DNA from: Thermodesulfobacteriota bacterium
Lineage (GTDB): Bacteria > Desulfobacterota > Anaeroferrophillalia > Anaeroferrophillales > Tharpellaceae
Assembly: GCA_024762675.1 (NCBI GenBank)
Contig: JANTGZ010000004.1
Coordinates: 1 to 62,138 of the forward strand
Length of the DNA stretch: 62,138 nucleotides
Direction of reading: 5' to 3'
Position numbers and translations under genes: made by a program. The notes beneath the pieces were generated by a model that saw only the letters and a program-made list of their open reading frames with translations, ran no database searches and was not told where the DNA came from. This document shows, one piece after another, positions 1-62,138 of the stretch (positions are counted from its first letter, which is position 1; every line of letters starts with the position of its first letter).

Positions 1-12
1 TATAAAGAAAGG

Positions 13-489
13 TTGAAACAGAAAATTTTAGAGATGTTTTCTGAGATTAAGGTAAATTGGCTGGAGGGCAAGAAAGAGGAGACCCGTCGAAGTATGATGA
101 AATACTTAAAATTGGTGCCGGGTGGTAACGAAATTTTAGTGCTTCGTGATGTTATTTTTACGCTTGATGAAGAAGATGCATCACAGCAAATTGTAGAGGG
201 TAAGGAAAAAGAAAGAAATAATTTTTCCGGTAAGCTTCTCTTGCAAAAGGCCCAGAGTTACCTTGACGCCGGTTATGCGGAACCGGCAATAGGTATTTTG
301 GAAGGATTGTCGCGGAAAGAGTGTGATGAAAGAGCATTTTACAGAGAAAAAATTGGTGACATCCGACTGCGTCAAAAAAATCTACAAAGTGCCCTCTGGC
401 ACTATAGAAAGGTTTTTACTGATGATATGCTTATGCAAAAAATGCAAGAAAAAATTGTTCAATTAAAACTTGATTCGGTGGGAAAATAA
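13..489 (+). CDS. TPR-like helical protein, possibly 5' partial
   Basis: A 158-residue soluble helical protein. Its second half reads like degenerate TPR helices (alternating Ala/Leu/Tyr, for example the segment around SYLDAGYAEPAIGIL). The TTG start at 13 has a purine-rich stretch just upstream (AAAGAAAGG), but the frame stays open to the window edge, so the true start may lie outside. It ends 12 nt before the next gene, on the same strand, which suggests co-transcription with the TPR-glycosyltransferase. I do not recognise a specific family. TPR scaffolds beside such glycosyltransferase-like proteins are common in flagellin or surface glycosylation loci, but that role is inference. Confidence 0.6.
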   Translation: MKQKILEMFSEIKVNWLEGKKEETRRSMMKYLKLVPGGNEILVLRDVIFTLDEEDASQQIVEGKEKERNNFSGKLLLQKAQSYLDAGYAEPAIGILEGLSRKECDERAFYREKIGDIRLRQKNLQSALWHYRKVFTDDMLMQKMQEKIVQLKLDSVGK

Positions 490-501
490 GTTGGCAATAA
501 T

Positions 502-2040
502 ATGAGCTGGCCTCAATTTCGTTTTATACTTTTAATGCCGGGTAAAGGTGATTTACCAGCCTCTGAAATATCTCTTTTTGTGTCGCTGCAACAGGAAAAA
601 AAATGGGCCGAAGCTGTAAAGTTTTATGAATCCATTTTGTCGCGCCGAAGTGATTATTTACCGGCTTTAAATGCTTTGGCTAAAGTCGCTTTTGAAAATA
701 GAGATTATGAGGCCTCCTTTCAGTTGCTGGCAAGGATCTTGAAGAGACACCCCTTGAATCCGCACTGGTTGAATAATCTGGCCGTAGTCATGGCAGCACG
801 AGGGGATGTTGCAGGAGCCGAAACGATCTTTCGTAAAGCTTTGACTCTGGATTCTGAAAATGTCGAAGTGCTCTACAATGTTGGTTGCTTATTGGTTTGT
901 CAGGAAAAGCCGGGGGCGGCTTTGGAGGTGTGGCGGAGATGCCTTGAAAAACAACCACTGCATCGGCCGACAATTTTTGGTTTAAGCCGAATCTGCAAGG
1001 AGTTGGGTCTGGTCGTAGAGGCCACTCTTTATTGCCGTCAGCTTGTTGAAATGGTTCCTGATGAGGCCGAGTATCTTCAGAATCTCGGGCTCATGCTTTT
1101 AAAGCAGGGTGTGCTTGTTGAAGGGTTCAAGCTCTATGAGGCCCGTTGGCGGGCCAATAAGCTGTTTACGCTGCCGCAGGAACATCTTTGGAGTGGTGAC
1201 AAATCTCTTCTTAAGGGTAAAACTATCTTGTTTTGGGCCGAGCAAGGGCTGGGGGATACTCTCCAGTTTGCTCGCTATTTATCTATGTTACATGCTCTTG
1301 CCCGAAATGTTGTGGTAGCGGTTCCGGATTCTTTGATTAATCTGATGCAGACCAGTTTTCCTGCAATTGAAGTGGTCTCTACGAGGGATCTGAAGAGTCT
1401 TGAATATGATTACCATGCGCCGCTTTTGAGCCTGCCCCACCTTTTTGAAAGTTCGCTGGCAGATATTCCTGATCGAGTGCCCTATTTGCAGGTCGAGCAA
1501 TCCCGGTTGAAAAATTGGCGTGAAAAATTTGGCAGTTCGGAAAACATTCGGGTTGGCCTGGTCTGGGGTGGTAATCCGGCGCATCAGAACGACGCGCATC
1601 GGTCGATGCCTTTGTCTCTGTTTGCACCACTTTTAAACATCAAGGGGGTTTCCTGGTATTCTCTGCAAAAAGGCAAACAGGAGAAAGAACTGCAGAGTTT
1701 TTTGGATACCTCAAATGGGGTTGCTTTGGAAAATCTTGCCCCTGAGTTAGGGAGTTTTGAAGATACAGCTGCTGTGATTAACCTTCTTGATCTGGTGATT
1801 TCAGTCGATACTTCAGTGGTTCATCTGTCCGGGGCATTGGCTCGGCCGACGTGGTTGTTGTTGCCGTTTGACGCAGATTGGCGCTGGCTGCTTGAGCGTG
1901 AAGATTCGCCTTGGTATCCGACGATGCGACTTTTTCGGCAGCCAACTCCCGGAGACTGGGAGTCGGTTGTTGCGGCAGTCCGGGGGAGGTTGGAGGAAAT
2001 TATTCAGGGGAAAGACGACCTCATAAATAATGATAGTTGA
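502..2040 (+). CDS. TPR protein with C-terminal glycosyltransferase-9-like domain
   Basis: A 512-residue protein. Residues about 20-230 form several TPR units (NPHWLNNLAVVMAARGD, NVEVLYNVGCLLV, EAEYLQNLGLMLLKQG). The C-terminal half (about 240-500) resembles the heptosyltransferase/GT9-like fold that often follows TPRs: IRVGLVWGGNP, then a late acidic stretch with LLDLVISVDTSVVHLSGAL, the usual nucleotide-sugar end of this fold. No signal peptide is seen, so it is probably cytoplasmic. It may glycosylate flagellin or a surface protein, given that TPR-GT proteins of this layout frequently sit in motility loci; the acceptor is unknown. The ATG at 502 has only a weak ribosome site (AAGTTGG). Confidence 0.75.
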   Translation: MSWPQFRFILLMPGKGDLPASEISLFVSLQQEKKWAEAVKFYESILSRRSDYLPALNALAKVAFENRDYEASFQLLARILKRHPLNPHWLNNLAVVMAARGDVAGAETIFRKALTLDSENVEVLYNVGCLLVCQEKPGAALEVWRRCLEKQPLHRPTIFGLSRICKELGLVVEATLYCRQLVEMVPDEAEYLQNLGLMLLKQGVLVEGFKLYEARWRANKLFTLPQEHLWSGDKSLLKGKTILFWAEQGLGDTLQFARYLSMLHALARNVVVAVPDSLINLMQTSFPAIEVVSTRDLKSLEYDYHAPLLSLPHLFESSLADIPDRVPYLQVEQSRLKNWREKFGSSENIRVGLVWGGNPAHQNDAHRSMPLSLFAPLLNIKGVSWYSLQKGKQEKELQSFLDTSNGVALENLAPELGSFEDTAAVINLLDLVISVDTSVVHLSGALARPTWLLLPFDADWRWLLEREDSPWYPTMRLFRQPTPGDWESVVAAVRGRLEEIIQGKDDLINNDS

Positions 2041-2091
2041 AGGAGGTGTTGCTTAAGTGGTTTAGGCCAGACATATACGACACTTAGAGGT

Positions 2092-2586
2092 TTAGTTCGT
2101 TAAATTATCGAGAGCTTGCTTGGCATCCATATTCTGCGGTTCTATTTTCAGAACCAGATCGAAAAAATTGCGGGCTTCTTCTTTGGATTCCAGTGCTAGG
2201 CAGAGACTGCCTATCATCATCAAGGCTTCAATATCTTGCGGGCTCGATTTTATGACTTCAAGATAGTGGGGCATGGCTTCTTTCGGCTGATGTTCAATGA
2301 CGAAGATAAAATCGGCGAGGTTTTTACGGAAAGTTGTATTCTCCGGAGCTAGTCGTACTGCTTCCCGATAACAACTGCCGGCAGCTTCAAACTTTTCCAA
2401 TTTATGAGAAATGACACCTAAATCGTTATGGGCCAAGGCAAAATCAGGATAGTTCCCCAGAAAAAGTAGCAGTTGCTGTTCGGCTTCTAGCTCACGCCCT
2501 GATATCAGACAGCTTTCCAAAAGCTTATACTCTTTTTCTGCATTGTAGAGAGGATTTCGACTAATCCCGTTCTCTTTATCACTCAT
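2092..2586 (-). CDS. TPR protein
   Basis: A 164-residue protein made mostly of about three TPR units (FALAHNDLGVISHKLEKFE, then AGSCYREAVRLAPENTTF, then a unit ending in VLKIEPQN). The ATG at 2586 is preceded by GGAGAGATC, a good ribosome site. It converges on the TPR-glycosyltransferase gene, with 51 nt between their ends. No enzymatic domain or export signal is visible, so a protein-protein scaffold is the safe description. It probably belongs to the same locus as the two upstream TPR genes. Confidence 0.75.
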   Translation of the reverse strand: MSDKENGISRNPLYNAEKEYKLLESCLISGRELEAEQQLLLFLGNYPDFALAHNDLGVISHKLEKFEAAGSCYREAVRLAPENTTFRKNLADFIFVIEHQPKEAMPHYLEVIKSSPQDIEALMMIGSLCLALESKEEARNFFDLVLKIEPQNMDAKQALDNLTN

Positions 2587-2652
2587 GATCTCTCCTTGCC
2601 TGATTTGGTTTGTAAGTTTTCTTGATTTGTTGTGTTCCGGAATAGCTGCTTT

Positions 2653-3771
2653 TTAGATGCTTAGCTCTTTAAGAAAATTCAAGGTTCGGCGCAGTTGTAT
2701 GCCATCAACCATACGTTCGACATTGATATTTTTTACCACTTGTGCGGCTTCCAGAGCATACTTGTTATGGAAGTAGCGAAGCGACGGGCTAATGCTGGTA
2801 TCGGAAAGCTTTACCTCTACGATCAGCTTGGGCTCGTCGTTTTCCACCATAACAAAATCCACTTCTTTTTTTTCTTTAGTGCGTAGTGTCATCAATTCAC
2901 ATCTTATGCCCTTGCAATCCTCTGTCCAGTTCAAATGCTTCAAGAGACTTACAGCGACCAGGTTCTCCAAACGGATCCCCTCATCTCCTAAGACCATGCC
3001 GGTATCATAAAAGTAAATCTTGGGCTCTTTTAATAGGGAGCGGCCAATATTGCGATGAAACGGGGTTACCCTGAAGACAATGAAAAGAGACTCAAGAATT
3101 TCCACATATCTTTTGATGGTGTTGGGTGAGCAGTTAATATCCCTCGCCAGGGAAGACCAGGAAATTGGTGAGCCAACCCTTTGCCGCAAAAGGTCAACGG
3201 TTAGTTGGATCGCCTTGAAATCGTGGATTTTTTCAAAGTCGAGGATGTCGGTGCGAATCAAGCCATCGATGTAGAGTAGTCGCCAGCGGTTGGCATTGTC
3301 TAAGGACTCGGTAAAAAATGGTTCGGGGAAACCTCCGCGTTCCATAAGTAAATCCAGATCATTTTCAGTGGAGTCGGATATCTCCGCCAGGGAAAGGGGA
3401 TTTAATCGATGTCTGAAAAAGCGACCGGCCAGAGAATCGCCGCTCTGTCTGAAGGCGTCGAGTCTGGTACTGCCGGTTACAAGAATCTGTTGATGACGGG
3501 GTTTGGTATCGTAGATTCCCTTGAGGAAATTTTTCCAGCCTTCCATCTTGTGGAGTTCATCAAGAATCAATAGTTTTGTGTCGGGCAGCCAGGCCGCATT
3601 ACGGATGACTTCGCGGTGGGGAAAATTGTCATAATTAAGGTAAAGTGATTTTTCAAAATTATCACTTATAGCCAGGGCTAGACTGGTTTTGCCAACCTGT
3701 CTTGGGCCGGTAATAAAGACCATTTTTTCAGTCAGATCTTTAACAATGATCTCTTGTTGCGAGCGCTTCAT
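2653..3771 (-). CDS. AAA ATPase with DUF4143 domain
   Basis: A 372-residue member of the AAA_14/DUF4143 family. The Walker A is GPRQVGKTS (residues about 22-30) and the Walker B is LLILDELHKM; VTGSTRLD is the sensor-like strand. A winged-helix segment follows (SWSSLARDINCSPNTIKRY), and then the DUF4143 part with EPKIYFYDTGM and a PD-(D/E)XK-like end (KEVDFVMV...LIVEVK). The family is widespread, often in many copies per genome, and its biological role is unsettled; toxin-antitoxin-like and mobile-element-like roles have been suggested. The start is at 3771. There is no Shine-Dalgarno, and the promoter lies so close that the mRNA may be leaderless. A second family member is at 59309-60469. Confidence 0.85.
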   Translation of the reverse strand: MKRSQQEIIVKDLTEKMVFITGPRQVGKTSLALAISDNFEKSLYLNYDNFPHREVIRNAAWLPDTKLLILDELHKMEGWKNFLKGIYDTKPRHQQILVTGSTRLDAFRQSGDSLAGRFFRHRLNPLSLAEISDSTENDLDLLMERGGFPEPFFTESLDNANRWRLLYIDGLIRTDILDFEKIHDFKAIQLTVDLLRQRVGSPISWSSLARDINCSPNTIKRYVEILESLFIVFRVTPFHRNIGRSLLKEPKIYFYDTGMVLGDEGIRLENLVAVSLLKHLNWTEDCKGIRCELMTLRTKEKKEVDFVMVENDEPKLIVEVKLSDTSISPSLRYFHNKYALEAAQVVKNINVERMVDGIQLRRTLNFLKELSI

Positions 3772-3777
3772 AGCGTA

Positions 3778-3836
3778 GTTTTAGCAGTGCATTGCTAAAT
3801 AGTCAAGACCATTTAGCAATGCACTGCTAAATGGTC
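3778..3836 (-). promoter_or_regulatory. Promoter with two palindromic operators for the DUF4143 ATPase
   Basis: Read on the minus strand, TTGACT (3801-3806) and TAAAAC (3778-3783) are 17 nt apart. A palindrome with TTTAGCA and TGCTAAA arms and a 6-nt centre fills the spacer (3779-3799 on the plus strand). A second palindrome with 12-bp arms (GACCATTTAGCA / TGCTAAATGGTC) lies at 3807-3836, just upstream of -35. The two elements are also inverted copies of each other: a perfect 20-bp match between 3781-3800 and 3811-3830. This layout is expected for a repressor-controlled promoter with two operators. The -10 box ends only about 7 nt before the start codon. Confidence 0.7.
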
Positions 3837-3891
3837 TATGTCGTCGTGTCTGTTCAGAAAGCCATATTTCTTGAATTAACAAATAATTGTA

Positions 3892-3926
3892 GAATGAAAA
3901 AGGCCCGGAATATTCTTCCGGGCCTC
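3892..3926 (-). terminator. Rho-independent terminator of fchA-folD
   Basis: A 10-bp GC-rich stem (AGGCCCGGAA / TTCCGGGCCT, 3901-3925) with a short loop is followed on the minus strand by a U-rich tract. It lies 32 nt past the folD stop codon. Confidence 0.85.
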
Positions 3927-3957
3927 TCTTCTTTGCATTTTTTGAAATCTTTAAAGT

Positions 3958-4815
3958 TTATGGATTCAGCTGTTCGCAGGCGATGATTGTCTGTTTGCAA
4001 AGTACTGCGGTGGTGACGGATCCGACGCCAGCCGGAACCGGGGTGATTTTTTCGACAATCGGTTCGCAATCGGCAAAATCGACATCGCCGCAGTATTTGC
4101 CGGGGTTGTCGGGATCTTCATTGATACCGACATCGATAACAATCTGGCCGGCTTTAACGAAATCGGCTTTGACCATTTTGGCGCGGCCGACGGCGGCAAT
4201 CAGGATTTCAGCTTCCTGGCAGACTTTGTTAAGGTTTTCGGTACGGGAGTGGCAGAGAGTGACGGTGCCGTGTTCGCGTAACAGCAACATCGCAACCGGT
4301 TTGCCGACAACCAGGGAACGACCCAGGACGACGCAGCGTTTTCCCTTAATGGGAATGTTGTAGAAGTGGAGCATGTCCATACAGGCGGTCGGTGTGCAGG
4401 GAGGAAAGCCGGTAAGATCATCTGCGAAGACCTTGGCGGCACCACCTAAAGTCAGGCAATCGACATCTTTTTCGACCGGAATCAGGGCCCGGATTTTACG
4501 ATCATCAAGATGTTTCGGTAGTGGGGCAAACATCAGGATGCCGTGGACTGAAGTGTTGGCACCAACCTCGGTGACGGCTTTCTCGAAATCTGCCTGGTTG
4601 ATGTCTTCAGGGTATTCAAAAACCTCATAAGCCATACCGACGACGTCACAGGTCTTTTTTGCCCCGCCTTCATAAAAGAGATCGTCTGGGCGAGCGCCAA
4701 CCCGGATAATTCCGAGTTTGGGTATAATGTCGCGGGCTTTTAAAGCTTCTACTTTTTTCTTCAGCTCTTCTTTCATTGCGTCGGCAACCGGTTTGCCTTT
4801 TAAAATCTCAGCCAT
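3958..4815 (-). CDS. folD: Methylenetetrahydrofolate dehydrogenase (FolD), probably without cyclohydrolase activity
   Basis: A 285-residue FolD-family protein, normal length. The catalytic domain covers about residues 1-130 and the Rossmann NAD(P) domain the middle, with the GRSLVVGKP nucleotide loop and the ITPVPAGVG signature. Aligned without gaps to E. coli FolD around the active site, Tyr50 is kept (Y48 here), but the catalytic Lys54 position is Ala52 (a Lys follows at 53) and Gln98 of VQLPLP is Phe (MFAPLP). Asp121 (KDVD) is kept. In the human enzyme the equivalent Lys and Gln are needed for the cyclohydrolase step while the dehydrogenase can survive their loss. A separate cyclohydrolase-type gene lies 53 nt upstream on the same strand, so the two activities are probably split between two proteins. 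Confidence 0.9.
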
Positions 4816-4868
4816 CAGGAATTTCTCCTTAAGTATTAATTATGTTAGTGGATGATTTAGTTTCGGTT

Positions 4869-5498
4869 TTACTGTAATTTGCCTAGTACCAGTGCGAGGG
4901 TTTCGTCAGCGATCTTGCTGCCGTCGGCAAGGAGTTGATCCATCTCGGCTTTGGCGGCCTTGTTGAACTCCTGATCCTTGATGCCGTTAATGTTGATGAT
5001 GACATTCAGACTGCCGGAGATCAGGGCGGCTTTTAAGAAGACAACGCCACATGCAACATCTGAGATCGCGATCATGGTGCCGATCTCACCCATGCGCCGA
5101 TGAATCTTGATGCCTTCGTAGGAGAGGCGCATAATGTCAAGAGGCACGGAACAGGCGGTTTTGCCGCAGGCTTCCATGGTTTCAGCTTTGAGTTTTTTTT
5201 CTTCGTCAGTCTCTTTCGGCATACCGTAGGCTTTTGAGAGGGGCTCGAAAACTTCAGCATCTTTATCGACCAGGGCTTCGAGTCCAGCGATGACCTTGGC
5301 TCCTTTTTCGACAAGCTCAATGGCTTCAGCTTCAACGTCGGCATATTTCTTTTTACCAATGGTCAGATTGCCGACCATATTGGAGAGGGCCATACCGATA
5401 GCACCACCCATAGCGGCTGCACCACCACCGCCGGGAACCGGAGCCTTGGAGGCCAGAACTTCATTGAAATCTTTGCAGGATTTGTTGAGCATTGACAT
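4869..5498 (-). CDS. fchA: FchA-type methenyl-THF cyclohydrolase / formimino-THF cyclodeaminase family
   Basis: A 209-residue protein of the FTCD-C/FchA family, with the early glycine-rich segment VPGGGGAAAMGGAIG and the ending SGSLNVIININGI. Members act as methenyltetrahydrofolate cyclohydrolase in acetogens or as formiminotetrahydrofolate cyclodeaminase in histidine/purine degradation. No formiminotransferase or histidine-degradation gene is nearby. The gene lies directly upstream of a FolD lacking key cyclohydrolase residues, which favours the cyclohydrolase role in the methyl branch of C1 metabolism. The start at 5498 has GGAGAG about 7 nt upstream; a second Met two codons later is possible. 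It is first in a two-gene operon. Confidence 0.85.
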   Translation of the reverse strand: MSMLNKSCKDFNEVLASKAPVPGGGGAAAMGGAIGMALSNMVGNLTIGKKKYADVEAEAIELVEKGAKVIAGLEALVDKDAEVFEPLSKAYGMPKETDEEKKLKAETMEACGKTACSVPLDIMRLSYEGIKIHRRMGEIGTMIAISDVACGVVFLKAALISGSLNVIININGIKDQEFNKAAKAEMDQLLADGSKIADETLALVLGKLQ

Positions 5499-5655
5499 GG
5501 TGTACTCTCCTTTTTTCTATAGTTCTAAATGAACACCGCAGTTGTTTTATAGTGGCGGCGATTGTCTATTGTATTTTGACGAGCACAAAACTGGCACCGC
5601 TTACAATGGATACCCTATTTTGTCAAGTGAAAATATTCGCCAACTTGAACCTTGC

Positions 5656-6654
5656 TTAACGCAAAGAAAAGAGGGCGTAGAGGCTGAAAAGATAGATGCT
5701 GACAACCAGCAGGGAGTCAATCGGCCAGCGCCCGGCAACTCTTTTTTCTGAGGCGTAGCGGCCGGCAAAAAGATAGAGTCCGGTCATCAGGAGGCCGATT
5801 GAGGCGATCAGGCTCTGGTTTTGTGAGGCTGTAGCAAAGAGGCTTGAACGGAAAAAGAAGAGGTCGGCTACGGCGAGGATAGCAATATTGAAAATGTTGC
5901 TGCCAAAGATATTGCCGGCAGCCATGGCGAAACTACCTATGCGGACCGCACTGAAAGTGACTACAATTTCAGGCAGTGAGGTGGCAACGGCGAGCAGGCT
6001 GTTGCCGACGAAGGTGGTGCCCCAACCGGTAATCGTGGCGATATGTTCGGCACTGGCGGCCAGTGTCATTGAGGCTACAACAATGATCCCGGCATTGATT
6101 GAGAGGCTGCGTTTGAGTTTGGGAGGGACAGCTTTGTCGGGTATATCCGAATCATTAGAAGGGTCGTCAACCGGACTGTCTGAGTGTTGAAAGCTGTGGA
6201 GTTTCTGTAATCCGATAATGTAGGCAGCGGCAATTGACAGAGAAAAAATATCGACGTGAAAAATGTGCCAGAAACCTCGGCTCGCAAGTCCCATAAGGGC
6301 CAGACTAATTATGATTAAGGAGAGGTAGGCGGTAAGATGATTCTCCTCATTGAGGTTGTGGCGTTCTTGTTTGACCTGGCGGACAAAGGCAAGATCTAAA
6401 AAAGCTAGGATCGCCAGGTTGGCGGCGTTACTGCCGAAGATATTGCCCAAACCTAAGTTGGGGGCGTTACAAAAAAGGGTAGCGCTGATGGTGCTGACGA
6501 GCTCTGGCAGGGAGGTGACAAAGCCGAGCAGGATGACACCTATAAAGCCTCGGCTCATCCCGGTTACTTCGGCCAGTTGGTCAGCGGCTTTAGTTAATCT
6601 TCGACCAGAAATGAGAACCGCAAGCGCAGCTAATATAAAGGTGATCCAGATCAT
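5656..6654 (-). CDS. Calcium/sodium antiporter (CaCA family)
   Basis: An inner-membrane exchanger of about 332 residues with the two inverted alpha-repeats of the family: GFVTSLPELVSTISA with GNIFGSNAANL, and ATSLPEIVVTFSA with GNIFGSNIFNI. The acidic residues in both SLPE motifs are the cation-binding glutamates of the family. A hydrophilic cytoplasmic loop (about residues 165-190, rich in Asp/Ser/Pro) separates the halves. I chose the ATG at 6654 because the first transmembrane helix follows at once; a TTG at 6696 would add 14 residues with no family counterpart. It is probably a single-gene unit between the fchA-folD operon and rpsA, all on the minus strand. Confidence 0.9.
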   Translation of the reverse strand: MIWITFILAALAVLISGRRLTKAADQLAEVTGMSRGFIGVILLGFVTSLPELVSTISATLFCNAPNLGLGNIFGSNAANLAILAFLDLAFVRQVKQERHNLNEENHLTAYLSLIIISLALMGLASRGFWHIFHVDIFSLSIAAAYIIGLQKLHSFQHSDSPVDDPSNDSDIPDKAVPPKLKRSLSINAGIIVVASMTLAASAEHIATITGWGTTFVGNSLLAVATSLPEIVVTFSAVRIGSFAMAAGNIFGSNIFNIAILAVADLFFFRSSLFATASQNQSLIASIGLLMTGLYLFAGRYASEKRVAGRWPIDSLLVVSIYLFSLYALFSLR

Positions 6655-6706
6655 AGGTTTAATTAAATTGGCACAGGCGACATTTGTCTGCCGCAATAAG
6701 TGTTAA

Positions 6707-6746
6707 CAAAAAGCCCGGTAATTGATTTTTCGCAATTACCGGGCTC
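6707..6746 (-). terminator. Rho-independent terminator of rpsA
   Basis: A 12-bp stem (GCCCGGTAATTG at 6713-6724 with CAATTACCGGGC at 6733-6744) and 8-nt loop is followed on the minus strand by five U residues. It is 35 nt beyond the rpsA stop codon. Confidence 0.9.
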
Positions 6747-6781
6747 GTAAAAATTTCTTGCTTTACATTGAATCAGAGGAT

Positions 6782-8818
6782 CTATTCGCCATTACTCTCT
6801 TCTTTTTCTTCTTCGGCATCATTGACTTCGCTTTCGACATCCGGGCTTGTTACAGCTTCTTCAATGACTTCAACCGCTTCAACTTTTTCAGCTACCTCTT
6901 CAGTGGCTTCAACTTCTTCGGCGGCCGCTTCAGTGACTTCGACTTCGTCAACTGCAGCAATTTCCTCGGGAGTTTCGGGGTCGTCGGCTGCAACTTCACC
7001 ATCGTCGTCTTTCTGACTGTCGGTGGCTTGCTGCAAGATCTCTCCTAGTGAGACTTTTCCCTTCTGGAAGCTATCTGTGATGTACTCACCGCTCTCCATT
7101 TTCTCTTTCTCTTCGATAAAAGCCTTGATACTCAAACCGATTTTACGGTCGTCATTATTGATGTTTAAGATCTTGGCCGTTACAGCATCGCCAACCTTGA
7201 GAACATCTTCTGCTTTTTTCTCTTTGTCAGAGGTGATCTCCGATATGTGAACCAGCCCTTCAACGCCATCCTCGAGCTCTATGAAAGCACCGAAGTCTGT
7301 AACGTTGGTAACTGTTCCAGTGACATGGTCATTGGACATCAGTTTTTCACTGATATTTTTCCATGGGTCTTCATTAAGCTGCTTGATGCCTAGGGAAAAG
7401 CGCTGATTGGCGGTATCGAGATTAAGTACAACCGCTTGAATGGTATCCCCTTTTTTGTAGATTTCGCCCGGGTGTTTGAGACGTTTGCTCCAGGAGATAT
7501 CAGAGATATGAACGAGGCCGTCGATATCATTTTCGATGCCGACAAAGAGACCGAAGTCGGTGATATTCTTGATCTCACCCTCAATCTTGGTGCCGACCGG
7601 GTATTTATCGATAAGGCTGTCCCAGGGATTGGGCTCGACCTGTTTCATGCCGAGGGAGATGCGGCGTTTTTCAGGATCGATACTCAAGACCACGGCATCA
7701 ATCTCATCACCGACATTAACGATCTGGGTCGGATGCTTGATCTTTTTAGTCCAGGACATTTCGGAGACGTGAACCAGGCTTTCGATGCCCTCTTCGATCT
7801 CGACAAACGCACCGTAATCTTTAATGCTGATGACCTTGCCGGTAACCTTGGTGCCGACCGGATAGTTTTCAGCTGCTTTGGTCCAGGGGTCTTCCTTGAG
7901 CTGTTTGATGCCGAGGGAAACCCGTTGCCGTTCCTGGTCATATTTGATGATCTTAACGTCGATAGTTTCGCCGACGTTGATACGTTCGCTCGGATGGTTG
8001 ACACGGCCCCAGGAGATGTCAGTTATATGCAAAAGTCCGTCAAGGCCGCCCAGGTCAATGAATGCACCGTAGTCGGTGATGTTCTTGACAACACCTTCGA
8101 TGATGGCACCTTCCTGGAGTTTCTCAAGGAGCTGTTCCTTCATATGTTCACGAGACTCTTCCAAGACCGCCCGGCGTGAGATGACAACATTGTTACGCTT
8201 CTGGTTATGTTTAAGAATACGGAATTCGTAGCGTTCGCCAATCAGTTTGTCGAGGTTGCGGACCGGCTTGAGATCGATCTGAGAGCCGGGCAGAAAAGCT
8301 GCAACCCCGATGTCGACGGAGAGACCGCCCTTGACTTTGCTGGTGATTACACCTTCAATGGTTTCATCTTCGTCAGCAATTCGCTTGATCTCTTCCCATA
8401 CTTTCATCCGTTCAGCTTTAGTGCGTGAAAGTTGGATGTTGCCGTGTTCATCTTCGTAGCGCTCAAGAAAAACATCAACTTCGTCACCGGCAGCAATTGA
8501 GCATTCGCCATTAGCATCGCGAAACTGATTGATCGGAATATGTCCTTCTGATTTATAGCCTATGTCAATTACGACATCGTTGTCGCTGACCAAGACCACT
8601 GTTCCACTAACCAGTCCGCCGACCTTGACATCTTTGCCTTTGATACTCTCTTCAAACATGGCGGCAAAATCGTCATCAAAATCCTCTTCGCCGAAACCCT
8701 CATCTTCACCCAGATTACCCTCTTCAGGATCGTTTTCCTGGCCGAAGCTCTCTTCCATTACCGCCTCCATCGACGGGTCTTCCTGTTCATTGCTGTTGGT
8801 GATGTTGTTTTCTGTCAT
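6782..8818 (-). CDS. rpsA: 30S ribosomal protein S1 with acidic tails
   Basis: A 678-residue S1 protein that presents mRNA to the 30S subunit. Six S1 OB-fold repeats are visible, four of them with the conserved core (ITDYGAFIDL, IKDYGAFVEI, ITDFGLFVGI, VTDFGAFIEL) followed by GL(L/V)H(I/V)S-type segments and PWxxxxxxYPVGTKV linkers. It is clearly longer than E. coli S1 (557 residues). There is an acidic N-terminal extension of about 55 residues and, after the last repeat, an 80-90 residue tail almost entirely Glu/Ala/Val/Asp. The start at 8818 has a G-run 15 nt upstream with a perfect palindrome between, so leader folding may matter. No cmk or ihfB neighbour is present. Confidence 0.95.
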   Translation of the reverse strand: MTENNITNSNEQEDPSMEAVMEESFGQENDPEEGNLGEDEGFGEEDFDDDFAAMFEESIKGKDVKVGGLVSGTVVLVSDNDVVIDIGYKSEGHIPINQFRDANGECSIAAGDEVDVFLERYEDEHGNIQLSRTKAERMKVWEEIKRIADEDETIEGVITSKVKGGLSVDIGVAAFLPGSQIDLKPVRNLDKLIGERYEFRILKHNQKRNNVVISRRAVLEESREHMKEQLLEKLQEGAIIEGVVKNITDYGAFIDLGGLDGLLHITDISWGRVNHPSERINVGETIDVKIIKYDQERQRVSLGIKQLKEDPWTKAAENYPVGTKVTGKVISIKDYGAFVEIEEGIESLVHVSEMSWTKKIKHPTQIVNVGDEIDAVVLSIDPEKRRISLGMKQVEPNPWDSLIDKYPVGTKIEGEIKNITDFGLFVGIENDIDGLVHISDISWSKRLKHPGEIYKKGDTIQAVVLNLDTANQRFSLGIKQLNEDPWKNISEKLMSNDHVTGTVTNVTDFGAFIELEDGVEGLVHISEITSDKEKKAEDVLKVGDAVTAKILNINNDDRKIGLSIKAFIEEKEKMESGEYITDSFQKGKVSLGEILQQATDSQKDDDGEVAADDPETPEEIAAVDEVEVTEAAAEEVEATEEVAEKVEAVEVIEEAVTSPDVESEVNDAEEEKEESNGE

Positions 8819-8819
8819 T

Positions 8820-8835
8820 GGTTTAAATTTAAACC
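8820..8835 (-). promoter_or_regulatory. rpsA: Palindrome between Shine-Dalgarno and start of rpsA
   Basis: GGTTTAAATTTAAACC is a perfect 16-bp palindrome ending 1 nt before the rpsA start codon. It overlaps the G-run (8834-8838) that serves as the only visible ribosome site. A hairpin here would either hide the ribosome site or shorten the long 15-nt spacing. S1 autoregulates through its leader in E. coli, so a control role is plausible but unproven. Confidence 0.4.
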
Positions 8836-9041
8836 CCCTGTTAAAGATTGTTGGCCTTTAGGGCAGCGGATAGAGTGGGTTTTATCGCCCTTCATCTAAA
8901 CGATACCTGGCCGGGTATGAGTCGGGAGCCGGGGAATGCGGCATTTCCGTAACTCAAGGTTATTTTTCACGATAAAATCGTTCGTAAATTCAAGTTGGGG
9001 CCTTTAACATAGGAGTTTGGTAATTGCAAACTTAAAATTTC

Positions 9042-9068
9042 TTGTCATTGACTTTTTGTGGGTATAAT
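9042..9068 (+). promoter_or_regulatory. Probable promoter of the exosortase operon
   Basis: TTGTCA (9042-9047) and an exact TATAAT (9063-9068) are 15 nt apart, about 70 nt before the exosortase start. The rest of the rpsA-exosortase gap (8836-9136) has no other structure I can name; rpsA transcription must start somewhere within it in the other direction. Confidence 0.5.
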
Positions 9069-9136
9069 GCGTATAGAGTGTAAATTAACGGGTTTATTTA
9101 ATCATAATGGTCATCTTAGGTTTGGAGGAAATGACG

Positions 9137-10660
9137 ATGCTGGCAGTAGTTGCGTACGCATTTCTGATAGCGTTACTCTATTATGATGGTTTAGCTCATA
9201 TGATAAGGGGCTGGGGGAGTGAAGATTATAATTACTGCTACTTGGTTCCGGTCGTCATCCTCTACATGATATGGGAAAAACGAGATGCCATTAAACGTTT
9301 GCCGATTCAGGTTTCCGTTTCAGGTTTTCTTCTTTTTATTCCGGCCCTTGCCCTCTTCTGGCTTGGTGAGTTGGGGGGAGAATACCTGACCCTATACCTA
9401 TCCGCCTGGTTGGTGGTTATGGCTCTATTCTGGATTCATACGGGGTGGCCCCGCTTCAAGGTAGTACTCTTTCCCCTGATGATGATTCCCACCATGTTTC
9501 CCCTGCCCAGTTTTCTCCATAACCGTCTCTCTTTAAAACTAAAACTGATCTCTTCCCAGATCGGGGTTGAGATGATGCAGCTGGCCGGTATGTCGGCCTA
9601 TCGTGAAGGTAATGTTATCGATTTAGGGTTTACCCAGTTGCAGGTGGTCGATGCTTGCAGCGGTTTGCGTTACCTCTTTCCAATAATCATTCTCGGTCTG
9701 TTGCTGGCCTGGTTTTTTCGCGCCCCTTTCTGGAAACGGCTGTTGTTGGTTCTTTCTACCTTACCGTTGATCATCTTAACCAACAGTGTTCGCATTGCCG
9801 CTACCGGGCTCTTGTACGAGCCTTTTGGCCCCAAGGTAGCGGAGGGTTTTTTTCATGATTTTTCCGGCTGGTTGATCTTTATGGTGACCTTATGCATTCT
9901 CTTATTGGAGATGTGGTTGCTTAATAAATTGCCTGGTCACTTGCCGAAATCTTCCTTTTCAGGTTCTGTAAAAAAAGAATCGGGGGGGAACTCTTTTTCT
10001 CTAACGACTCGTGGGCAGAAGCCAGTCTTGGCTGTGGCTGCAGGGTTGTTGCTTCTCACCTGGGCGATCTCTCAGGGTGTCGAGTTCCGGGAAAAGATCC
10101 CGGCGGTTCAGCCGCTCAATAAATTTCCTCTGACCATCGGCCCCTGGCACGGGGAGCGTCAAGAGATGGAAGAGGTTTTCATTGAATCCCTCGATTTAAG
10201 CGACTATTTCATTATTGATTATCAGAATGATGCCGGCCAGCAGATCAACTTTTACACCGCTTACTATGAGAGTCAACGTAAAGGGGAGTCGATTCATTCG
10301 CCGGCTTCCTGTTTGACCGGTAGCGGCTGGGTTTTCAAAGGGGCCGGCGAAAAGGCTTTGGAGATTCCGGGCTATGGCCGAATTACAGTCAACCGAGCTT
10401 TTATGTTGAAAAGTGGATTTCGACAACTCTCCTACTATTGGTTCCCACAGCGCGGTCGGAATCTGACCAATGCCTACCAGTTGAAGCTCTATGTCTTTTG
10501 GGATGCCCTGCTTAAACAGCGTACCGATGGCGCTTTGGTGCGTCTGATCACTCCGGTTGGAGAATTCGAGGAGGTCGGGGATGCCGACCGCAGGTTGCAA
10601 TCCTTTATGAGTCAATCCCTGCCTCTTCTGGATCAGTATCTTCCTGGGGCGGAGCGCTGA
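9137..10660 (+). CDS. xrtD: Exosortase fused to EpsI-type domain (XrtD-like)
   Basis: An inner-membrane transpeptidase-like enzyme of 507 residues, predicted to cleave C-terminal sorting signals of exported proteins. The N-terminal two thirds is the polytopic exosortase domain, with the catalytic trio in order: Cys in VVDACSGLR (about 173), Arg in TNSVRIAATG (about 217) and His in FFHDFSGW (about 239). After a linker and another hydrophobic helix comes an EpsI-like domain (LTIGPWHGE, then HSPASCLTGSGW). The fusion and length fit the VPLPA-CTERM exosortase XrtD, but the subtype is inference. The ATG at 9137 is 8 nt past GGAGG; the ATG at 9131 is too close and that at 9107 lacks a site. It is followed by a PrsT-like gene. 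Confidence 0.85.
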   Translation: MLAVVAYAFLIALLYYDGLAHMIRGWGSEDYNYCYLVPVVILYMIWEKRDAIKRLPIQVSVSGFLLFIPALALFWLGELGGEYLTLYLSAWLVVMALFWIHTGWPRFKVVLFPLMMIPTMFPLPSFLHNRLSLKLKLISSQIGVEMMQLAGMSAYREGNVIDLGFTQLQVVDACSGLRYLFPIIILGLLLAWFFRAPFWKRLLLVLSTLPLIILTNSVRIAATGLLYEPFGPKVAEGFFHDFSGWLIFMVTLCILLLEMWLLNKLPGHLPKSSFSGSVKKESGGNSFSLTTRGQKPVLAVAAGLLLLTWAISQGVEFREKIPAVQPLNKFPLTIGPWHGERQEMEEVFIESLDLSDYFIIDYQNDAGQQINFYTAYYESQRKGESIHSPASCLTGSGWVFKGAGEKALEIPGYGRITVNRAFMLKSGFRQLSYYWFPQRGRNLTNAYQLKLYVFWDALLKQRTDGALVRLITPVGEFEEVGDADRRLQSFMSQSLPLLDQYLPGAER

Positions 10661-10736
10661 TCAGGGATTGAATAGAAATGTTATAAGCCTAACGTATATT
10701 TTAAAGTGTTTTAATTTCAAGTTTGAGGAGAGATTT

Positions 10737-12932
10737 ATGTTACGTTTAATGAAAGTATCTATTGCTCTGGGGTTGGTTTTGTCGCTCCTGGCATGTAGCG
10801 GCGGTGGGCCGCAAGAGAAACGAGATAAATTTTACAATAAGGGAGCGGTTCTCTACGAACAGGGCGATTATGTCAAAGCTTCCCTAGAACTGAAAAATGC
10901 GATTCAGGTCGATCCCAAATTTGCTCAAGGCTACTATCTTCTGGGGATGTGCTCATTCCATCAGAGCGAGTTTAAAAAGGCCTACGGAGCTTTTAATAAA
11001 GCCCTGGAACTCGATGCCGGTTTAACTTCGGCTCAGGTTATGGTCGGCCGTCTCTTGATGATGGGCGGAGAAACTGAAAAAGCCCTGGCCGAAGCCGATA
11101 AAGTGCTGGCGGCTGATGCCGCTAACCAGGAGGCCCAATTATTGCGAGGTGCCTGTCTGGCAGCTTTGGGCAAAGAGAAAGAGGCAGCCGGGTTACTGGA
11201 AAAACTTTTGGCCGACGGCAGCCAGGAGCCCGATCTCTATATCCTACTAGCTAATTTGCGCCTCAAAAAAGAGGATATGGCCGGGGCGCAAACCTATCTT
11301 GAGCAGCTACTGGCATTTGCCGGCAAACATCAAGCTGGTCGACTGCTTTTGGCTGCAGTTTTAGAACAGCAGAAAAAACTGGATGAGGCTGAGACCCAGC
11401 TCAATCTTCTAATCTCTCAGCAGGAGGTTGAGAAACAGGCGGAAGCCCGACTCTTGTTGGTCAAATTCTATCTTCGCAATGACCGACAGGCGGAAGCCGA
11501 GGAGCTTCTTAAAGGGCTGGTTCAGGCTCAGCCGGAAGAGGAGCGTTTTCGGGTACTTCTGATCCGTTTCCTGGCCGATCAGAAGGAGGAGGAGAAATCC
11601 CTTGCAGTTTTACGTCAGGGGCTTGAAGATCTGCCTGAGTCTCTGGTTTTGACTGAGATGATGGCAAAATATATGATCAGCAGGCAAGAAGTTGATGAAG
11701 CGCGTTCACTTTTAACTGCCTATACTGAAAGAATGAAAACCGGGCCCCAATTTCTCCGAGCCAAGTTACTCTTGGCGCAGATTGCCGTCCAGCAGAAAGA
11801 TTATGATAATGCTCTGGTGTTGGTCGATGAAGTTCTGGCCGAAAATAACAGTGATCTCGGGGCCCGGATTCTTAAAGGAGACCTTTTGTTGCAGCGTCGT
11901 GATTTTGATGGCGCAATTGCCGAGTATCGAGCGGTTTTGAAAGATGTGCCACAGAATGTACCGGTCATGTTCAGCTTGGCCAAAGCTCATGTCGGTAATA
12001 AGGAGATAAAGATCGCTGTTGATCTTCTCCAGAAGGCTTTCGATCTAGACGCCAAAATAGTGCCAATGGCAACCTTGCTGGCCCGTCTCTACCAGCAGGA
12101 GGGGAAGTTTGCCAACGCTCTGGAGACCGCAGAAAAAGCCCTGCAGCAAAACCCTGAAAATCCCGAACTGTTGGAGATGACCGCCAGTCTGATGGTTCGT
12201 CGCGGGCGGGCGGCCGATGCTTTGGAGCTCTGCCGCCAGTATCTGGCAAAAGACCCCGACAATCCACGGCTTAATGTGCTTTTATCCCAAATTCAGATTT
12301 CGATGCGGGATTTTCCTCCAGCCCGAGAGCGTTTGATGAAAGAGCTTTCTTCGGATGCCGATAACCGGGCCGCACTCTTTACTCTGGTTCGTCTTGAACT
12401 GCTTAGAGGGTCGCCGCAGGAAGCCCTGGCCCATAGCCGGGAACTTCACGAAAAAGATCCTGAAAACCAGGTTTACGCCCTGTTGCTGGCTAACCTCTAT
12501 GAACAGACAGGGAACTTTGCCGATGCTGCTGAGATCTACGGTGAGGTTCTGGCTAAAAACCCGCAATCTCTGGTGGCCGCCAATAACTTGGCCTATTATT
12601 ATGCTGAGCACCAAGTTTCTAGCGAAAATATTGCTAAAGCCAAAGGACTTGTCGAACCTTACCTTGAAAAATATAGCGAGGAGCCGGTCTTAATGGATAC
12701 CGCCGCCTGGGTTTACTATCGGTCTGGTGAGTATGAGAAAGCTCTGGAGCTCCTCGTCGGGGTTGAGGAAAAGATTAAACAAGTACCCGAAGCTCTCTAT
12801 CATTTAGGGATGATTCATAAAGAGCTCGGCAATCGAGAAAAAGCACTCAATTATCTAAAAGAGGCTCTGGCAAGCGAAAACTTCGCCGCTTCAAAAGAGG
12901 CGATGGCCGCTTTAAATGAGCTACAACAGTAG
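10737..12932 (+). CDS. prsT: PrsT-like TPR lipoprotein
   Basis: A 731-residue lipoprotein. A signal peptide with lipobox (LSLLACSG, Cys at about residue 19) is followed by some 15-18 TPR repeats filling the rest (for example GYYLLGMCSFHQSEFKKAYGA, then AFNKALELD). It resembles the PEP-CTERM-system TPR protein PrsT, which is found beside exosortases and is thought to help produce or export the sorted protein and exopolysaccharide. I chose the ATG at 10737, with GAGGAGAG upstream and the signal peptide directly after it. It lies 76 nt after the exosortase gene and is followed by a strong terminator, so the two genes form one unit. No CTERM-tagged substrate is encoded in this window. Confidence 0.85.
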   Translation: MLRLMKVSIALGLVLSLLACSGGGPQEKRDKFYNKGAVLYEQGDYVKASLELKNAIQVDPKFAQGYYLLGMCSFHQSEFKKAYGAFNKALELDAGLTSAQVMVGRLLMMGGETEKALAEADKVLAADAANQEAQLLRGACLAALGKEKEAAGLLEKLLADGSQEPDLYILLANLRLKKEDMAGAQTYLEQLLAFAGKHQAGRLLLAAVLEQQKKLDEAETQLNLLISQQEVEKQAEARLLLVKFYLRNDRQAEAEELLKGLVQAQPEEERFRVLLIRFLADQKEEEKSLAVLRQGLEDLPESLVLTEMMAKYMISRQEVDEARSLLTAYTERMKTGPQFLRAKLLLAQIAVQQKDYDNALVLVDEVLAENNSDLGARILKGDLLLQRRDFDGAIAEYRAVLKDVPQNVPVMFSLAKAHVGNKEIKIAVDLLQKAFDLDAKIVPMATLLARLYQQEGKFANALETAEKALQQNPENPELLEMTASLMVRRGRAADALELCRQYLAKDPDNPRLNVLLSQIQISMRDFPPARERLMKELSSDADNRAALFTLVRLELLRGSPQEALAHSRELHEKDPENQVYALLLANLYEQTGNFADAAEIYGEVLAKNPQSLVAANNLAYYYAEHQVSSENIAKAKGLVEPYLEKYSEEPVLMDTAAWVYYRSGEYEKALELLVGVEEKIKQVPEALYHLGMIHKELGNREKALNYLKEALASENFAASKEAMAALNELQQ

Positions 12933-13018
12933 CCAGTTGTCAGTGGCCAGTGGAAACCTGACGGCTGACCACTACGTTGGTTTCGGTTAGGTCGGGTTGT
13001 CCCAGATGTAAAGTCCAT

Positions 13019-13052
13019 AAAAAAGCGGAGTCGAAAAGACTCCGCTTTTTTA
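13019..13052 (+). terminator. Rho-independent terminator after prsT
   Basis: The stem AAAAGCGGAGTC with GACTCCGCTTTT (13021-13049) and a GAAAA loop is followed by a T run. The DNA between prsT and this stem (12933-13018) contains imperfect CAGT/TGAC-rich repeats of the kind scattered between genes, and no ORF. Confidence 0.85.
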
Positions 13053-13118
13053 TGCTTTAAACTGTCCTGCCCTACTGCTCACAAATATCAGCATGATTTA
13101 TGGGCAGCTTCGCCACGC

Positions 13119-13440
13119 TTAATCATCAGTTATTTCATCTTCACTGAAATAAGCTTCATCGACCTGTATCAACGTTTCTTTCTGTTCTTTGATGCCGATT
13201 CTATTCTCAATCAACAGGTCGATAAGCTTGTCTCCATCAATTAGACTGATCGGTGCGGCACCAGGGAATACGGCAACATCTTTACAGCCTTTACTGAACT
13301 TGGAATTATCGTTGAGGAAGCTGCTTCACTCATCCAGAAGGTCAGCGCGTTTCGCAGTGGTTTTTGGAGCCAGAATACCGAGAAGTTGCGGGATCCCTTC
13401 CAGCTCATCGATTTTTCTGATCACACCTTGATCATCATCC
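13119..13440 (-). pseudogene. Remnant of an Mrr-like restriction endonuclease
   Basis: One minus-strand frame, ending at a TAA at 13119-13121, reads LIDGDKLIDLLIENRIG and then VDEAYFSED. This matches the C-terminal end of Mrr-type restriction endonucleases (LIDG-(x)-L-(x2)-LMIE-(x)-N-(x)-VG, then a DxxYF end). An in-frame TGA at 13326-13328 interrupts it; the same frame upstream reads VIRKIDELEGIPQLLGILAP, which I cannot assign. No start codon and no catalytic PD-(D/E)XK part are present. I read this as a decayed 3' end of a restriction gene. Confidence 0.5.
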
Positions 13441-13836
13441 AAAACACCCTGTCCTGATGCTCGCAAAAGTAAGAAAAATCAAATTGTATGGACGTATGCA
13501 GGAAGTATCTTTTAAAAGCACTGTGGCCCGCGCCAGATTTCTAAAAGGTCGAGCAGTCAGAGCCGTGCCCCTTGGCGAGCCAAACAACCGATTACTGCCG
13601 GCCGAGTCCGATTGGGTCTGCAAATTATTTTAAAGCACTTCCGGGTCAGAGACTGGTGGAACCCGAAGTCGCGAAAATTCAAACCACCAGAAACAGTACA
13701 TGACGGTCATGAGACACACTCGAGCTCAAAAGCCGCATAAACAAACGAAAAATTTACCGGCGCAACCTCAGCCCACCTTACAATGTGGGGGCGGGCCGGG
13801 TGGACTGCGCTCTAAAGTCTAGTTTTTTAGAGCATC
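13441..13836. other. Gene-free decayed stretch before pepN
   Basis: About 400 bp with no convincing gene. A 45-codon plus-strand frame starts at 13496 without a ribosome site, and a 62-codon minus frame overlaps it. A small inverted repeat (GCTCTAAA / TTTAGAGC) near 13809-13833 lacks a good U tract. It is probably gene debris continuous with the Mrr remnant. Confidence 0.5.
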
Positions 13837-16521
13837 TCAATTTTTTGGAATAGCTGCCAAGCTTTTGTCAACTATTTCTCCCAGGTCGCGGGAACACTTT
13901 GGCAAAGTCGCCAGTTTTTCGAGCTCTTGACGCATCAAGGCGCTGTAAGGAGCAGAAAAGCGGCGCCAACGGCTGAATGCGCCGGCCATACGGGCAGCAA
14001 CCATGGGGTTGGTACTGTCAAGAGTGGCAATTTCCCGGCCTAAAAGTTGGTAGCCTGAACCATCCGGCTGATGAAAGGCGGATGGATTGGCTGCGGCAAA
14101 GGTTCCAAGCAGGGCCCTGACTCGGTTTGGGTTGCTGCGGATAAATTCGGGATGGCGGGTTAACTCTTCTACTCGTCGAGCGGTTTCAGGGCTCCGGGCT
14201 GCAGCCTGCAGGGCAAACCAGCGGTCTTTAAGGAGGGGATCATTTTTGCCGTGCTGGTAGAATTCATCAAGTTCGGGCAGTTTTTCGGTGGCGTTGATTT
14301 CAAGAAGGCCGGAAAGGGCGGCCTGCCGGTCGGTCAAGTTGTCGGCTTTAAGGTATTGTTGACGGCAGAGTTCAAGAGCCGGACCTTCAATGCCTGAAGC
14401 TGTGAGATAATCAAGGGCTATATTTTTCAAACGACGTCTGGCCATATCTGAAGGCCGTGGGCGGTAAGGGCCAGGGGTTTGGTAACGATTAAAGAGATGT
14501 TCAAGTTCCTTTTGCCAGCGTTGAGCCAGAGTTTTGCGTAAGGTTTGTCGGGCCCGGAAGATTACCTGCGGATCGATTTCGTTTAACTGCTCGCCGATAT
14601 AGACTTCACTGGGCAAGATGAGGAGTTCCGCGGCTCCATCAGCCTCAGCCGCAGACCACTCTCTGTTGACCAGAGAACCAAAGGTTTTACTGTATGTTTC
14701 GTCCAGAAGATCGTTAACTTCACCTTTCTCAGAATGTTCCGAACCCTTCATCAGTTTCAGAATCTCGATTAAGGCCAGTTCCTGGCCCGCTTCCCAACGG
14801 CTGAAAGGGTTTCTGTCATGGGTGACGAGAAAAGCCAATTCCTCTTTGTCGTCGTTGCTGCTTATCTGAATTGGAGCGGAAAAATTACGTAACAGGGAAA
14901 TAATCGGTTCGCGATCGCATCCTTGAAAGCGGAACTCCTCTTTCTTTTGTTTGATCTCGAGAACGCGGCTGCCCGGCGAGCCCGGACCGGGTTCGCCGGG
15001 CAGTTTTACGGGCAGCTCTTTACCCTCAGGATCCAGTAGGCCAATGGTAAGAGGAAGATGCAGGGGTAGCTTTTCGGTTTGTCCCGGAGTCGCTGGGCAA
15101 TCTTGAGCTATCATCAAGATAAACTCATTGGTTTGCGGTTGCCACGTTTTAGAAACAGTCAAGTTCGGAGTGCCGGCCTGGTCGTACCAGCGGCGAAACT
15201 GTTTAAGGTCATAACCGCTGGCATCGGTCATGGCGCTAAGCAGATCTTCAATGGTTACGGCCTGGCCGTCATGTCGATCGAAATAGATCTGTATGCCTTT
15301 TTTGAAACTCGCTTCTCCGATCAGGGTTTGCAGCATACGGATGATTTCAGCCCCTTTTTCGTAAACCGTAGTAGTGTAGAAATTGTTAATCTCGACATAC
15401 TCTTTGGGCTGAACCGGATGGGCCAGGGGGCCCGCATCTTCAGGAAATTGAAAGTTGCGCAGTCTCCTTACCTCACGGATCCGGCGGCCACCGCCGGGAT
15501 AGGCCTGGGCCCCGTACTGCTGGTCGCGAAAAACGGTCAGGCCCTCTTTCAGGCTCAGCTGAAACCAGTCCCGGCAGGTTATCCGGTTGCCGGTCCAATT
15601 GTGCAGGTATTCGTGAGCGATAACACCTTCAATGGCTTCGTAATCGCTGTCGGTGGCACTCTCTGGCCGGGCCAGAACATACTTTGAATTAAAGATATTA
15701 AGACCCTTGTTCTCCATGGCCCCGAAATTAAAATCATCAACCGCGACTACCTGATAGAGGTCGAGATCATATTCCCGGCCATACTCCTCTTCATCCCAGC
15801 GCATCGACTTTTTCAGGGCGGCGATGGCATGGTCGCACTTGTCGCGGTTCTGATCCTCGACATGAAAGTGAATTGCAATTTCACGCCCGGATAGAGTCGT
15901 AAAACTATCCTCTAAAGTTGTCAACCTGCCGGCAACCAGAGCAAAAAGGTAGGCCGGCTTTTTAAAGGGATCCTGCCAGACGGCAAAATGACGATTGTCA
16001 GGAAGGGTGCCTTTTTCAATCAGGTTACCATTACTTAAGAGAACGGGGTACTCTTTTTGAGAGGCCTCAATCGTGGTTGTAAAGCGGGTCAGGATATCGG
16101 GACGGTCGAGAAAATAGGTGATGCGACTGAAGCCATGCGCTTCACACTGGGTACAGAGCATCGATCCGGAGGCGTAGAGGCCCTCCAGGCTGGTGTTGCT
16201 TTTGGGGTTGACTGCAGTAACGATCTCGAGCTTGAATCTGGCTGGAGGGTTTTCGATAACCAAGCCCTCTTGGTCGACGAGATATTGATCAGAAGCCAAA
16301 AGCTTGTCGTTAAGGATCACCTTGATCAATTCCAGCTGACGTCCGTCAAGTTGTAAAGGTTGCCTGGCCGAAGTTGTAGCGGCCCGTTCCAGGTACATCG
16401 TATTGGTAACCAGTGCTCGTTTCTGTTGTAAAGAAAAGTGAAGTTTGATCGATTCTATTAGGAACGCCGGTGGCTGGTAATCTTTAAGATAGATAGTTTT
16501 AAGTGATGAATTGTTTGTCAT
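13837..16521 (-). CDS. pepN: Aminopeptidase N (M1 family)
   Basis: An 894-residue zinc metallo-aminopeptidase that removes N-terminal residues from peptides in the cytoplasm. It has the substrate-binding GAMEN motif (FNFGAMENKGLNIFNSKYV) and the zinc site HEYLHNW with the downstream Glu of LKEGLTVFRDQQY. The length and the C-terminal helical domain (LGTFAAANPSAFH onward) fit the E. coli PepN subfamily (about 870 residues). It starts at 16521 (ATGACAAAC). It lies 65 nt downstream of gloB on the same strand and may share its transcript. Confidence 0.95.
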   Translation of the reverse strand: MTNNSSLKTIYLKDYQPPAFLIESIKLHFSLQQKRALVTNTMYLERAATTSARQPLQLDGRQLELIKVILNDKLLASDQYLVDQEGLVIENPPARFKLEIVTAVNPKSNTSLEGLYASGSMLCTQCEAHGFSRITYFLDRPDILTRFTTTIEASQKEYPVLLSNGNLIEKGTLPDNRHFAVWQDPFKKPAYLFALVAGRLTTLEDSFTTLSGREIAIHFHVEDQNRDKCDHAIAALKKSMRWDEEEYGREYDLDLYQVVAVDDFNFGAMENKGLNIFNSKYVLARPESATDSDYEAIEGVIAHEYLHNWTGNRITCRDWFQLSLKEGLTVFRDQQYGAQAYPGGGRRIREVRRLRNFQFPEDAGPLAHPVQPKEYVEINNFYTTTVYEKGAEIIRMLQTLIGEASFKKGIQIYFDRHDGQAVTIEDLLSAMTDASGYDLKQFRRWYDQAGTPNLTVSKTWQPQTNEFILMIAQDCPATPGQTEKLPLHLPLTIGLLDPEGKELPVKLPGEPGPGSPGSRVLEIKQKKEEFRFQGCDREPIISLLRNFSAPIQISSNDDKEELAFLVTHDRNPFSRWEAGQELALIEILKLMKGSEHSEKGEVNDLLDETYSKTFGSLVNREWSAAEADGAAELLILPSEVYIGEQLNEIDPQVIFRARQTLRKTLAQRWQKELEHLFNRYQTPGPYRPRPSDMARRRLKNIALDYLTASGIEGPALELCRQQYLKADNLTDRQAALSGLLEINATEKLPELDEFYQHGKNDPLLKDRWFALQAAARSPETARRVEELTRHPEFIRSNPNRVRALLGTFAAANPSAFHQPDGSGYQLLGREIATLDSTNPMVAARMAGAFSRWRRFSAPYSALMRQELEKLATLPKCSRDLGEIVDKSLAAIPKN

Positions 16522-16586
16522 TATTATTGTTACCGTAGTTTTTTTTATGGTTTTGTTGAGAGCTGGTTGGTTTAGGTTTATCCCGG

Positions 16587-17360
16587 TTAGAAAGAGGGCG
16601 TTTCCCGATAATAGATCTGGTAAAGTGCGACTAATGTATCAAGTTCATTTGTGGTTTTTAACTGTTTTTGCAAGGCGTTATTGTTAAGTCTGAGAAAAGG
16701 GTTGCTTGCCAGTTCAAGGGCCAGGGTGGCAGGTACCAATGGCTCTTCATCTATCTGTCTCAGGCGGGCTCTTTGCAGGCGTTCGATTATAGTCTGGTTG
16801 GCCGGGTCAGCCAGGTGCGCATATTCCAGGTTCTCTAATGTATACTCATGGCCGCAATAGATGTTGGTGGTTTCGGGCAGGGTTTTGAGACGTTTTAAAT
16901 TTTCGTACATCTCGGTCGTGCTACCTTCAAAAAACTTGCCGCAACCAGCCGTAAACAGGGTGTCGCCGGTAAAGAGTGCATTTTCGACAAGAAAAGCAAC
17001 GTGGCCGCGGGTGTGGCAGGGTAGGTGCAGGATTTTTATTAATGCGTTGCCAAAATCAATTTTTTCACCCTCTTGTAGCTTCCGGTTAGCGCTTACCGCT
17101 AGATGATTGGCATCATCTTTGTGGATTGCAATTTCAGCTTTCGGGTAGTGTTTTTTAAGCTCGCTAACCCCGCCACTGTGGTCGTAGTGATGGTGGGTCA
17201 GAAGGATATGGCTAAGGTCAAGATTCTCTGCAGCCAGAGCTTTAATAACCGGTTTTGCGCTGCCCGGGTCGATAATGGCGGCCTGCGTGCTTGACTCTTC
17301 GACTAAAAGATAGGCATAATTGTCCTGCAATGTCTTGATCTGAATGATTTTTATTGGCAT
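16587..17360 (-). CDS. gloB: Hydroxyacylglutathione hydrolase (glyoxalase II)
   Basis: A 257-residue metallo-beta-lactamase-fold hydrolase. The metal-binding motif LLTHHHYDHSGG fits THxHxDH; the second His (LPCHTRGHV), the bridging Asp (ALFTGDTLFTAGCG) and the late His (IYCGHEYT) are all present in the order typical of GloB, and the length is close to the usual 250. It hydrolyses S-lactoylglutathione or a related thioester in methylglyoxal detoxification. No gloA is nearby. In organisms without glutathione the family may act on other thioesters, which cannot be judged here. Confidence 0.9.
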   Translation of the reverse strand: MPIKIIQIKTLQDNYAYLLVEESSTQAAIIDPGSAKPVIKALAAENLDLSHILLTHHHYDHSGGVSELKKHYPKAEIAIHKDDANHLAVSANRKLQEGEKIDFGNALIKILHLPCHTRGHVAFLVENALFTGDTLFTAGCGKFFEGSTTEMYENLKRLKTLPETTNIYCGHEYTLENLEYAHLADPANQTIIERLQRARLRQIDEEPLVPATLALELASNPFLRLNNNALQKQLKTTNELDTLVALYQIYYRETPSF

Positions 17361-17546
17361 TTCCCCTGTTGCCTCCTGAATCTCAGGTTTTGTTGTGCTG
17401 GACTGTTTATCGTTTTTTGTTGGTTTTATGGCAGGTTTCAGACACTATTTTCAGTAGCATCATATCTCGGGAATCGTCAATATAAATCCTGGTGTCCGGA
17501 TGTCGATGAAAAGGCTGGTGTGAAATGCAGGTATGAGCGGGGAGCG

Positions 17547-17593
17547 AAAAAAGAAAAAGGGTTTGGAGTTATTAAAACTCCAAACCCTTTTTA
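17547..17593 (-). terminator. Rho-independent terminator of tRNA-Leu
   Basis: A long stem (AAAAGGGTTTGGAGTT at 17555-17570 with AACTCCAAACCCTTTT at 17577-17592) directly follows the tRNA on the minus strand and ends in a U-rich tract. The 190 bp between it and gloB (17361-17546) shows nothing I can name. Confidence 0.85.
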
Positions 17594-17597
17594 GGTA

Positions 17598-17684
17598 TGG
17601 TGCCGAAGAGAGGACTCGAACCTCCACAAGCTTGCGCTCACATGGACCTGAACCATGCGCGTCTACCAATTCCGCCACTTCGGC
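17598..17684 (-). tRNA. tRNA-Leu(CAG)
   Basis: An 87-nt type II tRNA with encoded CCA. The acceptor GCCGAAG pairs with CTTCGGC. The anticodon stem CATGG/CCATG holds the loop TTCAGGT, giving anticodon CAG. The variable arm is long, as expected for tRNA-Leu, and the T loop GTTCGAGTC is regular. Confidence 0.97.
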
Positions 17685-17752
17685 AAAGCAAATATACCTT
17701 CTTGGTATTATCTACTCGATCCGAACTATTAAAATACCCGGGTCGAAAAGAG

Positions 17753-17782
17753 TTGACACTTCTAGACTAAAAAAAATATAAT
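17753..17782 (+). promoter_or_regulatory. cysS: Consensus sigma-70 promoter of cysS
   Basis: TTGACA (17753-17758) and TATAAT (17777-17782), both exact, are 18 nt apart with an A-rich spacer. They lie about 100 nt before the cysS start, leaving a sizeable leader. Confidence 0.8.
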
Positions 17783-17890
17783 GTCAAGATCGGAAAATGG
17801 AAAAGTACACTGAATGATTGAAATATGATGTTGCAATGTTAGCCATTTCAGTCGGAGCTTAGGAGAATTTTTCAGGGAGAGGATTTGTAA

Positions 17891-19324
17891 GTGCAGATAT
17901 ATAATTCGCTGAACCGTCGTAAAGAGGAATTTGTTCCACTAGAGTCCGGTAAGATCGGCATCTATGCCTGCGGGGTAACTGTTTATGATCTCTGCCATAT
18001 CGGCCACGCTCGTTCGCTGGTGGTCTTTGATGTGATCTACCGTTACCTTAAATATAGGGGGTACGATGTCAACTTTGTTCGCAACTTCACCGATATTGAT
18101 GATAAGATCATCAAGCGCTCAAATGAGCGCGGTATCACCTGGAAAGCTCTGGCCGAACAATATATAGATGAGTTCTATAAGGATATGGATCGCCTCGGAC
18201 TGCTTAAGCCGACTCATGAGCCGCGGGCGACTGACCATATTGAAGAGATTGTCAAGCTGGTACAAAAGCTTGAAGAGAAGGGGCTGGCTTACGAGGTTGA
18301 CGGTGATGTTTACTACCGTTTGCAACGTTTTAAGGGTTATGGCAAGCTCTCCGGAAAAAACGTTGACGATCTTCTCTCTGGAGCCCGGGTTGAAGTCGAT
18401 GATCGCAAAGAGTCGCCGCTCGACTTTGCTTTATGGAAACGCAGTAAAGCCGATGAACCGAGCTGGCCCAGCCCTTGGGGTGAGGGGCGCCCCGGCTGGC
18501 ATATCGAGTGCTCGGCTATGAGTCAGAAGTTTCTCGGCGACACTTTTGATATTCATGGCGGGGGTAAGGATCTGGTTTTTCCCCACCATGAGAATGAGAT
18601 AGCTCAGTCGGAAGGGGCTAGCGGCAAACCCCTGGCTCACTATTGGGTGCATAACGGTTTTGTCAATATCGATCAGGAGAAGATGTCAAAATCGTTGGGA
18701 AATTTTCTGACTATTCGTGAATTGCTTGAAGAGTGCCATCCGGAAGTTTTACGTTTTTTTGTGGTTGCCAGCCACTATCGTTCACCGATCGATTTTTCTC
18801 AGGAGAGTGTGACGGTTGCAGCCGCCGGTTTGGAACGGCTCTATCACTCCCTGGATCGGCTTTTGGAAAAAGCGGCCGGTTCTGTGGCGGCTGAATCGTG
18901 TTCTCTGGACGAAAAGATTGAAGCCTGGCGTCAGGATTTTATTGTTGCAATGGATGATGATTTTAACAGTGCCGCAGCGGTTGCGGTTCTTTTTGATGCC
19001 AGCAAGGAGATTAATCGTTGGCTTGATGAAGAGACGAAGGCGATTGCCCCTCAGGCGGCAGCCCGGGTTGCCGGGTTTTTGCGAGAGCTCGGTGGCACTT
19101 TGGGTTTGCTTCAGGAGAATCCGCGTGGTTTCCTCCAGAGAACAACCGGTAAAGGCAATGATCAACTGGATGTAGAAGAAATTGAGGGTTTGATTGTCGG
19201 GCGTGCCACCGCCCGCAAAGAGCGCAACTGGGCCGAAGCCGATCGCATTCGGGATCTCCTTGATGCCAAAGGAGTAGTTCTGAAGGACTCGGCTGAGGGG
19301 ACTAAATGGCAGCGCAAAAGATGA
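17891..19324 (+). CDS. cysS: Cysteinyl-tRNA synthetase
   Basis: A 477-residue class I synthetase that charges tRNA-Cys. The HIGH motif (CHIGHARS) and KMSKS motif (QEKMSKSLGNF) are intact, as are the zinc-binding Cys/His positions (YACGVTVYD, HIECSAMS, HHENEIAQSE). The length is normal. It starts with GTG at 17891 after GGGAGAGG. Its stop is 88 nt before tRNA-Val and it has its own consensus promoter. Confidence 0.97.
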   Translation: MQIYNSLNRRKEEFVPLESGKIGIYACGVTVYDLCHIGHARSLVVFDVIYRYLKYRGYDVNFVRNFTDIDDKIIKRSNERGITWKALAEQYIDEFYKDMDRLGLLKPTHEPRATDHIEEIVKLVQKLEEKGLAYEVDGDVYYRLQRFKGYGKLSGKNVDDLLSGARVEVDDRKESPLDFALWKRSKADEPSWPSPWGEGRPGWHIECSAMSQKFLGDTFDIHGGGKDLVFPHHENEIAQSEGASGKPLAHYWVHNGFVNIDQEKMSKSLGNFLTIRELLEECHPEVLRFFVVASHYRSPIDFSQESVTVAAAGLERLYHSLDRLLEKAAGSVAAESCSLDEKIEAWRQDFIVAMDDDFNSAAAVAVLFDASKEINRWLDEETKAIAPQAAARVAGFLRELGGTLGLLQENPRGFLQRTTGKGNDQLDVEEIEGLIVGRATARKERNWAEADRIRDLLDAKGVVLKDSAEGTKWQRKR

Positions 19325-19412
19325 TGGCAACGTAAAAAACCTTGACATTGGCGGGTAAAATTGGTAACTAGCTCTCCCGCCGCTATCAATCGGCAAAAGC
19401 ACCAGTAATTGT

Positions 19413-19487
19413 AGGCGCATAGCTCAGGGGGAGAGCGCTACCTTGACACGGTAGAAGTCGGCGGTTCAAATCCGCCTGTGCCTACCA
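19413..19487 (+). tRNA. tRNA-Val(GAC)
   Basis: A 75-nt tRNA with encoded CCA. The acceptor AGGCGCA pairs with TGTGCCT (one G-U). The anticodon stem CTACC/GGTAG encloses TTGACAC, giving anticodon GAC. A TTGACA at 19342-19347 with a weak -10 (TAACTA) 17 nt later is a possible promoter. A region of about 150 bp after it (19488-19634) shows no structure I recognise before thrS. Confidence 0.97.
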
Positions 19488-19634
19488 CGAAAATCTGTTA
19501 GAGGTGTCACGGTCGGCGGGTTTTAATCTGCGGATGCTAAGTGGCGCCTCTATTTTTGTTTCTTGATGGCGTCGTAAAAAAGTTTCGATGACTTTTTGCG
19601 AACACCTCAAATTTGACTAAATAAATTAAATTCT

Positions 19635-21599
19635 ATGCTGACCCTCCACTTATCTGATGACTCTCCGGCTTTGTCGCTTGTTGCTGACGACAAAACCCTG
19701 CTTGAGCATATTGCCGAGCAGGACAAGTCTCGTTTGCGTGAAGTTGTGGCAGCGCGAATTGGTGGAAATCTGGTTGATCTCCAGAGCCTGCCCGCGGATG
19801 GTGATGAAGTTTTTCTGGTGGAGAAAGACTCGGCTGAAGGGCTTGAAATCCTGCGCCATAGTGCGGCCCATCTCATGGCCGAAGCGGTGCAAGTTCTTTT
19901 CCCCGATGCAAAGGTGACCATCGGCCCCGCCATTAAGGATGGTTTTTACTACGATTTTGATATCGAAAACCCCTTTACGCCGGAAGATCTGCGGGCCATT
20001 GAGAAGCAGATGAAAGCCCAGATCAAGAAGGGACGAACCTTTGTTCGTCGTGAAGTTGGGCGTCAGGAGGCGATAGAACTTTTTGCCGGCATGGGTGAAG
20101 AGTACAAGGTTGAGTTGATCAAAGATCTACCCGAAAGTGAAACCCTTTCGCTTTACCAGAGTGGAGATTTTGTTGATCTTTGCCGGGGGCCGCATTTGCC
20201 CAGTGCCTCCTACCTGAAAGGTGGTTTCAAGTTGTTGAGTGTCGCCGGGGCATATTGGCGAGGTGACGAAAAGAACCGCATGTTGCAGCGGATCTACGGT
20301 ACTGCATTTGCCGACAAAGAGGCTTTACAAAAGCATCTTTTCCTGATTGAAGAGGCCAAAAAACGGGATCATCGTAAACTGGGCAAGGAGCTCGACCTCT
20401 TTAGCATTCAGGATGAGGCCGGAGCCGGTTTTGTGATTTGGCACCCCAAAGGAGCCCTTTTACGAACCATCCTTGAGGATTACGAAAAACGTCAGCATCT
20501 TAAAAATGGCTATCAGATTGTCATGGGCCCCCAGATGCTTAAGGCCGATCTCTGGAAGCGGTCGGGTCACTTTGAGAATTATCGGGAAAATATGTATTTT
20601 ACCCGGATCAAAGATGATTCTGCCGACGGTGGCGAGGGACAGGAGTACGGCATTAAGCCGATGAACTGTTTGGCTCATATGCTGATTTATAACTCGCATC
20701 TGCGCAGCTACCGGGATTTGCCGTTAAGATACTTTGAGCTTGGAACCGTGCATCGGCATGAGCCTTCCGGAGTTTTGCATGGTTTGATGCGGGTGCGTTG
20801 TTTTACTCAGGATGATGCTCATATTATCTGCACTCCGGAGCAACTTCAAGAGGAGATTACCGGAATCCTCGAATTTGTTGCAGAAGTCATGGATCTCTTT
20901 GGCTTTTCCTACTCTCTGGAACTCAGTACCCGGCCCGAGGAGAAATCTATCGGCAGTGATGTCGATTGGGAGCGGGCTACCCAGGCTTTGATTCAGGCCC
21001 TGGCGGAGAACCAGCTTGAATATGAAATTAATGCCGGAGATGGAGCTTTTTACGGACCAAAGATTGATGTCAAACTCAAAGATGCGTTGGGGCGAGAATG
21101 GCAGTGTGCCACTATTCAGGCTGATTTTACCTTGCCTGATCGATTTGATTTGAGCTATATAGGCGCGGATGGTGAAAAACACCGACCGGTTATGCTGCAT
21201 CGGGTTATCTTGGGTTCGATTGAGCGCTTTATCGGTATTTTGATTGAGCATTACGCCGGCGCATTTCCGCTGTGGCTGGCTCCCGAGCAGGTTCGGATTC
21301 TGACGGTGACTGATGCCCATAATGAATATGGGGTACAAGTAGGTAAAGCCTTACAGGATGCCGGTATCCGTGTCGAAACCGATTTGCGTAATGAAAAACT
21401 GGGTAAGAAAATCCGTGAAGCCCAGCTCGAAAAGATACCTTATATGTTGGTTATTGGTGATCAGGAGGTTTCATCCCGGACTGTGGCTCCACGTTTACGC
21501 AAGCAGGGTGAGACTCTTGAAACGATGAGTGTTGAAAATTTTATTTCCCACTTGAAAGATGAATTGAAAGTAGTTTTAGGAGGTTCCCATAGCTGCTGA
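19635..21599 (+). CDS. thrS: Threonyl-tRNA synthetase
   Basis: A 654-residue class II synthetase. In order: a TGS domain (residues about 1-60), the editing/SAD domain with [12 protein letters not shown], the catalytic core with [10 protein letters not shown], motif 2 around [17 protein letters not shown], motif 3 ([18 protein letters not shown]), and the anticodon-binding domain. It heads the conserved thrS-infC-rpmI-rplT-pheST-ihfA cluster. Its last 11 nt overlap infC, and the infC ribosome site lies inside it, so the two are translationally coupled. Confidence 0.97.
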
Positions 21600-22110
21600 A
21601 AAAGTAAGAGTCAATCGTCAGATTAGGATTTCTCAGGTCAGGCTCATCGGTGATGCCGGAGAGCAGGTAGGAGTAATTGATACTCAAGAAGCTTTGGCTT
21701 ACGCCGAAGAGCGGGGGCTTGATCTGGTTGAGGTCTCTCCTCACGCCAGTCCTCCGGTCTGCAAGGTGATGGATTACGGGAAATTTAAATATCAAGAGAG
21801 TAAAAGAGCCCAGGAGGCCAAGAAAAAACAGACCGTAATCCAGGTTAAGGAGATCAAAATGCGGCCTGGGACTGATGTTCATGATCTTGAGGTCAAGATC
21901 AGGAACATTGTTCGTTTCCTTGAGTCCGGTGACAAGGTCAAAGTAACCATTCGTTTTCGTGGTCGGGAGATGGCCTACACCGATCAGGGCTATGACTTGT
22001 TGGTCAAGGTGGCCGAGCGGGTCAAGGAGTATGGTGTAGTAGAGCAGCATGCCAAACGTGAGGGGCGCCAGTTGATGATGGTATTGGGGCCGGTTAAAAA
22101 AGCGAAATAG
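21589..22110 (+). CDS. infC: Translation initiation factor IF-3 with AUA start
   Basis: A 173-residue IF-3, which keeps ribosomal subunits apart and proofreads the start codon. The N domain begins with [14 protein letters not shown]; the linker and C domain ([15 protein letters not shown], then [21 protein letters not shown]) are complete. An AGGAGG sits 5 nt upstream of an ATA codon at 21589. The frame has a TAG stop at 21577 and no ATG, GTG or TTG that would keep the conserved N domain; the first ATG (21694) would delete 35 residues. Rare AUU/AUC/AUA starts in infC are the known basis of its autoregulation, so AUA is very likely the real start. Confidence 0.92.
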
Positions 22111-22143
22111 ATTGAAATATAAATCCTAGGAGTAAAAAAGATC

Positions 22144-22341
22144 ATGCCGAAAATGAAATCGAATAGTGGTGCCAAGAAGCGTTTTAAGGTCACCGGAACA
22201 GGTAAAGTGGTTCGTCGGAAAGCTTATGCCAGCCATCTGCTGAATTGTAAAAGTCGTAAAAGAAAGCGTAATCTTCGCAAAGCGACACTGGTCGACAGTG
22301 CCAATCAGCGCGGCATAAGCCGTATGTTGCCCTATCTTTAA
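22144..22341 (+). CDS. rpmI: 50S ribosomal protein L35
   Basis: A 65-residue, very basic protein of standard length with the L35 signature (MPKMKSNSGAKKRFKVTGTG). It lies 33 nt after infC with AGGAGT upstream of the ATG. It is part of the large ribosomal subunit and the usual infC-rpmI-rplT unit. Confidence 0.97.
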   Translation: MPKMKSNSGAKKRFKVTGTGKVVRRKAYASHLLNCKSRKRKRNLRKATLVDSANQRGISRMLPYL

Positions 22342-22401
22342 TAAAAGAAGTGTGTAGTCAGATTAGTAGGTTTGAAGATTCCAAACCAGGAGTTATGAGA
22401 A

Positions 22402-22761
22402 ATGCCAAGAGTAAAAGGTGGGTTTAAAGCCCGCAGAAAACATAAAAAAGTATTGAAGTTGGCCAAAGGGTATCGCGGCGGCCGTAGTAAACTCTTTCGC
22501 AGTGCGGTAGAGACTGTCGATCGGGCCTTGAACTACGCCTACCGTGACCGGCGGGTTCGGAAACGTGATTTCCGACGTCTTTGGATTATACGCATAAATG
22601 CGGCAGCCCGTCTGCACGGTCTTTCCTACAGTCGTTTTATCGCTGGTTTAACCCAGGCGAAAGTTGAAGTTGATCGTAAAATTCTGGCCGACATTGCGGT
22701 CAATGATCCGGCCGCTTTCGGAAAGTATGCCGATATCGCCAGCGCTGCACTGGCTAACTGA
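22402..22761 (+). CDS. rplT: 50S ribosomal protein L20
   Basis: A 119-residue basic protein with the L20 pattern ([17 protein letters not shown], then SRFIAGL). It is an assembly protein of the 50S subunit. In many bacteria L20 binds a leader in this operon to repress itself and rpmI; the 60-nt rpmI-rplT gap and the infC-rpmI gap were scanned by eye but no clear mimic was identified. The stop is 6 nt before pheS. Confidence 0.97.
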
Positions 22762-22767
22762 TCGTTC

Positions 22768-23784
22768 ATGGAAGACCGTTTGCAGGGCTTACTGACTGAG
22801 GCTCGATCGTTAATCGGGGAAGCCACATCTCTTGATGAGATTGAAACTTTACGGGTTAATATTCTTGGTCGTAAAGGGACTCTGACGGCGCTCTTGAAGG
22901 GGTTGGCCGATCTGCCGCCCGAGCAGAAGCCGGTGCTGGGTAAACTTGCCAACCAGATCAAAGAGCAGATTTTGGCCGTTCTGGAGGATGCTCGCCGTGT
23001 TCTGGGGGAGGCTGAGCAACAGCGCCGGACCGTTGAAGGGGCAGTTGATGTGACTTTGCCCGGACGGCGTCTGCCGGCTGGTGGTACTCACCCGATAACC
23101 CGAGTGACCGATGATGTTTGTGCCATTTTTAAGCGTTTGGGTTTCAGCGTTGCCCAGGGCCCCGAGATTGAACTGGACTACTACAATTTCGAGGCCTTAA
23201 ATATCCCCAAAGATCATCCCGCCCGCCAGATGCAGGATACATTTTATGTCTCTGACGATGTCGTCCTGCGTACTCATACCTCACCGGTTCAGGTGAGGGT
23301 CATGGAAAAACAGCAGCCGCCGGTCAAGGTTGTTGTTCCCGGGCGGGTCTATCGCTGTGATTCTGATCTCACCCATACCCCGATGTTTGATCAAATTGAG
23401 GGACTGCTGGTCGATAAGGCAGTCACCTTTGCCGACCTTAAAGGGGTTCTGGTAGCTTTTCTTCATGCATTTTTTGGAAGTTCAGCCGGGGTTCGTTTTC
23501 GGCCCAGCTATTTTCCTTTTACCGAGCCCAGTGCCGAAGTTGATATCGAATGTGTGATGTGCAAAGGCAAAGGTTGCAGGGTCTGCGGCCAGACCGGTTG
23601 GCTTGAGATCTTAGGTTGCGGCATGGTTGATCCGGCGGTCTACAAATTTGTTAACTACGATCCCGAAGAGTTTACCGGTTTTGCTTTTGGTATGGGGGTT
23701 GAGCGCTTGGCCATGCTTCGCTACGGGATTGATGATCTCCGTCTCTTTTTTGCTAACGATCTGCGCTTTTTGCGGCAGTTTTAG
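22768..23784 (+). CDS. pheS: Phenylalanyl-tRNA synthetase alpha subunit
   Basis: A 338-residue class II catalytic subunit. An N-terminal coiled-coil binds tRNA; class II motif 2 (VYRCDSDLTHTPMFDQIEGL) and motif 3 (GFAFGMGVERLAMLRYGI) are intact. It also shows the Cys pairs CVMCKGKGCRVCG common in the bacterial alpha subunit. Together with PheT it forms an alpha2beta2 enzyme. The pheT start is 18 nt after its stop. Confidence 0.97.
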   Translation: MEDRLQGLLTEARSLIGEATSLDEIETLRVNILGRKGTLTALLKGLADLPPEQKPVLGKLANQIKEQILAVLEDARRVLGEAEQQRRTVEGAVDVTLPGRRLPAGGTHPITRVTDDVCAIFKRLGFSVAQGPEIELDYYNFEALNIPKDHPARQMQDTFYVSDDVVLRTHTSPVQVRVMEKQQPPVKVVVPGRVYRCDSDLTHTPMFDQIEGLLVDKAVTFADLKGVLVAFLHAFFGSSAGVRFRPSYFPFTEPSAEVDIECVMCKGKGCRVCGQTGWLEILGCGMVDPAVYKFVNYDPEEFTGFAFGMGVERLAMLRYGIDDLRLFFANDLRFLRQF

Positions 23785-23802
23785 AATTTTTCGGGTAGAT
23801 CA

Positions 23803-26211
23803 ATGCTCATAAGCTGGAATTGGATGTCCGATTTTGTCGACCTTAAAGGGATCGACCCTGAAGATGCGGCCGCACGTTTGACGATGGCGGGACTTGAGGT
23901 TGCCGCTATCAATCAGTTGTGCCCTGAGGCTCTTGAGCGGGTTGTCAGTGCGCAGATAATCGCATTGGAATCCCACCCTAAAGCCGACAAGCTATCTCTT
24001 TGTACAGTCTCTGACGGCAGAGAGCAGCTCACGATAGTCTGTGGTGCCAGCAATATGCAGTCGGGAGATTTTGTTGCCCTGGCTCCAGTTGGAACCCGCC
24101 TCCCTAACGGTTTGACCATCAAGAAGTCTAAAATTCGTGGTATTGTTTCAACCGGGATGCTCTGTTCAGCGGCTGAACTGGGCCTTGAAGAGGAGTCTGC
24201 CGGGATCATGATTTTGCCGACCGGCTCCCCTTTGGGAGAGCCGGTAGTTGATTTACTCAAATTGCAGGATACGGTTCTTGAACTGGAGATTACCCCCAAT
24301 CGCGGTGATTGTCTCAGTGTTATCGGGGTCGCCCGGGAGATGGCCGCAATCTATAAGCGGCCTTTCGTGATGCCCGAAATAAAGCTTACAGTCAGTGCCA
24401 AATCGGCATCGGATCTAGCGGCAATCGGGATCAGCGATTCGGATCTCTGTCCTCGCTACGTGGGACGCGTGGTCGAGGATATAGTTCTGGAGGAATCTCC
24501 TTTATGGTTGAAAGCTCGACTGCAGGCGGCTGGAGTTCGTTCGATCAGCAATGTTGTCGACGTAACTAACTATGTGATGCTCGAAACCGGCCAACCGTTG
24601 CACGCCTTTGACCTTGATCTTTTGGGGGGGCGTCGGATCGAGGTGCGCCGCGCCGGATCAGATAGTAGTTTTGTAACTCTGGACGGAATTGAACGGCAGA
24701 TCGATCCTGAAACCCTGATGATCTGCGATGGTCAGGGGCCGGTTGCCATTGCCGGAATCATGGGTGGGCTCAATTCCGAGATCAATCCACAAACTAGAAA
24801 TGTGCTTATCGAAAGTGCTTTTTTTCAGCCGGCTTCAATTCGTCGTTCAGCTCGTATCCTCAACTTGGGGACCGAAGCCTCATACCGCTTTGAACGCGGG
24901 GTTGATTCTCAGGCAACGGCGAGAGCCGCAGACCGGGCTGCCGAATTGTTGCAGATTCTGGCTCAAGGCCAGGTGGCCGCTGGTTCTCTCGATATCCATC
25001 CTGAGCCCAGGGTGATGCCTGAGATCTTTCTCCGGCCTTCCCAAGCTAATAAGCTCTTGGGCTTGGAACTCAATTTTGTTGAGGTCAAAGATATTCTTGA
25101 ACGTCTGCAAATTGAGATTGTTAATGAGCAAGATGACGGCTTTACCATAATTCCACCGGCTTTTCGTTTTGATCTTGAACGAGAAGTCGATCTGATTGAA
25201 GAGATTGCCCGACTCTATGGTTATGATCAGGTTCCGGTTACTGCAGCTGCGGTTTCCGACCCGGAAGTTATAGATCTGCCCGAGGTTGCCAGTTTGCGGC
25301 AGCTAAGGGAAACAATCATGGCTTATGGCTACAATGAAGCGGTTAACTATAGTTTTATCGATCCTGAAGCTGTCGCCGGTTTGCAGTTTGCGCGTGAAAG
25401 TCGTTTTTACGACTTTGTTCATTTGCGCAATCCTATAAGTTCCGAAATGGCGGTTATGCGAACCTCTCTGATTCCCGGTTTGCTGACAAATCTTAAGGAT
25501 AATTTGCGGGTTAACGTCAAGGATGTACGGCTTTTCGAGGTTGGGCGGAATTTTTACAGCCTGACCGGGCAGAAGTTGCCTTCCGAGGAGCTCTTTTTGT
25601 CCGGGGTTGCCTGTGGCCGGCGCTATCGTGATCATTTCTCCGTGCCTGAGGGAGAGGTTGATTTCTTTGATCTTAAAGGTCTTCTCGAGGAACTTGCCGC
25701 AAATTTGCACATTGAAATTAATTTTGTTGCTGATCATTATTATAAGTGCTTGACTCCGGGCCGGGCTGCCGCTATTATGCTTAATAATCAAGTGGTTGGT
25801 TGTGTCGGTCAGTTGCGTTACGAGGTTGCTGAAACCTACGGATTCGATCAGGATATACTCATTTTTGAAATCGCACTGGCGCCCTTGTTGACGGCTTCGA
25901 TGGCGACCTCAATAACCTATCAGGGGTTGGCCCGTTACCCGGCAGTTTACCGGGATTTGGCGTTCCTTGTCGAGGCTTCATTGCCGGCCGCAGAGTTGTT
26001 GGACTATATTCGAGGCCAGCATAAACTGCTGACCGGTGCAGAGGTGTTTGATGTTTTCCAGGGTGAGGCTTTGCCGGTCGGTAAAAAGAGCCTGGCCTTC
26101 AGGCTTACCTTCCAGGATATGAATAAAACCTTGACAGATAAAAAAGTAAATGCGATTATCACCAAATTAATCAAGGGGATAGAAGAGACATTTCATGGAG
26201 AAGTGCGCTGA
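23803..26211 (+). CDS. pheT: Phenylalanyl-tRNA synthetase beta subunit
   Basis: An 802-residue protein of standard length. In order: an N-terminal tRNA-binding/EMAP-like domain (SHPKADKLSLCTV), the B3/B4 editing region (NVVDVTNYVMLETGQPLHAFD), B5, the catalytic-like core and a C-terminal ferredoxin-fold anticodon-binding domain (YPAVYRDLAFLV). It works with PheS to charge tRNA-Phe and hydrolyses Tyr-tRNA-Phe. It is followed 37 nt later by ihfA. Confidence 0.97.
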   Translation: MLISWNWMSDFVDLKGIDPEDAAARLTMAGLEVAAINQLCPEALERVVSAQIIALESHPKADKLSLCTVSDGREQLTIVCGASNMQSGDFVALAPVGTRLPNGLTIKKSKIRGIVSTGMLCSAAELGLEEESAGIMILPTGSPLGEPVVDLLKLQDTVLELEITPNRGDCLSVIGVAREMAAIYKRPFVMPEIKLTVSAKSASDLAAIGISDSDLCPRYVGRVVEDIVLEESPLWLKARLQAAGVRSISNVVDVTNYVMLETGQPLHAFDLDLLGGRRIEVRRAGSDSSFVTLDGIERQIDPETLMICDGQGPVAIAGIMGGLNSEINPQTRNVLIESAFFQPASIRRSARILNLGTEASYRFERGVDSQATARAADRAAELLQILAQGQVAAGSLDIHPEPRVMPEIFLRPSQANKLLGLELNFVEVKDILERLQIEIVNEQDDGFTIIPPAFRFDLEREVDLIEEIARLYGYDQVPVTAAAVSDPEVIDLPEVASLRQLRETIMAYGYNEAVNYSFIDPEAVAGLQFARESRFYDFVHLRNPISSEMAVMRTSLIPGLLTNLKDNLRVNVKDVRLFEVGRNFYSLTGQKLPSEELFLSGVACGRRYRDHFSVPEGEVDFFDLKGLLEELAANLHIEINFVADHYYKCLTPGRAAAIMLNNQVVGCVGQLRYEVAETYGFDQDILIFEIALAPLLTASMATSITYQGLARYPAVYRDLAFLVEASLPAAELLDYIRGQHKLLTGAEVFDVFQGEALPVGKKSLAFRLTFQDMNKTLTDKKVNAIITKLIKGIEETFHGEVR

Positions 26212-26248
26212 TCAAGGCTGCTTTTCTTAAGAAAAAGGATAGAAGGCT

Positions 26249-26524
26249 ATGACTAAAGCCGATATGGTAGAGCTGGTTTATGACCGGATTGGGGTCTCGA
26301 AAAGAGAGGCCGCGCGCATAGTTGAGATGATTTTTGATCTCATCAAAGAGACGTTAGAGCGAGGTGAAAATGTCAAGATCTCCGGTTTTGGCAGTTTTAA
26401 CATCCAGCATAAGAAACCGCGCCGGGGGCGCAATCCGCAAACCGGTGAAGAGATTACCATATCAGCCCGGCGGGTCTTGAGTTTTAAGGCCAGCAATGTC
26501 TTGCGGGAACATCTTAACCCCTGA
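26249..26524 (+). CDS. ihfA: Integration host factor alpha subunit
   Basis: A 91-residue HU/IHF-family DNA-bending protein. It carries the start MTKADMVELVYDRIGVSKRE and the DNA-arm region (KKPRRGRNPQTGEEI) with the conserved Pro at the tip. Its place immediately after pheT is the standard location of ihfA, which distinguishes it from HU. IHF bends DNA at promoters and replication or recombination sites. Confidence 0.95.
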   Translation: MTKADMVELVYDRIGVSKREAARIVEMIFDLIKETLERGENVKISGFGSFNIQHKKPRRGRNPQTGEEITISARRVLSFKASNVLREHLNP

Positions 26525-26581
26525 TTTTATCGATAGCAGTGACTGGGAGCCGGCCTGTACAAGGCTTGGCGAGAGAGGCAG

Positions 26582-26938
26582 ATGGCCTCAGAAGAGAGGA
26601 TACCGGAAAAACTCTTTTTTCGTATAGGTGAGGCGAGCCGCATTGTCGGAGTCAAACCATATGTTCTGCGCTATTGGGAGAAAGAGTTTGATCTTGTAAA
26701 GCCTGAAAAAAGCAGTACAAAACAACGCCTCTACCGGCGCCAAGACGTCGTTCTTCTTTGTGAGATAAGACGTCTTTTGCACGAAGAGCGCTATACTATC
26801 GAAGGAACCAAAAAAAGATTAAAAAAGTTGCAGACTCAGTCGCTACAAGCCTCGTCTGAGGAGGGCTGCCTGGCTCAGCTAAAGAATGAACTGCTCGCCG
26901 TACGGGCCATGATATGCAACTATAGTAAAGAAGAGTGA
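26582..26938 (+). CDS. MerR-family transcriptional regulator
   Basis: A 118-residue protein with an N-terminal MerR winged helix ([20 protein letters not shown], then the wing with the WE(K)E segment) and a short helical tail. There are no metal-binding cysteines of the MerR/CueR type, so the effector is unknown. A small MerR-like gene after ihfA is a recurrent arrangement in Desulfobacterota and other proteobacteria. It lies 57 nt after ihfA and just 4 nt before tRNA-Pro, so a promoter for the tRNA may sit inside it. Confidence 0.85.
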
Positions 26939-26942
26939 AAAA

Positions 26943-27019
26943 CGGGACGTAGCGCAGCCTGGTAGCGTACCTGAATGGGGTTCAGGTGGTCGGAGGTTCA
27001 AATCCTCTCGTCCCGACCA
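26943..27019 (+). tRNA. tRNA-Pro(GGG)
   Basis: A 77-nt tRNA with encoded CCA. The acceptor CGGGACG pairs with CGTCCCG. The anticodon stem CCTGA/TCAGG encloses ATGGGGT, giving anticodon GGG. Confidence 0.97.
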
Positions 27020-27026
27020 GATATCT

Positions 27027-27064
27027 TAAGGGGTTACGGATTATTCCGTAACCCCTTTTTTTTT
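27027..27064 (+). terminator. Rho-independent terminator after tRNA-Pro
   Basis: A 13-bp stem (AAGGGGTTACGGA with TCCGTAACCCCTT) and TTAT loop is followed by a T run. It ends just before the convergent DUF2235 gene. Confidence 0.92.
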
Positions 27065-27072
27065 ATATTATC

Positions 27073-28170
27073 TCATTTAATGTGGTCGATTATGCCGTTG
27101 TGGTCTGATTTTGCGCCGTTTGAGCCAAGTACGGAATGAGGTATGCCTTTAAGGGCTTTGGGGCGGTATTCGACAATGTCATTAATGCGCTCGATAACCG
27201 TGTGATGGATGACCGGCAGATCATCTTGAGAGGGCATGTCATTTGCGTTGACTCTTACGTTTCTAGTGTTAAGCGTTGCCCGGGCTATTGGCCACCAGCG
27301 GTCCTGGTAGTGAATCTTACCTTTATGATTAGGCTTGATGAAGACGTCATCAAAGTCGATACGATATTCATCTTTGGGGGCCTTGAGTTTTTCGTATTTA
27401 ATTTTATCTGGCGCTGTGATATCCAAACCGAGTTGTCGTCTCTTTATCTCATTGATCATGAATTCCAGCGTAATATCCGAAAGACCATCGTACCAGAACC
27501 CCCCACCGACATCAGAGTGAGCTCCCGGAAACCAGAGCTCAGTTACCCTTTTCTCCTTATTCATTAGGGTTGGTTGGAAGGCAATTCGTTTTTCGTCCAG
27601 GGATACAAGATGTAAAGCTTCCGCAACATGGGGTGAGATGGTAATATCCTCAAACACTACGTCTGATATGGGTTTGTCGTCATCCTCCAGGTTAGGGAAT
27701 CCGATCGAAGCTACCGTATCGAAAACCCCCATGAAGCGAACGACGCCGGCATCACTGTCATTGTCTGGCAGATAATCGTCAATTACGGCGGCAAAGCGGC
27801 GTGCTAAAGCTGCTCCCCGGCTGAAACCAAACAGAAAGATCCTATCCCCGTTTTCATACACTCTTCTTAAGTTTCTCCCGGCAGATTTAATGATGCGTCC
27901 CACGTCCAGGTTCGGCGGCGAGAATGCGGCATTGAACATCTGTTGGACTTTATTGCCATAGGTTCCAACCCCGGAGTAGTAAAAACTATGTTGTTTTTTG
28001 CTGTGGCTTTCGTTTGTTAAGTTTCCCCCAAGCATGACATGCAGTTTCAAAATATTGGTGATACCGTTGTCTTCGAAATCACCCAGGCCAAACCATTCAC
28101 GTTCCTGCTTAGCGTCGCGAGGGTGATTGCTGGTGCCATCAAAGCATATAATGATATTTTTGTTTTCCAT
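27073..28170 (-). CDS. DUF2235 / Tle1-like alpha-beta hydrolase
   Basis: A 365-residue protein of the DUF2235 family, which includes the Tle1 phospholipase effectors of type VI secretion. The start IIICFDGTSNHP matches the family, the nucleophile elbow is FGFSRGAA (GxSxG), and the acid/base region is FPGAHSDVGGG. No signal peptide and no membrane segment are seen. No T6SS structural gene, VgrG or immunity-like partner lies nearby, so an effector role is not supported by context; a cytoplasmic lipase or esterase is the cautious reading. The ATG at 28170 is preceded by AGGAGGGG. Confidence 0.8.
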   Translation of the reverse strand: MENKNIIICFDGTSNHPRDAKQEREWFGLGDFEDNGITNILKLHVMLGGNLTNESHSKKQHSFYYSGVGTYGNKVQQMFNAAFSPPNLDVGRIIKSAGRNLRRVYENGDRIFLFGFSRGAALARRFAAVIDDYLPDNDSDAGVVRFMGVFDTVASIGFPNLEDDDKPISDVVFEDITISPHVAEALHLVSLDEKRIAFQPTLMNKEKRVTELWFPGAHSDVGGGFWYDGLSDITLEFMINEIKRRQLGLDITAPDKIKYEKLKAPKDEYRIDFDDVFIKPNHKGKIHYQDRWWPIARATLNTRNVRVNANDMPSQDDLPVIHHTVIERINDIVEYRPKALKGIPHSVLGSNGAKSDHNGIIDHIK

Positions 28171-28246
28171 TTTCCCCTCCTGTTTTAGTTGCTTAAAGTA
28201 TGGGACTACCTGACTCCGCCTCTCTAAAGATGTAGGGAGGGTGCAG

Positions 28247-28387
28247 ATGACTTGGCATGCACTACTTAGTAAACACGATATTCTGGAAAAATCAATAGGA
28301 CGAATGTATGAAAAAAGTATGAATTTTGTGCAGTCGAGATTGGCGTTGCAACTTTTAGAGAGTGACGCTATAGTTGAGTATTGGTAA
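28247..28387 (+). CDS. Possible small protein, 46 residues
   Basis: An ATG at 28247 with GGAGG about 7 nt upstream opens a 46-codon frame ending at TAA 28385-28387. The product starts MTWHALLSKHD and ends LLESDAIVEYW, with charged and hydrophobic residues alternating as in a helix. It is divergent from the DUF2235 gene and lies in an otherwise empty gap. No family is recognised; the good ribosome site is the main argument for it. Confidence 0.35.
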   Translation: MTWHALLSKHDILEKSIGRMYEKSMNFVQSRLALQLLESDAIVEYW

Positions 28388-28442
28388 GAAACAGGTTTTT
28401 AGAGGTGTAAGTGGAGGTAGGACAACGTAAAGCGAGTGGATC

Positions 28443-28619
28443 TTAAGCCATAAAATCTAAGTTTTGGCCCAGCCCGCCTTCGGCAAGTATCTGAGCCACT
28501 TGTTGCTGGATCTCAGCGATTTCACGAAGCATGGCTACCTGGGTCTCCATGCTGGTTTGTAACTGTTGAGCGGTAGCGGCCATTGCCATGCTGTCGGTTG
28601 ATACGGAACTGATTTCCAT
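28443..28619 (-). CDS. YjfB-like putative motility protein, 58 residues
   Basis: The 58-residue frame starts MEISSVSTDSMAMAATAQQL and ends LGQNLDFMA. A short N-terminal segment is followed by an amphipathic helix rich in Gln/Met/Ala. The size, the early SSV/A segment and the METQVAMLREIAEIQQQ helix resemble the YjfB family of putative motility proteins. AAGGAGAGATC gives a strong ribosome site before the ATG at 28619, and a sigma-28-type promoter lies at 28649-28675 on the same strand. The promoter is independent support for flagellar regulation. The molecular function of the family is unknown. Confidence 0.75.
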   Translation of the reverse strand: MEISSVSTDSMAMAATAQQLQTSMETQVAMLREIAEIQQQVAQILAEGGLGQNLDFMA

Positions 28620-28648
28620 GATCTCTCCTTTTATTTTTACTGCCTCAG

Positions 28649-28675
28649 TTATCGGCGGTAAATAGTAAGACTTTA
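28649..28675 (-). promoter_or_regulatory. Sigma-28 (FliA)-type promoter of the YjfB-like gene
   Basis: On the minus strand TAAAGTCT (28668-28675) and GCCGATAA (28649-28656) are 11 nt apart. The FliA consensus is TAAAGTTT-N11-GCCGATAA, so 15 of 16 positions match with exact spacing. The start codon is 30 nt downstream with its ribosome site between. Confidence 0.8.
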
Positions 28676-28840
28676 GTTTTTTTATGTCCCTCTTTTTTCC
28701 TCTCTTTACAGTTCACGCAACATTAAGTTTTGTTTCTCTATCTTCCACTCCAAAACACTGAGCTCTCTCTTAGGGTAGGGATGAGGGAGTGTTTTGTTTT
28801 CAAGACAGCCTGAAATATTTAAAAGAGGGGTTTGGAGATA

Positions 28841-29308
28841 ATGACTCCGGCGATTAACTGTCTAAAAAAGGCAAAAGTTAAATATCAACTTCATCACTAT
28901 GAGCACGATTCTCAAGTCAGTTCGTATGGCGAAGAGGCGGCAGCAAAATTGTTGGTCAGTACTGACCGGGTATTTAAAACCCTGCTTGTAAACCTTGGCG
29001 GTAAGGAGTTGGCGGTGGCCATCATTCCGGTCTCCCGACAACTCAATCTGAAGGCGGCGGCGAAAGCCTTTGGTGCTAAAAAAGCGGAAATGGCAGATCC
29101 TAAAGCTGTAGAACGGGCTACCGGCTATGTTTTGGGTGGTGTCAGCCCCTTAGGACAGAAAAAGAGATTAAGAATGGTCATCGACGAAAGTGCGCGACCC
29201 CAGGTCTCGATTTATGTCAGCGCCGGGCGCCGGGGGCTGGATATTGAACTGTCTCCAGTTGATCTGGCGGGATTGATTGGGGCAGATTTCGCGAACATTG
29301 TGTCGTAA
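28841..29308 (+). CDS. ybaK: YbaK/EbsC-type Cys-tRNA(Pro) deacylase
   Basis: A protein of 155 residues, the usual size of the YbaK family. It starts MTPAINCLKKAKVKYQLHHY and carries the family motifs: the catalytic Lys region STDRVFKTLLV, then GYVLGGVSPLGQKK, and ISVYVSAGRRGL-like text near the end. It hydrolyses Cys mischarged on tRNA-Pro in trans. The ATG at 28841 has GGAG 4 nt upstream; a TTG at 28832 is a poorer start. It is monocistronic, and tRNA-Pro and pro-synthesis genes are not adjacent to it. Confidence 0.92.
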   Translation: MTPAINCLKKAKVKYQLHHYEHDSQVSSYGEEAAAKLLVSTDRVFKTLLVNLGGKELAVAIIPVSRQLNLKAAAKAFGAKKAEMADPKAVERATGYVLGGVSPLGQKKRLRMVIDESARPQVSIYVSAGRRGLDIELSPVDLAGLIGADFANIVS

Positions 29309-29506
29309 GTTTTTGCCGGTTTTATTTTAGGCCCGATAAAGGGCTTGACATTTGCATACAGTATATATTAGAGGGCTCCTTCTTGTGTTTTTTTTATCAA
29401 GGCTTAACGGCTTTGTGAAAAAACATCAACTGGCCAAGGTCGGGTAAGTGCTGGTCTTGGGTGACAATGTATGATCAGTGTGTAATTTAATTTTAAGGAG
29501 TAGATC

Positions 29507-30385
29507 GTGAACAGGATTGTCGCGAAAGAGGAGTTCTCTAAGAACCCGAGCGTCAAAATGATGCAGATTGAAGCGCCGCGAATTGCCCAAAAGGCGAAGG
29601 GCGGACAGTTTGTTGTTTTCCGTCTTGATGAGACCGGTGAAAGGGTACCATTGACTGTGGCCGACACCGATCCGGAAAAGGGTTTGGTGACCATAATTTT
29701 CCAGGAAGTCGGCAAGAGTACCATGAAGCTCGGCAAGCTCGAAGTGGGCGATTGCCTGGCTGATTTCATCGGGCCACTTGGTCAGCCTACGCATATGGGT
29801 GATTTTGGTACTGTCCTTTGCGTCGCCGGTGGTATCGGGATTGCGCCAACTCATAATATTGTTAAGGCTCTAAAAGCTCATGGCAACAAGGTTATCTCGA
29901 TAATCGGAGCTCGGACCAAGGATCTTCTCTTTTGGGAAGATAAGATGCGTGATTTGAGTGATGAACTCTATGTCTGCACCGATGATGGCTCGTATGGAAT
30001 TCACGGCCTCGTAACCAAGGTCGAACAGGAGCTTTTGGAGAAAAATCGGGAAAGCGGTGAGATTGGCTTGGTCATCGGCATTGGACCTCCGATCATGATG
30101 AAGTTTGTCTGTAAAACCTCTGAACCGTTCGGGATAGAGACTTTGGTCAGCCTGCCGACGATCATGGTCGATGCGACGGGTATGTGTGGTGCTTGCCGGG
30201 TGACGGTTGGTGGCGAGACTAAATTTGTTTGCGTGGACGGGCCTGAATTTGACGGTCATAAGGTTGATTTCGATGAGATGTTGAAAAGACAGAGCATCTA
30301 TGTAGAGCAGGAAAAAGTGGCGGTCGAACGCTACCAGCATCAAGATGATTGTGGTTGCTGTAGCGAATGCGGAGGTGATCAGTAA
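29507..30385 (+). CDS. nfnA: NfnA / SudB-like FAD and [2Fe-2S] subunit
   Basis: A 292-residue ferredoxin-NADP reductase-like protein. It has an FAD-binding barrel (RVPLTVADTDP), an NAD(P) domain (VAGGIGIAPTHNIVKAL) and a C-terminal cluster region (DATGMCGACRVTVGG, then KFVCVDGPEFDGH). That region supplies the Asp plus three Cys typical of the NfnA [2Fe-2S] site. With the next gene it forms NfnAB, an electron-bifurcating NADH-dependent ferredoxin:NADP+ oxidoreductase, also described as sulfide dehydrogenase SudBA. It starts with GTG at 29507 after AAGGAG; a TTGACA at 29345-29350 may be the promoter -35. Its TAA overlaps the nfnB ATG. Confidence 0.9.
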   Translation: MNRIVAKEEFSKNPSVKMMQIEAPRIAQKAKGGQFVVFRLDETGERVPLTVADTDPEKGLVTIIFQEVGKSTMKLGKLEVGDCLADFIGPLGQPTHMGDFGTVLCVAGGIGIAPTHNIVKALKAHGNKVISIIGARTKDLLFWEDKMRDLSDELYVCTDDGSYGIHGLVTKVEQELLEKNRESGEIGLVIGIGPPIMMKFVCKTSEPFGIETLVSLPTIMVDATGMCGACRVTVGGETKFVCVDGPEFDGHKVDFDEMLKRQSIYVEQEKVAVERYQHQDDCGCCSECGGDQ

Positions 30386-31803
30386 TGACTGAAGTTAATA
30401 AGGAAAAAGTAAATAAGGCAAAAAAACTGCCCCGGCATCCGATGCCGGAACAGGAAGCCAAGGTCAGGGCACATAATTTCGAAGAGGTTCCGTTTGGTTA
30501 CTCAAATGAGACCGCAATGCTGGAAGCGAGTCGTTGTCTGCGCTGTAAGAAGCCGAAATGTGTCGAAGGTTGTCCGGTAAATGTCAAGATCCCCGAATTC
30601 ATCGGACTGATTGCTGATGGTGATTTCCTCAAAGCCGCCCATAAACTTAAAGAGACCAATGCCCTGCCGGCGGTTTGCGGTCGGGTTTGCCCCCAGGAGA
30701 GCCAGTGTGAAGCTAAATGTGTACTAAATAAAAAGGGCGATCCGGTGGCGATTGGCCGGCTTGAGCGTTTTGCCGCTGATTTCGAGCGGGCTCAGGGTAA
30801 GATTGAACTTCCAGAGATCGCTCCGGCAACCGGCAAGAAGGTTGCGGTTATCGGTGGTGGCCCGGCTGGTTTGACCGTGGCCGGCGACCTTATTAAACTA
30901 GGTCATCAGGTTACGATCTTTGAGGCTCTGCATAAAACCGGCGGGGTATTGGTTTACGGTATCCCCGAATTTCGTCTGCCTAAAGCGATTGTTCAGGCTG
31001 AGGTTGATTATCTGAAAGCTTTAGGGGTTGAAGTTGTTGAGAGCTATGTAGTCGGTCAGATTGAGACGGTCGATGAGTTATTAGAGCGTTTTGATGCCTG
31101 TTTTATTGGTACTGGGGCCGGCCTGCCGGTCTTTATGAATCTTGAAGGTGAGAATCTTAACGGAGTCTATTCGGCCAATGAGTATCTGACTCGTTCAAAC
31201 CTTATGAAAGCTTATCTCTTTCCTGAATATGATACGCCGATTGTTGTCGGCAAGCGAGTCGCAACCTTTGGCGGCGGTAATGTCGCCATGGATTCATCGC
31301 GGACGGCACTGCGTTTAGGGGCCGAGAAGTCCTATATTATCTATCGTCGTTCGATGGATGAGATGCCGGCTCGGGATGAAGAGATTCATCATGCTGGGGA
31401 AGAGGGGGTTGAATTCCTGCTTTTGGCCAATCCCGAACGTCTGATCGGTGATGAAAAAGGCTGGTTGACCGGGGTTGAGTGTATCAAGATGGAGCTCGGC
31501 GAGCCCGATGAGTCTGGTCGTCGACGCCCGGTAGCGATCGAAGGTTCCGAATTTGTTGTCGATGTTGATACTGTAGTCGTGGCCATCGGTAACGGTCCAA
31601 ATCCCCTGGTGCCGTCAACCACGCCCGATCTGAAAACCAACCGCTGGGGTAATATCGATGCCGACCCGGAAACCGGGGCGACGAGCATGCCGGGGGTTTA
31701 TGCCGGTGGTGATATCGTTACCGGAGCCGCCACCGTGATCGAAGCGATGGGCGCCGGGAAAATAGCGGCGGCATCCATACATGAGTATTTGAGTAACAAG
31801 TAG
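30385..31803 (+). CDS. nfnB: NfnB / glutamate synthase small-subunit-like flavoprotein
   Basis: A 472-residue protein with an N-terminal domain binding two [4Fe-4S] clusters (CLRCKKPKCVEGCPVNVKIP and CGRVCPQESQCEAKC), then two dinucleotide-binding folds (VAVIGGGPAGLTVAGDL and VATFGGGNVAMDSSRTALRL) and a C-terminal FAD closure (GVYAGGDIVTGAATVIEAMG). It is homologous to glutamate synthase beta, but coupling to NfnA and the absence of a large GltB favour NfnB. It would connect the NADH, NADPH and ferredoxin pools. A strong terminator follows. Confidence 0.9.
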   Translation: MTEVNKEKVNKAKKLPRHPMPEQEAKVRAHNFEEVPFGYSNETAMLEASRCLRCKKPKCVEGCPVNVKIPEFIGLIADGDFLKAAHKLKETNALPAVCGRVCPQESQCEAKCVLNKKGDPVAIGRLERFAADFERAQGKIELPEIAPATGKKVAVIGGGPAGLTVAGDLIKLGHQVTIFEALHKTGGVLVYGIPEFRLPKAIVQAEVDYLKALGVEVVESYVVGQIETVDELLERFDACFIGTGAGLPVFMNLEGENLNGVYSANEYLTRSNLMKAYLFPEYDTPIVVGKRVATFGGGNVAMDSSRTALRLGAEKSYIIYRRSMDEMPARDEEIHHAGEEGVEFLLLANPERLIGDEKGWLTGVECIKMELGEPDESGRRRPVAIEGSEFVVDVDTVVVAIGNGPNPLVPSTTPDLKTNRWGNIDADPETGATSMPGVYAGGDIVTGAATVIEAMGAGKIAAASIHEYLSNK

Positions 31804-31877
31804 CCGGTGGGGTCGTGTAAGGTGCCCTGAGAAAGGGTTCGGTTACAGTATTTAAGTTTGTAATAACTGTATTTTAG

Positions 31878-31912
31878 AAAAGGGTCGGAGGCGTTTTGCT
31901 CCGACCCTTTTC
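31878..31912 (+). terminator. Rho-independent terminator of nfnAB
   Basis: The stem AAAGGGTCGGAG (31879-31890) pairs with CTCCGACCCTTT (31899-31910), followed by T residues. Confidence 0.9.
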
Positions 31913-31966
31913 TTGTGTAAATTCCGATAAAATTAAGAAATATTGTAAGAAAGTGTAAACTTTATC

Positions 31967-31993
31967 TTAAGTTTGGCCTTTAATTGCCGATAG
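31967..31993 (+). promoter_or_regulatory. Sigma-28 (FliA)-type promoter of the phnD-like/chemoreceptor operon
   Basis: TTAAGTTT (31967-31974) and GCCGATAG (31986-31993) are exactly 11 nt apart; 14 of 16 positions match the FliA consensus. The start codon is about 118 nt downstream. The rest of the nfnB-phnD gap (31804-32110) is AT-rich, with a terminator and no ORF. Confidence 0.75.
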
Positions 31994-32110
31994 TAAAATT
32001 AAATCTTTTTAAGGTTGTCAGTCGGGTGCAATATTTACAGTTGTTGGTACAGGTTTGAATGTGAAGTTATTTTATCTATGTCAATGTACAAATGCCAAGT
32101 GGGGTGAGCA

Positions 32111-32920
32111 ATGAAAAAGAGTGTTTTTGTTGGAATTGTTTTGTTGTTATTGTGTGTTGTAAATGTTCAGGCTGAAATTGTTTTCGGTGTGATTCCTTTA
32201 GAGGATAAAGCGGAAATGGTTCAGAAATTTACACCGTTGTGTGAATATCTGAGTGCTAAACTGGGTGAACCGGTGACCTTGAAAGTCGGTTCAGATTATG
32301 ATGAGATCGAAAATGGTCTGGTGAAGGGGGGCATTCAGGCGGCCTACCTCGGACCTGTCGGCGCGGTTAAGGGTAATAAAGCAAATCGTTCGGTTATTCC
32401 GATTGTTAAGGTAGTCAAGAAGGGCTCACCATTTTATAAATCATACGTCGTAGCGCCAAAAGAGAGCTCTTTGCAGGGGGTTTCCGACCTTAAGGGGAAG
32501 GTCTTTGCTTTTGGTGACAAAGGGTCAACTTCCTCATATTTGGTGCCCAAATACCTGCTGGCCAAAAGCGGGGTAAAGCTTGCTGATCTGAAAGAGCATC
32601 TCTTGACCGGTTCTCACTCGAACGTGATCCGGGCTGTGCTTGAGGGGAAGGCTGCAGCCGGTGGTGTCAAGGAGAGTGTGGCTTTAAAAAATCAGGACAA
32701 ACTGAAGTTTCTTGAAATCTCCAATCCGATTCCCAACTTTCCGATCTGCGTTAATATCAAGGCCCTGGGCAAAGAGAAAGCGAAAAACTTACAGAAACTC
32801 CTTTTGACTCTGCCGAAGAAAGCCACTGAGGTGATAGCGATCAGCAAAAAATATGATAATTTTACCAAGGCCTCAATTGGAGATTATCGGATTATAGAGT
32901 CAATTATGAAGCAGAAATAA
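32111..32920 (+). CDS. PhnD-type periplasmic phosphate/phosphonate-like binding protein
   Basis: A 269-residue exported protein. A signal peptide (MKKSVFVGIVLLLLCVV, cleavage near VQA-EI) is followed by a type 2 periplasmic-binding fold of the PhnD family (VFGVIPLEDKAEMVQKF, LAKSGVKLADLK). No ABC ATPase or permease is beside it. The next gene, 11 nt away, is a chemoreceptor, and both appear to be under a sigma-28-type promoter. A role as ligand-delivery protein for chemotaxis rather than import is therefore likely. The ligand is unknown: PhnD-like proteins bind phosphonate, phosphite, phosphate and unrelated anions. Confidence 0.85.
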   Translation: MKKSVFVGIVLLLLCVVNVQAEIVFGVIPLEDKAEMVQKFTPLCEYLSAKLGEPVTLKVGSDYDEIENGLVKGGIQAAYLGPVGAVKGNKANRSVIPIVKVVKKGSPFYKSYVVAPKESSLQGVSDLKGKVFAFGDKGSTSSYLVPKYLLAKSGVKLADLKEHLLTGSHSNVIRAVLEGKAAAGGVKESVALKNQDKLKFLEISNPIPNFPICVNIKALGKEKAKNLQKLLLTLPKKATEVIAISKKYDNFTKASIGDYRIIESIMKQK

Positions 32921-32931
32921 GGATGTAAGCG

Positions 32932-34950
32932 ATGACGATTAAAAGCAAACTTCTATTTGCCATGATCCTGGTCGGTGTGTTGCCGGTTTTGCTGGTAACC
33001 GGTTATGTCAGTTTTAAAATCTCTGATTTTCTGGAGCAGAGCCAGGGTGCTGCAATGCAGAGGGATTGTGAGAAGGTGCGGCAATATTTTGATGGCAGTA
33101 TGCGTCGGCGAGATCGTGACCTGCGAGTCTTGAAAGCCAATCCGATACTTTCCGAATCGTTAATGAGTGACTTTGACTATAGCGTTGTAGATCAATTATT
33201 GACAGATTTGGTGGCTGACAAAGATAATCCTTTCTCATTTATAATGCTGACCAAGGCAGACGGCACCACGGTTGGCGCCAGTGATGCACGTTTGGTGGGG
33301 AAAGAGAATGCCAATAAAAAGTGGCACCAGGAGACCTTGGCCAAAGGGCGTTACTACTCCGACTGGAACCGGCGGCCGGAGAAGGCAATTTTGTCAAACC
33401 CGCCTTTTGGTGGGGAATATCGCTATACCCAGGTCGTCTCTCGGCGGATATCTGGAACCGATGGAGACGCACTGGGGACGATTAACGCCCGGGTTAAATG
33501 GCAACTTCTTCAGCAGTGGCTAGCGCAAGAGATCGAAGGATTTCGTAAATCCGGTTGGCTGAGTAAAAAGGTCACCGTTGTAAAAGGTGATGGCGCCATT
33601 ATAGCGCATGCGGAAGGTAGCGCCTTTTATGGTAAACCTCTTGGCGAGATTTTGGCCGATAAAGTTAATTTAAAGAAAGTGATGGAGCAGGATGCAGGGT
33701 TTCTTCATGATTCAGGGCATGGGATAGCTCAGGTCTGCAGTTTTACAACACTGACCTTTGGTGAAAGTACTTGGAAAATCCTGGTGACGGCGGCAGAGTC
33801 TGAGTTTTTCCAGGTTAAAAAAGAGTTCTTGATGGCTCTGGCCGGGGTTTGTGTGTTTTGTCTGGTTCTGGCCGTGTTTTTTGGCTTGTTGGCGGGCAAC
33901 AGTGTTGCCCGACCGCTGAAGCAAGTTGTCATATTGCTTCAGGAGATCGCATCCGGGGCCGGCGATCTGACAGTTCGTCTGCCAACTGGTGCCGCCGGTA
34001 AGAAAATCGATGAAATTGGACAGCTTTCGTCAGCGTTCAATGAGTTTGTTGGAAAACTCCACAATATCTTCAAGGAGGTTTTGGATGGACTGCACTCTCT
34101 TAATGCCTCTTCCGGCCATTTGACGGGTATGGCAGAGATTCTTTCAGATGGCGCTCGGACAGCATCGGAGCGTTCGGACGGAGTCGCGGCGGCTGCTGAA
34201 GAGATGAGTTCCAATATGAACAGTGTCGCAGCAGCAGTCGAAGAGGCTTCTACCAATATAAGCCAGGTGGCAGATGCTGCGGGTGAGATGAGTTCTGCTT
34301 TCGGCCAGATTGCCGGGCGCACAGGTGAGGCGCGGCAGGTAACTGAAACCGCAGTTCAGCAGGTAGGTGATGCGACGGAGAAAGTTGCTGAACTCGGTGA
34401 GGTGGCTGCTCAGATTGGTCAGGTGGTTGAAACTATCACCTCAATTTCTGCCCAGACCAACCTGTTGGCTTTAAATGCTACGATTGAGGCGGCCCGGGCC
34501 GGAGAGGCTGGAAAGGGGTTTGCGGTTGTCGCCAATGAAATTAAAGAACTTGCCGGGCAGACGGCGGTGGCGACTGATGAGATCAGTGACCGAATCGATG
34601 GTATTCAAAGCTCGGTTGGCGGCACTGTGTCAATTATTGAGCAGATCAGTGTCGTGATCAATCGGGTAAATGAAATCGTTGCTGCTATTGCCGCTAACAT
34701 TGAAGAGCAGGATGTGGTGACCGGGCAGATTGCCGACAACGTTGGGCAGGCTTCCAGCGGTATTTTGGAAGTGGCGGAGAATGTGGCCCAGAGTTCTACT
34801 GTTTCCGGACAGGTGACTGGTGATATTACTGAGGTCAGCCGAACGGTGACGGAAATTACTGATTCCGGAGGGGAGGTTAAGCAGAGTGCTGATGAATTAG
34901 CGACGCTGGCCGGTCGTCTGCAGGAGTTGGTCGGTAATTTTAAACTTTAA
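32932..34950 (+). CDS. Methyl-accepting chemotaxis protein
   Basis: A 672-residue chemoreceptor. TM1 (residues about 7-30) and a periplasmic sensor of about 265 residues with Cache-like strands ([28 protein letters not shown]) come first. TM2 (about 298-322) follows, then HAMP ([14 protein letters not shown] onward) and a signalling domain with the tip [20 protein letters not shown]. There is no C-terminal CheR-tether pentapeptide. It forms a two-gene operon with the upstream binding protein, with a terminator after it, and would feed into CheA/CheW elsewhere in the genome. Confidence 0.95.
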
Positions 34951-34983
34951 GAAGGCGGGTTGTAGAATAATCTCCTCTAGCAC

Positions 34984-35030
34984 AAACAAAAAGACCGGCA
35001 AGTTTGAAAAAACTGCCGGTCTTTTTGTTT
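34984..35030 (+). terminator. Rho-independent terminator of the chemoreceptor operon
   Basis: The stem ACAAAAAGACCGGCA (in 34986-35000) pairs with TGCCGGTCTTTTTGT, giving a long, T-ended hairpin, 33 nt after the stop codon. Confidence 0.9.
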
Positions 35031-35338
35031 ACGTGAATCCTTCAGTGTTTTGCAACGTTGTTCTATTGATGTGGTTGATTTTTGTGTACAGTGTACAGTA
35101 TTTGCTAAATATCGGTTTTTGTTATTGTTTACAATTAAGTGAAATTATTAATTATTCTCCCCGGGAAAGGGATGTAAAAAAATCTTGACTTTGTATTTTT
35201 AATGGTTTATGTCTCTCCCGCTTTTTCACTTCGCCTGTTTTAAAATGGTCTTGCATGAGGGTCGCACGGTATCCCTTTTCTGATCCGGATCTATGCAAAT
35301 AAGACCACCTCAACCTGGCTCCAGGGGGGTTTGTTATA
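35031..35338. other. Leader/promoter region of the nuo cluster
   Basis: About 300 bp without an ORF. It contains a direct repeat GTGTACAGTGTACAG (about 35082-35096) and AT-rich DNA. A possible promoter is TTGACT (35185-35190) with a weak TATGTC 17 nt later, then a GC-richer leader of about 120 nt before nuoA. None of these is strong enough for a firm promoter call. Confidence 0.4.
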
Positions 35339-35731
35339 ATGCCTGCTCCGCATGTTCTTGATTTCGTCTATATTATCGTGGTTCTGGCTGGTGGTATTAT
35401 TGCCGGAGTCGCACCCTTCGTTATCTCCGATATTTTTCGTCCTCGAACCGTTAATAAAAAGACCCTGCACACCTACGAGTGCGGTATGGATCCTTTCGGT
35501 TCAGCCTGGGATATCCGTTTCGGGGCGGCTTACTATCTCTATGCCCTGATTTTTCTCGCCTTTGATGTTGATATTCTCTATCTCTTCCCGGTTGCTGCCG
35601 CTTACGATCGCGTATCCGGACTGCAGGGGGTGCTGGAGCTCTTTATTTTTGTTGGAATTCTGACCTTGGCGGTCGCATATGTGTGGGTTAAAGGAGTTTT
35701 TACGTGGGCGATCAAGAGAGAGGTAAGCTAA
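35339..35731 (+). CDS. nuoA: NADH-quinone oxidoreductase subunit A
   Basis: A 130-residue three-helix membrane subunit with the NuoA signature ([17 protein letters not shown], then [13 protein letters not shown]). It is the first gene of a 12-gene complex I cluster. The ATG at 35339 follows a G-run. Its last 28 nt overlap nuoB. Confidence 0.95.
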
Positions 35732-36303
35732 ACGTTCACTCATACTCGGCCGAGCTCCAGTCTCGGCTTGAGAGGGGGGCGCCGGGTGATCTTGTAGTTC
35801 ATGATCCGGGGCCACTGTATAAGCACAAGCTGGCCGATGATATTTTTAATCTATGTCGGGCTAACTCGCTCTGGCCCATGACCTTTGGTCTGGCCTGCTG
35901 TGCGATCGAGATGATGAGCCTGGGTATGGCCCGGTTTGATATCTCTCGTTTTGGTTCGGAAGTTTTTCGGCCCTCACCGCGCCAGAGTGACCTGATGATT
36001 GTTGCCGGAACCGTCAATAAAAAGATGGCCTCCGCAGTAATGACCCTTTACGATCAGATGCCCTCACCTAAATGGGTGATCGCCATGGGTAACTGTGCAA
36101 TATCCGGTGGCCCTTTTGCCGTCGAAGAGAACTATAATGTAATCGAAGGGGTCGATAAATTGATTCCGGTTGATGTCTATGTACCCGGTTGTCCACCGCG
36201 TCCCGAAGGTCTGCTTGAGGGGATTTTGAAACTTCAGGAGAAGATTAGCGGGGTTCGTCATCCGTTCCCCCAGAGGAAGATATCCGATGCACCCAGCTAC
36301 TGA
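35704..36303 (+). CDS. nuoB: NADH-quinone oxidoreductase subunit B
   Basis: A 199-residue peripheral subunit that ligates the terminal N2 [4Fe-4S] cluster next to the quinone site. The cluster cysteines are present: [20 protein letters not shown] and VPGCPPRPE. It starts with GTG at 35704, which has AAGGAG 7 nt upstream inside nuoA. It overlaps nuoC by 17 nt. Confidence 0.95.
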
Positions 36304-36799
36304 GAAACTGGTCAGCGCTTTGCAGGATTTGTCGATTTCGGTCGAGGCTTGCGATTATCAGCAGCGCGGCTACCATTTTGAGATTGACCTTGAAGCTGAT
36401 AAGCTGCGCCCTTTGGCCGAATGTATGCTCGCCCGGGAGATGTTTCTGGGTTTTGTCGGCGGGCTTCATGTTAAACCTGCGGTCGAGATTATTTACCAGT
36501 TCGCAAGCTTTGAGCGGGCCTGCCGTATTGTGGTCAGGGTGCCGGTTGCTGGCGACAACTCAATGCCGACAATCTCTGATATCTTTCAGGGAGCAAATTG
36601 GCACGAACGCGAAACCCGCGATTTCTACGGCGTCAACTTTACTGACCATCCCAATCTTAAACCCCTGATTCTGGCCGAAGAGGATGTCGATCTTAAACCT
36701 TTGCTGAAAAAAGACGAAGATCTCAAGGGGGCGACTGAGGTGCGCTGGGCGGTCCCGGTAGAGGAAAAACCTGAAGTAGAGAAGGCGGAACAGGGCTGA
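36287..36799 (+). CDS. nuoC: NADH-quinone oxidoreductase subunit C
   Basis: A 170-residue 30-kDa-type subunit with the signature [15 protein letters not shown] and the HPNLKPLIL segment. It is encoded separately from NuoD, not fused as in E. coli. The stop codon shares its A with the nuoD ATG. It is a structural part of the quinone-reducing module. Confidence 0.93.
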
Positions 36800-37953
36800 T
36801 GGAAAATTTAGCTGAAAATAGAACTGCATATACCGATCTAGAGCCGGCAACCGACATCCCTAACGAAAACCATTACTATTTAAATATGGGGCCGCAACAT
36901 CCCAGCACGCATGGAGTTCTGCGGGTTCTGCTGGAGATGGATGGCGAGTACGTTGTCGATCCGCAACCAGTTTTGGGTTATGGTCACCGCATGCAGGAGA
37001 AGATGGCCGAGCATAAGAACTGGATGGCTTTTATGCCCAATACCGGGCGCATGGATTATGCCGCAGCTTTGCCATATAATCACGGTTATGTCGCCCTTTT
37101 CGAACGCCTTTGCGGGATTGAAGTCCCGGCCCGGGCCGAATATATTCGGGTTATTACTTCAGAGCTTAATCGCATAGTCAGCCACCATCTCTGGATTGGT
37201 GCGATGCTTCTTGACATGGGAGCCTTCACCCCGATTCTCTATACCTTTGATGATCGCGAGCAAGTTCTAGACATCCTGGAAGATGTTACCGGTTCCCGTT
37301 TGACCTACTGCTATTTCAGGGTTGGTGGGGTTTGCAAGGATATCGACGACAAATTTGTCGAAAAAACCCGGGCTTTTATCAAACGCCAGCGGGAGCGTTT
37401 CGATATCTATAATAAACTGGTGACCGGCAACATTATTTTTATCAAGCGAACCGAAGGGGTTGGTGTTATCAGCCCGGATATGGCTCGTCGTTATGGGGTT
37501 ACCGGGCCGGTTTTAAGGGGTTCTGGAATCGCTTATGATGTGCGCAAAAATGAGCCTTATTCAGTTTATCCAAACTTTGATTTTGAGATCCCGGTTGGTC
37601 GCAACGGGGACTCATATGATCGCTATATGGTTCGTTTGTTGGAAATTGAGCAGAGTTTGCGGATTATTGAGCAGGCCCTTGATCAACTGCCCGAAGGGTC
37701 TTTTCTCGGTAAGGCACCTAAAAAAATGAAAATGCCGACCGGTGACTGCAGCTTTTCAGTTGAGGCAGCCCGGGGTGAGCTGACCTATTATCTGGTTAGT
37801 GGCGGTGGCGACATTCCCTATCGCCTTAAAATTAGGGTGCCCTCCTATTCAAACCTGAGTGTGTTGCCGGAACTTTGTCAGGGCATGCTTTTATCTGATC
37901 TGGTTGCGGCTATGGGTAGTATGGATTTGGTTATTCCCGAGATTGACAGATAG
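36799..37953 (+). CDS. nuoD: NADH-quinone oxidoreductase subunit D
   Basis: A 384-residue 49-kDa-type subunit lining the quinone pocket. It shows MGPQHPSTHGVLR, the quinone-gating His/Tyr region, and the C-terminal FSVEAARGELTYYLVS. The Cys ligands of the ancestral NiFe hydrogenase are absent, as expected for complex I. The length fits NuoD alone. The reading frame starts with a short variable N-terminus. Confidence 0.95.
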   Translation: MENLAENRTAYTDLEPATDIPNENHYYLNMGPQHPSTHGVLRVLLEMDGEYVVDPQPVLGYGHRMQEKMAEHKNWMAFMPNTGRMDYAAALPYNHGYVALFERLCGIEVPARAEYIRVITSELNRIVSHHLWIGAMLLDMGAFTPILYTFDDREQVLDILEDVTGSRLTYCYFRVGGVCKDIDDKFVEKTRAFIKRQRERFDIYNKLVTGNIIFIKRTEGVGVISPDMARRYGVTGPVLRGSGIAYDVRKNEPYSVYPNFDFEIPVGRNGDSYDRYMVRLLEIEQSLRIIEQALDQLPEGSFLGKAPKKMKMPTGDCSFSVEAARGELTYYLVSGGGDIPYRLKIRVPSYSNLSVLPELCQGMLLSDLVAAMGSMDLVIPEIDR

Positions 37954-38006
37954 ATCTCAAAGAAAAATAGATTTCACTGGTTTCCTTATAGTAGTGGAGT
38001 AGCGAT

Positions 38007-38975
38007 ATGCCCCCTGAGTTATTACGTATGATCATCGCCGCAGTGTTGGTGGTGGCCTTTGTTTTTCTCAATGCCATGATTCTCGGTTATATGGAACGTA
38101 AGGTCTCAGCCCATATTCAGCGGCGGCCGGGTCTCATGGAGGTCGGACCGCATGGCGTTCTGCAGTTGATTGTCGACGGTTTGAAACTGATCGGTAAGCA
38201 ACTGGTGGTGCCGGAAGGCTCTAATAAGTTTCTTTTTCGTCTGGCCCCGGTACTCTCTTTTGCTCCTTGTGTTCTTCCCTTTGTGGTTCTTCCGTTCGCT
38301 CGAAAACTGCAGATTGTCTCGATGGATATCAGCCTGATATTCATCCTCGCAATGACTTCAATAAATGTTATAGCTATTCTCGTCGCCGGTTGGGCCTCTA
38401 ACAATAAATATTCACTTTTTGGTACTTTCCGGTCGGTGGCTCAGGCGGTCTCTTATGAGATTCCGATGTTGCTCTCGATCTTGTCGATTATCCTGATAAC
38501 CAGTACCTTCAGCTTGCAGGGGATTATAGCAGCTCAGAAGTACTATTGGTTTATCCTGATCCAACCACTGGCTTTTATCATCTATTTCATCTCCGGCCTG
38601 GCTGAGACCAACCGGGCTCCCTTTGATATGCCGGAAGCTGAAAGTGAACTCACAGCCGGTTTTCACACTGAATACAGCGGCATGGGGTTCAGTTTTTTCT
38701 TTCTCGCTGAATATGCCAATATGTTCACTGTCTGTTCAATTGCCACTGTCCTTTTTTTAGGCGGCTGGAAGGGTATACCACTGCCGTTGGGCGACTATAC
38801 TGGTATCTTCTGGTTTATGCTCAAGGTCTACGGTCTCCTTTTTGTTATGATTTGGGTGCGTTGGACCTATCCCAGGGTTCGTTTTGATCAACTGATGACC
38901 TTTTGCTGGAAATATTTGATCCCTTTCTCTCTGGCTAATCTTCTCATCACAGCAGTATTGGTTAAACTGATATGA
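38007..38975 (+). CDS. nuoH: NADH-quinone oxidoreductase subunit H
   Basis: A 322-residue membrane subunit with eight or so helices that forms the quinone entry site and links to the peripheral arm. It shows the conserved ERKVSAHIQRRPG loop, then GLAETNRAPFDMPEAESELT and the FHTEYSGM region. The stop overlaps the nuoI start by 4 nt. A 53-nt gap separates it from nuoD. Confidence 0.95.
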   Translation: MPPELLRMIIAAVLVVAFVFLNAMILGYMERKVSAHIQRRPGLMEVGPHGVLQLIVDGLKLIGKQLVVPEGSNKFLFRLAPVLSFAPCVLPFVVLPFARKLQIVSMDISLIFILAMTSINVIAILVAGWASNNKYSLFGTFRSVAQAVSYEIPMLLSILSIILITSTFSLQGIIAAQKYYWFILIQPLAFIIYFISGLAETNRAPFDMPEAESELTAGFHTEYSGMGFSFFFLAEYANMFTVCSIATVLFLGGWKGIPLPLGDYTGIFWFMLKVYGLLFVMIWVRWTYPRVRFDQLMTFCWKYLIPFSLANLLITAVLVKLI

Positions 38976-39451
38976 ATAATCGAGGATACTTCGGCGAGCT
39001 CTGGTTTGGCGCAAAGAGTCTGCTGATCGGTTTGAATGTGACCATCAAGGAGCTGTTTAGGCCCATAGTAACGGTTCAATACCCGCGCGAAGAGTGTGAA
39101 ATCACACCTAACTATCGCGGCCATGTCGAACTTGTTTTTAATACTGAAACCGGAGGCTGTGACTGTATTGTCTGTGGCATGTGTGCCAAAGCCTGTCCCT
39201 CGGACTGTCTGGTTGTCAAAGGTGAGAAAAAAGAGGGTGAGAAGCGTAAGTCTTTGACGCTCTTCTCGCTGGACTTTACCAAATGCAGTCTCTGCGGCAG
39301 TTGTGTCGAAACTTGCCCTAAAGGGGCCCTGGATTATTCACAAGACTATAATATCGCAGGTTTTACCCGCGAAGAGTTTCATTACGATCTCATTGAGCGG
39401 CTCGAGCGTCGGCATCAACAACCCCTTGCTGCGGCCGCCGGAGGCAACTGA
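38972..39451 (+). CDS. nuoI: NADH-quinone oxidoreductase subunit I
   Basis: A 159-residue 8Fe ferredoxin-like subunit. Two [4Fe-4S] motifs are intact: CIVCGMCAKACPSDC and CSLCGSCVETCPKGA. It passes electrons toward the NuoB cluster. In the absence of NuoEFG it would be the first fixed cluster pair to receive electrons from ferredoxin or another donor. Its stop shares a base with the nuoJ start. Confidence 0.95.
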   Translation: MNNRGYFGELWFGAKSLLIGLNVTIKELFRPIVTVQYPREECEITPNYRGHVELVFNTETGGCDCIVCGMCAKACPSDCLVVKGEKKEGEKRKSLTLFSLDFTKCSLCGSCVETCPKGALDYSQDYNIAGFTREEFHYDLIERLERRHQQPLAAAAGGN

Positions 39452-39975
39452 TGGCTTACGGAACCTTAACCGAGATTTTTTTCTACCTTTTCATCATTAT
39501 GATTGTTTTCGGGGCCCTGGTTGCGGTCAGTTCACCGATCTTGATGAAAGCTGTAATGGGACTGGCGATGGCGATGTTTGGTACAGCCGGGCTCTATCTT
39601 TATCTCAACAGTCCATTTCTCGCTTTGATGCAGATTTTAATCTATGTCGGAGCGGTCTGTATCATGATTGTTTTTGGGATCATGGTTGGTTATACGCCGA
39701 AACAGTTGGCCGCCTATGCCATCGGGCCGAAAAATACGATTTTGGCCCTGGTGACTTCGCTCTTGACTTTAGGCGTTCTTCAGCTCGGGCTTTCGCGGAC
39801 CCAGTGGGTTCAGGCTCAAGGAGCGGGTGGCGGTGATTGCAGTCTGGCTGCCCTTGGTGAGGCCTTGATGACTCGTTATGGCTTGGCATTTGAACTTATT
39901 TCAGTCGTTCTCATGATCGCCATGGTTGGAGCAGTGGCGATTACCTGGAACGGCAAGCGCAGGGGGCTTAAGTAA
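39451..39975 (+). CDS. nuoJ: NADH-quinone oxidoreductase subunit J
   Basis: A 174-residue five-helix membrane subunit. It has the conserved LMQILIYVGAVCIMIVFGIM segment (helix 3, with the pi-bulge glycine region). A Gly/Ala-rich loop (QAQGAGGGD) precedes the last helix. It is part of the E-channel of the membrane arm. Confidence 0.93.
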   Translation: MAYGTLTEIFFYLFIIMIVFGALVAVSSPILMKAVMGLAMAMFGTAGLYLYLNSPFLALMQILIYVGAVCIMIVFGIMVGYTPKQLAAYAIGPKNTILALVTSLLTLGVLQLGLSRTQWVQAQGAGGGDCSLAALGEALMTRYGLAFELISVVLMIAMVGAVAITWNGKRRGLK

Positions 39976-40290
39976 GTGATTAGTTGTAACCTCAATACCT
40001 ACCTGATTATCGCCGTCTTTATGTTGTGTCTGGGGCTCTATGGTATGATGCAGCATCGCTCTATGATCGGCATGCTGATCTCGATCGAACTGATTCTTAA
40101 CGGGGCGGGCCTTAATTTTATGGCATTTAACCGATTTCTGGCGCCGGATCCGGTAGTTGGACAGATTTTTACGCTCTTTATTATGGGACTAGCTGCCGCT
40201 GAAGCTGCGATTGCCGTAAGTTTAATTTTTGCTGTCTACCGGAAATATCAGACATCCGATCCCGAACAGATCAGCGATCTGCGCGGTTAG
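39976..40290 (+). CDS. nuoK: NADH-quinone oxidoreductase subunit K
   Basis: A 104-residue three-helix subunit homologous to MrpC. The two membrane glutamates of NuoK are present, in SIELILNGAGLN and AAEAAIAVSLI. It starts with GTG at 39976, directly abutting nuoJ. Confidence 0.95.
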   Translation: MISCNLNTYLIIAVFMLCLGLYGMMQHRSMIGMLISIELILNGAGLNFMAFNRFLAPDPVVGQIFTLFIMGLAAAEAAIAVSLIFAVYRKYQTSDPEQISDLRG

Positions 40291-40315
40291 CGGGAGATAG
40301 GGGTATTTAACAGAT

Positions 40316-41809
40316 ATGGATACGATTATTACCAGTAAAATCCTGCTTACCTCAGCTCTGCCGATGTTGACCGCTCTTCTGGTCATGTTTTCCGGCAAAA
40401 AGCCGAACTTAAGGGAATCCTGGTCAATTATTGGGGCCCTGCTAACTTTCTTGTCGGTTCTTAACCTGCTCCCCCATATCTTGGCCGGCGGAGCTTACGA
40501 ATTTACCTTGGCAACCCTTTATCCCGGGGTCAATATCAAGTTTCATCTGGATGGTTTGGGGATCATGTTTGCCGGTACGGCCTCCTTTCTCTGGATTCTG
40601 GCCGGATTCTATTGTATCGGTTATATGCGGGGTCTCGATGAACATGCCCAGACCCGCTTTTATGTCTGTTATGCGGTCTCGGTCGGGGCCGCCATGGGTG
40701 CCGCTTTTGCCGGCAACCTCTTTACCCTTTATCTCTTTTATGAGATCGTTTCAATCTTTACCTACCCTCTGGTCGCCCATCATCAGGATTCAGAAGGTTA
40801 CGAAGGCGCGCGAAAATATATTGTCTACCTGATGTTCACCTCGAAGGCCTTTTTGCTGCCGGCAATGGTGATCATCTATGTTCAGTGCGGAACTTTGGAT
40901 TTCTGCTATACCGGAATTGTTAACGGGATCTTTCCCGAAGGTGCCAATAAACTGCTGGTTGTGGTCTCTTACCTGCTTTGCCTGTTCGGTTTTGCCAAGG
41001 CCGGGATTATGCCGCTCCATAACTGGCTACCTTCGGCTATGGTTGCGCCAACTCCGGTCAGTGCCCTTTTGCATGCGGTGGTGGTTGTTAAGGTCGGGGT
41101 CTTTTCGACCTGCCGGGTGATGCTTTCGGTTTTTGGTATCCAACTTCTCCAGGATCTTAACTTGGGGATCTTTACGGCTTATTTTGTCTCCTTTACAATT
41201 ATAACAGCCTCAATTATTGCTTTGAGTAAAAGTAACCTCAAGGCCCGGCTGGCTTACTCAACTATAAGTCAGCTTTCATATATCATTCTCGGTGTTGCCA
41301 TGCTGACGCCGAACAGTATAACCGGCGGCCTTGTCCATATTGCCAACCATGCTTTTTCCAAGATAACGCTATTTTTCTGTGCTGGAGCGATTTTTGTCGC
41401 TTGTGGTAAAAAGGATATCAAGGAGTTTGGGGGGCTTGGTTACCGGATGCCGATTACCATGATCGCTTTTGGTCTGGCTTCTTTAAGTATGATTGGGGTG
41501 CCGGGCTCCGCTGGTTTTGTGACCAAGTGGTTTCTCGCTCTAGGGGCTATGGATATAAGTAGTATTGGTCTGTTGGTGGTACTGCTGGCCAGTAGTTTAC
41601 TTAATGCGGGATATTTTGTACCCATCTTTCTCAAAGCCTTCTTTGGGAAAGTGGCGCCGGTCGATCAAGGTTTAAGTGGTTCGTTGGAGAGTAAGCCCCT
41701 GATTATGTTTATGGTGGTCCCGCTCTTAATAACCAGTATCATCTCAATTATTCTCGGTATCTACCCTGATCTCTTTCTTAAGATTATTAATGTAATGGTG
41801 GGAGCATGA
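40316..41809 (+). CDS. MrpD-like proton-translocating antiporter-type subunit
   Basis: A 497-residue membrane protein with about 14 helices, of the NuoL/M/N-MrpD superfamily. The pump residues are intact: the TM5 Glu (LFYEIVSIFTYPL), the TM7 Lys (FAKAGIMPLHNWLP), the TM8 Lys (VVVVKVGVFSTCR) and a Lys in TM12 (GFVTKWFLALG). There is no C-terminal lateral helix, so it is closer to MrpD than to NuoL. It occupies the slot where nuoL is expected. With the 42065 gene, nuoM and nuoN it makes four antiporter-type subunits. It overlaps the next small gene by 4 nt. Confidence 0.88.
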   Translation: MDTIITSKILLTSALPMLTALLVMFSGKKPNLRESWSIIGALLTFLSVLNLLPHILAGGAYEFTLATLYPGVNIKFHLDGLGIMFAGTASFLWILAGFYCIGYMRGLDEHAQTRFYVCYAVSVGAAMGAAFAGNLFTLYLFYEIVSIFTYPLVAHHQDSEGYEGARKYIVYLMFTSKAFLLPAMVIIYVQCGTLDFCYTGIVNGIFPEGANKLLVVVSYLLCLFGFAKAGIMPLHNWLPSAMVAPTPVSALLHAVVVVKVGVFSTCRVMLSVFGIQLLQDLNLGIFTAYFVSFTIITASIIALSKSNLKARLAYSTISQLSYIILGVAMLTPNSITGGLVHIANHAFSKITLFFCAGAIFVACGKKDIKEFGGLGYRMPITMIAFGLASLSMIGVPGSAGFVTKWFLALGAMDISSIGLLVVLLASSLLNAGYFVPIFLKAFFGKVAPVDQGLSGSLESKPLIMFMVVPLLITSIISIILGIYPDLFLKIINVMVGA

Positions 41810-42075
41810 TGGCGCAAATTTTAAGTTATCTGCAGGCTCATGCGAAAGTCTTAAAGTGGGTTTTCTTTGTCTATCTATTGGGGACTTTGCTCTTCGATTT
41901 TTTGGTAGAAAGACATCATCCCCATTTCTGGGGTGATTCGGTTATCGGTTTCTGGGCTCTCTTTACAATCTTGGGCTGCCTGGGAATGATCGTCTTCTGC
42001 AAGGGGCTCTCCCATGTTTGGCTCGCCCAGCGCGAAGATTTCTACGATAGCGAGGATTCAGATAATGATGAGTAG
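41806..42075 (+). CDS. Small two-helix membrane protein in the nuo cluster
   Basis: An 89-residue protein with two hydrophobic helices (residues about 18-32 and 45-65) joined by a His-rich loop (VERHHPHFW) and ending in an acidic tail (EDFYDSEDSDNDE). It overlaps the MrpD-like gene by 4 nt and the next subunit by 11 nt, so it is translated with them. I recognise no family. The tight overlaps and position between two pump subunits suggest an accessory or assembly subunit of this complex I, which is inference only. Confidence 0.8.
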   Translation: MMAQILSYLQAHAKVLKWVFFVYLLGTLLFDFLVERHHPHFWGDSVIGFWALFTILGCLGMIVFCKGLSHVWLAQREDFYDSEDSDNDE

Positions 42076-43831
42076 TACGATTTTTCTCCATCCGGCCTCC
42101 TATTTTATCCTTGGTGCCCTGTTGCTGCCGATTTTCAGCCGCTTCAAAATGCAGAAGGTAGTTTTATTGGCAGTTCCCCTGCTGGCCTTCTGGCAGATAC
42201 ATGCTCTGCCGGAGAGTTTCGGGGTCTGTAACTTTATGGGTTTTGAGTTGGTTTTCGGTAAGGTCGACAAACTGACTTATGTCTTTTTGCATGTTTTTAC
42301 CCTGATGGCCCTGATCGGTGCCATCTATTGTTTGCATGTCAAGGAGACCGGCCACCATATCGCGGCCTTTCTCTATGTAGCCGGCTCATTGGGTACCACC
42401 TTGGCCGGGGATTACCTGACGATTTTTATCTTCTGGGAGTTGATGGCTTTTGCCTCAACCTTTTTGATCTGGTATCGTAAAAGAAAACGTTCGATCGAAG
42501 CCGGTTACCGTTACCTTCTGGTACATACCGCCGGCGGCCTGATCCTTCTGGCCGGAATCTTTCTCCGCTACCAGAATTGTCATGATTTAAGTTTTACCAG
42601 GATCGCCGTCGAAGGGGCGACGATGGCAGATTATCTAATTATGGTCGGTTTCATGCTCAATGCTGCAGTCCCGCCGATTCACGCCTGGCTCCCGGATGCC
42701 TATCCCGAAGCGACCGTGACCGGGGCCGTCTTCATGTGCGCCTTTACTACTAAAACTGCAGTCTATGTTCTAGCTCGGGCTTTTCCCGGTTTCGAAATGC
42801 TGGCTGTAATGGGGGCGATAATGACCCTTTACGGGGTTGGCTACGCTGTTATTGAAAATGATGCGCGCCGGATTTTAGCTTACCATATCGTCAGTCAGGT
42901 CGGTTACATGGTTTGCGGCATCGGTATCGGTACAGCCATGGCTGTCAACGGGGCCTGCGCCCACGCCTATGCTCATATCCTTTACAAAGCCCTGCTTTTT
43001 ATGGGAGTTGGTGCCGTTCTCGAGATGACCGGCAAGTCAAAACTCAACGAACTTGGCGGCCTCTACAAGAGGATGCCGTGGGCCATGGTCTTTACCGTGA
43101 TTGGTGGGGTTGCGATCTCCGGTTTTCCTCTGACCAGTGGTTTCATAAGTAAATCGATGATTATCGCCGCAGCCGGTGAAGACCATCGGATTTTTCTTTT
43201 AATCATGCTGAGTCTGGCCGCAGTCGGAACCTTTCTCTCGGTCGGCATCAAACTGCCTTATTTTATATGGTTTGGAAAGGATTCCGGGGTTAAAGCCAAA
43301 GAGGCCCCCTGGAATATGAATCTGGCGATGATTTTCGCCTCTTTCATGTGTATCTTTCTGGGGATCTATCCTGAATACCTTTATCGGATGCTTCCTTTCC
43401 CGGTGCACTACCATCCATATACCGCCTACCATCTCTCAGAAACCCTGCAAATCTTGGGCTTTACCGGGCTTGGGTTCTACTTGATGGTCAAATATCTGCA
43501 TCCCGAGCCCAAGAGCAATCTTGATCTCGACTGGTTTTACCGCAAAGGGGCCTTGGTTTTTATGTGGGTTGCCTCTAAGCCGATCAGTATTGCCAATGAC
43601 TGGGTTGGCGAGGTCTATCGTACGGTGGGCTTACGTTTTACCAAGGCCGTGGCCAAAGCTCTCTCCTGGTTTGACTGGGAGGGTATCGACTGGGCCGTTG
43701 ATGGCTCCGCCAAAGGTGTGGTTCAAGGCGGTGACAAGATGCGGACCCTGCAGACCGGTAAGATTCAGCAGTATGTTGGTGGCGCTGTCGCAGCGTTGAT
43801 GATTGTTCTGCTGCTCGTCGTCTTTCTGTAA
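42065..43831 (+). CDS. NuoL/MrpD-like antiporter-type subunit with C-terminal extension
   Basis: A 588-residue membrane protein of the antiporter family. The TM5 Glu (IFWELMAFASTFLIW) and the TM8 Lys (FTTKTAVYVLAR) are present. The TM7 position that is Lys in NuoL (K229 in E. coli) is Asn here (MLNAAVPPIHAWLP). The C-terminus resembles NuoL: a long stretch after residue about 470 that could form a lateral helix (YRTVGLRFTKAVAKALSW), then LQTGKIQQYVGG and a final hydrophobic helix. The start is one of two adjacent ATGs (42065 or 42068); a frame opening at 42014 would lie inside the upstream gene. It is the best candidate for the terminal, NuoL-like pump. Confidence 0.88.
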   Translation: MMSSTIFLHPASYFILGALLLPIFSRFKMQKVVLLAVPLLAFWQIHALPESFGVCNFMGFELVFGKVDKLTYVFLHVFTLMALIGAIYCLHVKETGHHIAAFLYVAGSLGTTLAGDYLTIFIFWELMAFASTFLIWYRKRKRSIEAGYRYLLVHTAGGLILLAGIFLRYQNCHDLSFTRIAVEGATMADYLIMVGFMLNAAVPPIHAWLPDAYPEATVTGAVFMCAFTTKTAVYVLARAFPGFEMLAVMGAIMTLYGVGYAVIENDARRILAYHIVSQVGYMVCGIGIGTAMAVNGACAHAYAHILYKALLFMGVGAVLEMTGKSKLNELGGLYKRMPWAMVFTVIGGVAISGFPLTSGFISKSMIIAAAGEDHRIFLLIMLSLAAVGTFLSVGIKLPYFIWFGKDSGVKAKEAPWNMNLAMIFASFMCIFLGIYPEYLYRMLPFPVHYHPYTAYHLSETLQILGFTGLGFYLMVKYLHPEPKSNLDLDWFYRKGALVFMWVASKPISIANDWVGEVYRTVGLRFTKAVAKALSWFDWEGIDWAVDGSAKGVVQGGDKMRTLQTGKIQQYVGGAVAALMIVLLLVVFL

Positions 43832-43922
43832 AGGTTTTAAAATCTCGACGATAAACTCCGAATCCGGATGTCGTCGGTTTTGCCTGGATATTTAATGATT
43901 TTCTAGTCTAGAGAATTCGATT

Positions 43923-45533
43923 ATGCACATGGAAAAATATCTGATCCTCAACACCCTGAGCTATCCGGTCCTTTCAGCGATTATGCTGGTTCCACTGGTT
44001 GGAGCCTTGATCAGCCTCCTGATTAAGGATGAACAGCGCCTCAAGGTCTTCGGTTTGTTGGTGACCCTGGTGACCTTTGTTCTTTCGCTTCCGCTCTTCA
44101 CCTGTTTCGACCTGCATACGGTTAAGTATCAGTTTGCTGAATTAAGACCCTGGTTCTCTTTGCTCAAACTCAACTATGTGGTTGGGGTTGATGGTATCAG
44201 TGTGCTTTTGGTTTTGCTTACGACCTTTATAATGCCTTTTTGCATCCTCTGCTCCTGGCGTTATATTGCTAAGCGTTTAGGGGAGTTTATCTTTGTTGTA
44301 TTAGTTATGGAGACTGCCATGATCGGGGTCTTTATAAGCCTTAATACAGTACTCTTCTATATCTTCTGGGAAGCGATGTTGATTCCCATGTTTTTGCTGA
44401 TCGCGGTCTGGGGCGGGGCCCGCAAGGATTACGCCTCTATCAAGTTCTTTCTCTATACCCTCTGCGGCAGTATTTTTTTGCTGGTGGCGATCGTTGCCCT
44501 CTATATTAAAACCGGAACCTTCTTTATTCCGGCTTTGATGGATCAGGAGTACTCTTTTGCCTATCAGATGTGGATCTTTCTGGCTTGTGCCTTGGCTTTT
44601 GCGATCAAGATCCCGATGTACCCGGTTCACACCTGGCTTCCGGCCGCCCATGTTGAGGCGCCGACTGCCGGTAGTGTTATTCTGGCCAGTATCCTCTTGA
44701 AAATGGGGGGCTATGGTTTTTTGCGATTCTGTCTGCCGATGGCCCCGGCCGCAACCCTCTACTGTATGCCCTACCTGATCGCCTTATCGTTGATCTCGAT
44801 TATCTTCGGTGGTTACCTGGCTTTGGGGCAGACCGATATCAAAAAACTGATTGCCTACTCCAGTGTCGGTCACATGGGTTTTGTCACCTTGGGGATTTTC
44901 CTGCTCAATGATCAGGGCTTAAAAGGTGCCATCCTGCAGATGATCAACCACGGAATTACCACCGGCGGTCTCTTTATTATGGTCGGTATGATCTATGAGA
45001 GAACCCACAGTCGGGAGATTGCCGATAACTCAGCCTTGGGGATGATAATTCCCATCTATGTCACATTTCTTGGTATCTTTTGTCTTTCATCCCTGGCTTT
45101 TCCCGGGACTAACAGTTTTGTCGGGGAGTTTCTGGTTCTGCTCGGGGCATTCAAGAAGAGTGCCGTGGTTGGCTTTCTGGCGATTCCCGGGGCGATTCTG
45201 GCCGCCGCTTATATGTTGAGATTGTTGCAGCGCATGGTCTGGCACGATTCCGACGGTCATGGTCACCATCATGATGAAGCTGATAGTGAAGATCATGGTC
45301 ACGCCTTGACCGATCTTAATTTCCGAGAAATTTCTATGGTTGTGGTGCTCACTTTTTTTGTTTTCTGGATCGGTCTCTATCCGACTCCGCTCTTGAAGAT
45401 CATGGATGCCAGCGTGGCTCATCTGCTCCAGCAGATCTCCGCCGGCGGAGCGGTTTCACCGGTTGATCCCCATGCCGGTCATCACGCCTTGCTTGAGTTT
45501 GGTAGCTGGTTCAAACAGATTATGACCTTTTAA
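43923..45533 (+). CDS. nuoM: NADH-quinone oxidoreductase subunit M
   Basis: A 536-residue antiporter-type subunit. Pump residues are in place: the TM5 Glu (FWEAMLIPMFLLIAVWGG), the TM7 Lys (FAIKIPMYPVHTWLP), the TM8 Lys (LLKMGGYGFLRF) and the TM12 Glu characteristic of NuoM (NSFVGEFLVLLG). A His/Asp-rich cytoplasmic loop (DSDGHGHHHDEADSEDHGH) between late helices is unusual and could bind a metal. It is separated from the previous gene by 91 nt. Confidence 0.95.
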   Translation: MHMEKYLILNTLSYPVLSAIMLVPLVGALISLLIKDEQRLKVFGLLVTLVTFVLSLPLFTCFDLHTVKYQFAELRPWFSLLKLNYVVGVDGISVLLVLLTTFIMPFCILCSWRYIAKRLGEFIFVVLVMETAMIGVFISLNTVLFYIFWEAMLIPMFLLIAVWGGARKDYASIKFFLYTLCGSIFLLVAIVALYIKTGTFFIPALMDQEYSFAYQMWIFLACALAFAIKIPMYPVHTWLPAAHVEAPTAGSVILASILLKMGGYGFLRFCLPMAPAATLYCMPYLIALSLISIIFGGYLALGQTDIKKLIAYSSVGHMGFVTLGIFLLNDQGLKGAILQMINHGITTGGLFIMVGMIYERTHSREIADNSALGMIIPIYVTFLGIFCLSSLAFPGTNSFVGEFLVLLGAFKKSAVVGFLAIPGAILAAAYMLRLLQRMVWHDSDGHGHHHDEADSEDHGHALTDLNFREISMVVVLTFFVFWIGLYPTPLLKIMDASVAHLLQQISAGGAVSPVDPHAGHHALLEFGSWFKQIMTF

Positions 45534-45604
45534 CCACAGATGGACACAGATAAACACTGATTTAGTCTCTTATCGTTGTTGATATTTAATTGCAGGTATT
45601 TAAA

Positions 45605-47029
45605 ATGCAAGTAATGCTTATTCTTCCTGAACTTGTTCTGATTGTCATGGTGCTGGTTCTTTTTGCCGCATCACTGAAAAAGATACAGGGTATAGCCTTA
45701 ACCAGTATGGCCTTGGCCGGCGCTTTTCTGGCCCTGGTTGCGACCGTGCTTGCATCCTGTGCCTCAGGTACCCTTTTTGTAGGGGCATATCAGGTTGACG
45801 GCCTCTCTCAATTAATAAAATTTCTTTTATGCGGCGGACTTTTTCTGGTCTTTTTCATGTGTCGCAGTTTGAGTGGTATTGAAGAGGAGATGGTCAATGA
45901 ATTCTATCTCTTTCTTTCTTTGAGTACCTTAGGCCTGGTTATGATGAGCAGTGCAGTCGAGCTCTTGACTATTCTTGTCTGTCTCGAAATTTCATCATAT
46001 GCTCTTTATGTCGTGATCTCTTTTCGCCGTGGTGAAGGACGCCGCAGCGAGGTTGAGGCGGGCATCAAATATGTGCTTTTCGGAGCAGCGGCAACCGGGA
46101 TATCACTGTTTGGTTTAAGCTATATTTTTGGTCTGACCCATACGACCTACCTGAATGAGATCAGTGCCCATTTGCCGAAGATGATGAGTAGTCAACCGAT
46201 GGCGGTAATCGGCATGGTCTTGATGCTCTGCAGCTTTTTCTATAAATTGGCGATGTTTCCAATGCATGCCTGGACCCCGGATATCTATCAGGGGGCATCC
46301 AATGAGACCACAACCTTCATTGCGACCCTGCCGAAGGTCGGCGCTGCGGCTCTATTGATCCGCCTCGTCAGTATGACTGGTACCGGTATTTCCGAGTTTA
46401 CCTGGGTTCTCGTGGTTCTCGCAGTACTCTCTATGACCTTCGGTAACCTCGCGGCTTTAGTTCAGGATGATATCAAGCGCTTGCTGGCATACTCCAGTAT
46501 TGCTCATGCCGGCTATATGATGATTGGCCTTTTAAGTGGAAATCAACTGGGTATGACCGCAGTAATCTACTATATTGCAGGTTACGTCCTGATGAATCTG
46601 GCCTGTTTCTTGGTCATCTACTATATCGCACCGCGGGGTGAAAATATCACGTTTGCGGACCTCAAAGGTCTGCATCGGCGCTCACCAGTGTTGGCCTTTA
46701 CCTTGGCTGCCGGGGCTTTCGGGATGGCCGGTATTCCACCGACGGTCGGCTTTACCGGCAAATTTGTTATTTTTACATCGGCCCTGGAAAAAGGTTTTTA
46801 TGGTTTGGTAGTGATCGCCATGGTAAATGCTGCGATTTCGGCATTTTACTACCTGAAAATGGCACGAGCGGTCTATTGCCAGGGAGAAGAGGAGGAAGTG
46901 CAAGCTCTGCCGCTGGGTTTAGGAGTCAAAGCTTTTGGTGCTTTTTTGATTATTGCGATTATCCTGGTCGGAATTATGCCGCAAGGGTTGATGAATCTGG
47001 CTGACCAAGCTGTGGCGGCTCTCTTGTAG
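45605..47029 (+). CDS. nuoN: NADH-quinone oxidoreductase subunit N
   Basis: A 474-residue antiporter-type subunit. It shows the TM5 Glu (CLEISSYALYVVIS), the TM7 Lys (FFYKLAMFPMHAWTPD), the TM8 Lys (LPKVGAAALLIR) and the TM12 Lys (GFTGKFVIF) of NuoN. I chose the ATG at 45605, with AGG 8 nt upstream, over a TTG at 45590. It is the last gene of the cluster, closed by a terminator at 47062-47092. Confidence 0.93.
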   Translation: MQVMLILPELVLIVMVLVLFAASLKKIQGIALTSMALAGAFLALVATVLASCASGTLFVGAYQVDGLSQLIKFLLCGGLFLVFFMCRSLSGIEEEMVNEFYLFLSLSTLGLVMMSSAVELLTILVCLEISSYALYVVISFRRGEGRRSEVEAGIKYVLFGAAATGISLFGLSYIFGLTHTTYLNEISAHLPKMMSSQPMAVIGMVLMLCSFFYKLAMFPMHAWTPDIYQGASNETTTFIATLPKVGAAALLIRLVSMTGTGISEFTWVLVVLAVLSMTFGNLAALVQDDIKRLLAYSSIAHAGYMMIGLLSGNQLGMTAVIYYIAGYVLMNLACFLVIYYIAPRGENITFADLKGLHRRSPVLAFTLAAGAFGMAGIPPTVGFTGKFVIFTSALEKGFYGLVVIAMVNAAISAFYYLKMARAVYCQGEEEEVQALPLGLGVKAFGAFLIIAIILVGIMPQGLMNLADQAVAALL

Positions 47030-47061
47030 AGGGTACTTCTGACAAAAAAACAGTAAACCGT

Positions 47062-47092
47062 AAAGGGCAGTAGTAACTGCCCTTTTTTTTTA
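47062..47092 (+). terminator. Rho-independent terminator of the nuo cluster
   Basis: The stem GGGCAGT / ACTGCCC (47065-47082) with an AGTA loop is followed by nine T residues. Confidence 0.92.
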
Positions 47093-47182
47093 TTTGCGAT
47101 ATGCTCAAGAGTGGTTGATAACAGGGATACTTTTATGCTATTGTGGCTCTGCTGGAATAGCATTTTCCGATTTTAAATATAA

Positions 47183-47217
47183 GGGAGCCTTGAGATTAGA
47201 ATTTTTCAAGGCTCCCA
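47183..47217 (+). other. Hairpin in the leader of the amidase gene
   Basis: GGGAGCCTTGA (47183-47193) and TCAAGGCTCCC (47207-47217) form an 11-bp perfect stem with a 13-nt AT-rich loop. It ends 11 nt before the amidase ATG. There is no T tract on the plus strand, so it is not a classical terminator. The start codon has no other clear ribosome site nearby. Confidence 0.5.
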
Positions 47218-47228
47218 TAAATGTGTTA

Positions 47229-49040
47229 ATGGACTTTAATTCTTTGCCTGTTTACCGCATCAGCTCAAAAAAGCTGCTGATTGTTTTTCTCATTGTCTTA
47301 ATGTCGGGAGTTGCTGGTGCCGGAGCTCTTTTTGGTGCCCACAGCGAACTGCCTGCAGAGAAGAGCTACAATGAGGCAAAAGCCCGTTATAACCGTTTCA
47401 TGGCAAACCCCAAGGGTTGGGGGCAGCGCCGTCGTTGGGAAGCTTTAATTAAGGATTTTGATGGACTGGCCCGAAACTATCCGCGCAGTAAAAGGGCGGA
47501 TGATGCACTTTATCTGGCTGCCGGACTTTACACATCACTTCATAACTACTCCGACTGGTCGTCCGATCTGCAACAGGCGGCAAGACGTTATAAGATGCTG
47601 CTTAAGGGGTATGGCCAGAGCCGCCTGGCCGATGATGCTCTTTACAATCTCGGTGTTATAGCTCTCAAATTAAAGGATAAGAAAAAAGCTAGGGAACAAT
47701 GGCAGCTATTGTTACGGGATTTCCCTGAATCCGATATGAGGGAAAGAACTCGGGCCAGCCTTCAGGATTTAAGTCCGCCTAAAACCCCAAAGAGAGTCAA
47801 ACAAAACCGGATTCCGAGAAAAAAAACTAAGGTAAGCAAAGCCCAGTATCAGCGGCAAGGCAGCAGTCGTAAACCGGCAGATCAAGTTGTAAAAGTCAAA
47901 AAGATCAATCAGAAAGGGCTCTCCCGGGTGCTTGATCTGCGACATTGGTCATCACCGACTTATACCCGGGTTGTCATCGATCTTGACCGGGAGACGGAAT
48001 TTACCAGGGGTATTCTCAAAGACAGACATAACAGTAAAAAAACCAAATCGATCTATCTGAACCTGGCCGATACCGTGATTCCGGAAATCACTAAGGAGGT
48101 GCCGATTAATGACGGTATCCTGCAAAGGGTCAAGGTTTCTCAATTCAACACGCGTACGGTGCGAGCCGTTATCCATGTCGCCGATATCGATCATTACAAA
48201 ATCTTTGCCTTAAGCCATCCGCCCCGCATTGTTATTGATGTAATCGGTGGTGACTATAAAAAGGCCAGAAAAAAGAGGGCCAATCCCGATCCGGCAAGAA
48301 AGGTACAAAATCCCGGAGTTTTGAGTCTGGCGCAGCAGCTAGGGCTTGGAGTCGGAACCATTGTTATCGATGCCGGCCATGGCGGCAAAGATCCCGGGGC
48401 ACTCTCAGCGGGAGGCAGTAGAGAGAAGGATATTGTTCTTGATATTACGAAAAGGCTGAAGGCGATTTTGCTGGATAGACTCAAATGTCGAGTTGTAACC
48501 ACAAGAGATCGTGATCGCTTTATTCCTCTGGAGGAGAGAACCGTGGTTGCCAATACTAAAAAGGCGGATCTCTTTATCTCGATTCATGCTAATGCCAGCC
48601 GTAACCGTAGAGTCCATGGGGTTGAGACCTATTTTCTTAATCTTTCAACCGACAAAGAGGCGATGGAACTGGCGGCTTTGGAGAATGCAACTTCGACTAA
48701 GAATATCGGCCAATTGCAGTCGATTCTCAACGATCTCATGCAGAACTCTAAAATTAAGGAGTCGAGTCGCCTGGCTGGTTGCGTACAGCAGTCACTGGTA
48801 AAAAGTTTGAGGAAGTCATACCAGAATGTCAACGATTTGGGTGTTAAACAGGCGCCGTTTTATGTCTTGATCGGGGCCCAGATGCCTAGTGTTCTGGTTG
48901 AGGTCTCTTTTATTTCAAACAAGATGGAAGCCAAGCGCCTGGCGACGGCGTCCTATCGACAGAAAATTGCCGAAGGTCTGGCCGACGGTTTAGAAAAATA
49001 TATTAATGAGATCAAGCTCGCCAGTTTATATTACAATTAA
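47229..49040 (+). CDS. N-acetylmuramoyl-L-alanine amidase with AMIN domain
   Basis: A 603-residue envelope protein. In order: a membrane anchor or signal (KKLLIVFLIVLMSGVAGAG), a TPR-like helical region (about 40-160), a basic linker, an AMIN domain (YTRVVIDLDRETEF, HPPRIVIDVIGG) and a C-terminal Amidase_3 catalytic domain. The zinc ligands and catalytic Glu are present: DAGHGGKDPGA, the Glu after GSR, DLFISIHANAS and SVLVEVSFISN. AmiC-type enzymes split septal peptidoglycan. A longer frame from 47094 crosses the nuo terminator and is unlikely; the ATG at 47229 puts the anchor at the right place. Confidence 0.88.
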   Translation: MDFNSLPVYRISSKKLLIVFLIVLMSGVAGAGALFGAHSELPAEKSYNEAKARYNRFMANPKGWGQRRRWEALIKDFDGLARNYPRSKRADDALYLAAGLYTSLHNYSDWSSDLQQAARRYKMLLKGYGQSRLADDALYNLGVIALKLKDKKKAREQWQLLLRDFPESDMRERTRASLQDLSPPKTPKRVKQNRIPRKKTKVSKAQYQRQGSSRKPADQVVKVKKINQKGLSRVLDLRHWSSPTYTRVVIDLDRETEFTRGILKDRHNSKKTKSIYLNLADTVIPEITKEVPINDGILQRVKVSQFNTRTVRAVIHVADIDHYKIFALSHPPRIVIDVIGGDYKKARKKRANPDPARKVQNPGVLSLAQQLGLGVGTIVIDAGHGGKDPGALSAGGSREKDIVLDITKRLKAILLDRLKCRVVTTRDRDRFIPLEERTVVANTKKADLFISIHANASRNRRVHGVETYFLNLSTDKEAMELAALENATSTKNIGQLQSILNDLMQNSKIKESSRLAGCVQQSLVKSLRKSYQNVNDLGVKQAPFYVLIGAQMPSVLVEVSFISNKMEAKRLATASYRQKIAEGLADGLEKYINEIKLASLYYN

Positions 49041-49067
49041 TCAGTTATTTGTCTAAAGGAGGAAAAA

Positions 49068-50462
49068 ATGATTGAGCAGAAATTTGTTTTACGGGATGAT
49101 GAAATTCCTCGGCAGTGGTACAACCTGGCAGCTGACTTGCCTTCTCCGATGGAGCCTTTAAAGACTCCTGATGGAACCCTTGTAACTCCGGAGATGATGG
49201 CTCCCATCTTTCCTATGAACCTGATTGAACAGGAGATGTCTCAGGATCGTTGGGTCGATATCCCGGAGCCGTTGTTGGCGCTGCTGGCGAGCTATCGGCC
49301 AGCCCCTTTGAAAAGGGCGATAAAACTAGAAAAGGCCTTGGGCACTCCGGCCCGAATTTACTATAAGGATGAGAGCACTTCGCCGGCTGGCAGCCACAAA
49401 CCCAATTCAGCTTTGGCTCAGGCCTGGTACAACAAAGAGTTCGGCACCAAACGTCTGACTACTGAAACCGGGGCCGGACAATGGGGCAGTGCACTCTGTT
49501 ACGCCAGTGCTCTGGTTGGCTTAGAGTGTAAAGTTTTTATGGTGCGGATCAGCTTTGATCAAAAACCCTATCGTAAGATTCTGATGGAGACCTGGGGTGG
49601 CACCTGTATTGCCAGCCCAAGTAACGAGACTGAAGTGGGTAGAGGTTTTCTCAAACAATTTCCTGACACCCCGGGCAGTTTGGGGATGGCGATCAGCGAA
49701 GCGGTTGAAGCGGCTGTCAGTGACAAGAGTGGAGACACCAAATACTCTCTCGGAAGCGTTCTTAATCATGTTCTTTTGCATCAGACTATTATTGGTCTTG
49801 AGGCCAAAAAACAGTTGGCCCTGGCCGGGGTTAAAAATCCCGATATCGTGATCGGTTGTGCCGGTGGTGGTAGTAATTTTGCCGGTCTCTCATTTCCTTT
49901 TGTCAATGATAAGATTAATGGTGCCGAGATCACCATTATTCCGGTTGAACCACAATCCTGCCCGAGTCTGACCAAAGCGCCTTTCGCTTACGACTTTGGT
50001 GATACTTCGGGGATGACGCCGCTCTTGCCGATGCATACTCTGGGGCACAATTTTGTCGCTCCACCGCTACATGCCGGAGGCCTGCGCTATCACGGAATGG
50101 CTCCGTTGGTCAGTCAGGCCACGGTGGAAGGGCTTTTGCAGCCGGAGAGTATTCCTCAGATGGAGTGCTACGCCGCCGCTGTACAGTGGGCTCGGACTGA
50201 GGGGACAATCTGCGCGCCGGAAACCAGCCACGCCATCGCTGCGACTATTCGCCAGGCGAAACAGGCCAAAGAAGAGGGCAAAGAGAAGGTCATACTTTTT
50301 GGTTACAGTGGTCATGGGATGCTCGATCTCGCCGGTTATGACGCATATCTTAATGGGCGTTTACAGGACTATGAGATTCCCGAAAATGAGTTTAAAAAAT
50401 CGATTACATCATCTCTTGAGGGGCTTCCTGTTGCTGCCGAAAAACGTACCGGCAAATGGTGA
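49068..50462 (+). CDS. trpB: TrpB-like (TrpB2-type) pyridoxal-phosphate enzyme
   Basis: A 464-residue fold type II PLP enzyme. The PLP Lys is in AGSHKPNSALAQ, the phosphate-binding loop is GCAGGGSNF, and ETGAGQWGSAL is the beta-subunit signature. The long N-terminal region and the length over 440 residues fit the TrpB2 (long beta) group rather than the TrpA-dependent TrpB1. No trpA is adjacent. It may make tryptophan from free indole, or use another beta-substitution; its physiological role cannot be told from here. GGAGGA lies just upstream of the ATG. A terminator follows, so it is probably transcribed alone or with the amidase. Confidence 0.88.
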   Translation: MIEQKFVLRDDEIPRQWYNLAADLPSPMEPLKTPDGTLVTPEMMAPIFPMNLIEQEMSQDRWVDIPEPLLALLASYRPAPLKRAIKLEKALGTPARIYYKDESTSPAGSHKPNSALAQAWYNKEFGTKRLTTETGAGQWGSALCYASALVGLECKVFMVRISFDQKPYRKILMETWGGTCIASPSNETEVGRGFLKQFPDTPGSLGMAISEAVEAAVSDKSGDTKYSLGSVLNHVLLHQTIIGLEAKKQLALAGVKNPDIVIGCAGGGSNFAGLSFPFVNDKINGAEITIIPVEPQSCPSLTKAPFAYDFGDTSGMTPLLPMHTLGHNFVAPPLHAGGLRYHGMAPLVSQATVEGLLQPESIPQMECYAAAVQWARTEGTICAPETSHAIAATIRQAKQAKEEGKEKVILFGYSGHGMLDLAGYDAYLNGRLQDYEIPENEFKKSITSSLEGLPVAAEKRTGKW

Positions 50463-50485
50463 GTGAAAAATTTTAAGTTGTAACT

Positions 50486-50521
50486 GAGCACCCTGCTACC
50501 TGCCAGGGTGCTCTCTTTTTG
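50486..50521 (+). terminator. Rho-independent terminator of trpB
   Basis: The stem GAGCACCCTG (50486-50495) pairs with CAGGGTGCTC (50504-50513) with an 8-nt loop, then a T-rich tract. Confidence 0.9.
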
Positions 50522-50559
50522 TTATCTCGCGTAGAGATGCAGGTCAACTTTGTCGGAGA

Positions 50560-51885
50560 ATGGTAGTGCCCAGGTTTAATTGGTTGAGACGTTGGTATCA
50601 GAAAAAACAGAGGCGTTTGAGGTTTCTGTTGATTTTTTGCATGATGGCTGGTTTCAGCTTACTTTTTAGTCACTATTTTCCTGTAGATCAGCCCTCCGCA
50701 TCAATACCTGACACAGCCATATCTCTTTCGCAAACGTCGCCTGAAGTTTCTAATAAGAGTTTGGTCGTCGAAGATAAGGCTGTTTGCAGAGAAGAGATCC
50801 CCGGTACCATAAAGAGAGGCGATACTTTAAGTTCCTTGCTTGGTAATTATTTCAGCGCCCGGGATATCTACCGTTTGGCAAAAGAGTGCGAAAGAACCTT
50901 CCCGGTACGCGATATCTGTGCTGGACGTCCCTACTGTCTCCTCCTAGAGGATGGCAGTTTTAAATGTTTTACGTATGAAATTGATGGTGATGATCAACTT
51001 ATCATCAGATATGAAGATGATAAGTTTGAAATAAGCAAAGAGGCGATTGTCTACCAGGTAGAACGATCCGCGATTACCGGGACGATTGAGAGTTCACTTT
51101 TTTTGACCATTTCCCGGCTCAATGAGGGGCCCGAACTGGCTTTTCGACTGGCCGATATATTTGCCTGGGATATCGATTTTATGCGGGATCTGCGGCAGGG
51201 AGATTCATTTCGTGTGCTTATCGAAAAACGTTATCGAGATGGGGTTTCTGCCGGTTACGGTCGCTTGTTGGCGGCTGAATTTATTAATCAGGGGGAGAGT
51301 TATCGGGCCGTAAACTTTACCGAGAAAGAGCAGTCTGCCTATTATGATCTTGAGGGGCGCAGCCTGAAAAAGGCTTTTCTTAAAGCTCCCCTATCCTACA
51401 GTCGTATCTCTTCAGGTTACAGCAATCGTCGCCTCCATCCGGTTTTGAACGTTTGGCGACCGCACCGGGCTATCGATTATGCCGCACCCGTCGGCACGCC
51501 GATAAAGGCGGTGGCCAATGGGGTGGTAACCCAGCGTAGCTACGACAAGAGCAATGGCAACAAAGTGCGCCTGCGTCATGCCAACCAGTACCAGACGACC
51601 TATATCCATCTCAGTCGTTTCGGCCGTGGTATTAAGGTCGGTAAAAAAGTTACCCAAGGCCAGATTATCGGCTACGTCGGAGCGACCGGGCTGGCTACCG
51701 GACCGCACCTTGATTATCGGGTTTTCAAGAATGGCCGGCCCATCAACCCCTTAAAGATTGAACGTATACCCTCAGCCCCTTTACCTAAGGCAGCTCTTCC
51801 TGAATTCAAACTCCTGGTGCAGGAGTATTTCGATTTTCTTGACCGTGAAACCTTAAGCTCAGCGCGCATTCTCCCAACTGAGTGA
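50560..51885 (+). CDS. M23 family murein endopeptidase
   Basis: A 441-residue periplasmic or inner-membrane-anchored protein with an N-terminal helix (LRFLLIFCMMAGFSLLF). A LysM/OapA-like segment (GTIKRGDTLSSLLGNYF) and a middle domain precede the M23 peptidase. Its zinc site is HPVLNVWRPHRAIDYAAP and GPHLDYRVF, with the TYIHLSRF His between. The layout matches MepM-type DD-endopeptidases that open peptidoglycan crosslinks during growth. The ATG at 50560 is only 1 nt past GGAGA, so a GTG at 50566 is an alternative start. Confidence 0.9.
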   Translation: MVVPRFNWLRRWYQKKQRRLRFLLIFCMMAGFSLLFSHYFPVDQPSASIPDTAISLSQTSPEVSNKSLVVEDKAVCREEIPGTIKRGDTLSSLLGNYFSARDIYRLAKECERTFPVRDICAGRPYCLLLEDGSFKCFTYEIDGDDQLIIRYEDDKFEISKEAIVYQVERSAITGTIESSLFLTISRLNEGPELAFRLADIFAWDIDFMRDLRQGDSFRVLIEKRYRDGVSAGYGRLLAAEFINQGESYRAVNFTEKEQSAYYDLEGRSLKKAFLKAPLSYSRISSGYSNRRLHPVLNVWRPHRAIDYAAPVGTPIKAVANGVVTQRSYDKSNGNKVRLRHANQYQTTYIHLSRFGRGIKVGKKVTQGQIIGYVGATGLATGPHLDYRVFKNGRPINPLKIERIPSAPLPKAALPEFKLLVQEYFDFLDRETLSSARILPTE

Positions 51886-51942
51886 CCCTCTCCGGCTGCC
51901 CCTTCTATTGCTCCAGCTTTAAAAGCTTTTTATAAAAAAGAC

Positions 51943-52731
51943 CTAGCGGGTTTTCCTGGTAAAAGGCATGAGCATCAAGTTCTGGAAATTAAGCCTGTCA
52001 AATTTACGGTGAGAGCCGATTCCGATTACTATTTGTTCCTGGTCGATATGGGATGTCAGGGTGCCGAGGAGACGATCCCATATTGAAAAAAGGACACCGT
52101 AGTTGGAGTCACGTTCTTTAATCTTAACCGAATGATGAATTCGGTGCATGGAGGGCGGTATAAAGAGAAGCACCCAGACCTTTTCAAAAATTGGGCTGAT
52201 GCGGATCGAGCTGTGGTGAAACTGGATTGAGAGATTAAGCAGAATTTCAAAGATGAAATATGCGATTAGCGGAATCCCAAAGGTATAGATCACTGCCAGG
52301 CGCAGCAGGCCGGAGAGCAGTAGCTCGCCCAGGTGGAAGCGGTTGGAGGTAGAGACATCCATATTCATATCGGAATGATGGACGCGATGAAAACGCCAGA
52401 AAAAAGGTACCTCATGGTTCAGCAGGTGCCAGATATAGATAAAGAAATCAAGAATCAGAATACTCAACCCGATTTTCAGCCACAGCGGCAGGGAAAAAGC
52501 ATTCAAAAGACCAAGTTCTTTTTCGGCAGTAAGAACCAGAATCCCCATGATAAGAGTAAAGTAACAGGCGTGATAGATGGTGCCGTTGACGATGGCGAGG
52601 GGCAAGTTAGCCAGCCAGCGTCTGGATTTGGAAACCGATGCTGGACGGTAGGAAATCTTCAGCTCGATAAGGAGAAAAAGAATAATACCTCCCCAATAGA
52701 GAAAAAATTTGAGAGTTTCGATTGAAATCAT
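51943..52731 (-). CDS. Fatty acid hydroxylase / sterol desaturase family membrane enzyme
   Basis: A 262-residue protein with about five membrane helices. The family histidine boxes are present: HLLNH, HRVHH and HRIHH, plus FHHS, and the late NYGVLFSIWDRLLGT. Members are di-iron, oxygen-using hydroxylases or desaturases acting on fatty acids, sterols or ether lipids. It lies 46 nt downstream of the AOR gene on the same strand, so it may be part of the ligase-ferredoxin-AOR unit. An oxygen-using enzyme in an anaerobe-like setting is unusual. The substrate is unknown. Confidence 0.85.
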   Translation of the reverse strand: MISIETLKFFLYWGGIILFLLIELKISYRPASVSKSRRWLANLPLAIVNGTIYHACYFTLIMGILVLTAEKELGLLNAFSLPLWLKIGLSILILDFFIYIWHLLNHEVPFFWRFHRVHHSDMNMDVSTSNRFHLGELLLSGLLRLAVIYTFGIPLIAYFIFEILLNLSIQFHHSSIRISPIFEKVWVLLFIPPSMHRIHHSVKIKERDSNYGVLFSIWDRLLGTLTSHIDQEQIVIGIGSHRKFDRLNFQNLMLMPFTRKTR

Positions 52732-52777
52732 AGCGCTGTTTTCCTGTTAGGGCTGTGTTTGATACTTCCGGCTGTTG

Positions 52778-54520
52778 TCAGGGTTGAAGGCCGACCTCTT
52801 GCCAGTACAGAGCCGCCCGTCTCTTGATCGACTCCACATCCACCTTGTCGGTGCTGGTAATTACGCGGGTAAGTTTGCCCGGAAACTCGATAAGGTCCGG
52901 TTGCCAACCGCATTTCATCTTGAAGGTGTATTTATGTTGCAGGGTTTTACGCTTAAAGGTTTTAAGATCAGAGCTCGAACAGGGTCGCCAGAGCAGGTTA
53001 AGGCCCTCTAAAATGATCTCTTCCTGGTAGACACTGCGGGCGAAAAGACAGATGACCAGAGAGTTTAAAAGCATTCTCAAACGGGTTTCGTCGACCAATT
53101 TTTTGGTCTGTTCTTCGAGGCTTAAGCTGTTTGTCAGGGTTTCTAAATCGAGAGCATAGCCGGCTCCGTCGAGATGTGAATGACGTGGTCCCATGAGCCA
53201 GTCCGTGATTGTGTTTTCGCCGGTCATGTAGCCGGGGCCCTCGTTGCCGCCGAAGGTTATAGCGAGGTCGCGGCCGCCGTAACGGGCTGAGCAGAAGGCC
53301 GCCCCTTTTTCGAGATCGCGATAGAAGTCATTAGTCTGGCGAGCCATCTGGTCGAGTACTCTAAGATAGGTGTCGGCATCGCCGAAATGGAAGATAATGT
53401 CGTTGGTCTGGGCCGTGTCGATCAGACCGCTAAGGAAAGCTTCGGTGGCCCAGGCGAGGGTTACGCCCAGTGAAATTGCATCCCAGCCCTCTTTTTCAGT
53501 TTTGTTGAGCAGACGCAGGATATCGTCGGGAGAGTCGATTGAGAGGTTACTGCCGAGAGCGTAGATGAGCTCGAAATCGTAGGAGACCTGAAAGGTCTTA
53601 AATCCGTGATCTTCGTGAAACTGTTCCCGCAGCGTCGCCAGATGGATGCAGCCGCACTGGCAGTGGGTACAGGCTATCTGCCGTGAGAGATAACGGTCGC
53701 CAAAAACCTCGCCGGAAATTTTATCTGCTCCCTCGAACCAGGGCTGGTTGAAATTGCGGGTCGGAAGGCCCAGGTTCCGGTTTAGTTTAAGGATATTGCC
53801 GGCAGTTCCGAGATCGTGGTACTTGCTCATGACTCCGGATGAGACCACGGCTTCATAGATGTCGTCATAGAGTTCTTTAAATCTTTTCTTGTCGCTAATT
53901 TTCTGATATCTGTTGCCGCCGATGACCAGGGCTTTAAGCTTCTTTGAGCCCATAACAGCACCGAGGCCGAGGCGCCCGAAGTGGCGTTGGGTGTCGACCG
54001 TGGCGCAGGCGTAGGTGGAGAGGCGCTCGCCCGCCGGACCGATCCGGAGAATACTCTTTTTGCCGGGTTGGGCCCAGTCACGAGCCCGTAAGATACGTTC
54101 CGTTGCTGAAGCCGACTGTCCCCAGAGAGAGCGCGCCGAGCGAAAAATCACCTGATCTTCATCAATGTCCAGAACTACCGGTTCTTGGGCTGCTCCCCTG
54201 ATTACCAGAGCGCTGAAACCGGCATTGTAGATTGCCATGGCAAAACGACCCCCGGCGTGGGTTTCGCCGAGTTCTCCGGTATGGGGTGATTTAAAAAGGG
54301 CCGTGGTCTTGGTGGCGATGGGTAGAATGTTGCTGAAAGGTCCGATCGCCAGGATTACTGGATTGTCGGGGCCCAGCGGATCGCCGGCGGGGTCACAGTA
54401 GCGTTCAAGCAGGTGAGTCGCTGCTGCAGTACCGCCCATCGCCTGGTGAAAGAGCTCTTCCTCTTCCAGGATGCGAAAACTTTTACGGGTGAGGTCAATC
54501 TCTAAAACTTTAGTCCACAT
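52778..54520 (-). CDS. Aldehyde:ferredoxin oxidoreductase (tungsten)
   Basis: A 580-residue AOR-family catalytic subunit. The N-terminal domain with the tungstopterin site includes GPFSNILPIATKTTALFKSP and HAGGRFAMAIYNAG. The [4Fe-4S] cluster binds CTHCQCGC (a CxxCxxxC motif), with a later Cys in LVICLFARSVY. The length is close to other AORs. It oxidises aldehydes to acids with ferredoxin, or runs in reverse. It overlaps the polyferredoxin gene by 11 nt, so they are partners, recalling AorB with AorA. There is no AorC-type NAD-linked subunit. Confidence 0.93.
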   Translation of the reverse strand: MWTKVLEIDLTRKSFRILEEEELFHQAMGGTAAATHLLERYCDPAGDPLGPDNPVILAIGPFSNILPIATKTTALFKSPHTGELGETHAGGRFAMAIYNAGFSALVIRGAAQEPVVLDIDEDQVIFRSARSLWGQSASATERILRARDWAQPGKKSILRIGPAGERLSTYACATVDTQRHFGRLGLGAVMGSKKLKALVIGGNRYQKISDKKRFKELYDDIYEAVVSSGVMSKYHDLGTAGNILKLNRNLGLPTRNFNQPWFEGADKISGEVFGDRYLSRQIACTHCQCGCIHLATLREQFHEDHGFKTFQVSYDFELIYALGSNLSIDSPDDILRLLNKTEKEGWDAISLGVTLAWATEAFLSGLIDTAQTNDIIFHFGDADTYLRVLDQMARQTNDFYRDLEKGAAFCSARYGGRDLAITFGGNEGPGYMTGENTITDWLMGPRHSHLDGAGYALDLETLTNSLSLEEQTKKLVDETRLRMLLNSLVICLFARSVYQEEIILEGLNLLWRPCSSSDLKTFKRKTLQHKYTFKMKCGWQPDLIEFPGKLTRVITSTDKVDVESIKRRAALYWQEVGLQP

Positions 54521-54932
54521 AGTCGACCTCCTCTTTTGTCATGGCGATAACCTGGTTGGGGCAGTAGCGGACACAAACGCCGCATTGGGAACAAGGCAGA
54601 GGTCTTGAAAACTCTTCATCCCAGGCCAGTCCGTCTATCAGACAGCTTTCAACGCAAGTTTTGCAGCTTACACACTTATCTATCTCGAGTTGCAGGGCGC
54701 CGTTTTTTTTCTGACTTAAAGCTCCAGTTGGACAGGCGGCAACACACTCCGGATCGGCGCATGCTTTGCATGTTCGTATCGAAAAGCTTCCCTCAGAGCC
54801 GGTGTAAGAGCGTATTTTAAGAGCCGCTTTGCTGGTCGTTAAGGCCTCATGCCAGGTGCGCGAGCAGGCGAACATGCAGGAGAGGCAACCGATGCACTGG
54901 TCTCGGGCAATAACGCTGAGATGTCTTTTCAT
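54510..54932 (-). CDS. AorA-like four-cluster ferredoxin
   Basis: A 140-residue iron-sulfur protein with four Cys clusters of the 4Fe-4S type (CIGCLSCMFAC, CKACADPECVAACP, CVSCKTCVESC, CSQCGVCVRYCP), so probably four [4Fe-4S] centres. Such small subunits accompany tungsten AORs, for example AorA of Aromatoleum aromaticum, and carry electrons to or from the AOR. The gene overlaps the AOR start by 11 nt and the ligase stop by 4 nt, so all three are translated together. Confidence 0.9.
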   Translation of the reverse strand: MKRHLSVIARDQCIGCLSCMFACSRTWHEALTTSKAALKIRSYTGSEGSFSIRTCKACADPECVAACPTGALSQKKNGALQLEIDKCVSCKTCVESCLIDGLAWDEEFSRPLPCSQCGVCVRYCPNQVIAMTKEEVDYVD

Positions 54933-56749
54933 TCCGGGTTTCCTTGAGCTGAAGGTTTTTCGTACAATCGGTCGATGTCAGCCTGGTAGGCTTCTAAGAC
55001 CTTCTCCCTTTTAAGTTTCATGGTCTGGGTTAAAAGACCGTTATCGAGCGAGAAAGGCTCGGCGATGATATGGTAGCGTTTGGGGATTTCGTAATTAGCG
55101 AATTTGCTATCGAGGTGGAGGGCCACCTCCTTTGCAATGATTAAGGGTGTTGCCGGATCGTTACGGAGCTCTTCGAAGCCGGTTTTAATATTCAGCATCT
55201 GCAGAAATGCTTTTACGGCTTCAAGATCCATGCTCACCAGGCAGATGTTGTAGGGTTTGCCGTCGCCATAGACCATAGCGTTTTCGATATAGGGGATAAG
55301 CTTGATCTCCTCTTCAATACCTGCAGGAAAGACATATTTCCCGTTTTCCAGTTTATACTGCTCCTTGATCCGGCCGGTTATGAAGAGAAAGCCTTCTTCA
55401 TCCAGATAGCCCCGATCTCCGGTGTGGACGCCTCCGTCGGCAGTCATGATGGCTTTGGTCGCTTCGGGTTTGTTATAGTAGCCCTGCATGATATTGGGGC
55501 CGTGGACAATGATCTCGCCATCTCGGCTCTCGGTTCCGGTCAGGGTGCGATCGATATTTATCACGACATCTTTTATGGGGCGACCGACGCTGCCCAGCTT
55601 CCAGGCATGAGGTGAGTTCATAGTGATCGCCGGAGAGGTTTCGGTCATGCCGTAAGCGTCGTAGATCGAGATGCCGAGGTCTATAAAGAAGTTCGATACT
55701 TCAATGTTCATGGTTGCCGAAGCGGTCAGCGCGGTTTTCAGGCGGCCACCGAATTTATCCATGATCTTGGAGAAAACCACATTTTTGGCGAACTGGTATT
55801 TAAGTTCGTTAAGAAGCTCGATTTTGTTCTCGGCCGCAAGCGTTCTCCTGCGGCGGGCAGCTTTAAGTCCCATTAAGAACAATTTTTCGGCGATACCGCC
55901 GCTCTCACTCATCTTCTTATGAATACCGCTGTAGATCTTGTTGAAGACCCGGGGCACGGCCAGGAGGAAGTTTGGCGCTGCAATCTTAAGATCTGCACCC
56001 AGGGTTTCGACGGAGCGCATAAAGACTAGGTTGCCGCCGAAAATAAGCCAGTTGTAGAGTTCGGCAACCTGGCCATAAGAGTGGGCCCAGGGCAGGATCG
56101 AAAGGCCCGTACTCTCTTCGTTGAAGTTATCGGCAAAAAGGGCGTAGCCGGCGGCGGCGTTGCTGCTCAGGTTGCCGTGAGAGAGGAGAACCCCTTTGGG
56201 CTCGCCAGTCGTCCCCGAGGTATAGATCAGTGCCGCAGTATCTTGAGCTGCCGGGAAGATCGGAGCTGTCGGCTCTTGCGCACCCTTCTTCTCCAGAGTC
56301 CGCATACTATTGTTCTCAGAGTCGTCGAGAATGAAGATGGCGCTAAGATTTTCAATCGTCTCAAGGAACCCTTTGACCTCTTCAAAGAGCGTCTGGTTGG
56401 CAACAAAAAGCACCTTGATACCGCTATCTTTGAGAATGTACTCCCAGGTTTTTTTCAACTCTTTTTCGTACATCGAGACAAAGCGGCCGCCAAGGCCGTA
56501 AGTGGCAAAGGCGCAAACCGCCCACTCTTGACGGTTATCAGAGATGATGCCGACAAAATCACCTTGTCTGATGCCCTGAGTCGCGAGTCCTCCTCTCAAG
56601 TTATCGACCCGTTGCTTGAACTCGCTGTAGGTTGTCCAGTCAATCTCAAGGTCAGGGTTTATTTTTCCGAAAAGCTTGTTATTGCTGAATCTGGAGGCCG
56701 CGTTTTCCAGCAATTCAACAAGGTTATCAGGTTTTGCATAGTGGTACAT
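54929..56749 (-). CDS. Long-chain acyl-CoA synthetase (AMP-forming)
   Basis: A 606-residue ANL-superfamily ligase. It has the ATP/AMP motif IYTSGTTGEPKGVLLSH, the middle motif YDAYGMTETSPA, and the C-terminal hinge FLFITGRIKEQYKLENGKYV with a catalytic Lys region near the end. The length and order fit the long-chain FadD15-like group. It forms acyl-CoA from fatty acid, ATP and CoA. It heads the operon with the polyferredoxin and AOR; a role in activating the acid produced by AOR is likely but not shown. The ATG at 56749 has AGGAG upstream. Confidence 0.93.
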   Translation of the reverse strand: MYHYAKPDNLVELLENAASRFSNNKLFGKINPDLEIDWTTYSEFKQRVDNLRGGLATQGIRQGDFVGIISDNRQEWAVCAFATYGLGGRFVSMYEKELKKTWEYILKDSGIKVLFVANQTLFEEVKGFLETIENLSAIFILDDSENNSMRTLEKKGAQEPTAPIFPAAQDTAALIYTSGTTGEPKGVLLSHGNLSSNAAAGYALFADNFNEESTGLSILPWAHSYGQVAELYNWLIFGGNLVFMRSVETLGADLKIAAPNFLLAVPRVFNKIYSGIHKKMSESGGIAEKLFLMGLKAARRRRTLAAENKIELLNELKYQFAKNVVFSKIMDKFGGRLKTALTASATMNIEVSNFFIDLGISIYDAYGMTETSPAITMNSPHAWKLGSVGRPIKDVVINIDRTLTGTESRDGEIIVHGPNIMQGYYNKPEATKAIMTADGGVHTGDRGYLDEEGFLFITGRIKEQYKLENGKYVFPAGIEEEIKLIPYIENAMVYGDGKPYNICLVSMDLEAVKAFLQMLNIKTGFEELRNDPATPLIIAKEVALHLDSKFANYEIPKRYHIIAEPFSLDNGLLTQTMKLKREKVLEAYQADIDRLYEKPSAQGNPE

Positions 56750-56913
56750 GGCTTACTCCTGGGAGTCTTGGAGGGCTGTAGAGTATTTTTAAGAGCTTGT
56801 TCGAGAAATATCATTTTTGCATAGCTATGCGTTTTGGAAAAGGTCGTTTTCGGACATTCTTTCCGTCAATATATCTTGTGGCGGGGAAATGTAAAGAAAA
56901 AGAGTAATCGACG

Positions 56914-56941
56914 TTGACATTTGTAGCTACTTTGCTAAAGT
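56914..56941 (+). promoter_or_regulatory. Probable promoter of the TAXI-type gene
   Basis: An exact TTGACA (56914-56919) and TAAAGT (56936-56941) are 16 nt apart, about 40 nt before the GTG start at 56982. The gap also holds a perfect palindrome GCATAGCTATGC (56818-56829) on the ligase side. Confidence 0.5.
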
Positions 56942-56981
56942 GTTCTAATAATCTTGAGTCGTTTTTGCGTGAGGAGGAAAA

Positions 56982-58289
56982 GTGAGGAAACCACAAACTG
57001 CAAGAGAGACGGTTCGCTTTTACAGCTATGGGATTTTTATTGTTTTGTTGGGGTTTGCCATCACCTATCAGTTTGTTAAACCGGCACCGCCATCAAAACT
57101 GATTATTGCGGCCGGGTCATCTGGCGGAGCTTATTTGGAGTTTGCCAAGGAGTATCGAACGCTTCTGGCCGAGGATGGTATCTCCCTTGAGATTCTTGAG
57201 ACCTCCGGGTCGATTGAGAATCTTGCTCTTCTGGCGGATGGTAAGGTCGATGCCGCCCTCCTGCAAGGCGGCATCGCGAACTCTTCGGAGTATCCATCTC
57301 TGCTCGGTCTGGGAAGTCTCTATTTTGAACCGTTGTGGGTTTTTATTCGGCAAGGTTTTGAGCTGAAAAGTTTAGCGCAACTAAGCGGTAGAAAAGTGGT
57401 ACTGGGCTCTGAAGGTAGTGGCACCCGTAAGGTTGTTTTGCAATTAATGCAGGATAATGAAATTGATCTTGGAAGTCTGAATGTGGTTGATTTGACCGGT
57501 ATGCCGGCGGTTGACGCTCTGCGGCAAGGCTTAGTCGATGTTCTTTTTCTGGTTGCGGCGGTCTCTTCCTCGACGGTCCAGACATTATTGAACAGTGATA
57601 ATCTTGTGCCGATAAACTTTGGCCGGGCTGATGCTTACGCCAGGCGCCACCATTTTTTATCCAAAGTGGTCTTGCCGCAAGGTGTGGTCAATTTTAAAAA
57701 AAATATTCCGCCTCAAGATCTCTTGCTGGTCGCGCCAGCTGCGACCATGGTGGTACAAGAGAGCCTCCATCCGGCCCTGGCCGGCCTCTTGACCCAGGTT
57801 ATCGATCAGGTGCATGGCAAAGGGTCTCTGCTCAATACTCATCGTCGTCAGTTTCCATCGACAGAATATCTCGATTTTCCTCTTAGTGAAGATGCTGATC
57901 GCTTTTATCGCCTGGGGGTTCCGTTTATGCAGCGTTACCTGCCCTTTTGGATTGCGATTCAATTTGATCGTCTGAAACTGATGCTTTTACCCCTGCTGGC
58001 TCTCTTAATACCGCTGATTAAGATTTTACCGCTGACCTACCGCTGGCGCATCCGTTCCCGAATCTACCGCTGGTACGATACCCTGCAGGCCCTTGACTAT
58101 GAAGTCCGCCAGGATCGGACAATGAGTGCCGTCGAAAATTTTATTGTCCGGATAAACAAGATTGAAGAGGAGGTACGACAGATCACAGTGCCCCTTTCCT
58201 ATGCCGCTGAGCTCTATGGCCTACGCATCCATATTGACATGTTACGGCGGCAGGTAAGGGAAATAAAAGAGGATGAAATTGATGGGTAA
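56982..58289 (+). CDS. TAXI-family TRAP-type solute-binding protein with membrane tail
   Basis: A 435-residue protein. An N-terminal helix (residues 15-30) may be a signal anchor, followed by the TAXI binding domain (LIIAAGSSGGAYLEFAKEY, then GSEGSGTRKVVLQLM). A C-terminal hydrophobic helix (LMLLPLLALLIPLIKIL, about residues 325-345) and a coiled tail come next. The tail has the appearance of the membrane-attached TAXI subgroup. No TRAP permease gene is next to it, so it may work with a distant permease or as a sensor. It starts with GTG at 56982 after GAGGAGG. The ligand is unknown. Confidence 0.85.
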   Translation: MRKPQTARETVRFYSYGIFIVLLGFAITYQFVKPAPPSKLIIAAGSSGGAYLEFAKEYRTLLAEDGISLEILETSGSIENLALLADGKVDAALLQGGIANSSEYPSLLGLGSLYFEPLWVFIRQGFELKSLAQLSGRKVVLGSEGSGTRKVVLQLMQDNEIDLGSLNVVDLTGMPAVDALRQGLVDVLFLVAAVSSSTVQTLLNSDNLVPINFGRADAYARRHHFLSKVVLPQGVVNFKKNIPPQDLLLVAPAATMVVQESLHPALAGLLTQVIDQVHGKGSLLNTHRRQFPSTEYLDFPLSEDADRFYRLGVPFMQRYLPFWIAIQFDRLKLMLLPLLALLIPLIKILPLTYRWRIRSRIYRWYDTLQALDYEVRQDRTMSAVENFIVRINKIEEEVRQITVPLSYAAELYGLRIHIDMLRRQVREIKEDEIDG

Positions 58290-58405
58290 CATCAATTTGC
58301 AACAGTCAATTTCATGAATCAAATGAGAACTTCTCATTGAAACGGTTGGTGGCGGTCGCATGGCTGTCAGGTTCTGCGGCAAAAGCCATGCCGGCCAACA
58401 ACTGA

Positions 58406-58535
58406 CTACTGTCTTACTCGCCAGGTTCCGTCGTCGCTCTTCAACAGGCGGACACGGTCGCCGACCCGATAGTGGTCATCCACTTCCTGGACCACGGCCA
58501 TCAAACGGCCGTTATCAAGTTCGATCGTAAACTCC
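58406..58535 (-). pseudogene. Truncated duplicate of the glycine-zipper lipoprotein 3' end
   Basis: These 130 bp match 61269-61398 without gaps, with about 8 mismatches by eye. On the minus strand they still read the last 42 codons of that gene, including LDNGRLMAVVQEVDDHYRVG and the same TAG stop, with substitutions such as QSNDG to KSDDG. A TAG stop a few codons upstream closes the frame, and the zipper and signal peptide are absent. The block before it (58290-58405) shows no recognisable gene. Confidence 0.75.
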
Positions 58536-58598
58536 TGACTCTTTCGAGGCTAACTTTGTACCGAAACATGGATTACTGGACAGCAGTGAAAAATTATG

Positions 58599-58718
58599 TC
58601 AATCCAAGGTTATTTCCGGCTGCCATGTATGCCAGGTTTTTTTGACTTCATCATGCAATGTGAAATGTTGACCTGAGAAGGCTCTCCTGCCCATATTTTC
58701 GTTCTCCGGTGTCGCCAT
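58599..58718 (-). CDS. Possible small ORF or gene fragment, 39 residues
   Basis: An ATG at 58718 follows CGGAGGGG on the minus strand and opens a 39-codon frame (MATPENENMGRRAFSG... ending ITLD). The same frame continues open upstream of the ATG for about 19 codons (FNTESLESIVIGG), so it may instead be the tail of a lost gene. I do not recognise a family. Its place between two pseudogenes favours debris. Confidence 0.3.
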   Translation of the reverse strand: MATPENENMGRRAFSGQHFTLHDEVKKTWHTWQPEITLD

Positions 58719-58759
58719 ACTGACCCCTCCGATAACAATCGACTCAAGTGATTCGGTGT

Positions 58760-59153
58760 TGAAATCAACTCCAGATCAATCTTTTTGGTTTTGAAAATAT
58801 AACGGGCAAAGGAAAAACCAGCAGGCCCAGGTAGAGAACCAGAAGAGAGTCAATTGCCTTGCCGCTGATATTGAGTAAACCTAACGCATTACTCCAGATC
58901 AAGGTGATGCTCAGGGCGAGTAACACTAAAGCCGCCACATGACATGGCTCTCTCGGTGAATCGTGTAGACGGCGGAAAAGAGAACGGCAGTGAGCAGGGC
59001 TTGAACAACAAGGTTGGCATTAGGTACGGCCGTCAGGAACGGACTGACGACAATATAGAGAAAGAGCCAGACCAGCAGGTTCTGAAACCTGAAGCGAAAA
59101 TGAATTATTTTCTCAATGTACAAGCTATCCTCTTGCTTAGAAGGTGAATCCAA
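58760..59153 (-). pseudogene. Frameshifted N-terminal remnant of a potassium-channel-like membrane protein
   Basis: Three minus-strand frames in turn give one coherent membrane protein start: an initial frame with RFQNLLVWLFLYIVVSPFL and LLTAVLFSAVYTIHRESHV; then a shifted frame reading AALVLLALSITLIWSNALG; then a further shift to RYIFKTKKIDLELIS. This order resembles the first helices of bacterial potassium-channel family proteins with the voltage-sensor-like N-terminus. The pore (TVGYGD-type) region is missing. At least two frameshifts and a 3' truncation make it a pseudogene. The 155 bp between it and the next gene contain that gene's promoter. Confidence 0.5.
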
Positions 59154-59241
59154 ATAAATGGAGTTGTTCAGTGCTAATTATTTTGGGGATATCCTCTTGG
59201 TGAAAATTGGAAAGGACCTGCCATCGCTACGTAACTTAACG

Positions 59242-59272
59242 CTTGACAATCCCCACTAAAATTAATTATATC
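59242..59272 (+). promoter_or_regulatory. Probable promoter of the second DUF4143 ATPase
   Basis: TTGACA (about 59243-59248) is followed 17-18 nt later by an AT-rich -10 (TTATAT/TATATC). It lies about 40 nt before the ATG. Unlike the first family member's promoter, no TTTAGCA-type palindrome is present. Confidence 0.5.
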
Positions 59273-59308
59273 CCTAAAAAGTTAAACTAATTTGGAGTAG
59301 CAGTCACA

Positions 59309-60469
59309 ATGAAAGAGTTTAGTAGGTTGCTGGTTATCGATTTGCCGAAGACACAGTCAGCATTTTTGTGGGGGGCGAGAAAGACCGGTAAAACAACCCT
59401 CCTTCGAGAAGAATTTCCTGAAAGTATCTTCATTGATTTCCTGCAAACCGACACCTTTATTGATTACACCAAATCACCCTTTCTGTTGCGGGAACGGCTT
59501 ATGGCCAGGAAGGAACAGGCCTGCAAGTATCCGGTGATCATTGATGAGGTGCAGAAAGTTCCTCATGTCCTTGATGAGGTTCACTGGCTCATCGAAAACC
59601 AGGGAGTAAACTTTATTTTATGCGGATCATCAGCCCGGAAGCTGAAGCGGGGGCAGGCCAACTTGCTTGGTGGCAGGGCCTGGCGCTTTGAGCTTTTTCC
59701 ACTGGTGTCAAAGGAGGTGGAAAATCTTGACTTGCTCAGGGCCTTAAATCACGGCCTTATTCCATCCCATTACCAGCAGAAAAACTATCAGCGATCCTTG
59801 CGTTGCTATGTGCAGGATTATTTAAAAGAAGAAGTTTTCCATGAAGGACTTACCCGAAATATTCCAGCCTTCTCACGGTTTTTCGAGGCCATGGGTTATT
59901 CACATAGTTCTCTGGTCAACTATACTAATATTGCTCGGGAGTGTGGAGTTACCTCGAAGACTGTCAAAGAGTATTATCAGATTCTGGTGGATACCCTGCT
60001 GGGTACTTTTGTTCTACCATTCAAAAAACGACAGGAACGGCAGGTTATCAGCAAGGCACCAAAGTTTTATATGTTTGATACAGGGGTTGCCGGTGCTATA
60101 GTTAAAAGAACAGTTGAGGAGGAAAAGGGGGAGCTGTTCGGCAAAGCCTTTGAGCACTTCATCTACCTTGAGATGTTGGCCCATAGCTCATATCATGAGG
60201 TGCACTATCCCATAAATTTTTGGCGGACAAAGTCCGGCCAGGAGGTTGACTTTATCCTAGGGGGCGGAGAAGTTGCTGTGGAGGTGAAAGGTTCTGCTAT
60301 GGTTGATAAAAGGGTGTTGCGCCCTTTGAAATCATTTATTGAACTATACGGTCCCAGGCAGGCGATTGTTGTCTGTAACGAAAAAGAAGAGAGAGTGCAT
60401 GATGGCATAAGGATCATGCCCTGGCGCACATTTCTCCAGCAATTGTGGCGGGATGAAATTATAAAGTAG
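59309..60469 (+). CDS. AAA ATPase with DUF4143 domain
   Basis: A 386-residue AAA_14/DUF4143 protein. Walker A is GARKTGKTTLL, Walker B is YPVIIDEVQKV, and LCGSSARKLKRG is the sensor-like strand. A winged-helix stretch (YTNIARECGVTSKTVKEYYQ) is followed by the DUF4143 end with KFYMFDTGVAGAIVK and a PD-(D/E)XK-like GQEVDFILGGGEVAVEVKG. It is only moderately similar to the protein at 2653-3771. It sits in a scrap region directly against a truncated DUF2950 gene, which suggests recent insertion. The function is not settled for the family. Confidence 0.85.
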   Translation: MKEFSRLLVIDLPKTQSAFLWGARKTGKTTLLREEFPESIFIDFLQTDTFIDYTKSPFLLRERLMARKEQACKYPVIIDEVQKVPHVLDEVHWLIENQGVNFILCGSSARKLKRGQANLLGGRAWRFELFPLVSKEVENLDLLRALNHGLIPSHYQQKNYQRSLRCYVQDYLKEEVFHEGLTRNIPAFSRFFEAMGYSHSSLVNYTNIARECGVTSKTVKEYYQILVDTLLGTFVLPFKKRQERQVISKAPKFYMFDTGVAGAIVKRTVEEEKGELFGKAFEHFIYLEMLAHSSYHEVHYPINFWRTKSGQEVDFILGGGEVAVEVKGSAMVDKRVLRPLKSFIELYGPRQAIVVCNEKEERVHDGIRIMPWRTFLQQLWRDEIIK

Positions 60470-60474
60470 GGGCG

Positions 60475-61056
60475 GATGATTTTATCGAAAAATACGATGA
60501 AAAACAGCAGCTTGAGATGGTGAGTTCGACCTCGGTAACCCTGGTTATCGGGAAAGCCGATTGGCCGTTTCCAATTCCTGTCGTCAAAGTTGGTGATAAG
60601 TGGTTTTTTGCTGTTGCGGCCGGCAAGGAAGAGATCTTGAATTGTAGAATAGGTAAAAAGAACGGTTTGCACTGGCCGGTAGAAGAGGGCGAAAAACTGA
60701 GCCCGTTGGGCCCACTAATTGCCGAAGTTAGAGGTGAAGGGTACGACGTAAACCCAGGTAAGCTGCAACCCTACCATGGCTATTACTATAAAATATTCAC
60801 CCGGCAGGGGGAGAAGGCTCCGGGTGGCGCCTATGACTATATTGTTAACGGTAATATGATTCTGGGTTTTGGCTTGATTGCTTATCCAGCAAGGTATGGC
60901 TCTTCCGGAATCATGACTTTTGCCGTAAACCAGGAGGGTGTTGTCTATGAAATCGACCTCGGTGAAAAAACAGCTGAGATTGCTGCCAGAAAAATTAAAT
61001 ATGACCTTGATAAAACCTGGCATAAAGTAAGCGGCCAGGATCTTGATAATAATTGA
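60475..61056 (+). pseudogene. DUF2950 gene lacking its 5' end and an internal segment
   Basis: The frame DDFIEKYDEKQQLEM begins 6 nt after the ATPase stop and continues to 61056. It shows DUF2950 landmarks: DWPFPIPVVK, then AAGKEEILNCRIG, EEGEKLSPLGPL, PYHGYYYKIFTRQG, GGAYDYIVNG and GIMTFAVNQEG. Two things are missing compared with the family as I know it: the first third with its signal peptide, and the roughly 40 residues between the RIG and the LYWP-like segments (here RIGKKNGLHWP). An ATG at 60517 could still start a 179-residue product. The exported DUF2950 family has no known function. Confidence 0.65.
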
Positions 61057-61124
61057 ACCAGGCTTGCATTAACCCAATTTTTTTCATTCGGGTAATGTTG
61101 GTGTCGGGGGTATAAATAGTAAAT

Positions 61125-61173
61125 AAAAAAGGTTTAGGGGCGCGAATATTTCGTGCCCCTAAACCTTTTTTTG
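61125..61173 (+). terminator. Strong hairpin terminator, possibly bidirectional
   Basis: AGGTTTAGGGGC (61130-61141) pairs with GCCCCTAAACCT (61155-61166), flanked by A and T runs on both sides. It serves the plus-strand DUF2950 unit and could also end the minus-strand lipoprotein gene, which stops at 61269. Confidence 0.85.
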
Positions 61174-61268
61174 TAAAACTTGATGGTTGCCGCATCAGGA
61201 GTCATGAGGTCGTACCCGGTGGACTTGTCCTGATGGGAGGCTGCAGAGGGTGGAGAGATGACCGCTGT

Positions 61269-61739
61269 CTACTGTCTCACCCGCCAGGTTCCGTCGTTGC
61301 TCTGTAGCAGGCGGACACGGTCGCCGACCCGATAGTGGTCATCCACTTCCTGGACCACGGCCATCAAACGGCCGTTATCAAGTTCTATGGTAAACTCCAG
61401 AGCGGGTTTGGTTCCCGATTGTTTTTCTATGACCGAGCCCGCCGCCGCACCGACAAGAGCTCCTGCCACAGCTGCCAGCGTACTCCCTCTTCCTGATCCG
61501 ATAGTGCTGCCGGCAACTCCGCCGGCAACTCCGCCGATAACCGTCCCGGCTCCGGAATTGGAACCCTCGATGGTTACTTCACTGAGCTCAATGATGGTTC
61601 CGTAGTAGACGCTTAAGGATCTTTGCGCCTGTCCTTGGCTATAGACCCGGCCCGATTGACTGCTGGTGCAGCCGTTTGTCAAAAGAAGTGTGCCCAGTAT
61701 GAATAAGAGTAATAGTTTAGTATGCAATTCTAATTTCAT
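61269..61739 (-). CDS. Glycine-zipper outer-membrane lipoprotein (SlyB/17 kDa-like)
   Basis: A 156-residue lipoprotein. A signal peptide with lipobox (LLLTNGCTSS) precedes a glycine-zipper segment (SGAGTVIGGVAGGVAGSTIG and a second stretch to AALVGAAAGSVIEK) that could span or insert in the outer membrane. The end is a small beta domain (FTIELDNGRLMAVVQEVDD). I chose the ATG at 61739, with GGAGG 5 nt upstream and the lipobox at the expected distance; a start at 61757 lacks this. It has a fully consensus promoter. A 130-bp copy of its 3' end lies at 58406-58535. Confidence 0.9.
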   Translation of the reverse strand: MKLELHTKLLLLFILGTLLLTNGCTSSQSGRVYSQGQAQRSLSVYYGTIIELSEVTIEGSNSGAGTVIGGVAGGVAGSTIGSGRGSTLAAVAGALVGAAAGSVIEKQSGTKPALEFTIELDNGRLMAVVQEVDDHYRVGDRVRLLQSNDGTWRVRQ

Positions 61740-61781
61740 TTTTACCTCCAGAGTCAAGTTAAATAAAACTTTATTGGTATG

Positions 61782-61810
61782 ATTATAGCTGCTGGTTTGG
61801 TGATTGTCAA
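61782..61810 (-). promoter_or_regulatory. Consensus sigma-70 promoter of the lipoprotein gene
   Basis: On the minus strand TTGACA (61805-61810) and TATAAT (61782-61787), both exact, are separated by exactly 17 nt. The start codon is about 43 nt downstream of the -10 box. Confidence 0.9.
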
Positions 61811-62138
61811 ATATAGTTATATGCTTTCCCGATTACGCACCTCTTCTTCAACATTTACCACCTTATGAATTCCAAACCAGCTTTTTGACTGCAAGAAAAC
61901 TAATAGTATAGCTTTAGTAGACATTACACTGTGCCGATATTAATATCAAGTAAAAACCAACTTAATTACTCAGCTTCAGGTGTTCAGGTGGTTTCTCTCC
62001 ACTTCTTAAGCTCAATTTCTGTTTTTCCAGCGCTCATTTCACCCAAATTGCTAAACTCGCGCTAAGGCGCTCAAACAACAGCAATTTTAATGGGCTCTAT
62101 TCGCTGGGAAAAACGACGAAATTTCGCGAGACGTTACG
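61811..62138. other. AT-rich end region without a recognised gene
   Basis: No convincing ORF is seen. A short hairpin (GCGC TAAG GCGC, around 62057-62068) lies within a sequence (about 61990-62120) that has the look of a dispersed intergenic repeat. The window ends within it, so a gene starting beyond the edge cannot be excluded. Confidence 0.4.

Follow-up and report, generated by a model that had tools for sequence, protein, structure and literature searches.

A PhnD-type binding protein encoded next to a chemoreceptor: a probable two-gene unit for indirect chemotaxis in a Thermodesulfobacteriota bacterium

The PhnD-fold proteins AioX, ArxX and ArrX act in sensing without taking part in transport (PMC5908839). 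In indirect chemotaxis, the binding proteins reviewed together with the CtpL-PstS system all double as parts of transporters (PMC4926252), while AibA and AibB of Helicobacter pylori constitute, with TlpB, another binding-protein-dependent chemotaxis pathway (PMC11705807). In the open-access literature that we searched, we found no direct report of a PhnD-type protein working with a chemoreceptor.

Here we analyzed a stretch of 62,138 nucleotides (the window), which corresponds to contig C4 of a draft genome that has 217 contigs, a total length of 2.9 Mb and a completeness of 90.8%. It encodes a PhnD-type periplasmic binding protein (PBP) followed by a methyl-accepting chemotaxis protein (MCP). 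We consider it probable that this PBP serves taxis only, sensing an oxyanion and feeding a double-CACHE (dCACHE) receptor, and that the two genes form one unit for indirect chemotaxis and not for transport.

Structure of the two-gene locus

The two genes are on the + strand, between a gene encoding a glutamate-synthase-type oxidoreductase (30385-31803) and the nuo genes (from 35339). The region contains the following features.

31876-31913, + strand: hairpin resembling an intrinsic terminator, 3' of the upstream glutamate-synthase-type oxidoreductase gene (-27 kcal/mol, z -6.85)
31967-31993, + strand: sigma-28 (FliA)-type promoter, TTAAGTTT-N11-GCCGATAG, two mismatches to the consensus
32072-32089, + strand: block TTAT[C/T]TATGTCAATGTAC (also written TTATYTATGTCAATGTAC) before the PBP start codon, common to the window and the congener in an alignment of the upstream regions
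32111-32920, + strand: PBP, 269 amino acids, PF12974 at 190.6 bits
32111-32173, + strand: putative signal peptide of the PBP (MKKSVFVGIVLLLLCVVNVQA), with a basic start, a hydrophobic core and a V-x-A end, judged by reading the sequence
32932-34950, + strand: MCP, 672 amino acids, Pfam HAMP at 44.9 bits and MCPsignal at 108.3 bits
33019-33837, + strand: periplasmic sensor region of the MCP, divergent double-CACHE by dCache_1 and Foldseek
34985-35029, + strand: hairpin resembling an intrinsic terminator, 3' of the MCP gene (-27.8 kcal/mol, z -8.72)

The PBP covered the complete PF12974 profile (1 to 242 of 242; cut-off, 27 bits), placing it in that family, and no lipobox was visible on reading its sequence. 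HAMP and MCPsignal were both above their cut-offs in the second protein, which has the composition of a transmembrane MCP with a periplasmic sensor, a HAMP domain and a signaling domain. The genes are separated by 11 nt and no ABC gene adjoins them. The open reading frames and domain matches thus confirmed what the preliminary description had proposed, namely, a PhnD-type protein lacking adjacent ABC genes and placed 11 nt before a chemoreceptor. Both flanking hairpins carry T-rich tails, and the upstream one has an equivalent in the congener (L024:775-824). They were found by folding; a simple terminator scan had missed them, presumably because of its loop limit. Since strong hairpins bracket the PBP and MCP genes, these look like a single bicistronic unit.

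As a separate observation in the window, a stand-alone protein encoded at 27073-28170 (- strand) matched PF09994, the catalytic domain of T6SS Tle1-like phospholipases, at 163 bits.

Conservation of the pair, and a putative promoter particular to this genome

Three orthologues of the PBP were recovered when about 85,000 genomes were scanned, one in a congener (L024, 86% identical) and one in each of two Desulfoluna species (L025 and L026), a genus belonging to the same phylum as that of the window. In all three cases the PBP gene was immediately followed, in the same orientation, by that of the orthologous MCP, and none of the three PBP genes was adjoined by ABC genes. The arrangement that would have spoken against a taxis role, relatives pairing the PBP with an ABC permease and not with a chemoreceptor, was therefore not seen in any orthologue; the earlier reading of the PBP as a sensor and not an importer, part of a two-gene module without a transporter, is retained. 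The sensor region of the MCP was 69% identical to that of the window in the congener and about 48% identical in Desulfoluna. The Desulfoluna pairs adjoin PurL/PurF-type genes and not nuo, only the PBP-MCP pair itself being common, and this difference in neighborhood indicates that the pair holds together independently of its context. In the comparison with the congener, the dN/dS ratios of the PBP and MCP genes were about 0.07 and 0.13, respectively, indicating purifying selection on both. Within the genus of the window, the PBP of the pair was present at 86 to 100% identity in 2 of 13 genomes; since the pair occurs patchily and in two genera distant from each other, its horizontal transfer is a candidate explanation. 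Orthologous pairs known to us number four, too few for a co-evolution analysis. One Desulfoluna receptor (L025:6903-9269) carries an additional C-terminal CZB zinc-binding domain (32.2 bits), which the receptor of the window lacks.

We then considered how the pair might be transcribed. Compared with the sigma-28 consensus used here (TAAAGTTT-N11-GCCGATAA), the motif that the preliminary description had placed upstream of both genes proved to be a near-consensus site: an equal or better match was obtained in only 14 of 20,000 dinucleotide shuffles of the 307-nt intergenic region (p about 7e-4). FliA itself is encoded in the genome (C48:3816-4487, 256 bits), so a consensus-type promoter and its sigma factor are found together. 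Genome-wide, there were nine sites with at most two mismatches, versus three for the reversed control. Of the eight sites other than that of the pair, one lies upstream of flgM, one upstream of a small gene that comes before flgF, and one upstream of a YjfB-like motility gene; none of the remaining two-mismatch matches had a motility gene where one would be expected, and no equally good site was found directly upstream of the other MCP genes examined. The YjfB-like protein (58 amino acids, MEISSVSTDSMAMAATAQQLQ...) is encoded within the window at 28443-28675 (- strand), directly after a single-mismatch sigma-28 site (28649-28675, - strand), and falls below the 120-amino-acid limit of the open reading frame list.

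Upstream of the three orthologues, no sigma-28 site was found within five mismatches, the best having six or seven, and this included the congener, the genome of which has a flgM-type sigma-28 site elsewhere. Since the site is absent from all three, flagellar co-control is a local feature of this genome and not a property of the PBP-MCP pair, and it could not be upheld as the defining feature that it was first taken to be. The same absence, together with the conservation in the congener of the block near the start codon, would favor a different view, in which the resemblance to a sigma-28 site is fortuitous and the unit has another promoter, located perhaps close to the block at 32072-32089. 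We regard this as unlikely, given the low shuffle probability, the occurrence in this genome of FliA and of well-matching sites ahead of flgM and motility genes, and the outcome of a simple scan of the intergenic + strand, in which nothing resembling a sigma-70 site was found. As judged from the sequence, the FliA promoter is thus probably the start of transcription of the pair in this genome.

Predicted ligand pocket and relatives in the phylum

Mapping from AioX and PhnD predicted an oxyanion pocket in the PBP composed of Y63, Y109, S139, T140, S141, H169 and K187. Five of these, Y63, Y109, S139, S141 and H169, correspond to Tyr88, Tyr131, Ser161, Ser163 and His192 of AioX and are invariant in the four orthologues, while T140 corresponds to Thr128 of PhnD. 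At two further positions the PBP departs from AioX, with Gly81 at the arsenite-linking Cys106 and Lys187 at Asp210, and for this reason we did not file it as a member of AioX/ArrX. Arsenite, a conceivable ligand given the resemblance of the relatives to AioX, was judged unlikely because the arsenite-linking cysteine is replaced by Gly81. On the basis of these residues, we predict that the ligand is a tetrahedral oxyanion of the phosphate, arsenate, phosphite or phosphonate class. An AlphaFold model of the PBP built from the four-sequence alignment was poor (pLDDT 50.3) and was discarded. The segment around Lys187 (GGVKES) fits the G[AG]VK[DE] motif found in most of the relatives linked to histidine kinases, while PtxB, the 5jvb protein and the ABC-linked protein L128 have GGLS at this position.

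We classified 41 related PBPs from the phylum, nearly all of them among the most similar, by their adjoining gene. A histidine kinase was the neighbor in 32 cases, another chemoreceptor in 3 and an ABC ATPase in 2; the 4 others had no classified neighbor, 2 of them being cut by contig ends. The general statement, made at the outset, that PhnD-fold proteins usually belong to transport does not hold for these relatives, nor for AioX and ArrX, which only sense (PMC5908839). An AAA+ response regulator comes after many of the linked kinases, matching the published X-S-R order of the AioX system. Genes encoding ArrA-like, ArsC-like or ACR3 proteins adjoin some of the loci. In four cases (L102:8908-10799, L109:9057-10799, L126:3-1847 and L129:66-1907), PhnD-type proteins linked to kinases are encoded close to ArrA-like arsenate reductases and yet lack the Cys106 of the AioX family, which suggests that they are a different set of arsenate-sensing proteins in the phylum.

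A maximum-likelihood tree was built from 48 proteins, and two changes were needed to account for the seven PBPs linked to an MCP. The clade of the window had a support of 95/93, with a weak deep placement and long branches. A second MCP-linked clade, at L103:4930-7534, L104:427-3406 and L117:5023-7907, had a support of 100/100 and was sister to kinase-linked proteins. The L103 pair adjoins cheR, cheD and cheB. The receptors of this clade have sensor domains unrelated to that of the window MCP; the L103 receptor has a four-helix bundle, and the sensors of the L104 and L117 receptors were not recognized. The best reading of these data is that a sensory module known from kinase systems came to deliver its output to chemotaxis instead, and the tree indicates this switch two or more times. 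More tentatively, it is possible that the PhnD-fold proteins of the phylum are plug-in oxyanion sensors that normally report to kinases, and that at least two independent lineages were re-wired to a chemoreceptor, giving rise to taxis-only PBPs, among them the window pair, with arsenate, phosphate or a related compound as ligand.

The assignment to PhnCDE or PtxABC transporters failed on two grounds, the absence of a cognate PhnE from the assembly and the presence of an MCP instead of ABC genes beside the orthologues. The assembly, 91% complete, yielded no PhnE permease, the best match reaching 21 bits against a cut-off of 216.7, although at this completeness a transporter could be missing. 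Two other PF12974 proteins of the genome are tied to histidine kinases, and none of the other PF12974 proteins was found paired with a PhnE-type permease. The other matches include a PhnD-PAS-kinase fusion and, at L011:151-1932 (G000 C174), a 593-amino-acid protein combining PstS-like and PhnD-like binding domains that is encoded ahead of a histidine kinase. The PhnD-like part of the latter has, close to its end, a CFECH (CxxCH) motif that could bind heme c.

These results bear on the proposal that the PBP is an orphan transport component serving a distant ABC permease, with the MCP either sensing the compound directly or piggy-backing as CtpL does on PstS. The names of the PF12974, TIGR01098 and TIGR03431 models refer to ABC transport, and the binding proteins of the published indirect systems serve both a transporter and a receptor (PMC4926252), but this explanation is quite unlikely in view of the lack of PhnE in the assembly, the absence of an adjacent ABC partner from all three orthologues, the predominance of kinases next to the relatives, and a pocket signature unlike that of the ABC-linked PtxB, 5jvb and L128 proteins. 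Given that it has no ABC partner and that its kin are mostly found beside histidine kinases, the PBP is most likely not a transport component.

The receptor and comparison with known systems

The sensor region of the MCP matched dCache_1 only weakly (23.3 bits, below the cut-off of 45). An AlphaFold model of the N-terminal part, built from the four-sequence alignment, was poor (pLDDT 57.9) and was used as a hint of the fold only; its Foldseek matches were the ligand-binding domains of PctD, TlpQ, PctA and TlpC, which are dCACHE chemoreceptor domains. The region was not matched by the sensors of the other PBP-linked MCPs. A possible homology to the sensors of PBP-linked kinases (hhalign, 55%) concerned the membrane-proximal part, including the transmembrane helix, and was too weak to be claimed. 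The MCP sensor region, when searched for in 395 genomes from the phylum and 292 genomes from the Desulfoluna order, was detected only where the PBP was also present.

Receptors of the dCACHE type normally bind their ligands directly, and this MCP may itself sense something in that way. That this is its sole input, a small ligand being sensed directly while the PBP serves a separate pathway, e.g., that of a histidine kinase, and the operon being no more than a convenient way to regulate the two genes together, would agree with that habit and with the model's matches to the PctD, TlpQ and PctA sensor domains, but it is quite improbable since two genera retain the pair, in two gene neighborhoods that are unrelated, the sensor region was not found without the PBP in the genomes searched, and the other PhnD-type sensors of the genome already have kinases of their own.

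In the taxis-only reading that we favor, the PBP and MCP genes would constitute a single transcription unit for indirect chemotaxis, transcribed in this genome from the FliA promoter. The PBP would be exported and close on a tetrahedral oxyanion, and the loaded form would dock on the divergent dCACHE sensor region of the neighboring MCP, which would then signal to CheA via HAMP and the MCP tip. The contact between the two proteins, the delivery of the ligand and the direction of taxis are each what we infer, and not observe, at this locus. If this reading is correct, a taxis-only PBP within the transcription unit of its receptor separates sensing from uptake, and the ligand could be found with two small proteins. 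It would also mean that either kinases or chemoreceptors can serve as partners of the same PhnD-fold sensor, which would help to predict the ligands of orphan receptors.

The AioX-AioS-AioR and ArrX/ArxX systems (PDB 6ESK, 6EU7 and 6X6B) likewise have a PhnD-fold sensing protein beside a membrane partner and no transporter, but that partner is a kinase, whereas the window PBP has a chemoreceptor in place of a sensor kinase and response regulator; the sequence similarity between AioX and the window PBP is modest, at about 75 bits. The phosphite and phosphonate ABC binding proteins PtxB and PhnD (PDB 5O2J, 5JVB and 3P7I) share the core oxyanion residues of the PBP, and 5O2J and 5JVB were its best sequence matches in the PDB, at about 102 bits. 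They have an ABC permease, however, while the window PBP has none and carries GGVKES where PtxB and 5jvb have GGLS. In the phosphate taxis of Pseudomonas aeruginosa, the chemoreceptor CtpL is fed by the periplasmic oxyanion-binding protein PstS (PMC4926252), as proposed here, but PstS belongs to a working transporter and serves both functions, whereas the window PBP is of the PhnD type and lies in the receptor's own unit without a transporter. AibA and AibB also are periplasmic binding proteins that act with a chemoreceptor, TlpB, as we propose for the window pair, the ligand in H. pylori being AI-2. The pair thus differs from the known indirect systems in combining a PhnD-type protein, a transcription unit shared with the receptor and the absence of a transporter.
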